Shown here in pieces: positions 1 through 50,189 of a DNA stretch of 50,189 nt. The stretch comes from Saprospiraceae bacterium. Its GTDB lineage: Bacteria; Bacteroidota; Bacteroidia; Chitinophagales; Saprospiraceae. The stretch spans positions 1 to 50,189 of the forward strand of contig JABSSL010000102.1 of assembly GCA_013214355.1 (NCBI GenBank), written 5' to 3'. Position numbers and translations under genes: made by a program. The notes under the pieces are model-generated. The model was not told the DNA's origin. It saw only the letters and a list, made by a program, of their open reading frames with translations, and did not search any database. How positions within the stretch are numbered: position 1 is the stretch's first letter; each line of letters begins with the position of its first letter.

Positions 1-12
1 TTTTTAAACATG

Positions 13-66
13 ACCTCTTGTGGTTTGGTGTAGTGGTATACCCAAATTTACAAGAGGTTTTTTATT
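13..66 (+). terminator. Rho-independent terminator of an upstream gene
   Basis: A perfect 9-bp stem (ACCTCTTGT at 13-21 with ACAAGAGGT at 50-58) is followed directly by a run of T. It most likely ends a plus-strand gene that lies to the left of the window. The 28-nt loop is longer than usual, which lowers certainty. Confidence 0.6.
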
Positions 67-82
67 TGGTGCTAAAAATAAG

Positions 83-117
83 CATCCCGAATTTTGACAA
101 CGTCAAAATTCGGGATG
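83..117. repeat. Perfect 16-bp hairpin
   Basis: Bases 83-98 are the exact reverse complement of 102-117, leaving a three-base loop (AAC). No T-run follows on either strand, so it is not a canonical intrinsic terminator. It may be a 3'-end stabilising hairpin, a REP-like dispersed element or a second terminator of the upstream gene. Confidence 0.7.
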
Positions 118-211
118 ACTCATGTTTGCTTTTTATGCCTCTCCGTTTACAATTCTCTCCTAGCATTTACATACCATACCTAACGGCATGGGAAATCCCA
201 TCGATGACGTG

Positions 212-282
212 GCTAGGTATACTTTGCCCCTACGGGGCATGGCGTACCTAGGTACATGCCGTAGGGATAAAAAATACCTAGC
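212..282. repeat. Long imperfect palindrome centred on CCTAGG
   Basis: The outer arms match perfectly (GCTAGGTAT at 212-220 with ATACCTAGC at 274-282). The middle arms match with two changes (TTTGCCCCTACGG at 223-235 with CCGTAGGGATAAA at 259-271). The inner arms GGCAT/ATGCC flank the perfect palindrome GTACCTAGGTAC at 244-255, with a three-base bulge (241-243). The structure could fold into a cruciform or a long RNA hairpin. It resembles a dispersed non-coding repeat, but only one full copy is seen here. A smaller dyad (ATGGG/CCCAT) lies just upstream near 188-200. Confidence 0.65.
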
Positions 283-452
283 AATGTGTTCAGGAGTGAA
301 TATTTGTGCCGTGAGGTACAAAATGTACAACCAAAGTCATGTGGCGATGCTTGCTGACCTTCTCAACTTGGATGTAAAATCCCGCTTTACACGACAGTTT
401 CTATCCTAAGCGCTTATTACCTTGCCTCCTTTCTCAGCAAAACCACCTAGTT
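283..452. other. Intergenic region upstream of doxX-like gene
   Basis: No supported gene. The short open frames that cover 18-409 run through the inverted repeats and look non-coding. A sequence TACCTTGC at 418-425, one base short of the Bacteroidota -7 consensus TAnnTTTG, lies about 28 bases before the next start codon and is a weak promoter candidate. Confidence 0.4.
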
Positions 453-893
453 ATGACCTTCAAGACAGCAACCAATAGAGCCATCGGTATATTTCTCTTA
501 CGAACCTTATTGGGTTTGATCTTCTTAATGCAAGGATACGGCAAGGTCTTAACTTGGGGCATCTCCAATGTGTACCAAAATGTTTTTGCTAGCTATGAAG
601 AGACCTGGATTCCCAATTTCTTGCTACAATTTACCGCCTACTTCACTTCTTATATGGAACTAGTAGGTGGCCTAATGTTGGTCCTGGGTTTATTTAGGCA
701 TTGGGCCTACCTGGGCTTAGGATTGGTGTTGCTACTGGTAACCTACGGACATGGTCTCTCCTCCCCTATTTGGGATTTACAGCATGTTTTTGTCAGAGCT
801 GTATTTCTCATTGGGTTGCTCCTAGTTCCCAATGACTGGGATCAACTTCATCTAGATAGATTTGTTGTAAAGAAACGGCAGACTAATAATTAG
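453..893 (+). CDS. DoxX family membrane protein
   Basis: A 146-residue integral membrane protein with about four hydrophobic segments. The N-terminal part (FLLRTLLGLIFLMQGYGKV, about residues 14-32) has the conserved pattern of the DoxX/SURF4-like family, and the second half has the typical GG..L..G segment near residues 72-80. DoxX-family proteins sit in the inner membrane and have been linked to quinone-dependent oxidation and thiol/redox stress; the exact reaction here is unknown. The gene lies 33 bases before an AraC-type regulator in the same direction, and two peroxide/thiol enzymes follow, so a stress role is a reasonable inference. The start is the only good ATG before the first membrane segment. 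Confidence 0.85.
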   Translation: MTFKTATNRAIGIFLLRTLLGLIFLMQGYGKVLTWGISNVYQNVFASYEETWIPNFLLQFTAYFTSYMELVGGLMLVLGLFRHWAYLGLGLVLLLVTYGHGLSSPIWDLQHVFVRAVFLIGLLLVPNDWDQLHLDRFVVKKRQTNN

Positions 894-926
894 ACCTTTT
901 CTACCATCAAAAACAGCAAGCAAGGC

Positions 927-1772
927 ATGGTCAAGAAGTTTTACAAACCGGGCAACAGTCACTTCATTATCAGCACTATAGAAGATTTCAAAGCACATGA
1001 AGTGGCAGGTACTTTCCGTATCCTTTGGGTAAAAAGTGGTAAACTAGAAATGTCCTTAGATTATGAAAAGGTTACCGTTTCCGAACACCAATTGATCTGC
1101 CTAGTACCCAATCAACATATTGAGATCCTCTCTCCCGCTGAGGGCTATATTTTCCAATACAATAGAGATTTTTACTGCTTGATTGATCACGATCATGAAA
1201 TCAGTTGTGTAGGGCTGCTGTACTACGGCTCCTCTTTAACACCGATCATTCAGCTTGATGCCAAGCACCAGCGCAAGATAGAGTTGCTCTGGGAGGTCTT
1301 TTTGGATGAATTCGATACCAAGGATACTATCCAGGAGGAAATGCTTCGCATGCTACTCAAACGACTCATTATTATTTGCACACGGTTATATAAAGAACAA
1401 TCGGAAACGCAGTACAAGAAAGAAGAACTAGACGTTATCCGGCAATTCCATGTCATGGTGGAGAAAAATTACAAGGACAAGCAGAAGGTGAGTGATTATG
1501 CCGAAATGCTCAATAAATCTCCCAAGACACTTTCTAATCTGTTCTCCAAGAATAATGAAAAACCACCTTTACGTCAAATCCATGAACGCATTGCCCTCGA
1601 AGCAAAGCGCATGCTACATTTTACGGACAAGTCTATTAAAGAAATTGGCTGGGAATTAAGTTTTGAAGAAGAAGCGCATTTTAGTCGCTTTTTCAAGCGA
1701 CTTACTGGCCAATCTGCCACAAAATACCGGAATAAGGGAAAAATTGATAATTCTTCGGGAAAAGTTGCCTAA
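927..1772 (+). CDS. AraC family transcriptional regulator
   Basis: A 281-residue one-component regulator. The last ~100 residues (about 172-272) form the double helix-turn-helix of the AraC/XylS family: the first helix pair is around KVSDYAEMLNKSPKTLSNLF, and the second ends in the family signature ...FSRFFKRLTGQSATKYR. The N-terminal ~150 residues look like a beta-rich cupin-type sensing domain with no recognisable ligand motif. It lies 33 bases after the DoxX gene and is probably co-transcribed with it. The next gene is 74 bases downstream, after a possible promoter, so this regulator may control the AhpD-like and peroxiredoxin genes, but this is inference. Confidence 0.9.
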   Translation: MVKKFYKPGNSHFIISTIEDFKAHEVAGTFRILWVKSGKLEMSLDYEKVTVSEHQLICLVPNQHIEILSPAEGYIFQYNRDFYCLIDHDHEISCVGLLYYGSSLTPIIQLDAKHQRKIELLWEVFLDEFDTKDTIQEEMLRMLLKRLIIICTRLYKEQSETQYKKEELDVIRQFHVMVEKNYKDKQKVSDYAEMLNKSPKTLSNLFSKNNEKPPLRQIHERIALEAKRMLHFTDKSIKEIGWELSFEEEAHFSRFFKRLTGQSATKYRNKGKIDNSSGKVA

Positions 1773-1792
1773 CCTTCCCCCTCGTTTTGCCT

Positions 1793-1802
1793 ACATCTTT
1801 GT
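1793..1802 (+). promoter_or_regulatory. Possible -7 promoter element for AhpD-like gene
   Basis: TACATCTTTG resembles the Bacteroidota -7 box (TAnnTTTG) but has two extra bases between TA and TTTG. It lies about 45 bases before the next ATG. No clear -33 TTG at the usual distance was found, so the call is weak. Confidence 0.3.
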
Positions 1803-1846
1803 GATGTCAATTAATTAATTCAATTACTAAATAAAATCATAAAGAA

Positions 1847-2389
1847 ATGGCAACCTTCAATGTTCCAACCCGAGAGCAAGTATCTGCGAACAATCAAGCA
1901 ATTTTTGATAACCTAGAGAAGGCGGTTGGATTCGTTCCTAATTTGTATGCCACTTATGCGCATTCTGAAAATGCCCTGGCCAACTACCTCAACCTATCCA
2001 ATGCCAAAACCTCCTTATCCAACAAAGAGAAAGAAGTAGTCAACTTGATCGTAAGTGAAGTAAACGACTGTCAGTATTGCAAAGCAGCGCATACAGCTAT
2101 CGCAAAAATGAATGGCTTCAACGATGATCAGATCCTAGAATTGAGAAGTGGATCTGCCTCTTTCAACGCAAAATATGATGCCCTAGTAAGACTAGCGCAA
2201 AACATCACTGAAAACAGAGGAGCTGCTGACCAAGACTTCGTCGATCGCTTCCTAGACGCAGGATATACCAAAGAAAATCTCATTGATACGATCGTATTGA
2301 TCGGAGACAAAACGATTAGCAACTACCTACATAAGGTGACGCAGGTACCGGTTGATTTCCCAGCCGCTCCAGAACTAGCTACAGTTTAG
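1847..2389 (+). CDS. Carboxymuconolactone decarboxylase / AhpD-like peroxidase
   Basis: A 180-residue all-alpha protein of the AhpD/CMD family. It carries the AhpD-type active site E71-x3-C75-x2-C78-x3-H82 (EVNDCQYCKAAH), which in AhpD relays electrons and protons during reduction of alkyl hydroperoxides; the C-x-x-C marks it as an oxidoreductase rather than a true decarboxylase. The length matches the peroxidase-related subfamily. It is followed by a strong terminator (2409-2440), so it can be expressed as a single gene. A likely partner is the peroxiredoxin gene 137 bases downstream. Confidence 0.88.
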   Translation: MATFNVPTREQVSANNQAIFDNLEKAVGFVPNLYATYAHSENALANYLNLSNAKTSLSNKEKEVVNLIVSEVNDCQYCKAAHTAIAKMNGFNDDQILELRSGSASFNAKYDALVRLAQNITENRGAADQDFVDRFLDAGYTKENLIDTIVLIGDKTISNYLHKVTQVPVDFPAAPELATV

Positions 2390-2408
2390 TGTAATCCATA
2401 TTCGAATT

Positions 2409-2440
2409 GGGATGAAGTATTGAGCTTCATCCCTTTTTTA
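2409..2440 (+). terminator. Rho-independent terminator after AhpD-like gene
   Basis: A perfect 9-bp stem GGGATGAAG (2409-2417) / CTTCATCCC (2425-2433) with a 7-base loop is followed by TTTTTTA. It starts 19 bases after the stop codon. Confidence 0.92.
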
Positions 2441-2447
2441 ATGAACA

Positions 2448-2515
2448 TTTGTCAGCAAAGGAATTAATTTAGTCAGCATTACTTAAGCACCATTAATCTA
2501 GTCAGCAATACTAAG
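2448..2515 (+). promoter_or_regulatory. Three GTCAGCA direct repeats upstream of peroxiredoxin
   Basis: GTCAGCA occurs at 2451, 2472 and 2501. The last two copies sit in a longer conserved block, ATTAAT(T/C)TAGTCAGCA(T/A)(T)ACT(T)AAG, spaced 29 bases apart. The block ends about 10 bases before the peroxiredoxin ATG. Tandem half-sites on one face of the DNA suggest an operator; the AraC-type protein encoded at 927-1772 is a candidate binder, but this is inference. Confidence 0.5.
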
Positions 2516-2525
2516 TACAATTATT

Positions 2526-3167
2526 ATGCAAAGCACGGATCTAAAAACCGCATTAGACGCTCGGAAGGCAGGTTGGGCCGAAAAGGCCTCGGACGAAATT
2601 AAGCGAATCTATACAGCAGGCATCGACGATGTAGAAAACAGTGGTATTCTAGCCTCAGCCAAACAAACCGGAGATATTGCCCCAGGGTTTACGCTACAGA
2701 ATGCTACCGGACAATCCATTAGCCTGTCAGCTTATTTGGCAAAAGGCCCAGTTGTGCTGACCTGGTACCGAGGAGGCTGGTGCCCTTATTGTAACATTAC
2801 TTTAAGGTATCTGCAGCAGGCTCTGCCAGATATTCAAGCTGCTGGCGCGCAATTGCTCGCCCTCACCCCCGAATTGCCCGATAAATCCCTAAGCACACAA
2901 GAGAAGAATGAATTGAGTTTTGAGGTATTGACAGATACGAATTTGAGTGTAGCTAAGGAATATGGTATCGTTTTCAAATTGATTGATGAAGTAGGGGAAG
3001 CCTACCGCAAGAACTTTTCCTTACAAGAATTCAATGGAAATGATTCTGATGAATTACCCTTGGCCGCCACTTACGTGATACAGCCTGATGGAAAGATCAC
3101 TTATGCTTTTTTAGATGCGGAATACCGCAACCGAGCAGAACCGGCAGATATACTGGCAGCACTATAA
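2526..3167 (+). CDS. Peroxiredoxin-like AhpC/TSA family protein
   Basis: A 213-residue thioredoxin-fold protein of the AhpC/TSA 'peroxiredoxin-like' group. The active-site segment WYRGGWCPYC places a C-x-x-C pair at residues 86 and 89 at the start of the first helix, preceded by a strand (PVVLTWYRG). The family reduces peroxides or acts as a thiol oxidoreductase. No signal peptide is seen, so it should be cytoplasmic. It sits alone between two terminators (2409-2440 and 3211-3251), so it forms a single-gene unit, with the GTCAGCA repeats just upstream of its start. Confidence 0.9.
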   Translation: MQSTDLKTALDARKAGWAEKASDEIKRIYTAGIDDVENSGILASAKQTGDIAPGFTLQNATGQSISLSAYLAKGPVVLTWYRGGWCPYCNITLRYLQQALPDIQAAGAQLLALTPELPDKSLSTQEKNELSFEVLTDTNLSVAKEYGIVFKLIDEVGEAYRKNFSLQEFNGNDSDELPLAATYVIQPDGKITYAFLDAEYRNRAEPADILAAL

Positions 3168-3210
3168 TCTGATTATCAGAAAACCTACCTAACCATCCTT
3201 TAGATATAAA

Positions 3211-3251
3211 ACAACCCGCATCTAGCTTTCGCTTGAATGCGGGTTGTCTTT
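3211..3251. terminator. Bidirectional terminator between convergent genes
   Basis: An 11-bp perfect stem ACAACCCGCAT (3211-3221) / ATGCGGGTTGT (3237-3247) separates the peroxiredoxin gene (+) from the SDR gene (-). A short T stretch follows on the plus strand, and the matching A-rich flank at 3203-3212 gives U residues on the minus strand, so it can serve both directions. Confidence 0.85.
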
Positions 3252-3273
3252 TATGGGTAGATCCTAAGCTAGC

Positions 3274-4176
3274 TTAGGATTGTGCCACAGAGCTTGTGTT
3301 TTTTTCCTTAGCCTTGTTAGCCTCAAAATCCTCTGGTCGCAATTGCAGTTTTTTGGCCAATACTTTATCCAAGAATCGAATCGGCAATATGTTGGGTAAA
3401 AACCAGGTATTAAACCAGTCCTTATTAATAGCAAATCTGTGCTTTGGCTTGGCCTTATTCAAAGTATCATGTAATACTTTCGCCACCTCACGCTCTGTCA
3501 AGCCCTTAGGGATTGTATTCTTGAGGGCATTCTCCAGGCGAGCCGTGATGGAGTGGTAATAGTCGGTATCCTTATAGCGTTCTGCGTAAATAGATACTTT
3601 AGATACCATATCGTTCTTCACAGGTCCGACATAAATATCAATCACATCAATTTCATACAACATTAGCTCTCTCCGCAAGGTATCGCAAAGGCTGTGCATA
3701 GCACTCTTTGTGGCCGCGTATAATGAGGAATAGGGTAATGGTATCGCAGCAGAGGTTGAACTAACGTGGATGACCCGACCAGGCTTCTGACTATCTGTCT
3801 GACGCATTAAGGGAACAAAGGCCTGAATGACACTCAATGCACCAAAGACATTCACCTCAAACTGGTTGCGCATGTCATCACGACTCAAATGTAGGATTGG
3901 TCCAGGAATATGTATCCCAGCATTAGCTATCAAGCCTGCAATATTCTCACCAGGCCCTAATTTCGCCTTAGCCGTTTCTACTGCTTTTGCAATCGCAGGC
4001 TCATCTACAACATCAAATAAGAGCGGCGTGATACTGTCTCCCAATTCGGATTTAAGGCGTTCTGCATCTGCCTCCTTCCGCACACTTCCAAAGACATGAT
4101 ACCCCTTCTCAATAAAGTATTTAGCAGATGTATACCCAATTCCCGATGAAACCCCAGTTATCAATATATGTTTCAT
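3274..4176 (-). CDS. Short-chain dehydrogenase/reductase (SDR), first of tandem pair
   Basis: A 300-residue classical SDR. The N-terminus has the NAD(P)-binding motif TGVSSGIG (residues 7-14), then a conserved NAG and the catalytic S...YxxxK (HVSSTSAA... LYAATKSA). Such enzymes oxidise alcohols or reduce ketones. The C-terminal ~50 residues, rich in basic and hydrophobic residues (FLPNILPIRFLDKVL), extend past the SDR core and may associate with membranes, as in SDRs acting on lipid substrates. It is the last gene of a unit with the SDR at 4186-5043 and the GH3 gene, with 9 bases to its neighbour. It is clearly related to that neighbour, so a local duplication is likely. Confidence 0.9.
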   Translation of the reverse strand: MKHILITGVSSGIGYTSAKYFIEKGYHVFGSVRKEADAERLKSELGDSITPLLFDVVDEPAIAKAVETAKAKLGPGENIAGLIANAGIHIPGPILHLSRDDMRNQFEVNVFGALSVIQAFVPLMRQTDSQKPGRVIHVSSTSAAIPLPYSSLYAATKSAMHSLCDTLRRELMLYEIDVIDIYVGPVKNDMVSKVSIYAERYKDTDYYHSITARLENALKNTIPKGLTEREVAKVLHDTLNKAKPKHRFAINKDWFNTWFLPNILPIRFLDKVLAKKLQLRPEDFEANKAKEKNTSSVAQS

Positions 4177-4185
4177 GTGTGATAA

Positions 4186-5043
4186 TTATTTGGAACGAAG
4201 AAAAGAAGGCAGTAAGCGCATTTGCTTACCCAAAATGCGATCAATCATGCGCTGCGGCAGCATGGTAGGCAGGCGATAACCTTTGAAGTAAAGATCTGGC
4301 TTAACATAGCGATACTTCGGATTCTTCACCGTTAAGGCCGTATGGATGGCCCCTGAAATCACTTCAGGTTCCAAGCCAAACTCTCGCATTTCCATGGCCG
4401 TTTCCATTCGTCGCTGCATAGGCTCTTCAAAGTCAGTGCCAGCGTATTGAGATTCTACTTTATTCAGTTTCTCAATAATACCCGTCTTTACTCGCCCGGG
4501 AACGACCTCAATGACATCTACTCCATAAGGATAGAACTCTCTACGCAAAGTGTGATTCATACTCATCAAGGCGCGTTTGGAGGCGGAATATGGCCCTAGG
4601 AAAGGCATGGCAATTTCCCCTGATAGGGAAGTGACATTCACAATCCGGCCTGGCTTCTGACCCTCTCCTCCCCGTAATAGCCGGAAGTAGGCCTGACACA
4701 AATTCAAAGGCCCGAAGGTATTCACTTCAAATTGATAGAACATATCCTCCTTGGAGACATGCGCGATCGGCCCAGAAACTACCGCCGCCGCATTATTAAC
4801 TAAGCCAAACAAAGGCTGACCATCCAGATGCTGTTCTACTTCCTTGACACTAGCTCGAATTCCTTCTTCGTCAACTAGGTCAAATACCAAGGGGCTGAAC
4901 TGCTGAGGATAAGCTTTGCGCAATTCTGCCGCATCCTTTTCGGTACGGACGCAACCAAATACAAAAAAACCTCGATCGATCAGATACTTTACAGTGGCAT
5001 ATCCAATCCCGCTTGAAGTACCTGTGATTACTATATGTCTCAT
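4186..5043 (-). CDS. Short-chain dehydrogenase/reductase (SDR), second of tandem pair
   Basis: A 285-residue classical SDR with cofactor motif TGTSSGIG (residues 7-14), VNNAAA, and catalytic S...YxxxK (VTSLSGE...YSASKRA). The end of the protein (LPTMLPQRMIDRILGKQMRL) matches the equivalent tail of the next gene downstream (NILPIRFLDKVLAKKLQLRP), which supports a duplication. The gene lies 44 bases after the GH3-family gene and 9 bases before the other SDR, so the three should be one transcript. A reductive or oxidative step on an acyl-derived product is the likely role; the substrate is unknown. Confidence 0.9.
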   Translation of the reverse strand: MRHIVITGTSSGIGYATVKYLIDRGFFVFGCVRTEKDAAELRKAYPQQFSPLVFDLVDEEGIRASVKEVEQHLDGQPLFGLVNNAAAVVSGPIAHVSKEDMFYQFEVNTFGPLNLCQAYFRLLRGGEGQKPGRIVNVTSLSGEIAMPFLGPYSASKRALMSMNHTLRREFYPYGVDVIEVVPGRVKTGIIEKLNKVESQYAGTDFEEPMQRRMETAMEMREFGLEPEVISGAIHTALTVKNPKYRYVKPDLYFKGYRLPTMLPQRMIDRILGKQMRLLPSFLRSK

Positions 5044-5087
5044 TCTTCTAAATTACTTGCTTGTTGATGATACCTAAAAACAGCCTC

Positions 5088-6596
5088 TCAAACCTCCAAT
5101 CCCAAGACAGAGATCAATTCATCCGCATACTTTCGATCATTGGCCAGGCGAGGCATTTTATTCTGGCCACCTAATTTACCTTTTGATTTCATGTAATTTC
5201 TGAAGCCATCCTTAGGGACAGAACGGATCACCAATGGCTGTAACATAGCTCCTTCAATCAAATCTTTGTAGTAGATATTTTTATCACATAAGATATCGTC
5301 CACCTGCTTGGAGAAGGCTTTCATATCGCTAGGAGATTCTGCAAACTCCACAAACCACTCGTGATAGGGTAATTCTCCAACTGCTGGATTCACCTGTGGA
5401 GCCACTGTAAACTCGATGATGCCTACTTTTTCCTTGGCCGCCACCTCCTGAATCGCTTCTTCTACTTCCTCGCCAATCACGTGCTCTCCAAAGGCCGAGA
5501 TGAAATGTTTGGTTCTACCGGTAACTACCACTCGGTAAGGGTTGGTGGAAACAAATCGAACGGTATCGCCGATAATGTATCCCCACAGTCCTGAATTGGA
5601 ATTTAGGATAATAGCATAGTTGGGGCCTACTTGTACGTCTTTTAGCTGCAATCGCGTAGGATTTTCATTGTGGATTTCCTCGGCCGGCACAAATTCATAG
5701 AAGATTCCTCCATCGACATTCAGCAACATCCCTTCTACCCCTTGTTCATCCTGGAAAGCAATAAATCCTTCAGAGGCATTGTAGGTTTCGATATAGGCGA
5801 TATCTCGTCCAATCGCTTGGCGAAACTGATCCTTGTAGGGAACAAAATTCACACCGCCATACACATAGACCTGGAAGTTCGGGAATATCTCTCCTACCGT
5901 CTTCTTACCCGTCTTCTGGATCAATTGTTCAAAGTACATCAACACCCAAGGTGGGATACCGCCAATCACTGTCATATCCTTTTGCAAGGTTTCCTCGCAG
6001 ATCTTTTCCACCTTCGTTTCCCAATCCTCAATGGTATTGGTTTCATAGGTGGGTGTTAGGTTCTTCCGGAAATAGGACGGAATGTGGTGATAAGTAATCC
6101 CTGACATCCGACCAGCCTGAACCTTTTTGACTTGCTGTAATTCTGGGCTACCTTGGATAAAGATCAAGCCTCCATCCACCCAACTAGCATTTCCGGTTTC
6201 ATTTACGTACATAGCAAGAGCAATCCTCCCGGCATTGATGAAGGTCGGCATCCCTTCTTCTGATACCGGAATATATTTGATACCGGAAGTAGTACCGGAG
6301 GTCTTCGCCATGTACTTAGGCGTTCCCTTCCAAAGGACATTTTCTTCCCCTTCCAAAATACGGTCCACATAAGGACGGAAAGCCTCGTAATCCCGCAGTG
6401 GGATAGCCTTTTTGAAGCCTTCATAGTCGGTAACCTTGTCCAATCCATGGTCTCGACCATAAGCCGTTTCTTTACCTACGGCTAGGTTGTGTTCAAAAAC
6501 ACGTTGCTGATATTCGAAAGGATCGTTCTTCCATTTCTGAACGCGGCTGGCATAATACTTAGCCACTCGCTTGGCAATGAATGATTTGATACTCAT
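5088..6596 (-). CDS. GH3 auxin-responsive promoter family (acyl-adenylating) protein
   Basis: A 502-residue member of the GH3 family, part of the ANL adenylate-forming superfamily. The phosphate-binding motif KTSGTTSGIKYIP (about residues 108-120), the central YNASEG motif and the hinge/ATP motif TGRTKHFISAFGEHV are all present, so the adenylation site appears intact. GH3 proteins activate a carboxylate as the acyl-AMP and join it to an amine (an amino acid in plants); bacterial members are largely uncharacterised. It is the first gene of a unit with two SDRs and lies downstream of a desaturase/hydroxylase/KAS III unit, which points to a fatty or polyketide-like acid as substrate. This is inference. 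The start ATG is followed by a basic amphipathic segment typical of the family. Confidence 0.9.
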   Translation of the reverse strand: MSIKSFIAKRVAKYYASRVQKWKNDPFEYQQRVFEHNLAVGKETAYGRDHGLDKVTDYEGFKKAIPLRDYEAFRPYVDRILEGEENVLWKGTPKYMAKTSGTTSGIKYIPVSEEGMPTFINAGRIALAMYVNETGNASWVDGGLIFIQGSPELQQVKKVQAGRMSGITYHHIPSYFRKNLTPTYETNTIEDWETKVEKICEETLQKDMTVIGGIPPWVLMYFEQLIQKTGKKTVGEIFPNFQVYVYGGVNFVPYKDQFRQAIGRDIAYIETYNASEGFIAFQDEQGVEGMLLNVDGGIFYEFVPAEEIHNENPTRLQLKDVQVGPNYAIILNSNSGLWGYIIGDTVRFVSTNPYRVVVTGRTKHFISAFGEHVIGEEVEEAIQEVAAKEKVGIIEFTVAPQVNPAVGELPYHEWFVEFAESPSDMKAFSKQVDDILCDKNIYYKDLIEGAMLQPLVIRSVPKDGFRNYMKSKGKLGGQNKMPRLANDRKYADELISVLGLEV

Positions 6597-6952
6597 GTCT
6601 TAGATAGTTCCTTGATCTGTTCTTTAAATACAACTTCTCGCATTAGTCCGAATAGTCCTTCTGCGTGAGGGTTGCTAATTCGCTCCTTTAAAGAAAGTGA
6701 ATCGCGTTTTAGATCATTAGTATTTGGGAAAAGATTCGAGCTCCTGCTATTCTTTTCGGCTGCAAGGTAGCACTTTATCGGAAATTACACCGGGCCTATC
6801 GAAGTGAAATAAATACCATTCGTTCGCGGTGTATTTGCCTTGGAAGTAGGTTGAGGATTGCTGGGGCCATAAGCGTATGTCTAAATATAGTAGCTGGACT
6901 TTTTTGTCGGAGCTAGCCAGACAGGCTACCAAGGCTGAGCTTTAGACACACC
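6597..6952. other. Intergenic region between the two lipid-cluster units
   Basis: No supported gene; the short open frame at 6747-6932 has no recognisable features. The stretch should hold the promoter of the GH3-SDR-SDR unit. A minus-strand TACCTTGC (6762-6769) resembles the -7 box with one base missing, but I see no -33 partner. Confidence 0.4.
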
Positions 6953-6994
6953 CTAAAAACAAAATCTTCCAGCTTAGGTAAGCTGGAAGATTTT
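6953..6994 (-). terminator. Strong terminator of the KAS III-hydroxylase-desaturase unit
   Basis: A 16-bp perfect stem (6961-6976 with 6979-6994) lies 17 bases past the desaturase stop. Read on the minus strand it is followed by TTTT-G-TTTTT, the expected U-tract. It separates the upstream three-gene unit from the GH3-SDR-SDR unit. Confidence 0.92.
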
Positions 6995-7011
6995 TGACTT
7001 AGCCTGTATGC

Positions 7012-8106
7012 TTAGGCAAAGGTCAGATTAGTTGGGTTGTCTTTTAGTCCCAACTCTCTCAAGAAGAGTAAGTGATCTTTCATCACCGTATTAAAGGACT
7101 TATTGACATACCTGATGTTGTATTCTGCGGCGGTCTCCTTTACGATCTTTGTTAGATCATAATAGTGTATATGATTCACACCTGGAAACATATGATGGAC
7201 AACGTGCGTGTTGATTCCACCAAAGAACCAATGGATCAGTCTATTTTCAGCTGAATAATCAACGGTCGTTAAAATCTGATGCGTCATGAAATCCATCTCT
7301 ACTACGCCATCATCATTTGGAAGCGCATAGTCACTGTCATAGGTTACGTGCACTGGGAAGGAAACAATTGCCGTGAAAATTCCTGCTACAAACATCATAG
7401 CTAGTGTAGCTAAAATGATCGATCCCCAAGACAAACCAGTAACCATTACTGGAACGATAATCATCATAAAGACAAACCAGACCTTACTCAGGAGAATAAT
7501 CACCACTTCCTTGGTCGGATGCTTATCGATGATCATATTACCAAATTTCTTTTCCTTCAATAGTTTGAAGTCTCTGACGAGTAAGATGTATGGTCCCAGT
7601 AAACTATAGATAGCCATCGCATACAAATGCTGATAGCGGTGAATCGGTGTACGTGGCGACATTGGATTTAGACGCAACAAACTAGTCTGATCCAAATCTC
7701 CATCACTTCCTGGGATATTGGTAAAAGCGTGGTGTGAAACGTTATGCTTCAAACGCCAGAAATAACTACTGATCCCAAAGAAATTCCAGATGTACCCCAT
7801 GAAGTAGTTTACCTTCTGATTAGAGGATACTGCATTGTGTACCGAATCATGACCGATAGCGAAAAGAATCGAAACGATCAAGACCCCCATCCCAAGATAT
7901 GCGCCCATCACCGTGGCATAAGATTCTGGAAAAAGTAATACCAAGGAGTATAGGCCGAAATACATCGCAAGTAGAGAAAAGATCTTGAACCAATACAATG
8001 GAGTAGCTTTTCTATTTTGCTTATTCTCTTTGAAGTAGTTGCTAACTCTCTTTCCTAGCGCTATATAAAACTCGCTAGGCTTATCATTTTGAAATGTGAC
8101 ATTCAT
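7012..8106 (-). CDS. Membrane fatty acid desaturase
   Basis: A 364-residue integral membrane di-iron desaturase. All three histidine boxes are present: H86DSVH90, H121NVSHH126 and H301VVHH305, with two hydrophobic spans between the second and third boxes. Family members insert double bonds into acyl chains of lipids or acyl thioesters, using oxygen and an electron donor. The stop is 17 bases before a strong terminator, and the start is 20 bases after the stop of the fatty acid hydroxylase gene, so the two are co-transcribed. Regioselectivity cannot be read from the sequence. It probably modifies the acyl chain handled by the adjacent KAS III. Confidence 0.92.
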   Translation of the reverse strand: MNVTFQNDKPSEFYIALGKRVSNYFKENKQNRKATPLYWFKIFSLLAMYFGLYSLVLLFPESYATVMGAYLGMGVLIVSILFAIGHDSVHNAVSSNQKVNYFMGYIWNFFGISSYFWRLKHNVSHHAFTNIPGSDGDLDQTSLLRLNPMSPRTPIHRYQHLYAMAIYSLLGPYILLVRDFKLLKEKKFGNMIIDKHPTKEVVIILLSKVWFVFMMIIVPVMVTGLSWGSIILATLAMMFVAGIFTAIVSFPVHVTYDSDYALPNDDGVVEMDFMTHQILTTVDYSAENRLIHWFFGGINTHVVHHMFPGVNHIHYYDLTKIVKETAAEYNIRYVNKSFNTVMKDHLLFLRELGLKDNPTNLTFA

Positions 8107-8126
8107 AATAAACTCAGGATTGTACT

Positions 8127-9443
8127 TTATTTAAACAGAAAAGAGCGAACCGTCTCAAGTTTAGCACTGATGCGGCTTGGTTTATCCTTGCTAGAAAAAT
8201 TGTGACGCATGCGGTACAACCATACACTAAAGGCTAAGAAAACACCAGCCATTAAGCTTCCTATGGGGTCTCCCACTTCTATTCCCATTAACACAAAGGG
8301 AACGCCAAGTGCCATAAGTGCCAAGCGTACGTGCTCAACCTGGTAGGCCCATCTTTTCTTTTCCAGTAAGACCGGAACCGTCAAGGTAGCCATCGTGATT
8401 AGAACAGTATACATTAGAACTTCCGGCAAGGGCATGAACTCGGTATAGAATGACATCAATGAATCATATCCATCCGTCACCTTCCCTTTTTTGATTAACA
8501 TCGCACTCAACAAGCCCATTCCCAGCGCCACTTGTACAAATACGTAGATCGACAAGTCTAAAGGAGCCTTGGGGTCGTACAGCTCCCGATCTAAACCATT
8601 GTTCTTGTCTTGAGAAGGGGGCATCATACCTTGTGGTGTCCAACCTGGTCGCTTTACAAACAGTTTCACCTTATTCCCAAATCCTTCGATCTTCTTGGCC
8701 TGCTTGAACAAATCAACCCAGTAGTGAAAATAAGCCCAGTAGACATTGTTACTTGGCAATCCAGTAGTAATTCCATACTTCACCTCATCCTCTTCTCGCT
8801 GATAAGTACCGAAGATCATATCCCACCAGATGAAAATACCACCGTAGTTTTTGTCCAAATACTTGTCATTTCTTCCGTGGTGTACACGATGCAAGGAAGG
8901 CGTCACAAAGATGTATTCCAATGGGCCCAATTTGCCAATCAACTGTGTATGCAAAAAGAACTGGTGTGTTCCACCTACGATGAATACCGTCCACGCAAAT
9001 TCAGGAACGAAACCAACAATCGGTAAAACGCTAAGGAAGAAAGTTCGAGCAATAGCCTGGAATCCCGACTGGCGAGACCCAACGGTGAGGTTGTAGTTCT
9101 CACTTTGGTGATGTACAATGTGTACTGCCCAAAGGAAGTTCGCTTCGTGCCCAGTCCGGTGATACCAGTAATACAAGAAATCGTATAGCACCAGACAACA
9201 CACCCACATGAGTGGTGTACGTGGCAACTCAGTGATAGCAAAATTATCAAATATCCATTTGAAAACGAATAGCATGATAATCGCGTAGAAAAAGTCGAAA
9301 AGTCGTTCTGCCATTCCCGCCGTCATGTTGGTCACAGCATCGCTAAAGTGATAGATTTCCTTACCCATCATCTTTCCCAACATGTACTCAACCCCCACAA
9401 CGATAAAGAAGATAGGTGCAATTAGTCCTAAGAATGTTAGCAT
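8127..9443 (-). CDS. Sterol desaturase / fatty acid hydroxylase family protein
   Basis: A 438-residue membrane protein of the FA_hydroxylase superfamily. The histidine clusters HRTGHE, HIVHHQ, HQFFLH and HRVHHG, all in the first half (about residues 95-195), form the di-iron site. The second half (about 290-410) adds several hydrophobic segments not needed for the catalytic core, as in many Bacteroidota homologues. The family includes C-4/C-5 sterol oxidases, alkylglycerol monooxygenase and fatty acid hydroxylases. The lipid-cluster context favours hydroxylation or desaturation of an acyl product over sterol chemistry, but this is inference. It sits between the KAS III gene (64 bases upstream) and the desaturase gene (20 bases downstream). 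Confidence 0.9.
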   Translation of the reverse strand: MLTFLGLIAPIFFIVVGVEYMLGKMMGKEIYHFSDAVTNMTAGMAERLFDFFYAIIMLFVFKWIFDNFAITELPRTPLMWVCCLVLYDFLYYWYHRTGHEANFLWAVHIVHHQSENYNLTVGSRQSGFQAIARTFFLSVLPIVGFVPEFAWTVFIVGGTHQFFLHTQLIGKLGPLEYIFVTPSLHRVHHGRNDKYLDKNYGGIFIWWDMIFGTYQREEDEVKYGITTGLPSNNVYWAYFHYWVDLFKQAKKIEGFGNKVKLFVKRPGWTPQGMMPPSQDKNNGLDRELYDPKAPLDLSIYVFVQVALGMGLLSAMLIKKGKVTDGYDSLMSFYTEFMPLPEVLMYTVLITMATLTVPVLLEKKRWAYQVEHVRLALMALGVPFVLMGIEVGDPIGSLMAGVFLAFSVWLYRMRHNFSSKDKPSRISAKLETVRSFLFK

Positions 9444-9507
9444 CGTCTACAAATTTTTCAAGGCCGAGATGCGCCTTGTTGAGGCTTAATACTGAAAGCC
9501 TCTGTCC

Positions 9508-11550
9508 TTAAAAGTGATACAAAGCACACCCTACTTGAACACCAGATCCTACACCAATGATCAGGGCAATATCCCCAGGGTTCCCTTGGCCATCCTCCTT
9601 CATTTGCTGCATTCCGTAAGGAATGGAAGAAGTGAATAGATCCTTTCTGTCTTTGGTTACATCCACAAAAAGGTCCTTGGAAAGTCCCATAGCTTGGCTA
9701 AGCCTAAGGATAAAGCTTTCTGATATTTGCTGAGGAATAATCTTTGTAATTTTACCGTCATTTAGCAGCTGCTTGATATTTTCGTGCTTATCAAGCGTTT
9801 GCAGGATGCAGTCAATAAAAACATCTTCCGCTTTCTCGTCCAATTCTGGCTGTAGCACCGTAGTTCCACTTCCTTCCAGCCAAGTACTTGACACTATCCA
9901 TTTGTCAATAGCATCTGTGTACTTCTCAAATACTATGTCGCTAAAGCCCTGCTCTCCTTCCTTCGCTTTTCTCAAGATCACGCCAGATGCAGTCTCCTCA
10001 ATTCCCAATAATGTATCCGGAAGCGTTTCCTTATTATTCTCAATTTCCGCTGTTAGGATCAAGGCATTTTGCACTTTCCCACTATTGATAGCACTACACC
10101 CAGCATCGATAGAGTTGAGAAAACCAAGTGCTCCGTTCATTACATCTAGTGCAAAGGAATTAGTGGAGTTGCGGTAATTGTCCGAACGCATCTTGATGTT
10201 ACCTGCAATCAAAGCTGCAATTGCTGGCTCACAGATAAATTCGTCTCTATATACACCTGAGAAGATCAATAAATCCACATCCTCTCCACTAAGGTTGGAT
10301 TGCTTCATACACTGATCCGCCACATAATCGGTAAGATCAAAAGTCCCTTTACGGATATCAACGCCAGCAGGGATAGTTCCGATGGAATCAATCACTACTC
10401 GCTTTGGGCTACTACCACTCGTATGTTGACCATTACCGTTTAAGCTTGCCTTGGCTACATGACCATTGCCATTCGCATGGCCATTCGCATGGCCATTCCC
10501 ATTAAGCATTCGCTTGGGAAGGTCATCAAAGGTATACAGGGAAGCTCCTAGTGTCACCCCGGAGGCATTTACGCTGAATAGTATATTTTGTCCTGGTTGG
10601 AAGGTTCCCTTGCGGATATTATCCATGATCGCGATGATATGAGAAGTAGAGGAGGTATTTCCTCTTTCCGCTAGGTTATTGATGGTATTCTCACTAGAGA
10701 ACTTCTGCTTCTCCATCAATCGATTCACTTCACGATATCCAGCTTGAATACTCAACTTCGAAGTCTGGTGCGTCAATAGCATATCAACTTCTTTGTCGGG
10801 ATTCTCCTTCATCATGCGAACCAACTGCTTGGATCCCTCTTTAACAGCTACATCAGCCAGACGGGCTGACTCCGTCAACATGATAGCTCCCCCGTGATCA
10901 AAGTCAGTTGCCTTCGCAATACACAAACTACTGTGATCACCAAGGGTAAGCATTTCCATGGCGTGGAATCCGACATCATCTCGCTCAGAGCGCTCTAAAA
11001 TTAGCGCTACACCCGAATCACCTAGTGTCAGACAAGCCATTCTAGGATCCTTGAAATCCACAATCTCTTTCTGTGCGGTCTTCGTCAAGTGTGTGATATA
11101 CTCACCACTTACTACCATTACTCTTTCAGCAGAACCAGATTTCAGGTAAGCATCAGCTAGGTAGATACCTGTGAATACACCAGCACATGCGTTGGAAATA
11201 TCAAACACAACTGCGTTATCAAAACCAAACTCTTTGTGCAGTTTAATTGCCGAAGAAGGCTCAAAAGAATATTTGCGTGGTGCATCGTAGTGCGAGATGT
11301 TGCAGCAGATGATCGTATCGATATCCTTTGCTGTATATTTAGAACGATCCAGACAAGCTTGGATGGCTTTCCTAGCTAAATCAAGTGCAAATTCTTCCAC
11401 ACCAGCCATTCTTCGCTCCTTGATACCGGTGATACGCTCTAAAGGAAACCTAGGTTCATTCACACATCCTTCTAGTACTTCCTTAGAAGATACTGCTGTA
11501 GGTGGCAAATAGTCTCCTATGCTTTCGATGATGGTATTGCCGTTTTTCAT
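9508..11550 (-). CDS. Tandem KAS III (FabH-like) protein with one live and one degenerate domain
   Basis: A 680-residue protein made of two thiolase-fold halves joined by a low-complexity linker (about residues 349-380). The first half (1-345) has the full KAS III triad: C122 in NACAG, H261 in LTHQTS and N298 in RGNTSS. The second half (385-680) aligns to the same fold, but C122 maps to A474, H261 to Q607 and N298 to F639, so it cannot condense; the terminal glycine loop (GVGSGVQVG) is kept. KAS III enzymes are dimers, so this looks like a covalent pseudo-heterodimer. Usual FabH length is about 320-350 residues. It is the first gene of a unit with a hydroxylase and a desaturase. It likely catalyses an acyl condensation or acyl transfer; the substrate is unknown. 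Confidence 0.88.
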   Translation of the reverse strand: MKNGNTIIESIGDYLPPTAVSSKEVLEGCVNEPRFPLERITGIKERRMAGVEEFALDLARKAIQACLDRSKYTAKDIDTIICCNISHYDAPRKYSFEPSSAIKLHKEFGFDNAVVFDISNACAGVFTGIYLADAYLKSGSAERVMVVSGEYITHLTKTAQKEIVDFKDPRMACLTLGDSGVALILERSERDDVGFHAMEMLTLGDHSSLCIAKATDFDHGGAIMLTESARLADVAVKEGSKQLVRMMKENPDKEVDMLLTHQTSKLSIQAGYREVNRLMEKQKFSSENTINNLAERGNTSSTSHIIAIMDNIRKGTFQPGQNILFSVNASGVTLGASLYTFDDLPKRMLNGNGHANGHANGNGHVAKASLNGNGQHTSGSSPKRVVIDSIGTIPAGVDIRKGTFDLTDYVADQCMKQSNLSGEDVDLLIFSGVYRDEFICEPAIAALIAGNIKMRSDNYRNSTNSFALDVMNGALGFLNSIDAGCSAINSGKVQNALILTAEIENNKETLPDTLLGIEETASGVILRKAKEGEQGFSDIVFEKYTDAIDKWIVSSTWLEGSGTTVLQPELDEKAEDVFIDCILQTLDKHENIKQLLNDGKITKIIPQQISESFILRLSQAMGLSKDLFVDVTKDRKDLFTSSIPYGMQQMKEDGQGNPGDIALIIGVGSGVQVGCALYHF
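10429..10503 (-). repeat. Coding low-complexity repeat (interdomain linker)
   Basis: The linker between the two KAS III halves is coded by near-identical 12-base units (GCCATTCGCATG at 10468-10479 and 10480-10491, with a partial third copy). They give repeated Asn-Gly-His-Ala residues (NGNGHANGHANGNGH). The repeat can expand or contract in frame and is a flexible tether. Confidence 0.85.
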
Positions 11551-12637
11551 ATCTGAAATAAGTTGATATTGCTGTCATTACATCCGGCCCTTTAAGCCTT
11601 CAAACCGGGGTGATAGTCGCAATAATTAAGTAATACAATCTTATGGCCATTAATGAAATAGCCCACAAAAGTCTATAATTAAATCTAGTTTTGAAAACAT
11701 TCTGCGAATTATCGCTCCTTACTGTAAGGAAGAAAATTCACATATAAGCGGTCTTTTCCATGTCTTGCACTCTTGCAAGTGATGGATAAAGATAAAAGGC
11801 GTGTTTACCAATATGAGGCTATAAACAAGAAGAGTGTATCCAATTGTCTTGGATAGGCAGTTTATTGTACTGCTTTAGTCCCCGAGGGGATCACAGAGAT
11901 TAAGCAACAAGTTAATGGGAATTATGTTAGTTTTCCAGGCTACTAAAGTATTATCCTTCCTGGCGATTGTCGATTTGGGGTGAAATCCTTTCCTACACCT
12001 TTATCCGATTGACGGACATAGAAACGAACTCTGTGGAGAACGTCTTATGCGATAACCGACCGCAATATTTCCAAGCCTTCAAAGAACTCGCCGAAAATCA
12101 ATTTCTACTATAGCTGAGCAGCTATTTGTTTGTATTTATTAACGAGCGAATTTTCTTTCTGAAAAATCAAACAACAGAGAATCTAGGCGAAAAGATCGGA
12201 ATTTTCGCTGATTTAATCCTAGAAAAAATCCAAAAAGATTATTGCAGTCAGGATTTTTTAGGCAAAAATGGAGCAAGGTAAATCTTCGCTAAATTTATTT
12301 AGTTCGGTAAATGTCTGCGTTAAAAAAAGAAATACTAAGAGTGATCCGATTTTACCTTCGTTTCCTTCAGGGAAAAGCCATTCATCCAATTTTTATTGAA
12401 ATGGCTATTTCTCCTATAAATTTCTATAATTTGGGTCGATTTATTCTGCATTTTTTTACAAAAAAAGGCTGCTAATCCCACTTGGCGCCCAAATTTTGCC
12501 CAGGAAATTCTGTATTTTGCCAAAGGAGTTAAGCCCCTTTTTATGGGATTTTTACGCCCCAGTAAGCATTTATAGGCAGAGCTGAACCGGCTTACTGGAA
12601 TGGTACATCATCATTTATTCATCACAAATAGACTATT
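11551..12637. other. Long AT-rich intergenic region
   Basis: About 1.1 kb with no supported gene. It must contain the promoter of the KAS III unit (minus strand) and of the next gene (plus strand). Small dyads are visible: CTTGCA/TGCAAG (11764-11769/11774-11779), CCCC-GA-GGGG near 11881-11890, and GCGAAAA/TTTTCGC (12188-12194/12203-12209). The part from about 12120 to 12540 is especially A/T-rich. A 62-codon frame at 12335-12523 (minus) has no coding features. Confidence 0.5.
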
Positions 12638-12910
12638 ATGGGATTTCTTTATTGGTTAGTTATCGGTTTGGGAGCGGGCTCGATTGCCAAGGCCTTGACC
12701 CCTCAGGATGAAAAAGGCGGATGGATTTCTTCGCTAATCGTTGGAGTGATTGGAGCCTATGTTGGTGGTTTTTTGGCAGGTATCACGGGAATTCGGTACA
12801 TCCTTGGATCAGGATTACTGGGTAGCCTGATTGTAGCCACGGCTGGCGCTTTCTTAGTCCTTTACATCTACCACAAATATCTGAAAGACAAACTCAACGT
12901 AAACCTGTAG
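12638..12910 (+). CDS. GlsB/YeaQ/YmgE family small membrane protein
   Basis: A 90-residue glycine-rich protein with three predicted membrane segments and the family pattern IGLGAGSIAK near the N-terminus (residues 10-19), GG(W/I)... and a second glycine-rich span (about 34-50). The family (transglycosylase-associated protein) is widespread and often stress-induced; its molecular role is unknown. It stands alone, with 1.1 kb of non-coding DNA upstream and 177 bases downstream before the next gene. Confidence 0.88.
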   Translation: MGFLYWLVIGLGAGSIAKALTPQDEKGGWISSLIVGVIGAYVGGFLAGITGIRYILGSGLLGSLIVATAGAFLVLYIYHKYLKDKLNVNL

Positions 12911-13087
12911 ATCTGGTCAACAATTCTCCTAATCAGCAAAACGAAGAAGGCTAAGCATATGCCTGTTTGGCATCACTTCCCTTTTCGCCGAGAGTATGTT
13001 TAAACGCTCACTCAAATATGAAACTTTAAACATGCTCTTCACTTTCTTCTTTCTTCAGCTTCATTCATCATCATAAAACGAAGTCCA

Positions 13088-13825
13088 ATGTTCTCAAGAG
13101 TGTTCGCCTCAGCAAGCTTCTTGCTAATTGCTATTTTCAGCATTTCATCCAGCTTAGTTCAAGCGCAAGCCCAACTTCAGGGCGCTTGGAAACTCACAAC
13201 GCCCGAAGGTTCTTCTCACCTATTGATACTCAGTGGAGATTATTTTTCCTGGACAGAATACGCTGCTAAAGATGGAGCCTTTATCAGTACCCAAGGAGGG
13301 AAATGGGCAAAAACAGGTAAGAACCTAACCCTCACTTACGAATTCCATACCGCAGACAAAGAAAAGGTTGGTACTAGTAAAAGCCTTAAACTCGTACATG
13401 TCCCGAAGAAGCAGATCATAAAATTAAAGGGCAAGGGAGTACTAAAAGGGAACTGGACAGATGTCGATCAGGGCAAAACAACACCGCTGACTGGTGCCTG
13501 GCTCATCTCAGGGAGGAAAAGAAATGGGGAGATTGGAAAAATCAATACCAACCGGCCCAGAAAAACCATGAAGATCCTCAGCGGTACCCAATTCCAATGG
13601 ATCGCCTACAATACTGAAACCAAAGAGTTCTTTGGTACTGGTGGCGGAGCTTATACAGCAGATGGAGGTAAGTACGTGGAAAATATCGGCTTCTTTTCTC
13701 GGGACAACAGCCGAGTAGGAGCTTCTTTATCTTTCGACTTTGCCGTGGAAGAAGGGGACTGGATTCACTCCGGTAAGAGCTCTAAGGGGGCACCCCTCTA
13801 TGAAATTTGGAGCAAGCGAAAGTAA
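13088..13825 (+). CDS. Secreted protein with internal duplication, unknown function
   Basis: A 245-residue protein with a clear signal peptide (hydrophobic residues about 8-25, cut near VQAQAQ). The mature part holds two similar beta-rich units, each opening with a L(Q/T)GAW(K/L) motif (about residues 30 and 137), followed by a (K/L)ILSG...F.W..Y segment and a glycine-rich hairpin (GGKW / GGGAY). This is a tandem lipocalin-like or 'membrane or secreted protein' fold common in Bacteroidota. No catalytic motif is seen. It lies 37 bases before the DUF294 gene in the same direction; a shared transcript is possible, but no functional link is evident. Confidence 0.75.
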   Translation: MFSRVFASASFLLIAIFSISSSLVQAQAQLQGAWKLTTPEGSSHLLILSGDYFSWTEYAAKDGAFISTQGGKWAKTGKNLTLTYEFHTADKEKVGTSKSLKLVHVPKKQIIKLKGKGVLKGNWTDVDQGKTTPLTGAWLISGRKRNGEIGKINTNRPRKTMKILSGTQFQWIAYNTETKEFFGTGGGAYTADGGKYVENIGFFSRDNSRVGASLSFDFAVEEGDWIHSGKSSKGAPLYEIWSKRK

Positions 13826-13862
13826 AGGCTTCCGCATTTTTTCACCCAAAACAGACCTGTAG

Positions 13863-15797
13863 ATGGAGAACGCCATCCCGCAGCGGATCTTTGACTCCAT
13901 GCAGCAATACCCTCCTTTCTCTTTAATGAAAGATCCTGACTTGATGCGCATTGCAGAGCGCATAAGGATTCGCTTTGTAGCCAAGGATCAATGGGTGTTT
14001 CAAGCAAAAGATGCTGTTCAAAAACAGATCTACTTCGTCCAGGAGGGGGCGATTCATCTATTACAACAGCAACAGGATCCAGCGCAATTAGTAGAAGCCT
14101 GTGACCAAGGAGAGATCTTCGGGCTTGGTCCTTTGGTGGATTCTCCACATTATCAGTTAGGGGCAAAAGCAGAAGAGGACAGCCTGGTATATATCATTCC
14201 TCAAGCCATCCTGCAACCTATTATTGAAAAACAGCCAAAGGTGGCTTGGTACTTTGCTCAAAGCTTTGCAGCGGGTAAATATGCCGTTCCCAGTTCGCTA
14301 GGTCCTCCTACTCTATTTTGGCAAGAACAGCAACGACAGCAACAAGCTTTCGAACTGCTGGAAATTCAATCTATTGATCACAGTCGGAAGCCCGTCTCTT
14401 GTCTCCCGGGTACCTCTATCCAGGCTGCCGCACAGATTATGCGAACGCAAAGCGTTGGGTCGATCATCATAACAAATGAGGCTGAAAATCCTGTAGGAAT
14501 TATTACCGATCGAGATCTACGGAATAAGGTAGTTAGTGGAGATCACCCCCTATCTGATTCCGTGGATCTTATCATGTCAAAACCCGTAATTACCGTCAAG
14601 CCGGATGTAACGATTGCGGAAGTACAAATGTTCATGATGAAACACCGGATTCATCATTTGGTAATCACTCAAACTGGGCGCTCAGATTCTCTAGTACTCG
14701 GGGTGATTTCGGAACATGATCTCCTTGTCATTCAAGGTAACAACCCCGCCGTGTTAATTCGAGAAATTAGCCGGAGTAAAGATGGAGAGGAATTGGGTAG
14801 AATTCGCGGAAAAGCGGAGGGCTTACTACGAAAATATTTATATCAAGAAGTAGCTATTGGTTTCATTAGCTCCATCATGACGCAGATCAATGATGCCATT
14901 ATTGAGCGGGCCATTCTACTAGCACTAAAGGAAATGGATGAAGAGGGCAAAAAAGATCCCGGAGTAAAATGGTGCTGGTTAGCCCTGGGATCTGAGGGTA
15001 GAGAAGAACAGCTGTTAAGAACCGACCAAGACAATGCCTTGGTTTTCGAAGATGTGGATTTAGAGAGACAGGAGGAAGTCAAGGCCTATTTTTTGCAGCT
15101 GGCCAAGAAGGTAACTCGTTTTCTTTATGCTTGTGGTTTTGAGTATTGTCCTGGAGACATGATGGCTAGCAATCCTCAATGGTGCTTACCTTTGGACGCT
15201 TGGAAGAAACAATTCTCCGGCTGGATTTTTGCCCCTAGTCAGCAGCATGTTTTGTATTCCAACATCTTTTTTGATTTCCGCCCGATTTATGGAGCATTCG
15301 AGTTAGCAGAGGAATTGTCTGATCATATATTTAAAGCCACGGGCGAACGGGATATCTTCCTTTCCTTTATGGCGAAAAATGCCTTGCAAACACCCGCACC
15401 ACTCACTTTCTTTCGACAGTTTATGGTGGAGAGAAGTGGAGAACACAAGGATCAATTTGACATTAAGAGTCGGGCCATGATGCCACTAGCAGATGCCGCC
15501 AGGGTACTAATCTTAGCTGCACAAGTCCCTCAAATCAACAATACGTTTCGTCGCTTTGACAAATTGGCCGAGTTAGAGCCACAAAACCGAGCGCTGTTCG
15601 AGCAAGCTGCAGATGCTTACGAAATCTTAGTGCGTTATCGAGCGCTACAAGGGCTCAAAAATCAAACCTCTGGTCGTTATTTTAAGCCTTCGGAGCTCAG
15701 CAAGATGGAGCGCCTCAATCTACGGAACAGCTTCAAGCCGCTCCGCGAATTGCAGGACCTTCTGACGGTTCGTTTCCGCTTAAATTTCTTGATTTAA
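13863..15797 (+). CDS. CBS domain / DUF294 nucleotidyltransferase-like protein
   Basis: A 644-residue regulatory protein. Domains in order: a cyclic-nucleotide-binding-like fold (about 20-140), two CBS domains (about 165-285), a DUF294 nucleotidyltransferase-like domain (about 315-460) with motif GSEGREEQxxxTDQDNAL related to GlnD-type enzymes, and the DUF294 C-terminal helical domain (about 490-640). The phosphate-binding cassette of the first domain lacks the usual glutamate and arginine (GEIFGLGPL...YQLGA), so cNMP binding is doubtful. CBS domains usually bind adenosine nucleotides. The stop is one base before the exonuclease start; this pair is a recurrent arrangement in many bacteria. 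The targets of the nucleotidyltransferase are unknown. Confidence 0.9.
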   Translation: MENAIPQRIFDSMQQYPPFSLMKDPDLMRIAERIRIRFVAKDQWVFQAKDAVQKQIYFVQEGAIHLLQQQQDPAQLVEACDQGEIFGLGPLVDSPHYQLGAKAEEDSLVYIIPQAILQPIIEKQPKVAWYFAQSFAAGKYAVPSSLGPPTLFWQEQQRQQQAFELLEIQSIDHSRKPVSCLPGTSIQAAAQIMRTQSVGSIIITNEAENPVGIITDRDLRNKVVSGDHPLSDSVDLIMSKPVITVKPDVTIAEVQMFMMKHRIHHLVITQTGRSDSLVLGVISEHDLLVIQGNNPAVLIREISRSKDGEELGRIRGKAEGLLRKYLYQEVAIGFISSIMTQINDAIIERAILLALKEMDEEGKKDPGVKWCWLALGSEGREEQLLRTDQDNALVFEDVDLERQEEVKAYFLQLAKKVTRFLYACGFEYCPGDMMASNPQWCLPLDAWKKQFSGWIFAPSQQHVLYSNIFFDFRPIYGAFELAEELSDHIFKATGERDIFLSFMAKNALQTPAPLTFFRQFMVERSGEHKDQFDIKSRAMMPLADAARVLILAAQVPQINNTFRRFDKLAELEPQNRALFEQAADAYEILVRYRALQGLKNQTSGRYFKPSELSKMERLNLRNSFKPLRELQDLLTVRFRLNFLI

Positions 15798-15798
15798 G

Positions 15799-16470
15799 AT
15801 GGCTTGGCGAGATTTATTTAAGTCTGCTGGCCCACCGGCTCCGGAGTGGGCAGCCTATTTGGAGCATTTCAAGTCTCCACTACCTCGCACGTCTTCGCTA
15901 GAAGACATCAATTTTGTTGTGCTAGATCTAGAAACTACCGGCCTGAATACTCGCAAGGATCATATGTTATCCCTAGGAGCCGTACAGGTCAAAAACTTCG
16001 AAATCCAGATTGAAAGGCGGATGGAATACTTCGTGCTGCAGCGGGACTACAGCCCGAATCAAAGTATCGGCATTCACGGTATCATGCCCGAGCAAACTGC
16101 CACTGGAATCGGAGAGGTGGAATTGATGCAGAAGCTACTTAGCTTTTTAGGTTCAGCAGTAATTGTAGGGCATCACATCGGCTTTGATGTGGCGATCCTG
16201 AACAAAGCCATAAAGCGCATTTACGGGAAAAACCTGAAGAATAAAGTGATCGATACGGTGGATCTCGTCAAGCGGTGGGATCGCTTAGGTTCTACAGCAC
16301 CGCATCGAGACCTCAGTCTAGACGCTGTGTGTCAACGCTGGAAGCTACCACTACACGAGCGACATACCGCCGCCGGAGATACCCTGCTCACAGCGATGCT
16401 TTTCTTAAAGCTATTAGGAAATTTACAAAAGAGAGGCGTCAATACCCTGGGTGCCCTTTTAAGAAACTAG
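15799..16470 (+). CDS. DEDDh 3'-5' exonuclease (DnaQ/PolC-like)
   Basis: A 223-residue exonuclease of the RNase T/DnaQ family. The motifs are DLETTG (ExoI, residues about 38-43), GHHIGFDVAIL (ExoII) and H-TAAGD (ExoIII, HxxxxD), giving a full DEDDh metal site. It is predicted to remove nucleotides from 3' ends of DNA or RNA. It starts one base after the DUF294 stop, so translation is likely coupled. The same pair recurs across bacteria, and the exonuclease may act with the DUF294 protein rather than as a polymerase proofreader. Confidence 0.92.
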   Translation: MAWRDLFKSAGPPAPEWAAYLEHFKSPLPRTSSLEDINFVVLDLETTGLNTRKDHMLSLGAVQVKNFEIQIERRMEYFVLQRDYSPNQSIGIHGIMPEQTATGIGEVELMQKLLSFLGSAVIVGHHIGFDVAILNKAIKRIYGKNLKNKVIDTVDLVKRWDRLGSTAPHRDLSLDAVCQRWKLPLHERHTAAGDTLLTAMLFLKLLGNLQKRGVNTLGALLRN

Positions 16471-16793
16471 TCCATACCTAGATGGGTACCTTCGCTATCA
16501 TTGGTTCCCCAAAGCCAGTTGCTTTGCCGAACCCAGTCTCCTTTCTTGATGAAAGTCAAGGGAATGAAATTTCTTGAAGGAGCCCCGATGTGGTAGATTT
16601 CCCACTCTTCGCTGTATCCCTTCACCAAATCCTTGATGCAATCCACTCGATTGTTTGAAACGATCTCACATTCGGACCATTCAAAAACCTCCACTCTGTA
16701 GTGTAGCTTTTGTTTTTGCCCGTTCATAGTCATTTCAATCTCGAAATCTTGCTTACCAGGTACATTGGGAATCGGTATTGCCAAGTTCAACAT
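16467..16793 (-). CDS. Small hypothetical protein
   Basis: A 108-residue soluble protein with no signal peptide or membrane segment. It overlaps the end of the exonuclease gene by 4 bases in convergent orientation. Aromatic-rich segments (WSECEI, WEIYHIGAP, DWVRQSNWLWG) and ordinary amino acid composition suggest a real beta-rich domain, but I do not recognise the family. The start at 16793 gives a sensible N-terminus (MLNLAIPIPNVPG). Confidence 0.6.
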   Translation of the reverse strand: MLNLAIPIPNVPGKQDFEIEMTMNGQKQKLHYRVEVFEWSECEIVSNNRVDCIKDLVKGYSEEWEIYHIGAPSRNFIPLTFIKKGDWVRQSNWLWGTNDSEGTHLGMD

Positions 16794-17492
16794 GATGAGT
16801 AGTTTTAAGCAGTAAACGAATCTCTTTTCTTCATGAACGATTTCCCTTAGAATAATGATGCGAAAACCGAAAGAAATCGAACTTTCACCTTCTCCATCAT
16901 TCTAGCAAGGGACGAACATACTGAAATAGATTTTCGTACTTCAGGTAAATTAAAGAATGACCTACTTACTTAAGCTATTGATATACGATTGGTTATTGAA
17001 GGTAACTATTAATTCAGAAATAAACAAGTGTCCCAACTACTAGATCATCCCCTAAAACCGGGCTAATTATATTGATCCAGAAGTAGAATTAAACATCACA
17101 AATCACTCCTAATCAAAGCAGTACCATCCTTGGCTCCCCTACCCCTATTTCTCCTCTTAGTCGTATTTCTACCTACTATTTTCTCCAACTAGCAAGCTAT
17201 CGGACGAAATTAACAGCTCAAGGTCTGACCAGCATTGATTTGTTTCGGTTCTTGTCTTAAGTACTTTGTAACCTAAGTTCAAAGTAATATTAAGCAGATC
17301 GTCCCTGCTCCAATTATCCTGCTAAATCAAGTCCTGGAGGGCTTCCGGCTCCAAATCTCAAGGTCACAGAATCAAGCAATCCTTTCATTCACTCAAGCAA
17401 AAGATCTAAACACACAAATGCTGATGACTCTGAAACTGGAATGAAATAACTTGAAAGTATTATACCTAAGTACCTTACTCAACCCTATTGTC
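16794..17492. other. Intergenic region upstream of the cyclase gene
   Basis: About 700 bases without a supported gene. It holds the regulatory region of the cyclase gene. A 7-bp dyad TACTTTG (17262-17268) / CAAAGTA (17280-17286) is the clearest structure. I find no good -7/-33 pair. Confidence 0.5.
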
Positions 17493-18902
17493 ATGTATAT
17501 ACCAGAAAGCATTATGCATACGAGAAAACAATCCCAAACTAAAAAGACCAAAACATCGCAGGACAAGCCTCCGGTCACTACTGTGGAGTTTACAGCTGCC
17601 GAACGAACGATCAGTGTCGTAAAGGAGCAGCAAAACTTACTAGATGCTGCCGTGATTCATCGCATTCCTCATATGCAAGAGTGCGGTGGACATGGAAAAT
17701 GTACGACCTGTCGCGTCCGCATCATTGACGGTATTGACAATGTATCTCCGCGCAATGAACTGGAGACCCACTTAGCTAGTTGTCGGGAATGGGATTCCTC
17801 GGTACGACTGGCCTGCCAGACGAAGGTTCATGGCCCCGTTAAAGTGGAACGTTTAGTAAAAACCTTTGGAGACGTGAGCTTACTACAAGGAGAAGGCTTA
17901 GAGCAGAGTGGAGGGAAAGAACAGTACTTAGCTATTCTTTTCTGTGATATGCGCAATTTCACCCCCTTTGTGGAAAGTAATCTAGCCTTTGACGTCGTAC
18001 ACATTATCAATCGCTTATTCGCCGTATTGGGCGAGCCTATCCTCATGAATAATGGATTAATCTATCAATATGTGGGAGATGAGATCGTTGGTCTGTTTGG
18101 TTTGGAATCACAAACAGCGGAAGAGAGTTGTATGGCTGCCTTGCGCGCGGCTTTGGGTATGCGCACGGCTCTTCAGCAATTGAATGATGAACTGATGAGT
18201 GAATTCGGCATGGAAATCGAAATCGGAGTTGGTATCCATTTCGGACCAGTCATCGTGGGGAAAATGGGACATCCTAGTCATAGGCAATTTAGTATTATCG
18301 GAGATGCTGCCAATGTAACAAGTCGCATCCAGGCCGTCAACAAGACTATGCGTACCCAAATCTTAGCTTCGGAAGCTTTGCTTGACGAATTGCCAGAAGA
18401 AACCGTATCCGTCGGGAGGTTTAAACGCATCCCATTGAAGGGTAAAAGTCATCCCGTTCGCATCATTGAAGTTATTGGCTTCAATCAGCCCGATGACATC
18501 TTTCTCATTCAACAAAGCATGCCTTTCCTATTTGCGCATGAAAGCGCATTTGCCGCAGCATTCTACCGCCGTCTTTTCGAAAAAGCCCCACAAGCCCGAC
18601 AATTATTCAAAGGCAATATGGACCGGCAGGTAGCCCTATTAAGTCATGTCCTAAAAGGAACCGTCTACGCCCTCTGCCGTCCACAAAACCTCGTTATGGG
18701 ACTCCAAGAACTAGGTAAGAGACACATCTCCTATGGTGTCAAAAAAGAGCATTTTGCCCTGGTCAAAGAGGTGCTTCTAGAAACCTTATCTTCCAGCATT
18801 GGAAAAGGATATAACCCCTTAACTCACCAAGCCTGGGACCGCGTACTAGACATCGCCTTTCAGCAAATGCAAGTCCCCATGGATAAAGCCGATCAGGGAT
18901 AA
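17493..18902 (+). CDS. [2Fe-2S] ferredoxin - class III nucleotide cyclase - globin protein
   Basis: A 469-residue three-domain protein, numbered from the ATG at 17493 (ATG at 17514 is an alternative; a TTG lies at 17451). Residues about 29-115 are a plant-type [2Fe-2S] ferredoxin with ligands C64-x5-C70-x2-C73-x34-C108. Residues about 145-335 are a class III adenylate/guanylate cyclase with metal-binding D152 (FCDMRNFT) and D196 (YVGDE) and transition-state N274 and R278 (GDAANVTSR). Residues about 336-460 form a flavohaemoglobin-like globin with predicted proximal H411 (LGKRHISYGV). No membrane segment is seen, so it should be a soluble enzyme. The base specificity is unclear because the usual D/C position is S. 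Haem and the iron-sulfur cluster are likely inputs for O2, NO or redox state; this is inference. Confidence 0.9.
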   Translation: MYIPESIMHTRKQSQTKKTKTSQDKPPVTTVEFTAAERTISVVKEQQNLLDAAVIHRIPHMQECGGHGKCTTCRVRIIDGIDNVSPRNELETHLASCREWDSSVRLACQTKVHGPVKVERLVKTFGDVSLLQGEGLEQSGGKEQYLAILFCDMRNFTPFVESNLAFDVVHIINRLFAVLGEPILMNNGLIYQYVGDEIVGLFGLESQTAEESCMAALRAALGMRTALQQLNDELMSEFGMEIEIGVGIHFGPVIVGKMGHPSHRQFSIIGDAANVTSRIQAVNKTMRTQILASEALLDELPEETVSVGRFKRIPLKGKSHPVRIIEVIGFNQPDDIFLIQQSMPFLFAHESAFAAAFYRRLFEKAPQARQLFKGNMDRQVALLSHVLKGTVYALCRPQNLVMGLQELGKRHISYGVKKEHFALVKEVLLETLSSSIGKGYNPLTHQAWDRVLDIAFQQMQVPMDKADQG

Positions 18903-19306
18903 TGCTGTAGACCCGTAAATGGAATCGGTAATATTACGGCCTGAGCAAGCGGAGCTCCGTCTTGACGTGCCGGTTCCCAATTTGGCATCATTTGCAGGAT
19001 CTGGATCGCAGCTACCGCTAGGTCATCATCTACTCTATTGATGACTGAGATATTGGATAAAGATCCATCTTCATTTACTATGAACTTGAGTTTTACCACT
19101 ACCTCCTCTTTCTCGATAGCATTGCTGTAGGGATACTTCATCTTGGTTTCCAGGTACTCGAATAGGGCATTAGGACCGCCTGGGAATCTAGGCTTGCTCT
19201 CGATCTTACTCGCCCGTGTCTCTCCTTCCACCACTTGTCCGGATCGAGGAACAAATTGTATCAGCATTATCATCAAGGTGAGTAGGAGTATTGTAGGTTT
19301 TAACAT
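18893..19306 (-). CDS. TonB C-terminal domain protein
   Basis: A 137-residue protein when started at the ATG at 19306, which opens directly into a hydrophobic anchor (MLKPTILLLTLMIMLIQF). An upstream start at 19465 would add 53 residues with no membrane signal and collide with the next gene. The rest is a TonB C-terminal fold: PRFPGG...LFEYLETKMKYP, VVVKFIV-type strand, NEDGSLSNISVI and the final helix and strand (PNWEPARQDG). TonB C-terminal domains pass energy from the ExbB/ExbD motor to outer-membrane receptors. This short form has no long proline-rich spacer. It overlaps the cyclase gene by 10 bases tail to tail. Confidence 0.85.
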   Translation of the reverse strand: MLKPTILLLTLMIMLIQFVPRSGQVVEGETRASKIESKPRFPGGPNALFEYLETKMKYPYSNAIEKEEVVVKLKFIVNEDGSLSNISVINRVDDDLAVAAIQILQMMPNWEPARQDGAPLAQAVILPIPFTGLQHYP

Positions 19307-19491
19307 GGGTACCAAATTTTTCAGTGTTTTCAGTTGAGTTGTAGTATTTGGAGTACATTTTATGGATTGGTCTAGCAAGGGCCCATATTTGTTACCCCTT
19401 TCTCTTTTTTCCTGCCTAAAGTATGCTAGTTGTCCGCGCAAAAGCTGATGAAAAGCAACTATCATTTGCCGGAAGCTGGTATTTTTACAGC

Positions 19492-20214
19492 ATGTTCTTA
19501 CATGATCGTTCTCACCAAATCGAGCAACTAGATAATTTTGAACTTAGCGGTACCAAACTGCGTAGGACGCTACGGGAATTGGGGCTGATCAACCGCCTTT
19601 TTGGGAATGTCCGTATGGTGAAGAGAAGCATCTGGCGAGAAATGAAAAAAGCAAACCTAAATCAGGCCACCATAGTGGACTTGGGCTGTGGAGGTGGAGA
19701 TCTATTGGCCGCTCTAGCTCAGTCGGCTGAACGAAAGGGCTATGAATTGCAACTGATAGGCATTGACGGCAACCCGGCCAGCCTCTCCTTCGCCGAAGAA
19801 CGGTATGCAAAATTAAAGGTTATTCGTTTCCAAGAGGCTGACATTGGTCAGCCTGAGTTCCAGGTTCCTCCTTGCGATTTTCTGATCAGCAGTCACTTCT
19901 TATATCACTTGCCCGACCAGGAATTGCCAGCTTTCTTACAAAAGCAGTTAAAACGGGTAAGGCAAGCTGCCATCTTCAGTGAATTAGACCGTCACTTTAT
20001 TGCCTTACAATTATTCAAATTTGTTTCTTTGTTATTGGGTTTTAGCAAGATGACCCGGCAGGATGGTCAAACAGCAGTGAGACGAGCTTTTCGCAGGAAA
20101 GAACTCGTTGACATCCTGCAACGAACATCCTTCGTACATTACCGCTTAGCCTATAAATGGGCATTTCGTCACCTTTTAACGATCTACTGTTCACATGATG
20201 ACCTTTCTCAATGA
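19492..20214 (+). CDS. SAM-dependent methyltransferase (class I)
   Basis: A 240-residue class I methyltransferase. The start at 19492 is chosen because the protein then begins MFLHDRS, a typical opening of this subgroup; an ATG 69 bases upstream would add a poorly conserved tail. The SAM-binding motif is VDLGCGGGDLL (about residues 72-82), followed by an acidic residue at the end of strand 2 (IGIDGN) and the HFLYHLPD segment. Relatives in Bacteroidota occur beside type III polyketide synthases and modify phenolic or isoprenoid products, but no such synthase is in this window. The gene overlaps the next one by 20 bases, so translation is coupled. Confidence 0.88.
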   Translation: MFLHDRSHQIEQLDNFELSGTKLRRTLRELGLINRLFGNVRMVKRSIWREMKKANLNQATIVDLGCGGGDLLAALAQSAERKGYELQLIGIDGNPASLSFAEERYAKLKVIRFQEADIGQPEFQVPPCDFLISSHFLYHLPDQELPAFLQKQLKRVRQAAIFSELDRHFIALQLFKFVSLLLGFSKMTRQDGQTAVRRAFRRKELVDILQRTSFVHYRLAYKWAFRHLLTIYCSHDDLSQ

Positions 20215-20617
20215 TTGGATACAAAAACTAATGCAAACACCTGGCAGTTTATGGATGGTTTATATTATCGTCTATTTCATTTGGGGTGTTTTGATGCACA
20301 ACTTTGGTATCTACACTAAAATTGCTCGCTTTAAACATTGGTGGCAAATCATCACCTGTTACATCTTATATATGATTCCTATTTCGATCCTCCTGGATGG
20401 CCTCCCGTGGTATCAGCAATATGCCTATGGCCTATTCTTTATGGGGATTCTTGAGTTTGGAGGATACGCCATCAAATCTTCAACGGCCTTTGAGCATAAC
20501 ATTCTTGATCGTTTTTTTGGTGAACGTAACTTTGCGTTAGGTATGACTCTTTTCTTCGCGTCCTATTTTCCACTTGGGAACGGGGCAGTACATGCCTTTC
20601 ATAACTTGTTGTTCTGA
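20195..20617 (+). CDS. Small membrane protein, unknown function
   Basis: A 140-residue protein with four predicted membrane segments (about residues 18-36, 49-66, 73-92 and 112-130) and aromatic-rich turns (YQQYAYG, FEHNILDRFFGERNF). It overlaps the methyltransferase by 20 bases and lies 23 bases before a peptidase gene, so it belongs to a four-gene run. I do not recognise the family. The charged motif ERNF near the last segment could hold a functional site, but this is speculation. Confidence 0.75.
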   Translation: MMTFLNDWIQKLMQTPGSLWMVYIIVYFIWGVLMHNFGIYTKIARFKHWWQIITCYILYMIPISILLDGLPWYQQYAYGLFFMGILEFGGYAIKSSTAFEHNILDRFFGERNFALGMTLFFASYFPLGNGAVHAFHNLLF

Positions 20618-20640
20618 TTCAATTTGGTGAAATACAGCCT

Positions 20641-22368
20641 ATGTTTCAACGCTTTGCCCTGCTTTTGTCGACTATCTCTTTCATCACCTTCATGCAAGCC
20701 CAAGAAGGTTCATCGGTCATCGAAAAATATTTAGAGATTGTAAATGATCGTTTCGAGGCGGAGCGAGCTTTCACCACCACGGATTTCGTCTCTCAACAAT
20801 GGCGAATTCCCGGCAATCATGGCTTTGACACCAGCATTTACTACGTGCAACAGATCCTGGAAGAGGCGGGCTTCGTTCTGCAAGAACATGCAAAACCCGG
20901 CCAAGCTCATTACCGCCTAGAACGATATCCACTCCGCCGGCCTACCTGGGAACCGGTCAGCGCCCAACTGTCCCTTAAAGGCATGGAAAAGCCTATCCTC
21001 GATTTCTCGAGCAATAGGAACATGATTGCGATCAATAGCTTTTCCACCCCAGCGGAAGGACAAGATGCTTCTGTAGTATTTGTGGAAGCTTGCAGCCCAA
21101 CAGCTATTAAGAAAGCCAAGGTAAAGGGTAAGGTGGTAGCAGGGAAGTGCAATGTATATCAATTGTTTCGAACAGCTGTGATAAAAGAAGGAGCCATAGG
21201 TGTCTTGGCCTACAGCATACCCAAATACAATCAACCCGAGCAATATCCCAATTCCATTACTTTCCGTACCATAGGATTTAATAGCGAAGCCAAAGCATGG
21301 GGCATTAACCTATCTTATGCAGCTTGGCAAGCTTTGCAGGCCGCCAAGGAAGCCGGCCCCGTCGAGATTCACACCAATATTCAGACCAAGATCTATCCCT
21401 CTGAAGAACTCACCCTGGTAGCAGAAATCCCTGGTCAGTTGAAGCCGGACGAACGTTTTGTGTTTAGTGCACACGTCCAGGAGCCCGGGGCTAATGACAA
21501 TGCCTCCGGGGTTGGAACGCTTGCTGAAATGGCTCGAGTGGCCATTAATCTGTATAAAGACAAACGGATCAACCCACAGCGGACACTCACCTTCCTATGG
21601 GGAGATGAAATTCTTTCGACCCGGCGATTTATCCAACAGGATCAAGCCCGGGCCAAGGGTATTAAATGGGGCTTAAGCCTAGACATGGTCGGAGAAGATA
21701 CCGAAAAAACAGGTGGAACTTTTTTGATTGAAAAAATGCCCGATCCTTCTGCGATCTGGACTCGTGGTGAGGATAAGCACACGGAATGGGGTGCAAGTCC
21801 AGTGTCTAAATCCGATTTGAATCCACACTACTTCAATGACTTCATGGAAAAAGTTTGTCGATCGCAGGCTAGTCGAAATGGTTGGATCGTTAACACGAAT
21901 CCTTTTGAAGGAGGGAGTGACCATCAACCTTTTCTCAATGCTAAGATACCAGGGCTATTATTTTGGCACTTCACGGATGTATTTTACCACACCGATGCGG
22001 ATAGGATTGACAAAGTTTCCCCAAAAACATTGTATAATGTAGGGGTAAGTGCCTTGACAAGTGCACTGGCACTAACGGAAGGAGGTGAGGTAGTGGCGCT
22101 GGAACTACATGATGTATTACAAGCTGCTGCGGACAAGAGGTTGAAGACTGAAAGAAAACTTTCTTTACAGGCGCTGGATGAGGGTAGCGAGAGAAAAAAA
22201 GAGGAAGATATATGTAATACCTGGATTGACTGGTATATTAGAAGTACACCTACCATAAAAGACGTACTTTTGGGAACGGACTCCCCCGAACTGCAAAAGA
22301 AACTACAGCAGGCCGAAAAACACCTGCTAAAAACCCAAAAGGAAACCCTGAAACTGTTACAGAAGTAA
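20641..22368 (+). CDS. Secreted M28-family metallopeptidase
   Basis: A 575-residue secreted or periplasmic protein with a signal peptide (about residues 1-20, cut after FMQA). The C-terminal half carries M28 (aminopeptidase Y-type) zinc ligands: H278 (SAHVQ), D286 (GANDNASG), the D322-E323 pair (catalytic and metal position, usually EE), D348 (SLDMVG) and H450 (FYHTD). The ANDNASG motif is diagnostic. The N-terminal half (about 100-260) looks like a protease-associated insert. Such enzymes release N-terminal amino acids or hydrolyse modified peptides. The gene is third of a run with a methyltransferase and an SDR. Confidence 0.85.
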   Translation: MFQRFALLLSTISFITFMQAQEGSSVIEKYLEIVNDRFEAERAFTTTDFVSQQWRIPGNHGFDTSIYYVQQILEEAGFVLQEHAKPGQAHYRLERYPLRRPTWEPVSAQLSLKGMEKPILDFSSNRNMIAINSFSTPAEGQDASVVFVEACSPTAIKKAKVKGKVVAGKCNVYQLFRTAVIKEGAIGVLAYSIPKYNQPEQYPNSITFRTIGFNSEAKAWGINLSYAAWQALQAAKEAGPVEIHTNIQTKIYPSEELTLVAEIPGQLKPDERFVFSAHVQEPGANDNASGVGTLAEMARVAINLYKDKRINPQRTLTFLWGDEILSTRRFIQQDQARAKGIKWGLSLDMVGEDTEKTGGTFLIEKMPDPSAIWTRGEDKHTEWGASPVSKSDLNPHYFNDFMEKVCRSQASRNGWIVNTNPFEGGSDHQPFLNAKIPGLLFWHFTDVFYHTDADRIDKVSPKTLYNVGVSALTSALALTEGGEVVALELHDVLQAAADKRLKTERKLSLQALDEGSERKKEEDICNTWIDWYIRSTPTIKDVLLGTDSPELQKKLQQAEKHLLKTQKETLKLLQK

Positions 22369-22386
22369 ATTACTAAGCTACCTTAG

Positions 22387-23181
22387 ATGAACGATGAAAA
22401 GACGGTATTAGTCACTGGCGGATCCAGTGGAATAGGCTATACCATATCAACCTACTTTGCTAAAGCAGGATTCCGGATCCTCTGGGTTTCTAAACCTGAA
22501 GAAGAACTTCGCCAAGCGCGCCAAGATTTACGCCAAGCGGTACCCAATGTCGAGATTCACACCTTTGCCCAGGACCTCAGTTTAGAAGGTGCGGCTCAAG
22601 CCACCCACGAATGGGCAAAAGGTTTTGGAAGCGTACATGTACTGATTAATAATGCGGGATTTGGAACGCATGGTTTTCTCCAAGATATCCCCCTTGAAAA
22701 AGAGGTAGACATGGTTCGCCTAAACGTCTTGGCGGTGTATCAATTGACCCGCTTGTTCCTCGACGATATGATAGCACAGGACCGTGGGACTATCATCAAT
22801 ATAAGCTCAAATTCTTCTTTCCAACCGGTGGCACGAATGACCACCTACTCTTCCACTAAGGCTTTTGTTACTCATTTTTCTAGAGGACTTCAGGAGGAAC
22901 TGACATTGCAGAAATCTAAGGTAAGAGTCCTTACCGTTTGCCCCTCGGCGATAGTGGATACACCTTTCTCAAAAGATATGAGAGATGTGAAGACCTTTAA
23001 TGGCTTGGTTTATACTACCGCTGCTGAGGTTGCCAAAGATGTTTGGCAGGCCTTTCAAAATCAGAAGACCTTCTTGATCACTGGCAAAAAAATGCGATTC
23101 TTCTACGCCCTTAGAAATCTAGTCCCCTATCCTCTCCAACAATACCTCGTAAGAAAGGAAACGGAGCGGTCTTCCTCCTAA
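22387..23181 (+). CDS. Short-chain dehydrogenase/reductase (SDR)
   Basis: A 264-residue SDR of the DltE/YqjQ-like type. Motifs: TGGSSGIG (about residues 10-17), NNAG, and the catalytic S...YxxxK (SSNSS...YSSTKAF). The last ~50 residues (KKMRFFYALRNLVPYPLQQYLVRK) form a basic, hydrophobic tail that may contact a membrane. It lies 18 bases after the peptidase gene and ends the run. The substrate is unknown. Confidence 0.88.
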   Translation: MNDEKTVLVTGGSSGIGYTISTYFAKAGFRILWVSKPEEELRQARQDLRQAVPNVEIHTFAQDLSLEGAAQATHEWAKGFGSVHVLINNAGFGTHGFLQDIPLEKEVDMVRLNVLAVYQLTRLFLDDMIAQDRGTIINISSNSSFQPVARMTTYSSTKAFVTHFSRGLQEELTLQKSKVRVLTVCPSAIVDTPFSKDMRDVKTFNGLVYTTAAEVAKDVWQAFQNQKTFLITGKKMRFFYALRNLVPYPLQQYLVRKETERSSS

Positions 23182-23292
23182 TTAGTCTGCTATTCCAGCA
23201 GCTCCATTTTGTGTTACCCCGCTAGTGCAACAGTTGGGTAAAATATGAGCTTTATCCACCCATTACTTACTCGAGTGATGATGGCTTTTATT

Positions 23293-23300
23293 TATCTTTG
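23293..23300 (+). promoter_or_regulatory. Candidate -7 promoter box of FG-GAP lipoprotein gene
   Basis: TATCTTTG matches the Bacteroidota -7 consensus TAnnTTTG exactly, 126 bases before the next start. No -33 TTG is found at the usual distance. The short open frame that runs through it (23245-23430) is therefore probably untranslated leader. Confidence 0.5.
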
Positions 23301-23426
23301 TCTCCACAAAAAAACGCTACCAGCCGGTAGACCGGGAAGTAAAACGCGAACAAGATTATCCAGGAAGCAGACCTTGATAGAGGTCACTTCTGTTCAACAT
23401 TTGGTACACTACTTAATCAAAAAAGG

Positions 23427-25706
23427 ATGAGCGCTAGAATAAGCTGGGGAACATTGAAATCCATTATTGTCTTACTGATATTATCAAGTTGTAATCCCAC
23501 TATCGACACGGATGGACCGACCAAGGCCCAGTACAAGGCAAAAGTAAAAGCTGACGATAGTACGATAGAGATGATCCAAAGAGTAAAAGCAGCAGGCACG
23601 GCTATCAAGGCCCAAGAAGCACGCTATATACTCAATCAGAAGAAAGTAGATCATTTCGAAAAGCAGCTGGACGAGATGGAGGTTGGAGCAGATCGAAATT
23701 TGGTACTGTATGATTATGGTATAGAGCTGCTAAGAGCTGGACATACGGATAAGGCCATTGAAGTTTTTACCAATTTCCATGACTTCTTCACGGACAAGAT
23801 ATTTCTCGATAAGCAAAAGACCTTGACAGAGTTCAAAACTCAACTGGGGGTCAGTTATCTGAGAAAGGCCGAACAGGAAAATTGTCTACTCAATCACAAC
23901 AACGAATCCTGTATCATCCCGATATCCAAGAAGGCTCAACATATCAATCGGGAGGGCTCTACCAAGGCTATTGAGTTCTTGGAGGCGTGCCTGGAGGTGA
24001 ATCCCTTCGACTATGAGATACAGTATTTGCTAAATATTGCATACATGACCCTCGGAGGATATCCAGATCAAGTCCCTGAGGAGTTCCTGATACCAGCAGA
24101 CTATTTTGAAACTAACAATTTTTCTAAGTTTTCAGATGTAGCCATGGATCTAGGCGTAGATGTGAATGAAATGTCTGGCGGTATCTGTTTGGATGACTTC
24201 AATGGAGATGGATTCCTCGACATGATGGTCTCGTCTTGGGGATTTGAGGATCAGATTCGCTACTTCGAAAATGATACGCAAGGTGGATTTACGGATAAGA
24301 CGGCTGAAACTGGACTGGTCGGTGTAACGGGCGGTCTCAATTTGAAGCATGCTGATTACAACAATGACGGTTTCCTGGATTTTATCATTTTGAGAGGGGC
24401 TTGGCTAGAAAACCAAGGCAAGGTTCCGAATTCTTTGATCCGGAATAATGGCGATGGCACCTTTACCGATGTGACCATCGAAGCAGGTCTGTACTCAGAA
24501 CGGCCCACTCAGACCGCCATCTGGGCGGACTTTAACTTGGATGGATGGATAGACATTTTCATCGCCAATGAATCTACGGATAAAGGGTTGAATACTTGTG
24601 AACTGTTTCTCAGTAATACGGATGGAACCTTTACTGAAATGGGCAAGACAGCAGGGCTCACGGAAACCGGATTTTTTAAGGGTGTGGATGCAGGTGATTT
24701 GAATAATGATGGTTATCCAGATCTCTATCTTTCCAATTTCAGTGGGAAAAACCTACTGTACCTGAACGCGGGGTCAAAAAATGATATCTCCTTTCAGTTG
24801 GCTTCAGATTCTGCTGGCGTTGCTGATCCTGTAGAAAGTTTTTCTACCTGGATATTTGATTACAACAATGACGGTTTCGAAGACATTTTTGTATCTGGTT
24901 ACTCCAATGCCGAAAAATCGCCAGCTAACATATTCATGGCCAATATTAGGAATCCCTACGATCCACGATTAGAGGATCATCGTCCGCGCTTATACCGCAA
25001 TAATGGCGATGGGACTTTCACCAATATAGCCAAAGCGTCTGGCATAGGAGAGCCACTGACCACCATGGGCTGTAATTATGGCGATTTAGACAATGATGGA
25101 TTCCTTGACTTCTATGCTGCCACGGGCGACCCAAGTTTTTTATCTATCGTCCCCAATAAAATGTATCGAAATCAGGGAGGGGAAACCTTCGAGGATGTCA
25201 CTTTCAGCGGTGGTTTTGGACACATCCAGAAAGGTCATGCTGTAGGATTTGCTGATTTGGACATGGATGGTGATCAAGATATCTATGCTGTCATGGGAGG
25301 CGCGTATGAGGGGGATAATTTCCAGAATGTGTTGTTTGAAAATCCAATCGGCAATCAGAATAGTTGGATTAATATCCGTTTAGAGGGTAGCACGAGTAAT
25401 CGTTCAGCGATAGGCGCCAAGGTTATCGCTACGGTCACCGAAGAAAGGAATACGAGAAAGATCTATCATACAGTTGGTTCGGGAGCAAGTTTTGGCGGTA
25501 ATAGCTTACTGGCAGAATTGGGTTTGGGCAAGGCTAAGCAGATCGATCAATTGGAAGTCATTTGGCCCAATCCGATCCGATCCGTTTCCACTTTCACATC
25601 CTTAGCGGTAAATCAAGTAATTAAGATCAAGGAAGGAGAAGAAAATCCGGTCCCGCTACCACTATCTCCGTTAAAGTTTCAGAAAATGGATCATCAACAT
25701 CATTAG
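23427..25706 (+). CDS. FG-GAP/VCBS repeat lipoprotein with ASPIC/UnbV domain
   Basis: A 759-residue surface or periplasmic lipoprotein: a hydrophobic signal with lipobox LLSSC (C22). An N-terminal helical part (about 60-220) contains a TPR-like unit (YGIELLRAGHTDKAIEVF). A beta-propeller follows, with at least seven calcium-binding loops of the type D-x-N-x-D-G-x-x-D (for example DFNGDGFLD, DYNNDGFLD, DLNNDGYPD, DLDMDGDQD). The C-terminal ~80 residues form an ASPIC/UnbV domain (NIRLEG...AIGAKV...ELGLG). The 759-residue length fits the CRTAC1-like family. The function is not known; binding to glycans or surface proteins is usually assumed. It converges on the SusD gene. Confidence 0.88.
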   Translation: MSARISWGTLKSIIVLLILSSCNPTIDTDGPTKAQYKAKVKADDSTIEMIQRVKAAGTAIKAQEARYILNQKKVDHFEKQLDEMEVGADRNLVLYDYGIELLRAGHTDKAIEVFTNFHDFFTDKIFLDKQKTLTEFKTQLGVSYLRKAEQENCLLNHNNESCIIPISKKAQHINREGSTKAIEFLEACLEVNPFDYEIQYLLNIAYMTLGGYPDQVPEEFLIPADYFETNNFSKFSDVAMDLGVDVNEMSGGICLDDFNGDGFLDMMVSSWGFEDQIRYFENDTQGGFTDKTAETGLVGVTGGLNLKHADYNNDGFLDFIILRGAWLENQGKVPNSLIRNNGDGTFTDVTIEAGLYSERPTQTAIWADFNLDGWIDIFIANESTDKGLNTCELFLSNTDGTFTEMGKTAGLTETGFFKGVDAGDLNNDGYPDLYLSNFSGKNLLYLNAGSKNDISFQLASDSAGVADPVESFSTWIFDYNNDGFEDIFVSGYSNAEKSPANIFMANIRNPYDPRLEDHRPRLYRNNGDGTFTNIAKASGIGEPLTTMGCNYGDLDNDGFLDFYAATGDPSFLSIVPNKMYRNQGGETFEDVTFSGGFGHIQKGHAVGFADLDMDGDQDIYAVMGGAYEGDNFQNVLFENPIGNQNSWINIRLEGSTSNRSAIGAKVIATVTEERNTRKIYHTVGSGASFGGNSLLAELGLGKAKQIDQLEVIWPNPIRSVSTFTSLAVNQVIKIKEGEENPVPLPLSPLKFQKMDHQHH

Positions 25707-25730
25707 ATCTGTTCTCTACTGAGGAGCTGG

Positions 25731-25772
25731 ACAAAAAAAGTGGCCCATCCATTCCGAGGAATGCATGGGCCA
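25731..25772 (-). terminator. Terminator of the SusCD operon
   Basis: The stem TGGCCCAT (25741-25748) / ATGGGCCA (25765-25772) is extended inside by CATTCC/GGAATG (25750-25755/25758-25763) around one C:C mismatch. Read on the minus strand it is followed by CTTTTTTTGT, the U-tract of an intrinsic terminator. It lies 34 bases past the SusD stop and can also separate the convergent plus-strand gene. Confidence 0.88.
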
Positions 25773-25806
25773 TTATGTGTAACCTAATTATAGGTTTGTG
25801 TCTCTA

Positions 25807-27396
25807 CTAAGGGAAGTTAGGTCCACCTGTATCCCACCATAGTCGAGTACCAATTTCATCTGGCCCTCCTAACTTGCTAGTAGCATCAGCTACACCATCA
25901 GGGTTGTTGTTACGCTCGCCATTGACGAAAGGCATTCTTCTCAGGAAGTCATCATCAGCAATCACACCCCAATCCGCATTACTATCATTCTTGTAGTTGA
26001 ATGGTAATTTAGGATATCCCGTTCTTCTGTGGTCAACCCAAATTTCGATAGTATTGTGAACAGCGGCTAGCCACTTCTGAGTCATGATCTTCTCCAACTT
26101 GATTTCTTTGTCTTCAGCTTCGTCCCACATCACTGGAACTGTAATTCTGCTAACAAAGTCATTTACCTCACCAGATGCTTTTGGATCATCATAATTCCAA
26201 GGTAGCTTGGTATCATCCTGCATTAGGTAGGCATCAGCACTACCCGCACCCCACTCGTCGAAACTTTCTCTTACACCTGCTTCGTAGTGTTCTTGAGCAG
26301 AACCTGCTCCAGCCCAACCGCGAAGGGAAGCTTCAGCCAACAAGAAGTGTGTTTCACTAGAAGTAAAGCATCTTCTGAATGGATATCCATTGTTATTGAA
26401 CTGAGAGTTGATCGTAGAGTAAGTCAATCGATCATCCTTTGCTACCAATTCAGCACCATTTCTAATTCCTTTGTATGGGAAGTCAGGATGGTCAGGATAT
26501 AGGGTATCATCCGTGGCAGGATCGAAGTACTTACTGGCACGAGGATCTTCATAACCACCAAGAACAGATTCCATAGTCGCACTCATACGCGTATCACCCC
26601 ATCCAAAACAGATTCTAGCAGGGCGGAAGAAACCGTCGTAGTTTTTGATCATAAAGTTGTCAGCAGTAGTCGTGATCATACCGCCAGCAGCAGCAATTGC
26701 TTTCTCTCCTTGGGTCTTAGCCAAAGCAGGATTCACCTTAGAGATACGCATCGCCAATCTCAAACGTAAGCTGTTAGCTAGCTTGATCCAAGCACCAACG
26801 TCACCGCCGAAGCTTTCATCAAAGTTAGCCATACCACCAAAATCAACATTTTTGGTCAACAAAGCTTCGATTTCATCTAATTCAGAGAACCACTTGTTGT
26901 AAAGATCAGCTTCGGTATCATACAGGATCGTCTTTTCACTAGAACCATAATTGGAATAAATGATTGGCCCATGGTAAGCGGATAATCTAGAGGAAGCTAA
27001 TACTCGGATCAATTTAGCCCAAGCGGTGAACACCTCATTGTTTTCTTCCTCAGCAATCTGAAGCACCTGGCGTACTGGAGCCATGATCTGTCCATATACT
27101 CGGTTCCAGTAGGTATTCCAACGGATGTAATAAGTAGTGTTATTAACGCCACCTACGAAAGGCGTAGGTGTAGCCAAATGGCGAACAAATGATTCGTGAG
27201 CCAAGTTGTGCTCAATTTGATCACCAAAGACATTGTTAAGCATCGTAGGGAAGAAAGCCCCTACGTGATTGTTGTCTTGTCTCAAAGATTCGTCAGAGAT
27301 CTGGTACGGATTTTTGTTGAGTTCAGCAAAATCCTCCGTACAGCCCACGAATATCAAAAGGACAAGTACATATTTTAATAAATGTATCTTTTTCAT
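25807..27396 (-). CDS. SusD/RagB family outer-membrane lipoprotein
   Basis: A 529-residue SusD-like lipoprotein with lipobox FVGC (C19) after a short hydrophobic signal, then TEDFAELNKNP, the typical opening of the SusD-like group. Helical repeat regions (TPR-like) lie in the first half, and the conserved C-terminal part holds W(D)...RTGYP, MPF and ER(N)NNP segments. SusD proteins form the lid over the SusC pore and bind the oligosaccharide or other nutrient at the cell surface. It starts 12 bases after the SusC stop, so the pair is co-transcribed. The ligand cannot be named. Confidence 0.95.
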   Translation of the reverse strand: MKKIHLLKYVLVLLIFVGCTEDFAELNKNPYQISDESLRQDNNHVGAFFPTMLNNVFGDQIEHNLAHESFVRHLATPTPFVGGVNNTTYYIRWNTYWNRVYGQIMAPVRQVLQIAEEENNEVFTAWAKLIRVLASSRLSAYHGPIIYSNYGSSEKTILYDTEADLYNKWFSELDEIEALLTKNVDFGGMANFDESFGGDVGAWIKLANSLRLRLAMRISKVNPALAKTQGEKAIAAAGGMITTTADNFMIKNYDGFFRPARICFGWGDTRMSATMESVLGGYEDPRASKYFDPATDDTLYPDHPDFPYKGIRNGAELVAKDDRLTYSTINSQFNNNGYPFRRCFTSSETHFLLAEASLRGWAGAGSAQEHYEAGVRESFDEWGAGSADAYLMQDDTKLPWNYDDPKASGEVNDFVSRITVPVMWDEAEDKEIKLEKIMTQKWLAAVHNTIEIWVDHRRTGYPKLPFNYKNDSNADWGVIADDDFLRRMPFVNGERNNNPDGVADATSKLGGPDEIGTRLWWDTGGPNFP

Positions 27397-27408
27397 ATTT
27401 CTTAAAGC

Positions 27409-30402
27409 TTAAAAATTAGCGTTGATGTTGAATCCAATTGTTCTTGTTGCTGGAGTATTGAAGTTATCCAAGGAAGCAGCATTTCTACTTGTATTCATCG
27501 CCAATTCTGGATCAAACGGCGCTTCTAGGTGAAGGAAGAACAAGTTCTGTCCCACCAAGGAGAAAGTAACAGGAACCTTTTTACCAAAGTTAGTTTGGTA
27601 AGAAAGTGCCAACTGCGTCAAGCGCACGTTAGTTCTATCATAGATGTAAGGCTCACCAATACCGTTTCTATCACCAATGGCTCTGAACCATGTTTCAGGA
27701 TCTACAGAAGATACAGCAGCTCCGTCCTTAGAAGCATTTACTTGTACACCACCAGCATCTCTGGCATCAGCTGTTCTTTGAGAAACACCTGCTCCGTCAA
27801 GCATAGATTCTGTCTGACTGAAAGCTACACCACCGAATTTACCATTGATTTGGAAATTCAAAGTGAACTTACCAAAGCTGAAATCGTTATTCCAACCCAA
27901 ACTCCAGTTAGGATTCAAGTTACCTGCGAATTCTTGCGTTTGTGTCTTTAATGGTCGATCATTATCGTCTAACATGATACGTCCCTGATCATCTCTCTGG
28001 AACAAAAATACGAATACATCGCCAATAGATCCACCCGCTTCGAAACGAGATCCATAGCCTTCAGATTGTCCAGTAGTAATGGAAGTCAAATCAGGGTGCA
28101 TTTCAACCACTTCGTTTTCGTTACTCCAGAAGTTGAATGTACTCTTCCACAAGAACTTAGGGGTGTAGATTGGAGTAACATCAACAACCATCTCAATACC
28201 TCTGTTAACGATTTCACCTGCATTCACAAAGAATCGGGTAAAACCTGAACCGGAAGGAGCTGGCAAGGAGATAAATTGATCAGTACTCTTCGTGTTATAG
28301 TAGGTGAAGTCAATACCGAATCGATCATCAAAGAAACGAACATTAGCACCAAATTCGTTACTGGTGATAATTTCTGGACTTAGATTATCAAATGGCTGTT
28401 GTGTATTTCTGTTTACGGCACCTGCTGCGTTGATCGTGTTTTGAGGATTTACACGGTTGAAAGGTACTTCATTACCCACCCTAGCATTAGAAAAGCGCAC
28501 TTTAGCGAAGCTGATGAAATCAGGTAATTCAACCATTTGGCTCAAGATCGCTGTTGCACCGATAGAAGGATAGAAGTAAGATTCGTTACCTGTACCCGCT
28601 AGAGAAGAAGCCCAGTCATTACGGCCGGAGAAGTCCAAGAAAAGCATCTCCTTATAGCCTAATGTCAAGTTACCGAATACCGCTTGCTTAACCAATCGGC
28701 TTCCCAAAGTAGATTGAACTTGTACGTTCGGAGGTAGGTTTTGGAAGTAGAATTCATTTGGATACAGCAAACCATTGTTTGCATTTCCATCCACACGAGT
28801 TCCCAATCCGAAAGTTGTTTTCTGGTAACTACTACCAGCAATAACACCTACGCTAAAGTCATTGAAGTTTTCGTTGTACTTCAAAAGAACATCCGTGTAG
28901 ATCAACTCATCTGAAAATTTGAAGTAATCCCAGCTACCATTAGGGTGTACGTTAGTTGTGTTACCACCACTAGTAAATTGCTGCTCAATCAACTTATCAG
29001 CAAAGTCATAGTTAGCTCTAGCTGTAATACTTAGTTTTTCGCTGAACTTGTAATCCAGGTTCAAGCTACCAATCATACGCTTGGTATCATGTACACTTGG
29101 CTGCTCATTGATCAACCAATATGGGTTAGACTGGTGGTGATCAATTACAAACCAGTTCTGTCCAATTACATTTCTGTTTGGATCAGTTACGAAGTAGTTA
29201 TCTCTGAAAGAAGAGAAATCTCTATCTCTTGGGAAGAAATATAGACCCGTAAGTGGGTTTAGATAGTAACCCGCTGCTGGACGGTTTTTAGCACGTTCAT
29301 TGGTTAACAAAACGCTTGATCCAATCGTCAATCTATCGTTAAGCATCTTAGTAGACTGCTTGAAGGTAATGTTTTGACGATTGTAGGTGTTCGTAGGAAC
29401 AATACCACGTGCGCCAACATTACCGAAAGAGAAATAAGCTTTTGTACGAGCTGTTCCTCCACTGATAGAAAGAGAGTTGATCTGGTTGAATCCAGTTTGG
29501 AAGAAATCATCAACGAAGCTATCGTCAAAATTTCCAGGCGTGCTGGACCAACTTTCCTTTGTTCCACCTTCGCTACCATACTTGAACTGCAGATCTGGTC
29601 TTAACATAACGTTCTCGAAGGTAATACCTGAGCTTACGCTTACCTTGGCAGCTCCCTCTTCCCCTTGTTTGGTTGTAATCAGAACAACACCATTAGCACC
29701 TTGGCTACCATAAAGTGCAGCTGCGTTAGAACCTCTCAAAACCGTGATACTTTCAATATCATCAGGGTTAAGTTGAGACATACCATCACCGGAATCAAAG
29801 CCACCCCACATACCTGGCTGTCCTCCCCTATTATTGGCCATAGGGATACCATCAATTACGAAGAGCGGGTCACTATTCCCATTGAGTGACTTGTCACCCC
29901 GTAGTACTACCCGCGTGGAACCACCAGGACCGGAGGAACTCTTCTTGATCTCAACACCAGCGGCTCTACCGGATAAACTGTTCAGGAAGTTAATATCCCG
30001 AGCCTGCAGGAGTTCAGTACCATCAACTGTTTGTTGGGCGAAGGTAAGGGAGCTTTCTTCCCTTTCAATACCAAGGGCCGTAACTACGACTTCATCGAAT
30101 AGAACCCCTTGGTCAAGGCTTAAGTCAATTACCGTTCTTCCCGTAACCGCAACTTCTTGCGGACTGTAACCTGTATACGAGAAGACAAGTACAGCATCGG
30201 CAGAACCAACCGTAATGGAGTAAGCACCATCAACGTCAGTTATCGTACCATTGCTGGTCCCCTTTTCCAGAATATTCACACCGATAAGTACTTCACCATC
30301 CACGTCGGTGACTGTACCAGTGATCTGTTGGGACCAAAGATTTCCTACCATACAGAGGCAGAAAACAAGTGAAAGAAACGTTGTTCTGATCATAACTAGC
30401 AT
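27409..30402 (-). CDS. SusC/RagA family TonB-dependent receptor
   Basis: A 997-residue TonB-dependent transporter. It has a signal peptide (about 1-24, cut after LWSQ), a carboxypeptidase D-like beta-sandwich (about 25-95; TGTVTDVDGEVLIGVNI), a plug domain (about 108-235; VVTALGIEREE, RGDKSLNGNSDPLFVIDG) and a 22-strand barrel ending in F (INANF). It imports a nutrient through the outer membrane with its SusD partner. M1 at 30402 is used; the ATG at 30393 is equally plausible. A palindrome and a candidate promoter lie 29-69 bases upstream. No anti-sigma or hybrid sensor gene of the usual PUL type is adjacent. Confidence 0.96.
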   Translation of the reverse strand: MLVMIRTTFLSLVFCLCMVGNLWSQQITGTVTDVDGEVLIGVNILEKGTSNGTITDVDGAYSITVGSADAVLVFSYTGYSPQEVAVTGRTVIDLSLDQGVLFDEVVVTALGIEREESSLTFAQQTVDGTELLQARDINFLNSLSGRAAGVEIKKSSSGPGGSTRVVLRGDKSLNGNSDPLFVIDGIPMANNRGGQPGMWGGFDSGDGMSQLNPDDIESITVLRGSNAAALYGSQGANGVVLITTKQGEEGAAKVSVSSGITFENVMLRPDLQFKYGSEGGTKESWSSTPGNFDDSFVDDFFQTGFNQINSLSISGGTARTKAYFSFGNVGARGIVPTNTYNRQNITFKQSTKMLNDRLTIGSSVLLTNERAKNRPAAGYYLNPLTGLYFFPRDRDFSSFRDNYFVTDPNRNVIGQNWFVIDHHQSNPYWLINEQPSVHDTKRMIGSLNLDYKFSEKLSITARANYDFADKLIEQQFTSGGNTTNVHPNGSWDYFKFSDELIYTDVLLKYNENFNDFSVGVIAGSSYQKTTFGLGTRVDGNANNGLLYPNEFYFQNLPPNVQVQSTLGSRLVKQAVFGNLTLGYKEMLFLDFSGRNDWASSLAGTGNESYFYPSIGATAILSQMVELPDFISFAKVRFSNARVGNEVPFNRVNPQNTINAAGAVNRNTQQPFDNLSPEIITSNEFGANVRFFDDRFGIDFTYYNTKSTDQFISLPAPSGSGFTRFFVNAGEIVNRGIEMVVDVTPIYTPKFLWKSTFNFWSNENEVVEMHPDLTSITTGQSEGYGSRFEAGGSIGDVFVFLFQRDDQGRIMLDDNDRPLKTQTQEFAGNLNPNWSLGWNNDFSFGKFTLNFQINGKFGGVAFSQTESMLDGAGVSQRTADARDAGGVQVNASKDGAAVSSVDPETWFRAIGDRNGIGEPYIYDRTNVRLTQLALSYQTNFGKKVPVTFSLVGQNLFFLHLEAPFDPELAMNTSRNAASLDNFNTPATRTIGFNINANF

Positions 30403-30430
30403 TTTAATTTAAGCTGTTGGCATCATAAAC

Positions 30431-30444
30431 TGTGCACGTGCACA
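30431..30444. promoter_or_regulatory. Perfect 14-bp palindrome upstream of susC
   Basis: TGTGCACGTGCACA is its own reverse complement. It overlaps the start of a candidate minus-strand promoter (30443-30471) and lies about 29 bases before the SusC start codon, so it is well placed for an operator or a transcription-start-proximal site. Confidence 0.55.
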
Positions 30445-30471
30445 AAATCTATTCTTATGATTTCTCGACAA
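30443..30471 (-). promoter_or_regulatory. Candidate promoter of the SusCD operon
   Basis: On the minus strand, TTG (30471-30469) is followed 17 bases later by TAGATTTTG (30451-30443), a -7-like box with one extra base relative to TAnnTTTG. The transcript would begin within or beside the 14-bp palindrome and leave a leader of about 35 bases. Confidence 0.4.
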
Positions 30472-30972
30472 CTGCTGCCAATTGTCAAGTTATTTCTTAG
30501 AAGTTCTTCACGAAGCGACTAATTATCAACTCACAACTAATCCTGGTAAAAATTCAAGTTGTCTGGACTTGCAGACGGACTTAGGATATCCAAGGCTCAT
30601 CTTCAGTAGCAATGGGCGAGAAATTAGGAAATCAATCTTGAGAGGCTTCTCAGAATTGTATCAAGGTAAGTTCTAGAGAAGTACAGGTTTTGGTCGATTG
30701 AAATCGTCAGTACATCACTTTTGATGACTTCCGCCCAAGAATCGAACAAGAAATGACCCCGACTTTATAGAGGAGAAATTTCTAGTAGCATTTCGTTATT
30801 ATTAATGCAAAATTTAATTATTCTAAGCTGCGTAAATAATTGTCATTCATTCTCTCAATAGCAAGTTATGTAAATTTTTGTTTTTCTCAGTCCTCAAAAC
30901 CGTTTTTTTTTGTCCACAATTATCATTGCGGTGTCCACGGGCACACTAAATATTGTGCTCATCTCCTTGTTC
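30472..30972. other. Intergenic region between UnbV lipoprotein gene and susC
   Basis: About 500 bases with no supported gene. Short open frames here have no coding features. A weak dyad GACAA/TTGTC flanks the promoter region near 30466-30485. No strong terminator for the upstream minus-strand gene was found, so read-through into SusCD cannot be excluded. Confidence 0.45.
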
Positions 30973-33900
30973 TCAAAGTGAAGGAGAATTTTCTACCATC
31001 CAAGTTTGAAGTTTGTAGTTATTGTTAGCAACCACTATTACTTCTCTGGTTCCCAGTTGAATGGCTTTCATATCTTTGGCATCATGCGGAGCATAAAAGC
31101 CTGCGCGTACAAGCGAAAGCGGCTCAAAATTCCCCTTTCCATCGCCTTTCAGAAAAAGTCCTGCCCCAGCATCATTTCTTGGCGTTTCAATTTCTGATTG
31201 GAACAGGTTTCCAGAAATTAACAGGTCCTTATGTCCATCTTTGTCATAATCCTTGATTAAAATATTGTTGACGGAGGACACCTGCGCTAGGTTCGGTAAG
31301 GGCCTAAAATCAAACGCGCCATCTCCTAGATTTTCAATGTAAGCAGAGGCAAAGGTTTTGGCCTGAAGGTTCATGGCATCACTGAGCTTCAAGCCATAGA
31401 TATCTCCCAAGTTGGAATGTCCAAATTCATTATAGGTGGTAAACTTCTCTTTCAGAGCTGGAATCTGCTGGGTCGAACAATCCTTACCCCGAACGGGGAA
31501 TGCTTCGCCATGCTCATAATAACTGAGGACTATGTCTAAGGTGCCATTGTCATCAAAATCATAACTGTAGACCTCAAAAGGCTCATCAAGGGTTGCCTTA
31601 TACTTGTAGTTCAGTCCTAGATTCCCCACCACTAGGTCTTGATCGCCATCCCCGTCGATATCATCGGCTTTTACCTCGTAATACCAGCCATTCGAATCCG
31701 CTAAGCCGTCCACTTCTTGCTTTTCAAATTCTTTATCTGAATTTTGAGCAAATACTGTTACGGGCATCCACTCTCCCACCACTACGAGATCATCCATTCC
31801 ATCTTGATCATAGTCTATCCAACAGGCAGCAGTCACCATTCCCAAGGCATTTAAACCAGGAGCTTTTGCTGCTGTAATATCAACAAACTTTCCTCCTCGG
31901 TTTTCCAGCAGTTTGCTATCGGCCGGCTTCGGATACTGCCCAGGAACTAATCTTCCTCCAACGAACAGATCTAAGTCTCCATCTTTATCAAAGTCATAAG
32001 GTTGCACACAAGCACTACTGCTGAGATAGCTTGGAATTGCTGTGCTTGATTTGGTAAACTGCCCTCTCCCATTATTGAGATACAACCTATCCTGCAATTC
32101 TGGCGCATCTACGGCAAATTCATTCCCCCCGCTAGCGATGAACAGATCCAAGTCTCCGTCCAAATCCGCATCAAAAAAGGCTATCCCACTATCCTCACTA
32201 GAACTATCCTGCGTCCAAGCTCCATTTTTCACCGGATCAAAGCCTTCGTCCTTATTCTGGATATAAAGTGTGCCTGCATAGCCAGCTGCCCCTCCGACAA
32301 AAAAGTCTTCTCGTTGGTCCCCGTTGACATCTCCAACTGCCATAACGGGTCCGAATTCCGACATTTTGTGAGGCAAAAGCGGCTCTTGTAAATAATCGTC
32401 ATATTCATTTTCGCGATGCAAGGTAGTCTCCTCGTCCAAAAGATCTGCTACCGCTTCAAAAAGCGGCCTGCCGGCGGAGCTCGCCTCAGCCAGTTGCGCA
32501 ACCGTGGCTGATACTTGTTCGACCTCCAGTAGTTGATTCGCTTCTAGAGATTCAAGCGTTTGCTTGGCGCCGTTTGGCCATTCGATAATGACCTTTTCAA
32601 TCACTTCCTCTTTACCCAAGCCAAAATGGACAATATCTTCGCTCTTAGACATAAAACCCCGGGCATTTGACACTTGGATTAGCTGCCACAATTGATCGGC
32701 TTTGTACAAGGATACCTTAGCGCCATATATGCTTTCATTATCCAGGGCCTGCAACTTGAATCGGAGATAATTACCCCCTTCTCGTTCTCGTGCATTGTTC
32801 TTATACAGCAAAGCCCTATCATCAATATTGTTAATCACGAGATCCAAATCCCCATCTAAATCAAAATCGGCATAGGCGGCTCCATTGGACAAAGTGGGAA
32901 GATCTAGTCCCCACTCCTCTACCATCTTCTTAAAAGTGAGGTCACCATTGTTCTTATAGACATAGTTACTCAGCTTATCGGTTGGGGCCAAGGCCACAAA
33001 GTCCATTACATCAATCACTTCCTTGGGATCTACACCCAATTTCTGCGCTTCATAATTTAGACTATCTAGCAATTGATCATATTTGGCCTGCAAATCGCTA
33101 AACCGATTGTTATTCTTCACCCCATTGGAAACGAAAATATCCTTGAATCCATCATTGTCAAAGTCCGCAAATAAGGGGGCCCAACTCCAATCTGTATTGG
33201 AAACCCCAGCTAATTGGGCAAGATCGCTAAAGGTCCCATTACCATTGTTACGCTGTAGGGTATTGAACATGTACTGGTAATGTCCACCGGTACTAACCTG
33301 AGCCCAGAAATCTTCAGGTTTCATAGCCCCCATATGAGTTTTGATTCGCTCATGGCTCTCCGCCACCATATCTACCACTAGTACATCCAAGTGACCATCA
33401 TTATCATAGTCAGCCACATCACTCCCCATACTGAAATTAGAAATATGATTAGTGGCTTCGTATAAGGTATTTTTGAAGGTACCGTCTTGTTGATTCATAT
33501 AAATATGATCCGGCACGTCAAAGTCATTCGTCACATATAAATCAGGCCAGGAATCGTTGTTGAAATCCCCGACAGAGACAGAAAGACCAAAAGCGAAATT
33601 TCTCAGCTTGGCACTATCCGTTACATCCTCAAAGGTACCCTTGCCGGTATTCCGGTATAACTTATCACTGAATAGCCGGTTTTTCGCCATGGACTTATCC
33701 AACTGTCCCCCTACTCCAGGTAAGCTCGGTGGCTGATTCACTAGATACATATCAACTAATCCATCCTTATCAAAATCAAAAAAGATAGATTGAATGGAAA
33801 ATCCTTGATCGGCTAAGCCAAAAGACTTTGCTTGCTCCGTAAAAGTGAGATCCCCATTGTTGAGGTAGAGCTGATTGGCACTGTGCTCATCTTCCAGATA

Positions 33901-34344
33901 AACATTTCGGCAAACATAGATATCTTGGTCACCATCCTTGTCAATATCGACAAACGTAACCCCAGTTGACCAGAGCGTATCACTGCTAATCCCTGCACTT
34001 TCTGATATATCTCTGAATTGAAAATTCCCTCGATTCAAATACAGGCGATCCTGCATTTGATTACCCGTGAAGAACAAATCTGGAAGACCGTCATTATTGA
34101 TATCCCCCACGGCCACGCCACCCCCTGAAATGAATTCGACATTCACGATATGGTTATTCTCTCGTGTCTGTACTACATCATTTTGAAAGTCAATTTTAGA
34201 ATGGCTCGCAGGTATGGAAAGAAACAGTTTGTCACTACTCTGATTAATGTCGAACCCATCACCACAGCTAGGACAAACCAGGATAAGAAGGGCGGCAGAA
34301 ATGCTACCCAGAAGCTCCCATCTAAGTCGGAATCGCTTTGTCAT
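30973..34344 (-). CDS. Large FG-GAP/VCBS repeat lipoprotein with central ASPIC/UnbV domain
   Basis: A 1123-residue lipoprotein with lipobox at C27 (LVCPSC). About fourteen calcium-binding loops of the type D-x-D-x-D-G-x-x-D are visible (for example DIDKDGDQD, DYDNDGHLD, DFDLDGDLD, DADLDGDLD, DIDGDGDQD), making two propeller-like blocks (about residues 60-510 and 640-1100). Between them lies an ASPIC/UnbV domain (about 520-610; YGAKVSLY, HFGLG, EWPNGA). In Bacteroidota these proteins often sit beside SusCD genes, as here, and are thought to bind substrates or partner proteins at the surface. The next gene on the minus strand is SusC, 570 bases away. It is larger than, and differently organised from, the 759-residue protein on the other side of SusCD. 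Confidence 0.9.
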   Translation of the reverse strand: MTKRFRLRWELLGSISAALLILVCPSCGDGFDINQSSDKLFLSIPASHSKIDFQNDVVQTRENNHIVNVEFISGGGVAVGDINNDGLPDLFFTGNQMQDRLYLNRGNFQFRDISESAGISSDTLWSTGVTFVDIDKDGDQDIYVCRNVYLEDEHSANQLYLNNGDLTFTEQAKSFGLADQGFSIQSIFFDFDKDGLVDMYLVNQPPSLPGVGGQLDKSMAKNRLFSDKLYRNTGKGTFEDVTDSAKLRNFAFGLSVSVGDFNNDSWPDLYVTNDFDVPDHIYMNQQDGTFKNTLYEATNHISNFSMGSDVADYDNDGHLDVLVVDMVAESHERIKTHMGAMKPEDFWAQVSTGGHYQYMFNTLQRNNGNGTFSDLAQLAGVSNTDWSWAPLFADFDNDGFKDIFVSNGVKNNNRFSDLQAKYDQLLDSLNYEAQKLGVDPKEVIDVMDFVALAPTDKLSNYVYKNNGDLTFKKMVEEWGLDLPTLSNGAAYADFDLDGDLDLVINNIDDRALLYKNNAREREGGNYLRFKLQALDNESIYGAKVSLYKADQLWQLIQVSNARGFMSKSEDIVHFGLGKEEVIEKVIIEWPNGAKQTLESLEANQLLEVEQVSATVAQLAEASSAGRPLFEAVADLLDEETTLHRENEYDDYLQEPLLPHKMSEFGPVMAVGDVNGDQREDFFVGGAAGYAGTLYIQNKDEGFDPVKNGAWTQDSSSEDSGIAFFDADLDGDLDLFIASGGNEFAVDAPELQDRLYLNNGRGQFTKSSTAIPSYLSSSACVQPYDFDKDGDLDLFVGGRLVPGQYPKPADSKLLENRGGKFVDITAAKAPGLNALGMVTAACWIDYDQDGMDDLVVVGEWMPVTVFAQNSDKEFEKQEVDGLADSNGWYYEVKADDIDGDGDQDLVVGNLGLNYKYKATLDEPFEVYSYDFDDNGTLDIVLSYYEHGEAFPVRGKDCSTQQIPALKEKFTTYNEFGHSNLGDIYGLKLSDAMNLQAKTFASAYIENLGDGAFDFRPLPNLAQVSSVNNILIKDYDKDGHKDLLISGNLFQSEIETPRNDAGAGLFLKGDGKGNFEPLSLVRAGFYAPHDAKDMKAIQLGTREVIVVANNNYKLQTWMVENSPSL

Positions 34345-34387
34345 TGTCGCTTATTCTAAGTTTAAGGTAGGTCCCAAATCATCGTGC

Positions 34388-34395
34388 CAAATATA
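34388..34395 (-). promoter_or_regulatory. Candidate -7 promoter box of the large UnbV lipoprotein gene
   Basis: On the minus strand, TATATTTG (34395-34388) matches TAnnTTTG exactly and lies 43 bases before the start codon. A -33 TTG at the standard distance is not visible. Confidence 0.5.
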
Positions 34396-34592
34396 AAAGT
34401 ATTATGGGAAAAAAGAAGCTACTCAAAAACTAGCTCCCTGACCAATTCCTGACAATCAGTTGAAAATCAGCCATCAGTAGCACCTAAAATAAGCAATTCC
34501 GTAGGTAAGAAAACATATCTCTAAAAGAATTGTATATAGTCTGTGTCGAAGACCATCGGCCGCTTTTGCAAGAAACCCTAACACCGCTGAGT

Positions 34593-36074
34593 ATGTATCC
34601 TGCTTTACTTCTTATCATCACTTTCTGGACTCAATTTAGCTTAGTTGACACAACTTCTTCCAGGTCCTGGACAACTTCTCTTCCTTCGGTCGGAACCTTC
34701 TCTTCCCCGAGGGTTGCTGACTTGAACGGAGACAATATTGGCGACATCATCATGGGAGCTGGACGAGCAGAATTCACCACCTCAGACACAGCATTTTTTG
34801 CACTGGATGGTGCTACGGGTCAAATGCTTTGGCGTGCTTCAGCTTCTGATCAGATTTTTGGGTCTGCTAGCCTAAAAGATATTGACCAGGATGGGGTTGC
34901 AGATGCTGTCATTGGAGGTAGATCAGCGGAATTAATTGCTATCAGTGGAGCCAGCGGGAAAGAGCTTTGGCGCTTTGCCAAAGCCCAGGGGTTGAAAAAG
35001 CCGACTAAAGCGGGATGGTTTAACTTCTACAACCCGCAGTTTATTCCTGATCAAGATCAGGATGGGCTGGAAGATATTTTGGTATCGAATGGAGGAGACG
35101 TAATGGCAAAACCCAATGATCCGAACCGGCCTGCTGGACGCTTGGTGATGATCAGTTCTAAAACCGGAAAATTGATAGCACAGGCCGATATGCCAGATGG
35201 TAAAGAAACCTACATGTCCGTGACAGTATCTCCTAGCCCAGAAAGCGATGACTGGGAAATCATATTTGGTACTGGAGGAGAAACGATCGGAGGTAATCTC
35301 TACCTGGGCAAGCTTTCCCAAGTCTTGGCTGAAGATCTGTCCGATGCCACCATCCTCCATAGTAGTGCTGACAAAGGATATATTGCCCCAGCGGTGCGTG
35401 TAGATCTAAATGAAGATGGCTATTTGGAGATCGTTGCCAATTCCGTAGACGGAAAATTATTAGCATTTGATGGAAAAAGTCACAAACCTTTGTGGCAAAG
35501 CAAACTACTAGCCCAAACCGAGTGCTACAGTTCAATCGCTATTGGGCGATTTACCAAGGATGATACCCCCGACTTCTTTGTTTCACATGCCATTGGTGTT
35601 TGGCCCGATCTAAATTGGAATGTACAAGCTATGATTGATGGGAAAGATGGCAGCATCGCCTTTTTGGATTCCTTGGGGTATTATCAAATTGCCACACCAG
35701 TCGTCATGGATTGGAATGGTGATGGATACGATGAAGTATTAATGTCCGTTAACTTCATGGAGGTAAATGACTTTTACCAAAAAAGCTTCTTCAATCTCCT
35801 CGCCATGATTGACTTTCAAGATGGTGGTGTAAAACAAATTGGAGACATTAGCCCGGGCACAAACAAGTCTTCTACCCCCTGGGTGGGCGACCTTGATCAA
35901 GATGGTTTTCTAGATATTATTTACAGCCACGGCACCAATCCCAATCGGGCTAATACCTTTGATGGCCTTAAGGTTAGACGCATTGCCTCCAGCAATATCT
36001 CCATTAAAAAACCCATCCTTTGGGGTAGCTATCAGGGCAGCGCCTACAATGGTATTTTTGACGATGCTCCTTAG
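34593..36074 (+). CDS. Secreted FG-GAP/PQQ-like repeat protein
   Basis: A 493-residue secreted protein. The start at 34593 is chosen because it opens into a signal peptide (MYPALLLIITFWTQFSL); an ATG 63 bases upstream adds 21 residues without one. The mature part combines FG-GAP calcium loops (DLNGDNIGD, DIDQDGVAD, DQDQDGLED, DLNEDGYLE, DWNGDGYDE, DLDQDGFLD) with PQQ/outer-membrane-assembly-like blades (GATGQMLWR, GASGKELWR, GKSHKPLWQ), so it is a beta-propeller. It has no UnbV domain and no lipobox. It heads the plus-strand catabolic locus, 220 bases before the RraA gene; a secreted binding role is likely. Confidence 0.85.
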   Translation: MYPALLLIITFWTQFSLVDTTSSRSWTTSLPSVGTFSSPRVADLNGDNIGDIIMGAGRAEFTTSDTAFFALDGATGQMLWRASASDQIFGSASLKDIDQDGVADAVIGGRSAELIAISGASGKELWRFAKAQGLKKPTKAGWFNFYNPQFIPDQDQDGLEDILVSNGGDVMAKPNDPNRPAGRLVMISSKTGKLIAQADMPDGKETYMSVTVSPSPESDDWEIIFGTGGETIGGNLYLGKLSQVLAEDLSDATILHSSADKGYIAPAVRVDLNEDGYLEIVANSVDGKLLAFDGKSHKPLWQSKLLAQTECYSSIAIGRFTKDDTPDFFVSHAIGVWPDLNWNVQAMIDGKDGSIAFLDSLGYYQIATPVVMDWNGDGYDEVLMSVNFMEVNDFYQKSFFNLLAMIDFQDGGVKQIGDISPGTNKSSTPWVGDLDQDGFLDIIYSHGTNPNRANTFDGLKVRRIASSNISIKKPILWGSYQGSAYNGIFDDAP

Positions 36075-36294
36075 GGAAAGGAATAAGGAGCAGCGCAAAA
36101 TAATGGGATCTTCCTTTTTTCCTTCAAAAGAAATACCGAACTTCCCTCCCCGAAAGATGATGAGTAAGGACTTCCAATAGAAGAATATAGTTAAGTAATG
36201 GCTTTTCAAGCCCCTATCATTCAACGGAGTCAATCTTACTCACTTTCTAAGAGGTGAAAGGAAAGACTGCCAAGCAAAATGGACGATTACCAAC

Positions 36295-36984
36295 ATGAAA
36301 TGGCAGAACGACAACCAACTATTTGACCTCATGAAAACCCAGCTATTCACTGCTGTGGTTGGCGACATCATGGATAAACTGGGGCTATTCCATCAATTTC
36401 TCCCGCCCCGATTACAAGCCCTTCGAAGCGATATGATTTTAGCCGGCCGAGCGATGCCAGTGCTTGAAGCTGATGTATTCGCTGAAGTCGCTCCTTCCAG
36501 CACAAATCCACTAATGCATAAGCCATTCGGCCTGATGCTTGAGGCATTGGATGATCTCAAAACAAACGAAGTGTATATCTGCACCGGGGCCTCTCCTCGC
36601 TACGCGCTTTGGGGGGAACTGATGAGCACTAGAGCCATGCATTTAGGAGCTGCCGGAGCCGTGGCAGATGGCTATGTCCGGGATACCCGTGGCATACTGA
36701 GACTGGGCTTCCCAACCTTCTGCCAAGGCCGCTACGCCCAGGATCAAGGTCCCAGAGGCAAAGTCTTGGATTTCCGCTGTCGGATTGAGATGGGGGGCGT
36801 GCAAATCGAACCTGGCGATATCGTTTTTGGAGATATTGATGGCGTTTGCATCGTACCCAAAGCGGCCGAAGAGGAGGTGATTCGTCTGGCCCTCGAAAAA
36901 GCAAACGGGGAGAAACTGGTACAGAAAGCTATAGAAAAGGGAATGAGTGCCTGCGACGCCTTCGCCAAGTTCGGCATCATGTAA
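36295..36984 (+). CDS. RraA-like aldolase family protein
   Basis: A 229-residue protein of the RraA/HMG-aldolase fold. The diagnostic segment GAVADGYVRDTRGI places R129-D130 in the metal/substrate site, and the C-terminal GDIVFGDIDGVCIVP block is typical of the family. Members without an RNase E partner act as class II pyruvate aldolases on 4-hydroxy-4-methyl-2-oxoglutarate or related keto acids; RNase E inhibition is unlikely outside Proteobacteria. It is followed, 35 bases on, by an SDR and then an enolase-superfamily gene, which suggests cleavage of a 2-keto-3-deoxy acid. The exact substrate is unknown. Confidence 0.88.
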   Translation: MKWQNDNQLFDLMKTQLFTAVVGDIMDKLGLFHQFLPPRLQALRSDMILAGRAMPVLEADVFAEVAPSSTNPLMHKPFGLMLEALDDLKTNEVYICTGASPRYALWGELMSTRAMHLGAAGAVADGYVRDTRGILRLGFPTFCQGRYAQDQGPRGKVLDFRCRIEMGGVQIEPGDIVFGDIDGVCIVPKAAEEEVIRLALEKANGEKLVQKAIEKGMSACDAFAKFGIM

Positions 36985-37019
36985 CCTAATTTTTCAACCA
37001 ACCTATCAAAAGACAAATT

Positions 37020-37811
37020 GTGGATCTTAGTCACCTAAAAGTTTTAGTCACTGGTGGCGGCGGGATTGGAGTCGGGGCAGGTGTTTGCCAAGCCCTGGAT
37101 GAATTCGGTGCCACGCTCATCATCAATGAAAAAGAACGAGACAAAGCCGAAAAGGCGGCCCACCGATACCGTAAGGCATTTCCCATCCAAGCCGATATTA
37201 CGCAGGCGGATCAAGTGGAGAAAATGTTTGCGGAAATCGAATCTCAATTCGGCGTAATTAATGGCCTCGTCAACAATGCTGGGGTAGGTTTAGTGAGAGC
37301 CGTACAGGAAATCGAAGAAGAAGAATTTGAAGCACTGTATAGCGTGAATGTCAAAGGTATGTGGCGGGTCAGTAAGTATTTTGTACGCCAATTATTAAGA
37401 CATAAGATCAAGGGAAATATCGTCAATGTCTCCTCTGTACACGGTTTTGCCTCCCAACCCAATTACTCCACCTACGCCTCTTCCAAATCGGCTGTGGAAG
37501 GATTAACCAGAGCGCTGGCTTATGAACTGGGAACCCACGGTATCCGGGTCAATGCCATTGGTCCTGGAATGGTACATGCTGAGCAAAATTATGACTTGAT
37601 CAAGCAATGGGCGCCCGATCCACAGAAATGGGTAGAGGAATTTATAGAAAACCAACAAACGCTTCATCACTATATTGAACCGATAGATTGCGGCTATACG
37701 GCGGCCTTCCTATTGTCCAACTATAGCCGATCCATAACAGGTCAGACGATCTATGTGGATGCGGGTAAAACCATCATGCTTTTTAACCAGGATTATATCA
37801 ATCAAAAATGA
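37020..37811 (+). CDS. Short-chain dehydrogenase/reductase (SDR) with GTG start
   Basis: A 263-residue SDR. The best start is GTG at 37020, giving MDLSHLKVLVTGG; no ATG is available before the cofactor motif. The glycine motif reads TGGGGIGVGAG, one residue shorter than the usual TGxxxGIG before GIG. NNAG and the catalytic S...YxxxK (SSVHGF...YASSKSA) are intact. The end (GQTIYVDAGKT) is typical of classical SDRs that oxidise sugar or polyol hydroxyls. The stop overlaps the start of the next gene (ATGA), so the two are translationally coupled. It is probably the first oxidation step of the pathway; this is inference. Confidence 0.9.
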   Translation: MDLSHLKVLVTGGGGIGVGAGVCQALDEFGATLIINEKERDKAEKAAHRYRKAFPIQADITQADQVEKMFAEIESQFGVINGLVNNAGVGLVRAVQEIEEEEFEALYSVNVKGMWRVSKYFVRQLLRHKIKGNIVNVSSVHGFASQPNYSTYASSKSAVEGLTRALAYELGTHGIRVNAIGPGMVHAEQNYDLIKQWAPDPQKWVEEFIENQQTLHHYIEPIDCGYTAAFLLSNYSRSITGQTIYVDAGKTIMLFNQDYINQK

Positions 37812-38938
37812 TCATTAAGAGATTCACCTGCTACGAGGTCATCGTCCCCGCCAAGGAGGGCGTCATCGAAAGTAAAGGCATTAATAAACCGCTGCATAAG
37901 CTCCCCGTCGGAGCTAAAAAGGGCTGGTCTATGCAATTTGACCAATTGCCCAAGCTGCTGCTCAAAATGGAATTGAGCAATGGTGTGATTGGCTGGGGAG
38001 AATTGTACCGTGATCACAATTGGACTGTAGTAGCCAATATCATCAATGAGTTATTGGGCCAAGACATTAAACAATTGTGCCTACAACAGCTCCCCTTCAC
38101 CTTCTGCCGAGAATACGATGGCTTTGAATGTGCCATTTGGGATGCCTATGCCAAAGCGCATAATCTGCGCGTTGTGGATCTACTCGGCGGGCCAGTACGC
38201 AAGCAAGTGCGGGTAGGAGCCTGGTCCAGTCATCGCCATGTGGATGAGATCGGTGCCTTGGCGAAAAGCTTTGCAGACCAGGGGTATGATTGTATCAAAT
38301 TCAAAACGGATTTGGAGGACGATGTACAACAATGGTGTGCCAATATCAAGGATGCCGCCCCAGGTATGCAAGTCATCTTGGACCCCAACGAGCGCTGGCA
38401 GTATCCTGGAGAGGTAAGGAAGCGTGCGGATGCGCTCGCCGAAGTAGGCAATGTACTTTGCTTGGAAGACCCCCTACCCCGCTGGATGTTGCCAGAATAT
38501 GCTCTATTGCGTCAGTATTCCGCTGTACCCATAGTTTTACATGTTTCACTCCCCTATATTTTGCATGGCCAGCGCATCAAAGATGCGATCCAAGCCCTGC
38601 AAGCAAAAGCAGTAGACGGCTTCAATTTCAACGGCGGCTTGGCAAATTTCCAACGCTTAGATCACATCGCTCATGCAGCAGGCCTCCCTTGCTGGCATGG
38701 CTCTGAGATCGATCTAGGTATCCTGGAGGCTATGTATTTGCATTCCAGTGCTGCCGCGGCCTCTTGTATCTGGCCGGGTGACATCTTTGGGCGCATGATT
38801 CGCGAACACGATCTCCTGAAAACCTCACTGAAGTTTGAGCCCCCTTTCGCCTTCTTACCGGAAGGTAATGGTTTAGGTGTTGAGCCCGATGAGGCAGCCA
38901 TCGCCCATTATCAGGTGGATAAAAAAGAATTTGAATAA
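37808..38938 (+). CDS. Enolase-superfamily (mandelate racemase-like) protein
   Basis: A 376-residue protein of the mandelate racemase/muconate lactonizing group. The barrel holds the KxK pair K164-F-K166, metal ligand D192 (ILDPNE) and E220 (CLEDPL). The third ligand, normally the E in a (G)E(S/N) motif after PI, seems replaced: the sequence there is PIVLHVS, with V246 at the expected site. The C-terminal HGSEIDLGILEA segment is conserved. If active it should abstract an alpha proton and dehydrate a sugar acid; the missing ligand makes activity less certain. Its start overlaps the SDR stop. Confidence 0.85.
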   Translation: MIIKRFTCYEVIVPAKEGVIESKGINKPLHKLPVGAKKGWSMQFDQLPKLLLKMELSNGVIGWGELYRDHNWTVVANIINELLGQDIKQLCLQQLPFTFCREYDGFECAIWDAYAKAHNLRVVDLLGGPVRKQVRVGAWSSHRHVDEIGALAKSFADQGYDCIKFKTDLEDDVQQWCANIKDAAPGMQVILDPNERWQYPGEVRKRADALAEVGNVLCLEDPLPRWMLPEYALLRQYSAVPIVLHVSLPYILHGQRIKDAIQALQAKAVDGFNFNGGLANFQRLDHIAHAAGLPCWHGSEIDLGILEAMYLHSSAAAASCIWPGDIFGRMIREHDLLKTSLKFEPPFAFLPEGNGLGVEPDEAAIAHYQVDKKEFE

Positions 38939-38942
38939 GATC

Positions 38943-39836
38943 ATGGATAAAATAAACTACCACAATCCTTTCCCAGAAAGTGATCCCGATCGTCACCAGA
39001 TTTGGGAAATGCTGGTGCAAAGAGATATCATGGCCTTTTGTCAAGAAGATTGGGGAATGGTGGCCAACGATTTCATCGCCGCAAACTTTATGGGCATTGA
39101 TGCACGCAATGCCCATAATCCCGATACTTGGCGGATGAACTTCTCCAATCTGGACGAATACAAAGAAGTCTGGCTACAACAAGCCACAGAATTTGCACAA
39201 ACAGAATGGGCAGAGGATGCCGAACAGGCCATCTACGATGCTACAACGCTACGGGATATCGATATCAAAGGCAAAAGTGCTCTGGTGCACAAAAAATTCG
39301 ATGGATACATCCGAAAGCAGGGTGGCGAGCGCGAATACCTCAATTGGCAAACCCTCTACCGATGCCGGAAGATAGCAGGCAGTTGGAAAATTGCGGGATT
39401 TACGGGTTACATGCCTCATCCGATGGGTATGACTAGCCCGCAGCCTTCCAGCATAGGCAAGCAAATTCCAGCTGGAGCAGCCCAGCATGTCACCGCAGGT
39501 CCCTATTCACCCGTACTACAGGTCACGCCCGGCCAAATCGTCGTCATCTCCGGCCAAGCCGCCATTGATCCAAGTGGTACTATCATTGGAGACAACATCG
39601 AGGAGCAAACTCACTATACCCTGCAAAACTGCAGAAAGCAACTGGAAACAGGAGGATGTTCTCTCAATGATGTTTTTAAGGTAAATGTATACCTCACAGA
39701 TTTGGATAACTGGCCTAGATTCAATGAGGTATACAAGACCTATTTCCAAAACCCTAAACCGGTCCGAACAGCGGTACAAACTCCACTATTGTATACTTTA
39801 CTGGTAGAAATAGAGATGTGGGCCGTAAAGAAATAG
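38943..39836 (+). CDS. NTF2-like / RidA (YjgF/YER057c/UK114) fusion protein
   Basis: A 297-residue protein starting at the ATG at 38943, four bases after the previous stop (upstream starts overlap that gene). The C-terminal ~120 residues are a RidA/YjgF domain: GQIVVISGQAAIDPSG near the start, then SLNDVFKVNVYLTDL and the conserved R-T-A-V before the final strand; the arginine is the one that contacts the carboxylate in RidA deaminases. The N-terminal ~165 residues look like an alpha+beta SnoaL/NTF2-type domain (a W-rich helical part, then RDIDIKGKSALVHKKFDGYIR and WQTLYRCRKIAGSWKIAGF strands). RidA proteins hydrolyse reactive enamine/imine intermediates. The two domains in one chain are unusual. 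Confidence 0.82.
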   Translation: MDKINYHNPFPESDPDRHQIWEMLVQRDIMAFCQEDWGMVANDFIAANFMGIDARNAHNPDTWRMNFSNLDEYKEVWLQQATEFAQTEWAEDAEQAIYDATTLRDIDIKGKSALVHKKFDGYIRKQGGEREYLNWQTLYRCRKIAGSWKIAGFTGYMPHPMGMTSPQPSSIGKQIPAGAAQHVTAGPYSPVLQVTPGQIVVISGQAAIDPSGTIIGDNIEEQTHYTLQNCRKQLETGGCSLNDVFKVNVYLTDLDNWPRFNEVYKTYFQNPKPVRTAVQTPLLYTLLVEIEMWAVKK

Positions 39837-39870
39837 CAGACTAATTTTATAAATTTAAAATCTCAAAAGC

Positions 39871-40632
39871 ATGTATTGGGATCAACTGACCTCACCACAG
39901 ATTGATGCTTTAGATCGAAATATACCCGTAATCCTACCGGTATCAGCCACGGAACAGCACGGGGCACACCTACCCTTAGCTACAGACCGCTTAATCGGAG
40001 AACACTTTTGTCGACAGTTGAATGCCCAAATCGGCGAACAAGTGCTAATTCTTCCCAGTGTTGGCATTGGTTGCTCGGAGCATCACAAAGACTTCGCCGG
40101 TAGTCTCTCTGTCCAGCACCAAACCTTTCTTCAGCAACTAACCGATATTACGGATTGTGTAGTAGGATATGGCTTCAAAAACCTCCTAGTACTGAATAGT
40201 CATGGTGGGAATCAAGCCATCGGCCAATCATTCGTCGAAATCTATGGCTACCGGCATCCAGCGTTGAATTTGGCAATTGCTACTTGGTGGCGGATCGCTG
40301 CCGACGCTCTACACAAACTCAATGATACCGGCCCAGGAGGCGCCGGCCATGCAGGGGAATTTGAGACCTCCCTAATGTTATTAATTGCTCCTAACTTGGT
40401 CCAAGAAGAACAGATTCAGCCCAAAGCAAATGTTCCAACCCTGGAGTGGGCCGAAGGTGATTTACTGCGTGGCCCTAAGGCTGGTTTATACCGTCGTATG
40501 AAAAAAATGACACCCAATGGTGTGTACGGGGAGCCATCAGCGGGAAGCCGTGAGAAAGGAGAAAAAATCACTGCCATTGTGGTACCTGCACTCCAACAGA
40601 TTATCCTAGATATGTACCAATTATCCCGATAA
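39871..40632 (+). CDS. Creatininase family amidohydrolase
   Basis: A 253-residue member of the creatininase/MftE family. Metal-binding motifs are complete: E-Q-HGAHLPLATD (about residues 28-39), GCSEHHKDFAGSL, NSHGGN and GHAGEFETS (about 152-160). The family opens cyclic amides such as creatinine or formamidopyrimidines, or hydrolyses other amide bonds. It lies 35 bases after the NTF2/RidA fusion and shares its direction. The pair of an amide hydrolase and an enamine/imine hydrolase suggests a nitrogen-containing intermediate in the pathway; this is inference. Confidence 0.9.
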   Translation: MYWDQLTSPQIDALDRNIPVILPVSATEQHGAHLPLATDRLIGEHFCRQLNAQIGEQVLILPSVGIGCSEHHKDFAGSLSVQHQTFLQQLTDITDCVVGYGFKNLLVLNSHGGNQAIGQSFVEIYGYRHPALNLAIATWWRIAADALHKLNDTGPGGAGHAGEFETSLMLLIAPNLVQEEQIQPKANVPTLEWAEGDLLRGPKAGLYRRMKKMTPNGVYGEPSAGSREKGEKITAIVVPALQQIILDMYQLSR

Positions 40633-40653
40633 AGTTGTCTAAAATCTAATCCT

Positions 40654-41367
40654 ATGAACCATCGACTAATCTATTTATTGATCGGAATTTCCACAAGTTT
40701 CCTGCTTATGTCTTGTAATCAAGAACCCGTGAAAACCTACGAAGTCAAAAAGATTGACCGGCCCATAGAATTAACCGGCCGTGGACAAGACGTCCTGTGG
40801 AATCAAGCCAATATGCTCAACGACTTCACCTATCCCTGGCGAGAAGAAACGCCACCGGAAACGAAGTTTAAAGCCCTTTGGACCGATACCCATTTGTTCT
40901 TCCTCTACAGAGCCTCAGATACCGAGATCATCACAAAAGAAAGAGGACTGGGCGAACGAGACCCCGTAGATTCCGATCGAGTGGAAATCTTCTTCAAAGC
41001 AGATGACAAAATGAACCCATACTATTCTCTGGAGATGGATGCCCTAGGTCGTGTACTGGATACGGAAGGTAGATACTATAGAAAAGTGGATTTCGACTGG
41101 AATTGGCCGGCAGGCGAATTAGCCCTCATGGCAACGCGGGATAATACGGGTTACACCGTAGAGGGTTCCATTAGCTTTTCCTCTTTGGAGCAATTGGGCA
41201 TGTACAAAGGAGATGCCATACTAAAGGCAGGCTTATACCGAGGTGAATACGTGACCGATGAGAAGGGAGACATCACAACCAAATGGATCAGTTGGGTAAT
41301 TCCAAAGTCTGAGACCCCTGATTTTCACATTCCTTCCTCTTTTGGTGAGCTTAGACTGATGGAATGA
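40654..41367 (+). CDS. Carbohydrate-binding (CBM9-like) lipoprotein
   Basis: A 237-residue lipoprotein with lipobox LLMSC (C21). The mature part is a single CBM9-like beta-sandwich: the opening ELTGRGQDVLWNQA, then the characteristic LFFLYRASDTE strand, and DSDRVEIFF plus YYSLEMDALGRVLD, the core of the 'carbohydrate-binding family 9-like' group. It has no catalytic residues and probably binds sugars at the cell surface or in the periplasm. It lies 21 bases after the creatininase gene. Confidence 0.85.
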   Translation: MNHRLIYLLIGISTSFLLMSCNQEPVKTYEVKKIDRPIELTGRGQDVLWNQANMLNDFTYPWREETPPETKFKALWTDTHLFFLYRASDTEIITKERGLGERDPVDSDRVEIFFKADDKMNPYYSLEMDALGRVLDTEGRYYRKVDFDWNWPAGELALMATRDNTGYTVEGSISFSSLEQLGMYKGDAILKAGLYRGEYVTDEKGDITTKWISWVIPKSETPDFHIPSSFGELRLME

Positions 41368-41439
41368 TGACTAGTCTGCCACTCCCTATTTTAGAAAGTC
41401 TAAGTTCCGTAAGCTTAAGCATTAGAAATCCAAGCGAAG

Positions 41440-42558
41440 ATGTCAAGAAGCTATTTCTTATTCCTATTCATGCTATTCCTAGTAGCCTGTCAACCCAAAG
41501 CACCAGAAAGCACAGATCCCCCTAAGGATGACGAACCCGTTCGAGGAATCTGGCTAACCAATGTAGATAGTGAAGCGCTGTTTTCCCAGGAAAAGATCGA
41601 AGAGGCAGTAGCTCATTGTCACGAGCTCGGATTCAACACCATCTTTGTGGTAAGCTGGAATCGTGCTTACACCCTTTACCCAAGTCAGGTGATGGATAAA
41701 ACCTTTGGTCGGAAAATTGATCCCAAGTTTGACGGTCGAGATCCCTTGCAGGAAGTAATAACGGCGGCACACGCTAGAGGTATGAAGGTTTATGCTTGGT
41801 TTGAGTTTGGATTCTCCTGTTCCTACCAGGAGTCGGATGGAGGATTCATTATCAGAGAGAAGCCGGAATGGGCGGCTATTGACTCGACTGGAAACTTAGT
41901 TAGTAAAAATGGATTTCAGTGGATGAACGCCTTTGATTCGGAGGTACAAGATTTTGTCTTATCCTTACTGAAGGAAGCCGTTCAACAATATGAGTTGGAT
42001 GGCATTCAAGGTGATGATCGCCTTCCCGCCCTACCCTCCGAAGCAGGGTATGATTCCAATACCCTGGCAAGCTTCCAAAAAGAATCGGGTACAGTAGATA
42101 TTCCTGCCCAATACGACGAAGCTTGGATCGACTGGCGTGCACAGCGCTTGAACGAATTCATGGGAAGAATCCATAGGGAGATAAAGAAGATCGACCCAGA
42201 TTGTAAGATTTCCGTTTCCCCTAGTATCTATCCATGGAGTAAAGAACAATACCTCCAAGATTGGCCCACTTGGGTAAAAGAAGGCTGGGTAGATATGGTC
42301 TGCCCACAAGTTTACAGGTATGACCTGGAGAAGTACAGAAATGAACTACGGAAAATAGTAAATGAGCAGGTCCAAGCCACTGACCTTCCACTGATTTCCC
42401 CTGGCATACTGCTCAAAGTCGGTGATTATGTAGCGAGCGATACTTTGCTCCAACAGATGGTACAGGAAAATCGAAAATTCGGGATAAATGGCGAAGTTTT
42501 CTTCTTTTATGAAGGCTTAAAGAAGCGTCCTACCTTCTTTGACCAACTCTATGAATAA
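41440..42558 (+). CDS. GHL10/DUF187-type glycoside hydrolase-like lipoprotein
   Basis: A 372-residue lipoprotein with lipobox FLVAC (C17). The mature domain is a TIM-barrel of the glycosyl-hydrolase-like GHL10 (DUF187, YngK-like) family: RGIWLTNVDSEALFS, a strand ending FNTIFVVSWNRAYTLYPS, GMKVYAWFEFGF, and YELDGIQGDDR followed by SPSIYPW. In this family a conserved aspartate in the DGIQxDD motif is the likely acid or nucleophile. Activities in the family remain poorly defined. It lies 72 bases after the CBM9-like gene. Confidence 0.88.
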   Translation: MSRSYFLFLFMLFLVACQPKAPESTDPPKDDEPVRGIWLTNVDSEALFSQEKIEEAVAHCHELGFNTIFVVSWNRAYTLYPSQVMDKTFGRKIDPKFDGRDPLQEVITAAHARGMKVYAWFEFGFSCSYQESDGGFIIREKPEWAAIDSTGNLVSKNGFQWMNAFDSEVQDFVLSLLKEAVQQYELDGIQGDDRLPALPSEAGYDSNTLASFQKESGTVDIPAQYDEAWIDWRAQRLNEFMGRIHREIKKIDPDCKISVSPSIYPWSKEQYLQDWPTWVKEGWVDMVCPQVYRYDLEKYRNELRKIVNEQVQATDLPLISPGILLKVGDYVASDTLLQQMVQENRKFGINGEVFFFYEGLKKRPTFFDQLYE

Positions 42559-42928
42559 GCTGAGTGTAGGTTTGACGATCACACTTTAGGTGGAAAACGC
42601 CCCTTTTTTGCTCCAGAAGCGATCATCCTACATACACTTAGGCGACGCAGAACGTCTGAGAAAATTTTGAATAACCACTTATTGAACGTAACTTCATTTA
42701 TGGATCATAGCCCATAGTCCATTCATCTGCTGAGCAGCTTACGAGATACCCGAAAGATAGTGGACAGTGATCAGAGAAAAAACTCCTTTCAACCAATACT
42801 TTCAGCTTTGATTCACAATGGTCAAAGCAACAACATTAGGATCAGACTGCTCCGCTCAATTAGAACTGAATTATTTCATTAATCTTTTAGTTTTAGTATC
42901 TAATAAGTTAGAACCTAAAAAAGCATCT
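42559..42928. other. Intergenic region before unknown lipoprotein gene
   Basis: About 370 bases without a supported gene. The open frame of the next gene extends back to 42818, but that part has no coding features. An imperfect dyad (CTGAGTGTA near 42560 with TACACTTAG near 42633) may form a terminator-like structure after the GHL10 gene, though without a T-run. A weak dyad TCTAA/TTAGA lies just before the next start. Confidence 0.4.
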
Positions 42929-43735
42929 ATGAAATCCCCTCTACCGCTAATCATCTTGGCATTGACCCTCTGTCTCTCTTCTTGTATTGAAGGCGATCTC
43001 TCCCCTGGCAATGGAATTGCCGTGGAATCCTTTGCAGGAAAATGGGACAATATCAATGCACAAACCAACAGCCTCTCTCGCATAACAATTACCCAAAAGA
43101 TACCCGGTCAAGTATCGGTACAACTGTGGCGAGCTTGCGGCCAAGACCATTGCAATCTTGGCAATTACACCAGCACGATTAATGATCTGCAAGATGGCAA
43201 AATATCACTATCCCTGAACTGGAACGACCAACCTCTCGCCCTCGGTCTAAGTTTGTATGAAGGAGGGAAACTGCTCCTCAGTGCAGAAGATGAGGGCAAT
43301 AAGATCTTTGCAGATCAATTCTTTTCCAGACCGACAACTAGCTCGTTTTTTCAGCAGATCAATGTAAATGATGCCCGCTCCGTGAGCTTGGCTAAGTTGA
43401 GGATTAATGGTAGTAATAATGAGCTAAATTTTCTGCGACCTGGCACCATCCTTATCTACCAAACCAATGAGGGGCGTTATGGGAAGATTCAGATTCGAGG
43501 GAATGATGATATCCTAAGCCTGCGCTGGACTACCTGGGAAATTACGGGGGAGATATACCAGGAAAGTGATTACCTCCCCTTGAAGGGCAATGCCTATTAT
43601 GACATGGATCGAGGAGAAGAAGATACCGGGGAATCAAAATCGTTGAGCGACTTTCTTTGGATAGATAAGGGTAAACCACAACGCTGGTTGGAGCCGATTA
43701 ATACGGCTTTGATCGCAGTATACCACCTGGGGTAG
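42929..43735 (+). CDS. Lipoprotein, unknown function
   Basis: A 268-residue lipoprotein. The start at 42929 gives a clear signal with lipobox LSSC (C19); the longer frame from 42818 would place 37 odd residues before it. The mature part is beta-rich, with a first domain opening ESFAGKWDNI and a cysteine pair (RACGQDHC) that could form a disulfide, and a second domain after FQQINVNDARS. I do not recognise the family. It begins the second block of the locus (unknown lipoprotein, acyltransferase, DUF5107, sulfatase). Confidence 0.75.
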   Translation: MKSPLPLIILALTLCLSSCIEGDLSPGNGIAVESFAGKWDNINAQTNSLSRITITQKIPGQVSVQLWRACGQDHCNLGNYTSTINDLQDGKISLSLNWNDQPLALGLSLYEGGKLLLSAEDEGNKIFADQFFSRPTTSSFFQQINVNDARSVSLAKLRINGSNNELNFLRPGTILIYQTNEGRYGKIQIRGNDDILSLRWTTWEITGEIYQESDYLPLKGNAYYDMDRGEEDTGESKSLSDFLWIDKGKPQRWLEPINTALIAVYHLG

Positions 43736-43801
43736 TTTCCGCAGGCCAAGAAATAGGTCAAGGCTCCTATTTCGACAAAACAAAACCAACGCACAAACAG
43801 T

Positions 43802-44896
43802 ATGAATAAGGGCAATCAACGGCTCCTATCCTTAGATGTCTTTCGAGGTTTGACCATGTTCTTGCTAATGGGAGAAGCGGCACGGGTTTATGCTTCTCTT
43901 TCCACTGCCAGCGAGGGCTCGTGGCTCCACCACCTCATGATCCAATTCCACCATCATCCTTGGAATGGGCTCCGTTTTTGGGATCTTATTCAACCTTTCT
44001 TCATGTTCATTGTGGGTGTTGCCATGCCCTTTTCTTATAAAAGTCGTAGCGCAAAGGGGGACAGCCATACCACTATTCGGAATCATATTTTCTATCGTTG
44101 CTTTTTACTTTTTCTCTTTGGTACGGGGCTCCATTGTGTGTACAACCACAAACTAGTTTGGGAGCTTTGGAATGTCCTAACCCAGCTATCCTTCACCATA
44201 CTCGTCGCCTTTTTCTTGATGCGCTTCGCTTGGAAATGGCAGATCGGGGTTTCAGTGGGATTACTGCTCCTGACGGAGGTTCTTTATCGCGTTTATGATC
44301 CAGCCACACCCTTTGTTAAAGATGCCAATTTTGGTTCCTACTTAGATATGATTTTAATGGGAAAGCTCAACAATGGAGGAGGATGGGTTACGATCAATGC
44401 CCTACCCACGGCTGCTCACACGATTTGGGGGGTCGTGTGCGGGCAACTATTACTATCCGAACGGCCAGCTCAGCAAAAAATCAGGTATTTCCTAATGGCG
44501 GCAGTCGTTGGGTTAATATTGGGCTATGCCCTGGATCTTCTGCAGATTACCCCCATTGTAAAACGGATTGCGACCAGCAGTTTTGTGTTAGCTTCAGGTG
44601 GATGGGCCATCTTGGTTTTGGCTTTTTCCTATTGGTGGGTTGATTTGAAGGGGAAACATGCCGGAGTGCAATTTTTCAGTATAGTGGGTATGAATTCCAT
44701 CTTCATCTACCTCTTTGCCGAAACCGTGGGGCATCAATGGTTAGGGGGTTTTGCAAAAACCTTTAATCATGGCTTTCTAGGACTCCTTGGCCTCCCCGAA
44801 GCTGCTCTTGATGTCACCAATGCCCTGCTAGTCTGGGGCATCATGTGGTATATATGTTTTTTCCTATACCGAAAGAAAATCTTTTTCAAAATATAA
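43802..44896 (+). CDS. DUF5009 / HGSNAT-like membrane acyltransferase
   Basis: A 364-residue polytopic protein (about ten membrane segments). The N-terminal motif SLDVFRGLTMFLLM and WDLIQPFFMFIVGVAMPFSY are typical of the YeiB/DUF5009 group related to heparan-alpha-glucosaminide N-acetyltransferase. These enzymes are thought to transfer acetyl or other acyl groups across the inner membrane to sugars. In Bacteroidota they recur in glycan-utilisation loci. The stop is 3 bases before the DUF5107 gene, so the two are coupled. Confidence 0.85.
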   Translation: MNKGNQRLLSLDVFRGLTMFLLMGEAARVYASLSTASEGSWLHHLMIQFHHHPWNGLRFWDLIQPFFMFIVGVAMPFSYKSRSAKGDSHTTIRNHIFYRCFLLFLFGTGLHCVYNHKLVWELWNVLTQLSFTILVAFFLMRFAWKWQIGVSVGLLLLTEVLYRVYDPATPFVKDANFGSYLDMILMGKLNNGGGWVTINALPTAAHTIWGVVCGQLLLSERPAQQKIRYFLMAAVVGLILGYALDLLQITPIVKRIATSSFVLASGGWAILVLAFSYWWVDLKGKHAGVQFFSIVGMNSIFIYLFAETVGHQWLGGFAKTFNHGFLGLLGLPEAALDVTNALLVWGIMWYICFFLYRKKIFFKI

Positions 44897-44899
44897 TCC

Positions 44900-47800
44900 A
44901 TGTCATTACGCACCCACGCACCCAAAACTTGGCTGGGCCTACTGGGCCTTTGTCTAGCCCTTTTCACCACAAGAGCCGAACTTAAAGCCCAAGCCGCCGC
45001 CGCCACTATCGTGGAAGCGAAAACGAGTCTGTTAACCTACCCTTTCTCGGATCCCGACCCACTCCCGATCCTAGTCAACAACCCAAAGATCTACCCCTAC
45101 CATAGATTCGATGGCTATAGCTTAAAAGGCGAAAATCAAGACTGGACTACGGTAACCCTAAGTAATGATTATGTCGAGGTATATGTACTACCCGAGGTAG
45201 GTGGTAAGGTTTGGGGAGCTATTGAAAAGGAAACTGGAGAGGAGTTCATTTATAGAAATGAGGTCATGAAGTTTCGAAATATTGCCATGCGTGGACCGTG
45301 GACCTCAGGCGGAATAGAATTCAATTTTGGATTAATCGGACATCACCCGGGGACGGCTACACCAGTAGACTACATCTTACAGGAAGAGTCCGATGGTAGT
45401 GTAAGCTGCGTGGTGGGAAATATTGATCTTCCCTCTCGAACACAATGGCGTGTCAAGATTCGACTACCCAAGGACAAAGCCTACTTTGAGACCCAAGCTA
45501 CTTGGTACAACCCTACCCCACTTCAACAATCCTACTACAACTGGATGACCGCTGCCGCAGCTGCTCAAGCGGACCTAGAGTTTTTCACTCCTGGCAATCA
45601 ATACCTTGAGCATGGCGGGCAGGCCCAGCCCTGGCCTTACGATAAACAAGGGCGTTTTTTGCCCGCCTATCAGGAAAACAACTTTGGTCCTAGCAAATCC
45701 TATCATGTGGTGGGTAAAGACCATGACTTCTTTGGCGGTTACTTCCACGACAAGAATTTTGGCTTTGGTCATTGGGCGGAGTACGAGGAGATGCCAGGGC
45801 AGAAGTTATGGCTATGGGCCTTGTCTCGTTCAGGAGGTATTTGGGAGGATTTATTGACCGATACAGATGGGCAATATATAGAGTTTCAGGCGGGGAGGTT
45901 ATTCGTACAGTATTCACCTGGGGCAGATCAAAACCCTGTGACACAGGCCAATTTCCCGCCGCACACTACCGATCAATGGACAGAAAAGTGGTTTCCCGTT
46001 AAAGAAATTGGTGGAATGACCGACGTATCCGATCAGGCCGTATTACATGTACAAGATACCAAAGAAGGAGCCCAGATCGGTATTAACGCTCTGGCTGAAG
46101 TTGCAGGAATGGTAAAGATCACAAACACCAATGGAAAGACATTTGAAGCTTCGGTAAAACTCAAGCCTATGGAGGTGTTCCAAAAAACCTTTCCCCTTCC
46201 TTTGCTCGACGTACAGTCTGTGACAGTCGAAGCTATGGATCTCGAGCTCAACCTAGCCAAAGATGCCGGGCTACTCAAACGCCCTTTTCACACGCCACCA
46301 CAAAATAATGCACCAACAGCCTCCGCCGAAAAGCACTTCAGAGCTGGAATGGAAGCCATGAAGTACCGAGCATTTGCAGAAGCTAAGGAGGAGTTTGAAG
46401 CCTGCCTACAACTGGAACCCCAACATCTGGAAGCCTTAACACAATTGGCGGAGCTACACTACCGAAATGGGCAGTATCAACTAGCACTTATGCATGCCCA
46501 CCAGGCCCTCCAATGGGATACCTATCACCCCGCAGCGAACTTTGTAGCGGGTTTGATCTATCGAGCGCAAGGCGATCTGCTCAACGCAAAAGAAAGCCTG
46601 GGCTGGGCGGCAAGGAGCATGAGCCATCGTTCAGCTGCTTATGCCGAGATGGCAGGTGCTTTCCTACAGGAAGAAAACTGGGTGAAAGCCAAAGTATATG
46701 CCCAGAAATCGCTAGACTTCAATCGATACAATCTATCTGCTTGGGAATGCCAGGCCATTGCAGCCCGCCAACAGGCCGATGGGAAGGGCTTGGAGCAAGC
46801 TATCGCAGCGATCCTCGACATTGACCCACTCAATCACTTTGCTTTTTTTGAACGATACCAACTAGAAAAAACGGATCCAAACAAAAGTGCCTTCCTCTCT
46901 CGGCACCGCAGCGAATTCCCAGAGCAAACTTTCCTAGAATTGGCGATTAGCTACTACCGCAAAGGACAAACCTCTACTGCCACAGAAGTGCTAAAACTGG
47001 CCCCACAAAAAAATTTGGTTCAGTTGTGGATAGCCTATTTAGCGAAAGATGTTGACGCTTTGGGAAATATCTCTAAAGCCGCGCCCGCCTTTACTTTTCC
47101 TTATCGGCGCGAGAGCCTGGACGCTCTAGAATGGGCACTGCAAAATGCTGACCATTGGGTTTTTAAATACTACCTCGCCTTGAATTACTGGGGTAAAGGA
47201 AGAATCAACGAAGCCCTCAGTCTGATGAAAGCCTGCAAGGAAAGACCCAATTTTGCCCCTTTTTACCTCAGTAGAGCTCACCTTTCCTCTTTGATTAAAG
47301 GTGAAAACGCCGAGATTGATATGCATCGTGCACAGGCGGTAGGGGCAAAGGATTGGAGAGTACAAAGAAAGTTTGCTAAGTATTTAATCGAAACCGAGCA
47401 AACACATGAGGCCATCAAGTACTTGAAAGGGGCCTGGGCTCAGCATAAGGACAATTATGCGATAGGGATGGATCTGGTTCGGCAACTGGTCCATTCGCAG
47501 CAGTATCAAGAAGCCCTTGCTATACTTGACCAACTAGAGGTCTTGCCTTTTGAAGGTGCATCTGAGGGAAGACAACTTCATCAGCAAGCCAATACAGGTG
47601 CCGCCATCGAATTCATGACGAAGGAAGATTGGAAGGAAGCGATCAAATACCTGGAGAAGGCTAAGGAATGGCCAGAAAGACTCGGTGTGGGTAAACCCTA
47701 TAATCCGGATGAACGACTTACTGATTATCTGCTGGCCCATTGCTATGAGCGCTTGGGGAATGACCAGAAGCGTAAGACTTTTTATACCAAGGTTTGGCAA

Positions 47801-48073
47801 CACAGCGAAGCCGAAGGGCAGCAAATGTCTCCCCGTCACCTGCTGGGATTACTTGCTCACCGGTCTTTAGGAAATGGACAAAATGACAGTCCGCTCGCGG
47901 CCCAGTTGCAAAAGCTAGACGACGCAGGTAACCCAGATGTGCAATGGATTAAGGCCATGTTTGAGCAAAATGAGGCTCAGCTAATTCTACTACAACATCA
48001 ACATCCCAAGCGGTGGCGGTCCATGCCTATACAGCTACTGGAACAAGCGGTGAGTCTGGTGGAAGGCAAGTAA
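44900..48073 (+). CDS. DUF5107 - tetratricopeptide repeat protein
   Basis: A 1057-residue secreted protein. A signal peptide (about 1-32, cut near ELKAQA) is followed by a DUF5107 domain (about 70-370; NDYVEVYVLPEVGGKVWG, GPWTSGGIEFNFG, galactose-mutarotase-like fold) and then a long C-terminal array of TPR-type helical repeats (about 475-1050; for example LEALTQLAELHYRNGQYQLA). DUF5107 proteins are common in Bacteroidota glycan loci and may bind or process sugars; no activity has been proved. The start is 3 bases after the acyltransferase stop. Confidence 0.88.
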   Translation: MSLRTHAPKTWLGLLGLCLALFTTRAELKAQAAAATIVEAKTSLLTYPFSDPDPLPILVNNPKIYPYHRFDGYSLKGENQDWTTVTLSNDYVEVYVLPEVGGKVWGAIEKETGEEFIYRNEVMKFRNIAMRGPWTSGGIEFNFGLIGHHPGTATPVDYILQEESDGSVSCVVGNIDLPSRTQWRVKIRLPKDKAYFETQATWYNPTPLQQSYYNWMTAAAAAQADLEFFTPGNQYLEHGGQAQPWPYDKQGRFLPAYQENNFGPSKSYHVVGKDHDFFGGYFHDKNFGFGHWAEYEEMPGQKLWLWALSRSGGIWEDLLTDTDGQYIEFQAGRLFVQYSPGADQNPVTQANFPPHTTDQWTEKWFPVKEIGGMTDVSDQAVLHVQDTKEGAQIGINALAEVAGMVKITNTNGKTFEASVKLKPMEVFQKTFPLPLLDVQSVTVEAMDLELNLAKDAGLLKRPFHTPPQNNAPTASAEKHFRAGMEAMKYRAFAEAKEEFEACLQLEPQHLEALTQLAELHYRNGQYQLALMHAHQALQWDTYHPAANFVAGLIYRAQGDLLNAKESLGWAARSMSHRSAAYAEMAGAFLQEENWVKAKVYAQKSLDFNRYNLSAWECQAIAARQQADGKGLEQAIAAILDIDPLNHFAFFERYQLEKTDPNKSAFLSRHRSEFPEQTFLELAISYYRKGQTSTATEVLKLAPQKNLVQLWIAYLAKDVDALGNISKAAPAFTFPYRRESLDALEWALQNADHWVFKYYLALNYWGKGRINEALSLMKACKERPNFAPFYLSRAHLSSLIKGENAEIDMHRAQAVGAKDWRVQRKFAKYLIETEQTHEAIKYLKGAWAQHKDNYAIGMDLVRQLVHSQQYQEALAILDQLEVLPFEGASEGRQLHQQANTGAAIEFMTKEDWKEAIKYLEKAKEWPERLGVGKPYNPDERLTDYLLAHCYERLGNDQKRKTFYTKVWQHSEAEGQQMSPRHLLGLLAHRSLGNGQNDSPLAAQLQKLDDAGNPDVQWIKAMFEQNEAQLILLQHQHPKRWRSMPIQLLEQAVSLVEGK

Positions 48074-48201
48074 TGGCAAAGCAAGGATTTCATCAATAGG
48101 TCTCCAGATCCGAGCGAATCCTTTATATTGAGCATCCATTCTCGTTCACCAATAGATAAGTCTAGGCTTGGAACCTATACGGATCATCATATCTATCAAT
48201 C

Positions 48202-49581
48202 ATGCAAATTCGGTATAAATATTTCTATGGGTTCATCCTCGCGATCAGCCTACTCTCCGCCTGTCAGAACAATGAACCGCCATTACCTCCTAATATCATC
48301 TACGTGATGGTAGATGATCTTGGTGTGGCAGATTTAGGTTGCTATGGTAGCAAGGATATCCAGACGCCTCATATCGACCAATTTGCTCAGGAGGGTATGC
48401 TTTTCCAGCAAGCTTATTCTGGTAATACCGTCTGCGCCCCCGCCAGAAGTACCCTGATGACCGGGCTGCACAGCGGCAATACTCAGGTGCGTGGGAACAC
48501 GGGTGGGATAGCCTTACCAGACAGTGCCTTTACTGTGGCAGAATTATTGTCAGAAGCCGGCTATGTTACCGGTGGTTTCGGTAAATGGGGTTTAGGAGAT
48601 CAGGGTACTGAAGGGGTACCCGAAAAGCAAGGATTTGACGAGTTCTTCGGTTATTATCACCAGATTCATGCCCACAATTATTATCCTAAATACCTTTGGA
48701 GGAATAGTGAAAAGGTGACCCTACCAGCTGAGAAAGGTCAAACAAATTCCTACACCCAATATCGGATCTTTGACGAAATGAAAGCCTTTATTCAAACGCA
48801 TAAGGATCAAGCCTTTTTCTGCTATGCCCCATGGCCCGTGCCGCACGGTAAATATGTAATCCCAGAATCTGATCCAGCTGTAGCTTTATACCAGGAAAAA
48901 GATTGGTCGGAGAAGCGTAAGAATTACGCTGCGATGACTAGTCTCTTCGATCGTCAGTTTGGTGAGTTAATGAGCTTGTTGAAGGAACTGGAAATTGACG
49001 AGCGGACTTTAGTTATCTTTTGTTCGGACAATGGAGGGGGGCGCGAATTTGCGGAGGAAAAAACCAATGGGGAGCTGCGTGGTTTTAAACGAGATCTGTA
49101 CGAAGGAGGAATTAGAATTCCATTTATTGCTCGTTGGCCCGGGCGGATAAGGGCGGGGCAGACCACCCGAGAGCAGATTTATTTTCCCGACATTCTACCT
49201 ACTTTAGCAGAGGTAGCGGGTCAACGCAATGCTATTCCACGGAATATTGACGGCATCTCCTTATATAAATTGCTAACGGTTGATAACCATGCCCTTCCCA
49301 ACCGGATGTTGTACTGGGAATATCCGCATTATGACTGGGGAAAAAAGGAATACCCGGACAGTCAATTTAAGCAGGCCCTACGCTATAAGAACTGGAAGAT
49401 GATCAGAAATGGGAAAGACAAACCCTGGGAATTTTATGACTTAAGGGAAGATCCCTATGAGACGGATGATGTGGAGGCCTATCATCCAGGTAAAATGGAA
49501 AAATTCCAGGAATGGATTACCAAGCATAGAAAAGAAGCCCCCCAGCAGATCGAGCCACCTGGCAACAGGCCCTTTAGATAG
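48202..49581 (+). CDS. S1 family sulfatase (lipoprotein)
   Basis: A 459-residue arylsulfatase-type enzyme, lipid-anchored at C21 (LLSAC). The maturation motif C78-A-P-A-R (VCAPARSTLMTG) is the Cys-type CxPxR site converted to formylglycine. Metal-binding D38-D39 (VDDLG) and the late DN pair (CSDNGGG) are present. It should remove sulfate from a sulfated glycan or glycoside in the periplasm or at the cell surface. It lies 128 bases after the DUF5107 gene and closes the locus. The maturase is not in this window. Confidence 0.93.
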   Translation: MQIRYKYFYGFILAISLLSACQNNEPPLPPNIIYVMVDDLGVADLGCYGSKDIQTPHIDQFAQEGMLFQQAYSGNTVCAPARSTLMTGLHSGNTQVRGNTGGIALPDSAFTVAELLSEAGYVTGGFGKWGLGDQGTEGVPEKQGFDEFFGYYHQIHAHNYYPKYLWRNSEKVTLPAEKGQTNSYTQYRIFDEMKAFIQTHKDQAFFCYAPWPVPHGKYVIPESDPAVALYQEKDWSEKRKNYAAMTSLFDRQFGELMSLLKELEIDERTLVIFCSDNGGGREFAEEKTNGELRGFKRDLYEGGIRIPFIARWPGRIRAGQTTREQIYFPDILPTLAEVAGQRNAIPRNIDGISLYKLLTVDNHALPNRMLYWEYPHYDWGKKEYPDSQFKQALRYKNWKMIRNGKDKPWEFYDLREDPYETDDVEAYHPGKMEKFQEWITKHRKEAPQQIEPPGNRPFR

Positions 49582-49710
49582 AATACTAGTTCACTATACC
49601 CAAAAACTAGTGTAGGTAAAATGGGATTGTAGTCCATTCTTCTTCTTTATACTGAAGGCAAACACAATGTAAACATATACCTATATCAATTATCAACGCT
49701 TTTTCTCTTA

Positions 49711-50189
49711 CTACTTTCTAAAGTTGTAGGTTATCGTACCGCATTGTTTCTCAATTACTCCAGTTTGGAATCGCCATTTTTTTGCACTGCTGAGAGCGAT
49801 GTTTTTCAATTGAGCATCATTAATTGATGTGCCTCTTTGCGTAATCTTAGCGCTGGTTACCCTTCCTCCTTTATCTACACAAACACTCACCGTAACCGTA
49901 CCCGAACGATTAATCTTAGCAGAAGGGATATCCGTACGAGCCACACCTCGATTACTTAGGCCACCACCTACTTGTCCTCGCCCTTTGGAAATACCTTCCA
50001 ACTTGGAAGCATCTGGATCGCCATTGGGGTCACCCTGATTACCGGAAGTACCCGTTTTACCCTTTCCATTTCCATCGCCAAAGAGTCCACCAATTTGGTT
50101 CTTCAACTTATCTGCTTCTGCCTTTTTGCGGGCCTCTTCGGCTCGCTTGGCAGCTTCTTCTGCTTCTCGTTTGCGCTTGGCTTCTTCCG
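49711..50189 (-). CDS. TonB/TolA-like energy transducer (partial, N-terminus outside window)
   Basis: The frame stays open to the right edge, so the protein is truncated here; 159 codons are visible and the apparent TTG start at 50106 is not the true start. The visible N-terminal part is a basic/acidic alanine-rich helix (EEAKRKREAEEAAKRAEEAR), as in TolA or TonB spacers. It is followed by a glycine-rich tether and a TonB C-terminal domain (INRSGTVTVSVCVDKGG...AKKWRF...GTITYNF). It should link the inner-membrane ExbBD motor to outer-membrane receptors. It is convergent with the sulfatase gene. Confidence 0.85.
   Translation of the reverse strand, partial: EEAKRKREAEEAAKRAEEARKKAEADKLKNQIGGLFGDGNGKGKTGTSGNQGDPNGDPDASKLEGISKGRGQVGGGLSNRGVARTDIPSAKINRSGTVTVSVCVDKGGRVTSAKITQRGTSINDAQLKNIALSSAKKWRFQTGVIEKQCGTITYNFRK

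Follow-up and report, generated by a model that had tools for sequence, protein, structure and literature searches.

A gene in the window, the 50,189-nucleotide stretch of Saprospiraceae DNA analysed here, encodes a single chain in which a [2Fe-2S] ferredoxin domain is followed by a class III cyclase domain and then by a flavohaemoglobin-type globin. Ferredoxin-cyclases and globin-coupled cyclases are each known, and their combination with a flavohaemoglobin-lineage globin in last place appears to be new: no ferredoxin-cyclase-globin protein was found in the literature that we searched, among the matches listed, and an earlier mention is possible. The parts of PMC3820574, PMC12755159, PMC4101818, PMC3287990, PMC10745434, PMC4821796, PMC10463352, PMC11203436, PMC6950321 and PMC4476040 that were available describe no such three-domain order. 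The first-pass annotation had suggested an O2/NO- and redox-gated second-messenger enzyme of uncommon domain order. The anatomy and the uncommon order were borne out; as to function, the comparative data favour a sensory role for the ferredoxin and the globin, given ligands invariant in all 20 family members, a fixed cyclase-globin spacing, the relative CyaC and three kinase-bearing forms. We are inclined, with some confidence, to read the protein as a gas- and redox-gated class III cyclase with two built-in cofactor domains.

Domains of the protein and the family that shares them

The gene and its parts are as follows.

17493..18902, plus strand: whole gene, ferredoxin-cyclase-globin protein of 469 aa, probably soluble (open reading frame, Pfam, equivalent start in L009)
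17601..17828, plus strand: [2Fe-2S] ferredoxin domain, residues 37-112, with Cys64, Cys70, Cys73 and Cys108 (Pfam Fer2 6e-9; PDB ferredoxin matches; Cys invariant in 20 of 20)
17829..17921, plus strand: ferredoxin-cyclase linker, residues 113-143 (C108 to D152 is 44-45 positions in 20 of 20)
17925..18452, plus strand: class III cyclase domain, residues 145-320, with D152, D196, N274, R278 and Q192 (Pfam 1.1e-16; Foldseek 2w01 7.6e-16; residue table)
18444..18566, plus strand: junction of cyclase and globin, from K318 to Y358 (always 40 positions, 20 of 20 homologues)
18558..18869, plus strand: flavohaemoglobin-type (3/3) globin with Tyr358 B10, Phe372 CD1, Gln379 E7 and His411 (presumed F8) (Pfam 3.3e-13; phmmer 3s1i 7e-15; invariant in 20 of 20)

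The reading frame opens with an ATG at 17493 and its stop codon ends at 18902. An alternative in-frame TTG at 17451 would give 483 residues; in L009, an uncultured Lewinella protein 96% identical to ours, the ATG sits at the position equivalent to 17493. The Fer2, Guanylate_cyc and Globin matches, the last at residues 356-459, all exceeded the Pfam gathering scores, in agreement with the three domains that had been assigned to this frame, and an NCBIfam scan of the 469-residue protein gave no family above its cut-off. The sequence ahead of the ferredoxin contains no hydrophobic segment, which makes a soluble protein probable. The AlphaFold2 model of the whole chain had a mean pLDDT of 82.9 and a pTM of 0.82; residues 1-25, which differ in length and letters among homologues, stayed below 50.

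The four cluster cysteines, previously noted as a complete set, are spaced C-x5-C-x2-C-x34-C as in PF00111 ferredoxins, and a [2Fe-2S] cluster is predicted. The PDB matches of this domain were headed by a photosynthetic NDH subunit, followed by putidaredoxins and [2Fe-2S] ferredoxins; 3ah7 is one of the matches. For the cyclase domain, Cya2 (2w01) was closest both by sequence and by fold (Foldseek E 7.6e-16, TMt 0.88). With its family match, its fold, the two metal aspartates (D152 and D196) and the Asn/Arg pair (N274 and R278), all four residues confirming the earlier reading, the domain belongs among the class III nucleotidyl cyclases (PF00211) and is predicted to be active. The residue at the position of the substrate-selecting lysine, Q192, had escaped the first-pass annotation.

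The nearest PDB neighbours of the globin by phmmer were Hell's Gate globin I (HGbI, 3s1i, 7e-15) and then HGbRL (3wfw), with flavohaemoglobins lower, which upholds the earlier description of this domain as flavohaemoglobin-like. In the alignment to 3s1i, Y358 falls on Tyr29 (B10) and Q379 on Gln50 (E7), Phe CD1 is present, and H411, which fits the proximal histidine noted before, pairs with the histidine that HGbI has in this motif, a position which we take to be F8. These residues and the family match make the domain a flavohaemoglobin-type (F) globin that is predicted to bind haem. Tyr29 and Gln50 of HGbI hydrogen-bond the distal ligand, according to passages of PMC11203436. The globin E helix holds a further histidine, H385 (18645-18647), which 19 of the 20 three-domain proteins share, L032 having Gln instead; two of the kinase forms described below have Asp at this site and the third has Gly. 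To our knowledge the H385 site is no haem-ligand position.

The search for the same domain order in other genomes, which had been proposed as a check, returned 19 further ferredoxin-cyclase-globin proteins with the key residues unchanged. A scan of contigs gave 21 loci: 14 full three-domain proteins (L009-L022), L023, whose contig ends inside its cyclase, the membrane ferredoxin-cyclase L024, and the cyclase-only L025-L029. Genome searches added L031, L032, L036 and L037, and the genome of the window itself holds a paralogue, L002, 44% identical, which brings the family to 20 sequences, two of them from this genome. A chance open reading frame or an assembly chimera would account for the fusion in a single protein, and the genome is a draft of 224 contigs; we found no support for either, the three domains are all significant, and the order recurs in 19 other proteins with residues unchanged, so that chance or assembly error can be excluded with near certainty.

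The 20 proteins form one clade (support 99/99) in a ferredoxin-cyclase tree of 45 proteins. Their alignment is invariant at C64, C70, C73, C108, D152, Q192, D196, D271, N274 and R278, and also at the haem-pocket positions Y358, F372, Q379 and H411. The distance from K318 (Arg in L031) to Y358 does not vary either. All of L009-L022 belong to Bacteroidota apart from L021, from a Polyangia bin, and L019, from a bin labelled Thalassovita (Pseudomonadota). L019 is nested in the tree among Cytophagales-type members and is thus perhaps misbinned or transferred.

The ferredoxin-cyclase-globin order is rare. In the phylum of the window, 5 of 395 genomes matched the family profile at 1e-60: G000 (the window's own), G118 and G340 have all three domains in order, and G140 and G320 lack the globin. 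In its class, 6 of 395 matched at 1e-40: G000, G118, G654 and G672 have the full order, G320 lacks the globin and G655 has a cyclase only (G000, G118 and G320 are common to the two samples). Within the class of G340, that genome was the sole match among 146. The phylum of the L021 genome yielded four matching genomes of 235, namely G778 with one three-domain and one two-domain protein, G983 with a two-domain protein, and G1001 and G1014 with kinase forms. In the class of the L024 genome 47 matches at 1e-55 came from 46 of 190 genomes, and 46 of these matches end at or before about the first residues of the globin; the exception, L086, carries two in-frame stops. The genome searches score part of the first-look candidates, and therefore these counts are lower bounds. 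Left out of the counts over proteins are L023, the cyclase-only L025-L029, L086, and the 27 of the 47 L024-class matches that came without a locus. In a plasmid collection 166 records matched, none covering 80% of the query.

A haem pocket of this kind raises the alternative that the protein is mainly an NO dioxygenase or redox enzyme, in which the ferredoxin would feed the globin haem as the FAD reductase of flavohaemoglobin does and the cyclase would report turnover or be unregulated. The Tyr B10/Gln E7/His F8 pocket is that of flavohaemoglobin-type globins; the best partial NCBIfam match is NO-inducible flavohemoprotein (NF009805), far under its cut-off (41.8 bits versus 432); and globins are known to occur together with reductases in multi-domain proteins (PMC3820574, in part). 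The C-terminal FAD/NAD reductase of Hmp is absent. A PF00042 search of the window's genome listed the two fusion globins and no other globin, but this search found none in G778, where a direct scan shows one, and so the count may be incomplete. Position 421, presumably flavohaemoglobin Tyr G5, is Phe in the window protein and L009, as against Tyr in the other 18 of the 20. A loose detoxifying tail would need neither the invariant cyclase residues nor the fixed spacing that all 20 proteins have, and we consider this alternative unlikely.

The CyaC relatives and the substrate site

The closest studied relative that we found is CyaC. According to passages of PMC4821796, 30 alpha- and beta-proteobacterial sequences form a cluster of class IIIb cyclases that have a ferredoxin and, presumably, a dihaem-b anchor. 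In the parts of PMC10463352 that bear on it, Sinorhizobium meliloti CyaC carries two bound haem b, is depicted with a [2Fe-2S] cluster and responds to the quinone redox state; its activity is redox controlled, and oxidation can activate it (PMC10463352 and PMC4821796, both in part). Our comparison was with 18 relatives labelled CyaC-type by length and match, rather than with the CyaC sequence itself. At least four hydrophobic segments precede the ferredoxin in 16 of these 18 (L085 has three and L081 one), whereas all 20 three-domain proteins have none. Against the candidate stretches, L024 was 32% identical over residues 17-324 (E 1e-48), and between three-domain and CyaC-type proteins the ferredoxin averaged 38% identity and the cyclase 32%; the ferredoxin-cyclase module is homologous to that of the membrane ferredoxin-cyclases. 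The span from C108 to D152 is 43-44 positions in 18 of 18 CyaC-type proteins and 44-45 in 20 of 20 three-domain proteins, and these near-equal spans indicate a ferredoxin-to-cyclase geometry common to both groups.

Both CyaC and the window protein have a [2Fe-2S] ferredoxin and a class III cyclase, with haem (predicted in the window protein) and cluster in one chain. They differ in that the haems of CyaC lie in a six-transmembrane dihaem-b membrane domain, while the window protein has no such anchor and carries a C-terminal globin; the CyaC-type relatives examined have no globin, and the window family has Gln for the substrate Lys. The window family has either replaced CyaC-like membrane haems or never had them.

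The kinship with CyaC also allows that the ferredoxin alone is the switch, a CyaC-like redox input, the globin being a passive haem or structural domain. The almost identical linker length in CyaC-type proteins would fit, as would the existence of two-domain ferredoxin-cyclases without a globin (L033, L034, L065, L073 and L075). A passive globin is harder to reconcile with haem-pocket residues that are invariant in 20 of 20 proteins and a cyclase-globin spacing of 40 in every one of them, and globins of the same lineage recur in Myxococcota fused to kinases, PAS and other modules. We hold a ferredoxin-only switch to be improbable.

At the substrate position, alignments show Glu in the guanylyl cyclase Cya2 (2w01) and Lys in the related chain 6fht. 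All 20 three-domain proteins have Gln there (Q192), compared with Lys in 17 and Gln in one of the 18 CyaC-type proteins, and Lys in three, Asn in four, Glu in one and Asp in one of nine two-domain proteins. At the partner position, 267, all 18 CyaC-type proteins have Thr, but the 20 three-domain ones vary (Ser 7, Ala 7, Thr 3, Gly 2, Cys 1). The purine-selecting pair of adenylate cyclases is Lys plus Asp/Thr. The window family lacks this pair, though cAMP is still a possible product, and it also lacks the Glu of guanylate cyclases such as Cya2. With Gln in place of the purine-selecting Lys and position 267 variable, the sequence does not allow the product to be predicted. Another cyclase, from a mycobacterium, has a Gln/Asn pair and reportedly makes cAMP. 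The idea that Gln192 sets the globin-bearing family apart was weakened by its presence in one CyaC-type protein and in L004 and L007, two other cyclases of the same genome, in the first of which the motif IYQYVGDEIV recurs.

Q192 and the variable position 267 also mean that cyclase activity is not assured, and the protein might be a sensor scaffold with an inactive cyclase, as in the kinase forms. Degenerate sites do occur among relatives (the three kinase forms and L131-L134). Set against this, all 20 proteins retain both metal aspartates, D271, N274 and R278, and L004 and L007 share the Gln; we regard an inactive cyclase as very unlikely. The two-domain ferredoxin-cyclases L131-L134 have Asn at the substrate site, Gly for D271 and Asp for the catalytic N274, and are possibly inactive.

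Kinase forms and a proposed mechanism

Three proteins carry a protein kinase ahead of a ferredoxin, a cyclase-like region and a globin.

L072:1459-3840, minus strand: Ser/Thr kinase-ferredoxin-degenerate cyclase-globin, 793 aa
L074:1498-3894, minus strand: Ser/Thr kinase-ferredoxin-degenerate cyclase-globin, 798 aa
L130:1489-3822, minus strand: Ser/Thr kinase-ferredoxin-degenerate cyclase-globin, 777 aa

They occurred in 2 of the 235 genomes sampled from the L021 phylum, and a kinase-form profile matched 2 of 183 genomes of one order, G1014 being common to both samples. All three have lost both metal aspartates, D271 and N274, and L072 and L074 have also lost R278 (L130 has Arg in that column), but the four cysteines, Tyr B10, Phe CD1, Gln E7 and His F8 are kept in every one. 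Of the 18 ferredoxin residues that are invariant in the three-domain family, each of the three forms keeps 17; of the 17 such globin residues they keep 17, 15 and 15, but of the 36 in the cyclase 17, 13 and 9. Residues kept in all three at once number 16 of 18, 13 of 17 and 7 of 36, respectively. An alignment without L130 gave 17 ferredoxin, 15 globin and 10 cyclase residues kept in both L072 and L074. Identity between these two is 60% for the ferredoxin, 53% for the globin and 34% for the cyclase. Among the 20 three-domain proteins, on average, the cyclase is more conserved than the globin by 7 points. For the middle region of L072 the predictor still gave a cyclase fold (pLDDT 85.9), with 2w01 as the top Foldseek match (2e-11), though its input alignment included active-type relatives. 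Degenerate cyclase sites extend beyond the kinase forms to the two-domain L131-L134; L130-L134 appear in the residue table only and are absent from the trees.

Since the kinase forms keep the cofactor ligands beside a dead cyclase site, the cofactor domains look sensory, and we read these proteins as a sensor kept while its original output died. A single fusion origin for the cyclase and kinase forms is neither supported nor rejected: a free globin tree places the kinase forms apart from the 20, but does not reject one clade (p-AU 0.073). In the same tree L032 leaves the 20 by joining a very long branch, and its placement is doubtful. The spacing from K318 to Y358 in the kinase forms is 36-40, depending on the alignment. 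Other proteins of the L021 phylum join flavohaemoglobin-lineage globins to kinases (in L118 and L127 with an alpha/beta hydrolase as well), to PAS (L111, which by eye also seems to have a chemoreceptor region), to a P450 (L117) and to leucine-rich repeats (L116, by eye); L114 is a further globin fusion.

The gas- and redox-gated cyclase that we prefer might work as follows. The N-terminal ferredoxin would relay redox state to the cyclase through the linker of fixed length, a role that its homologous module may also have in CyaC. The globin, coupled rigidly to the other end of the cyclase, would bind O2 and react with or bind NO at its Tyr B10/Gln E7 haem. With a relay on one side and a rigidly coupled O2/NO-binding domain on the other, cyclic-nucleotide output would depend on electron supply and on O2/NO. 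Class III cyclases generally dimerise, and the active form is most likely a homodimer. That the ferredoxin may reduce the globin haem in cis, a possibility raised in the first-pass annotation, is a guess: NO would oxidise the ferrous-oxy haem and the ferredoxin would re-reduce it, making one chain both an NO sensor and a slow NO dioxygenase. In the literature that we searched we found no purified member and no cofactor, ligand-response, redox-response or product measurement for any member.

A more far-reaching reading, which we hold only tentatively and think doubtful, is that of a self-contained transducer: electrons from the cluster would reset the haem in cis and the cyclase fold would act as an allosteric relay, with cyclic-nucleotide output in Bacteroidota and, in Myxococcota, where the active site is dead, the same sensor driving an N-terminal Ser/Thr kinase. 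If true, this would define a class of haem and Fe-S gas/redox sensors with swappable outputs, and the window family would show the re-use of a sensor for kinase output.

Among known systems, soluble guanylate cyclase is likewise a haem-gated class III cyclase; it has an H-NOX haem domain instead of a globin, is a heterodimer and lacks an Fe-S cluster. HemAC-Lm of Leishmania and the bacterial globin-coupled diguanylate cyclases combine a globin and a nucleotide-cyclising enzyme in one chain, as a proposed O2 sensor. In these the globin precedes the output, the globin family or the cyclase class is another, and no ferredoxin is known. HemAC-Lm is presented as a globin-coupled cyclase in part of PMC12755159. 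The window protein falls outside the classical S-family globin-coupled sensors, its globin being C-terminal and nearest in the PDB to HGbI and HGbRL. With flavohaemoglobins, HGbI and HGbRL it shares the 3/3 globin lineage by sequence, and with HGbI the Tyr B10/Gln E7 pocket, but none of these has a cyclase, flavohaemoglobin has an FAD reductase rather than a ferredoxin, and HGbI is a single domain. HGbRL, a globin with a Roadblock/LC7 domain, is treated as a putative globin-coupled sensor in passages of PMC4476040, and its fusion shows that the flavohaemoglobin lineage can join a signalling domain. Cyclases under the control of haem (soluble guanylate cyclase) or of redox cofactors (CyaC) are central models of how gases and redox state are sensed. 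In the window family, where the predicted cofactors flank the catalytic domain of a small, probably soluble protein, the sensing of electron supply and of O2/NO could be separated in one purifiable chain, which would also open up cyclic-nucleotide signalling in Saprospirales and Cytophagales.

Genomic neighbourhood

The window gene stands alone: the roughly 1 kb that precedes it is non-coding or belongs to the opposite strand, and the open reading frame that follows also lies on the opposite strand. An all-against-all comparison of neighbouring reading frames at 24 loci, many with short flanks, revealed no partner gene shared across distant members, and a conserved operon was therefore discarded. 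The window's genome has 62 cNMP_binding matches (57 over the cut-off) and 13 cyclase matches, and the cNMP-binding proteins are candidate receptors. One of them, at 13863-15797, about 1.7 kb upstream of the cyclase and followed by an exonuclease gene, combines cNMP-binding, CBS and DUF294 nucleotidyltransferase domains. The phosphate-binding stretch of cNMP-binding domains usually has an Arg, which by eye seems to be missing here. A counterpart beside the cyclase was present in L009 only, so there is no case for this protein as a dedicated receptor.

By similarity, a Response_reg-LytTR gene lies near the cyclase at 6 of the 24 loci (L011, L012, L020, L023, L036 and L037); Pfam confirmed it in the four that were scanned (L012, L020, L036 and L037), and it is directly upstream on the same strand in two (L036:377-1192 and L037:541-1302). 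The comparison of neighbouring frames showed none beside the window gene, and the proximity may reflect only the general abundance of such genes. A TetR-family gene, L002:886-1488, runs up to the exact start of the paralogous ferredoxin-cyclase-globin gene. In S. meliloti, CyaC acts together with the TetR-like regulator CycR, as stated in part of PMC10463352; phmmer found no similar gene beside other members, and we dropped a CycR-like partner.

A conserved small protein of about 173 residues is encoded directly downstream of the cyclase in three loci (L011:9397-9921, L012:9387-9908 and L037:2860-3378). The globin-less ferredoxin-cyclase L033:1483-2409, with Glu at its substrate site, follows a methyltransferase gene and a low-molecular-weight phosphatase-family gene, a pair that by eye resembles ArsM and arsenate reductase.
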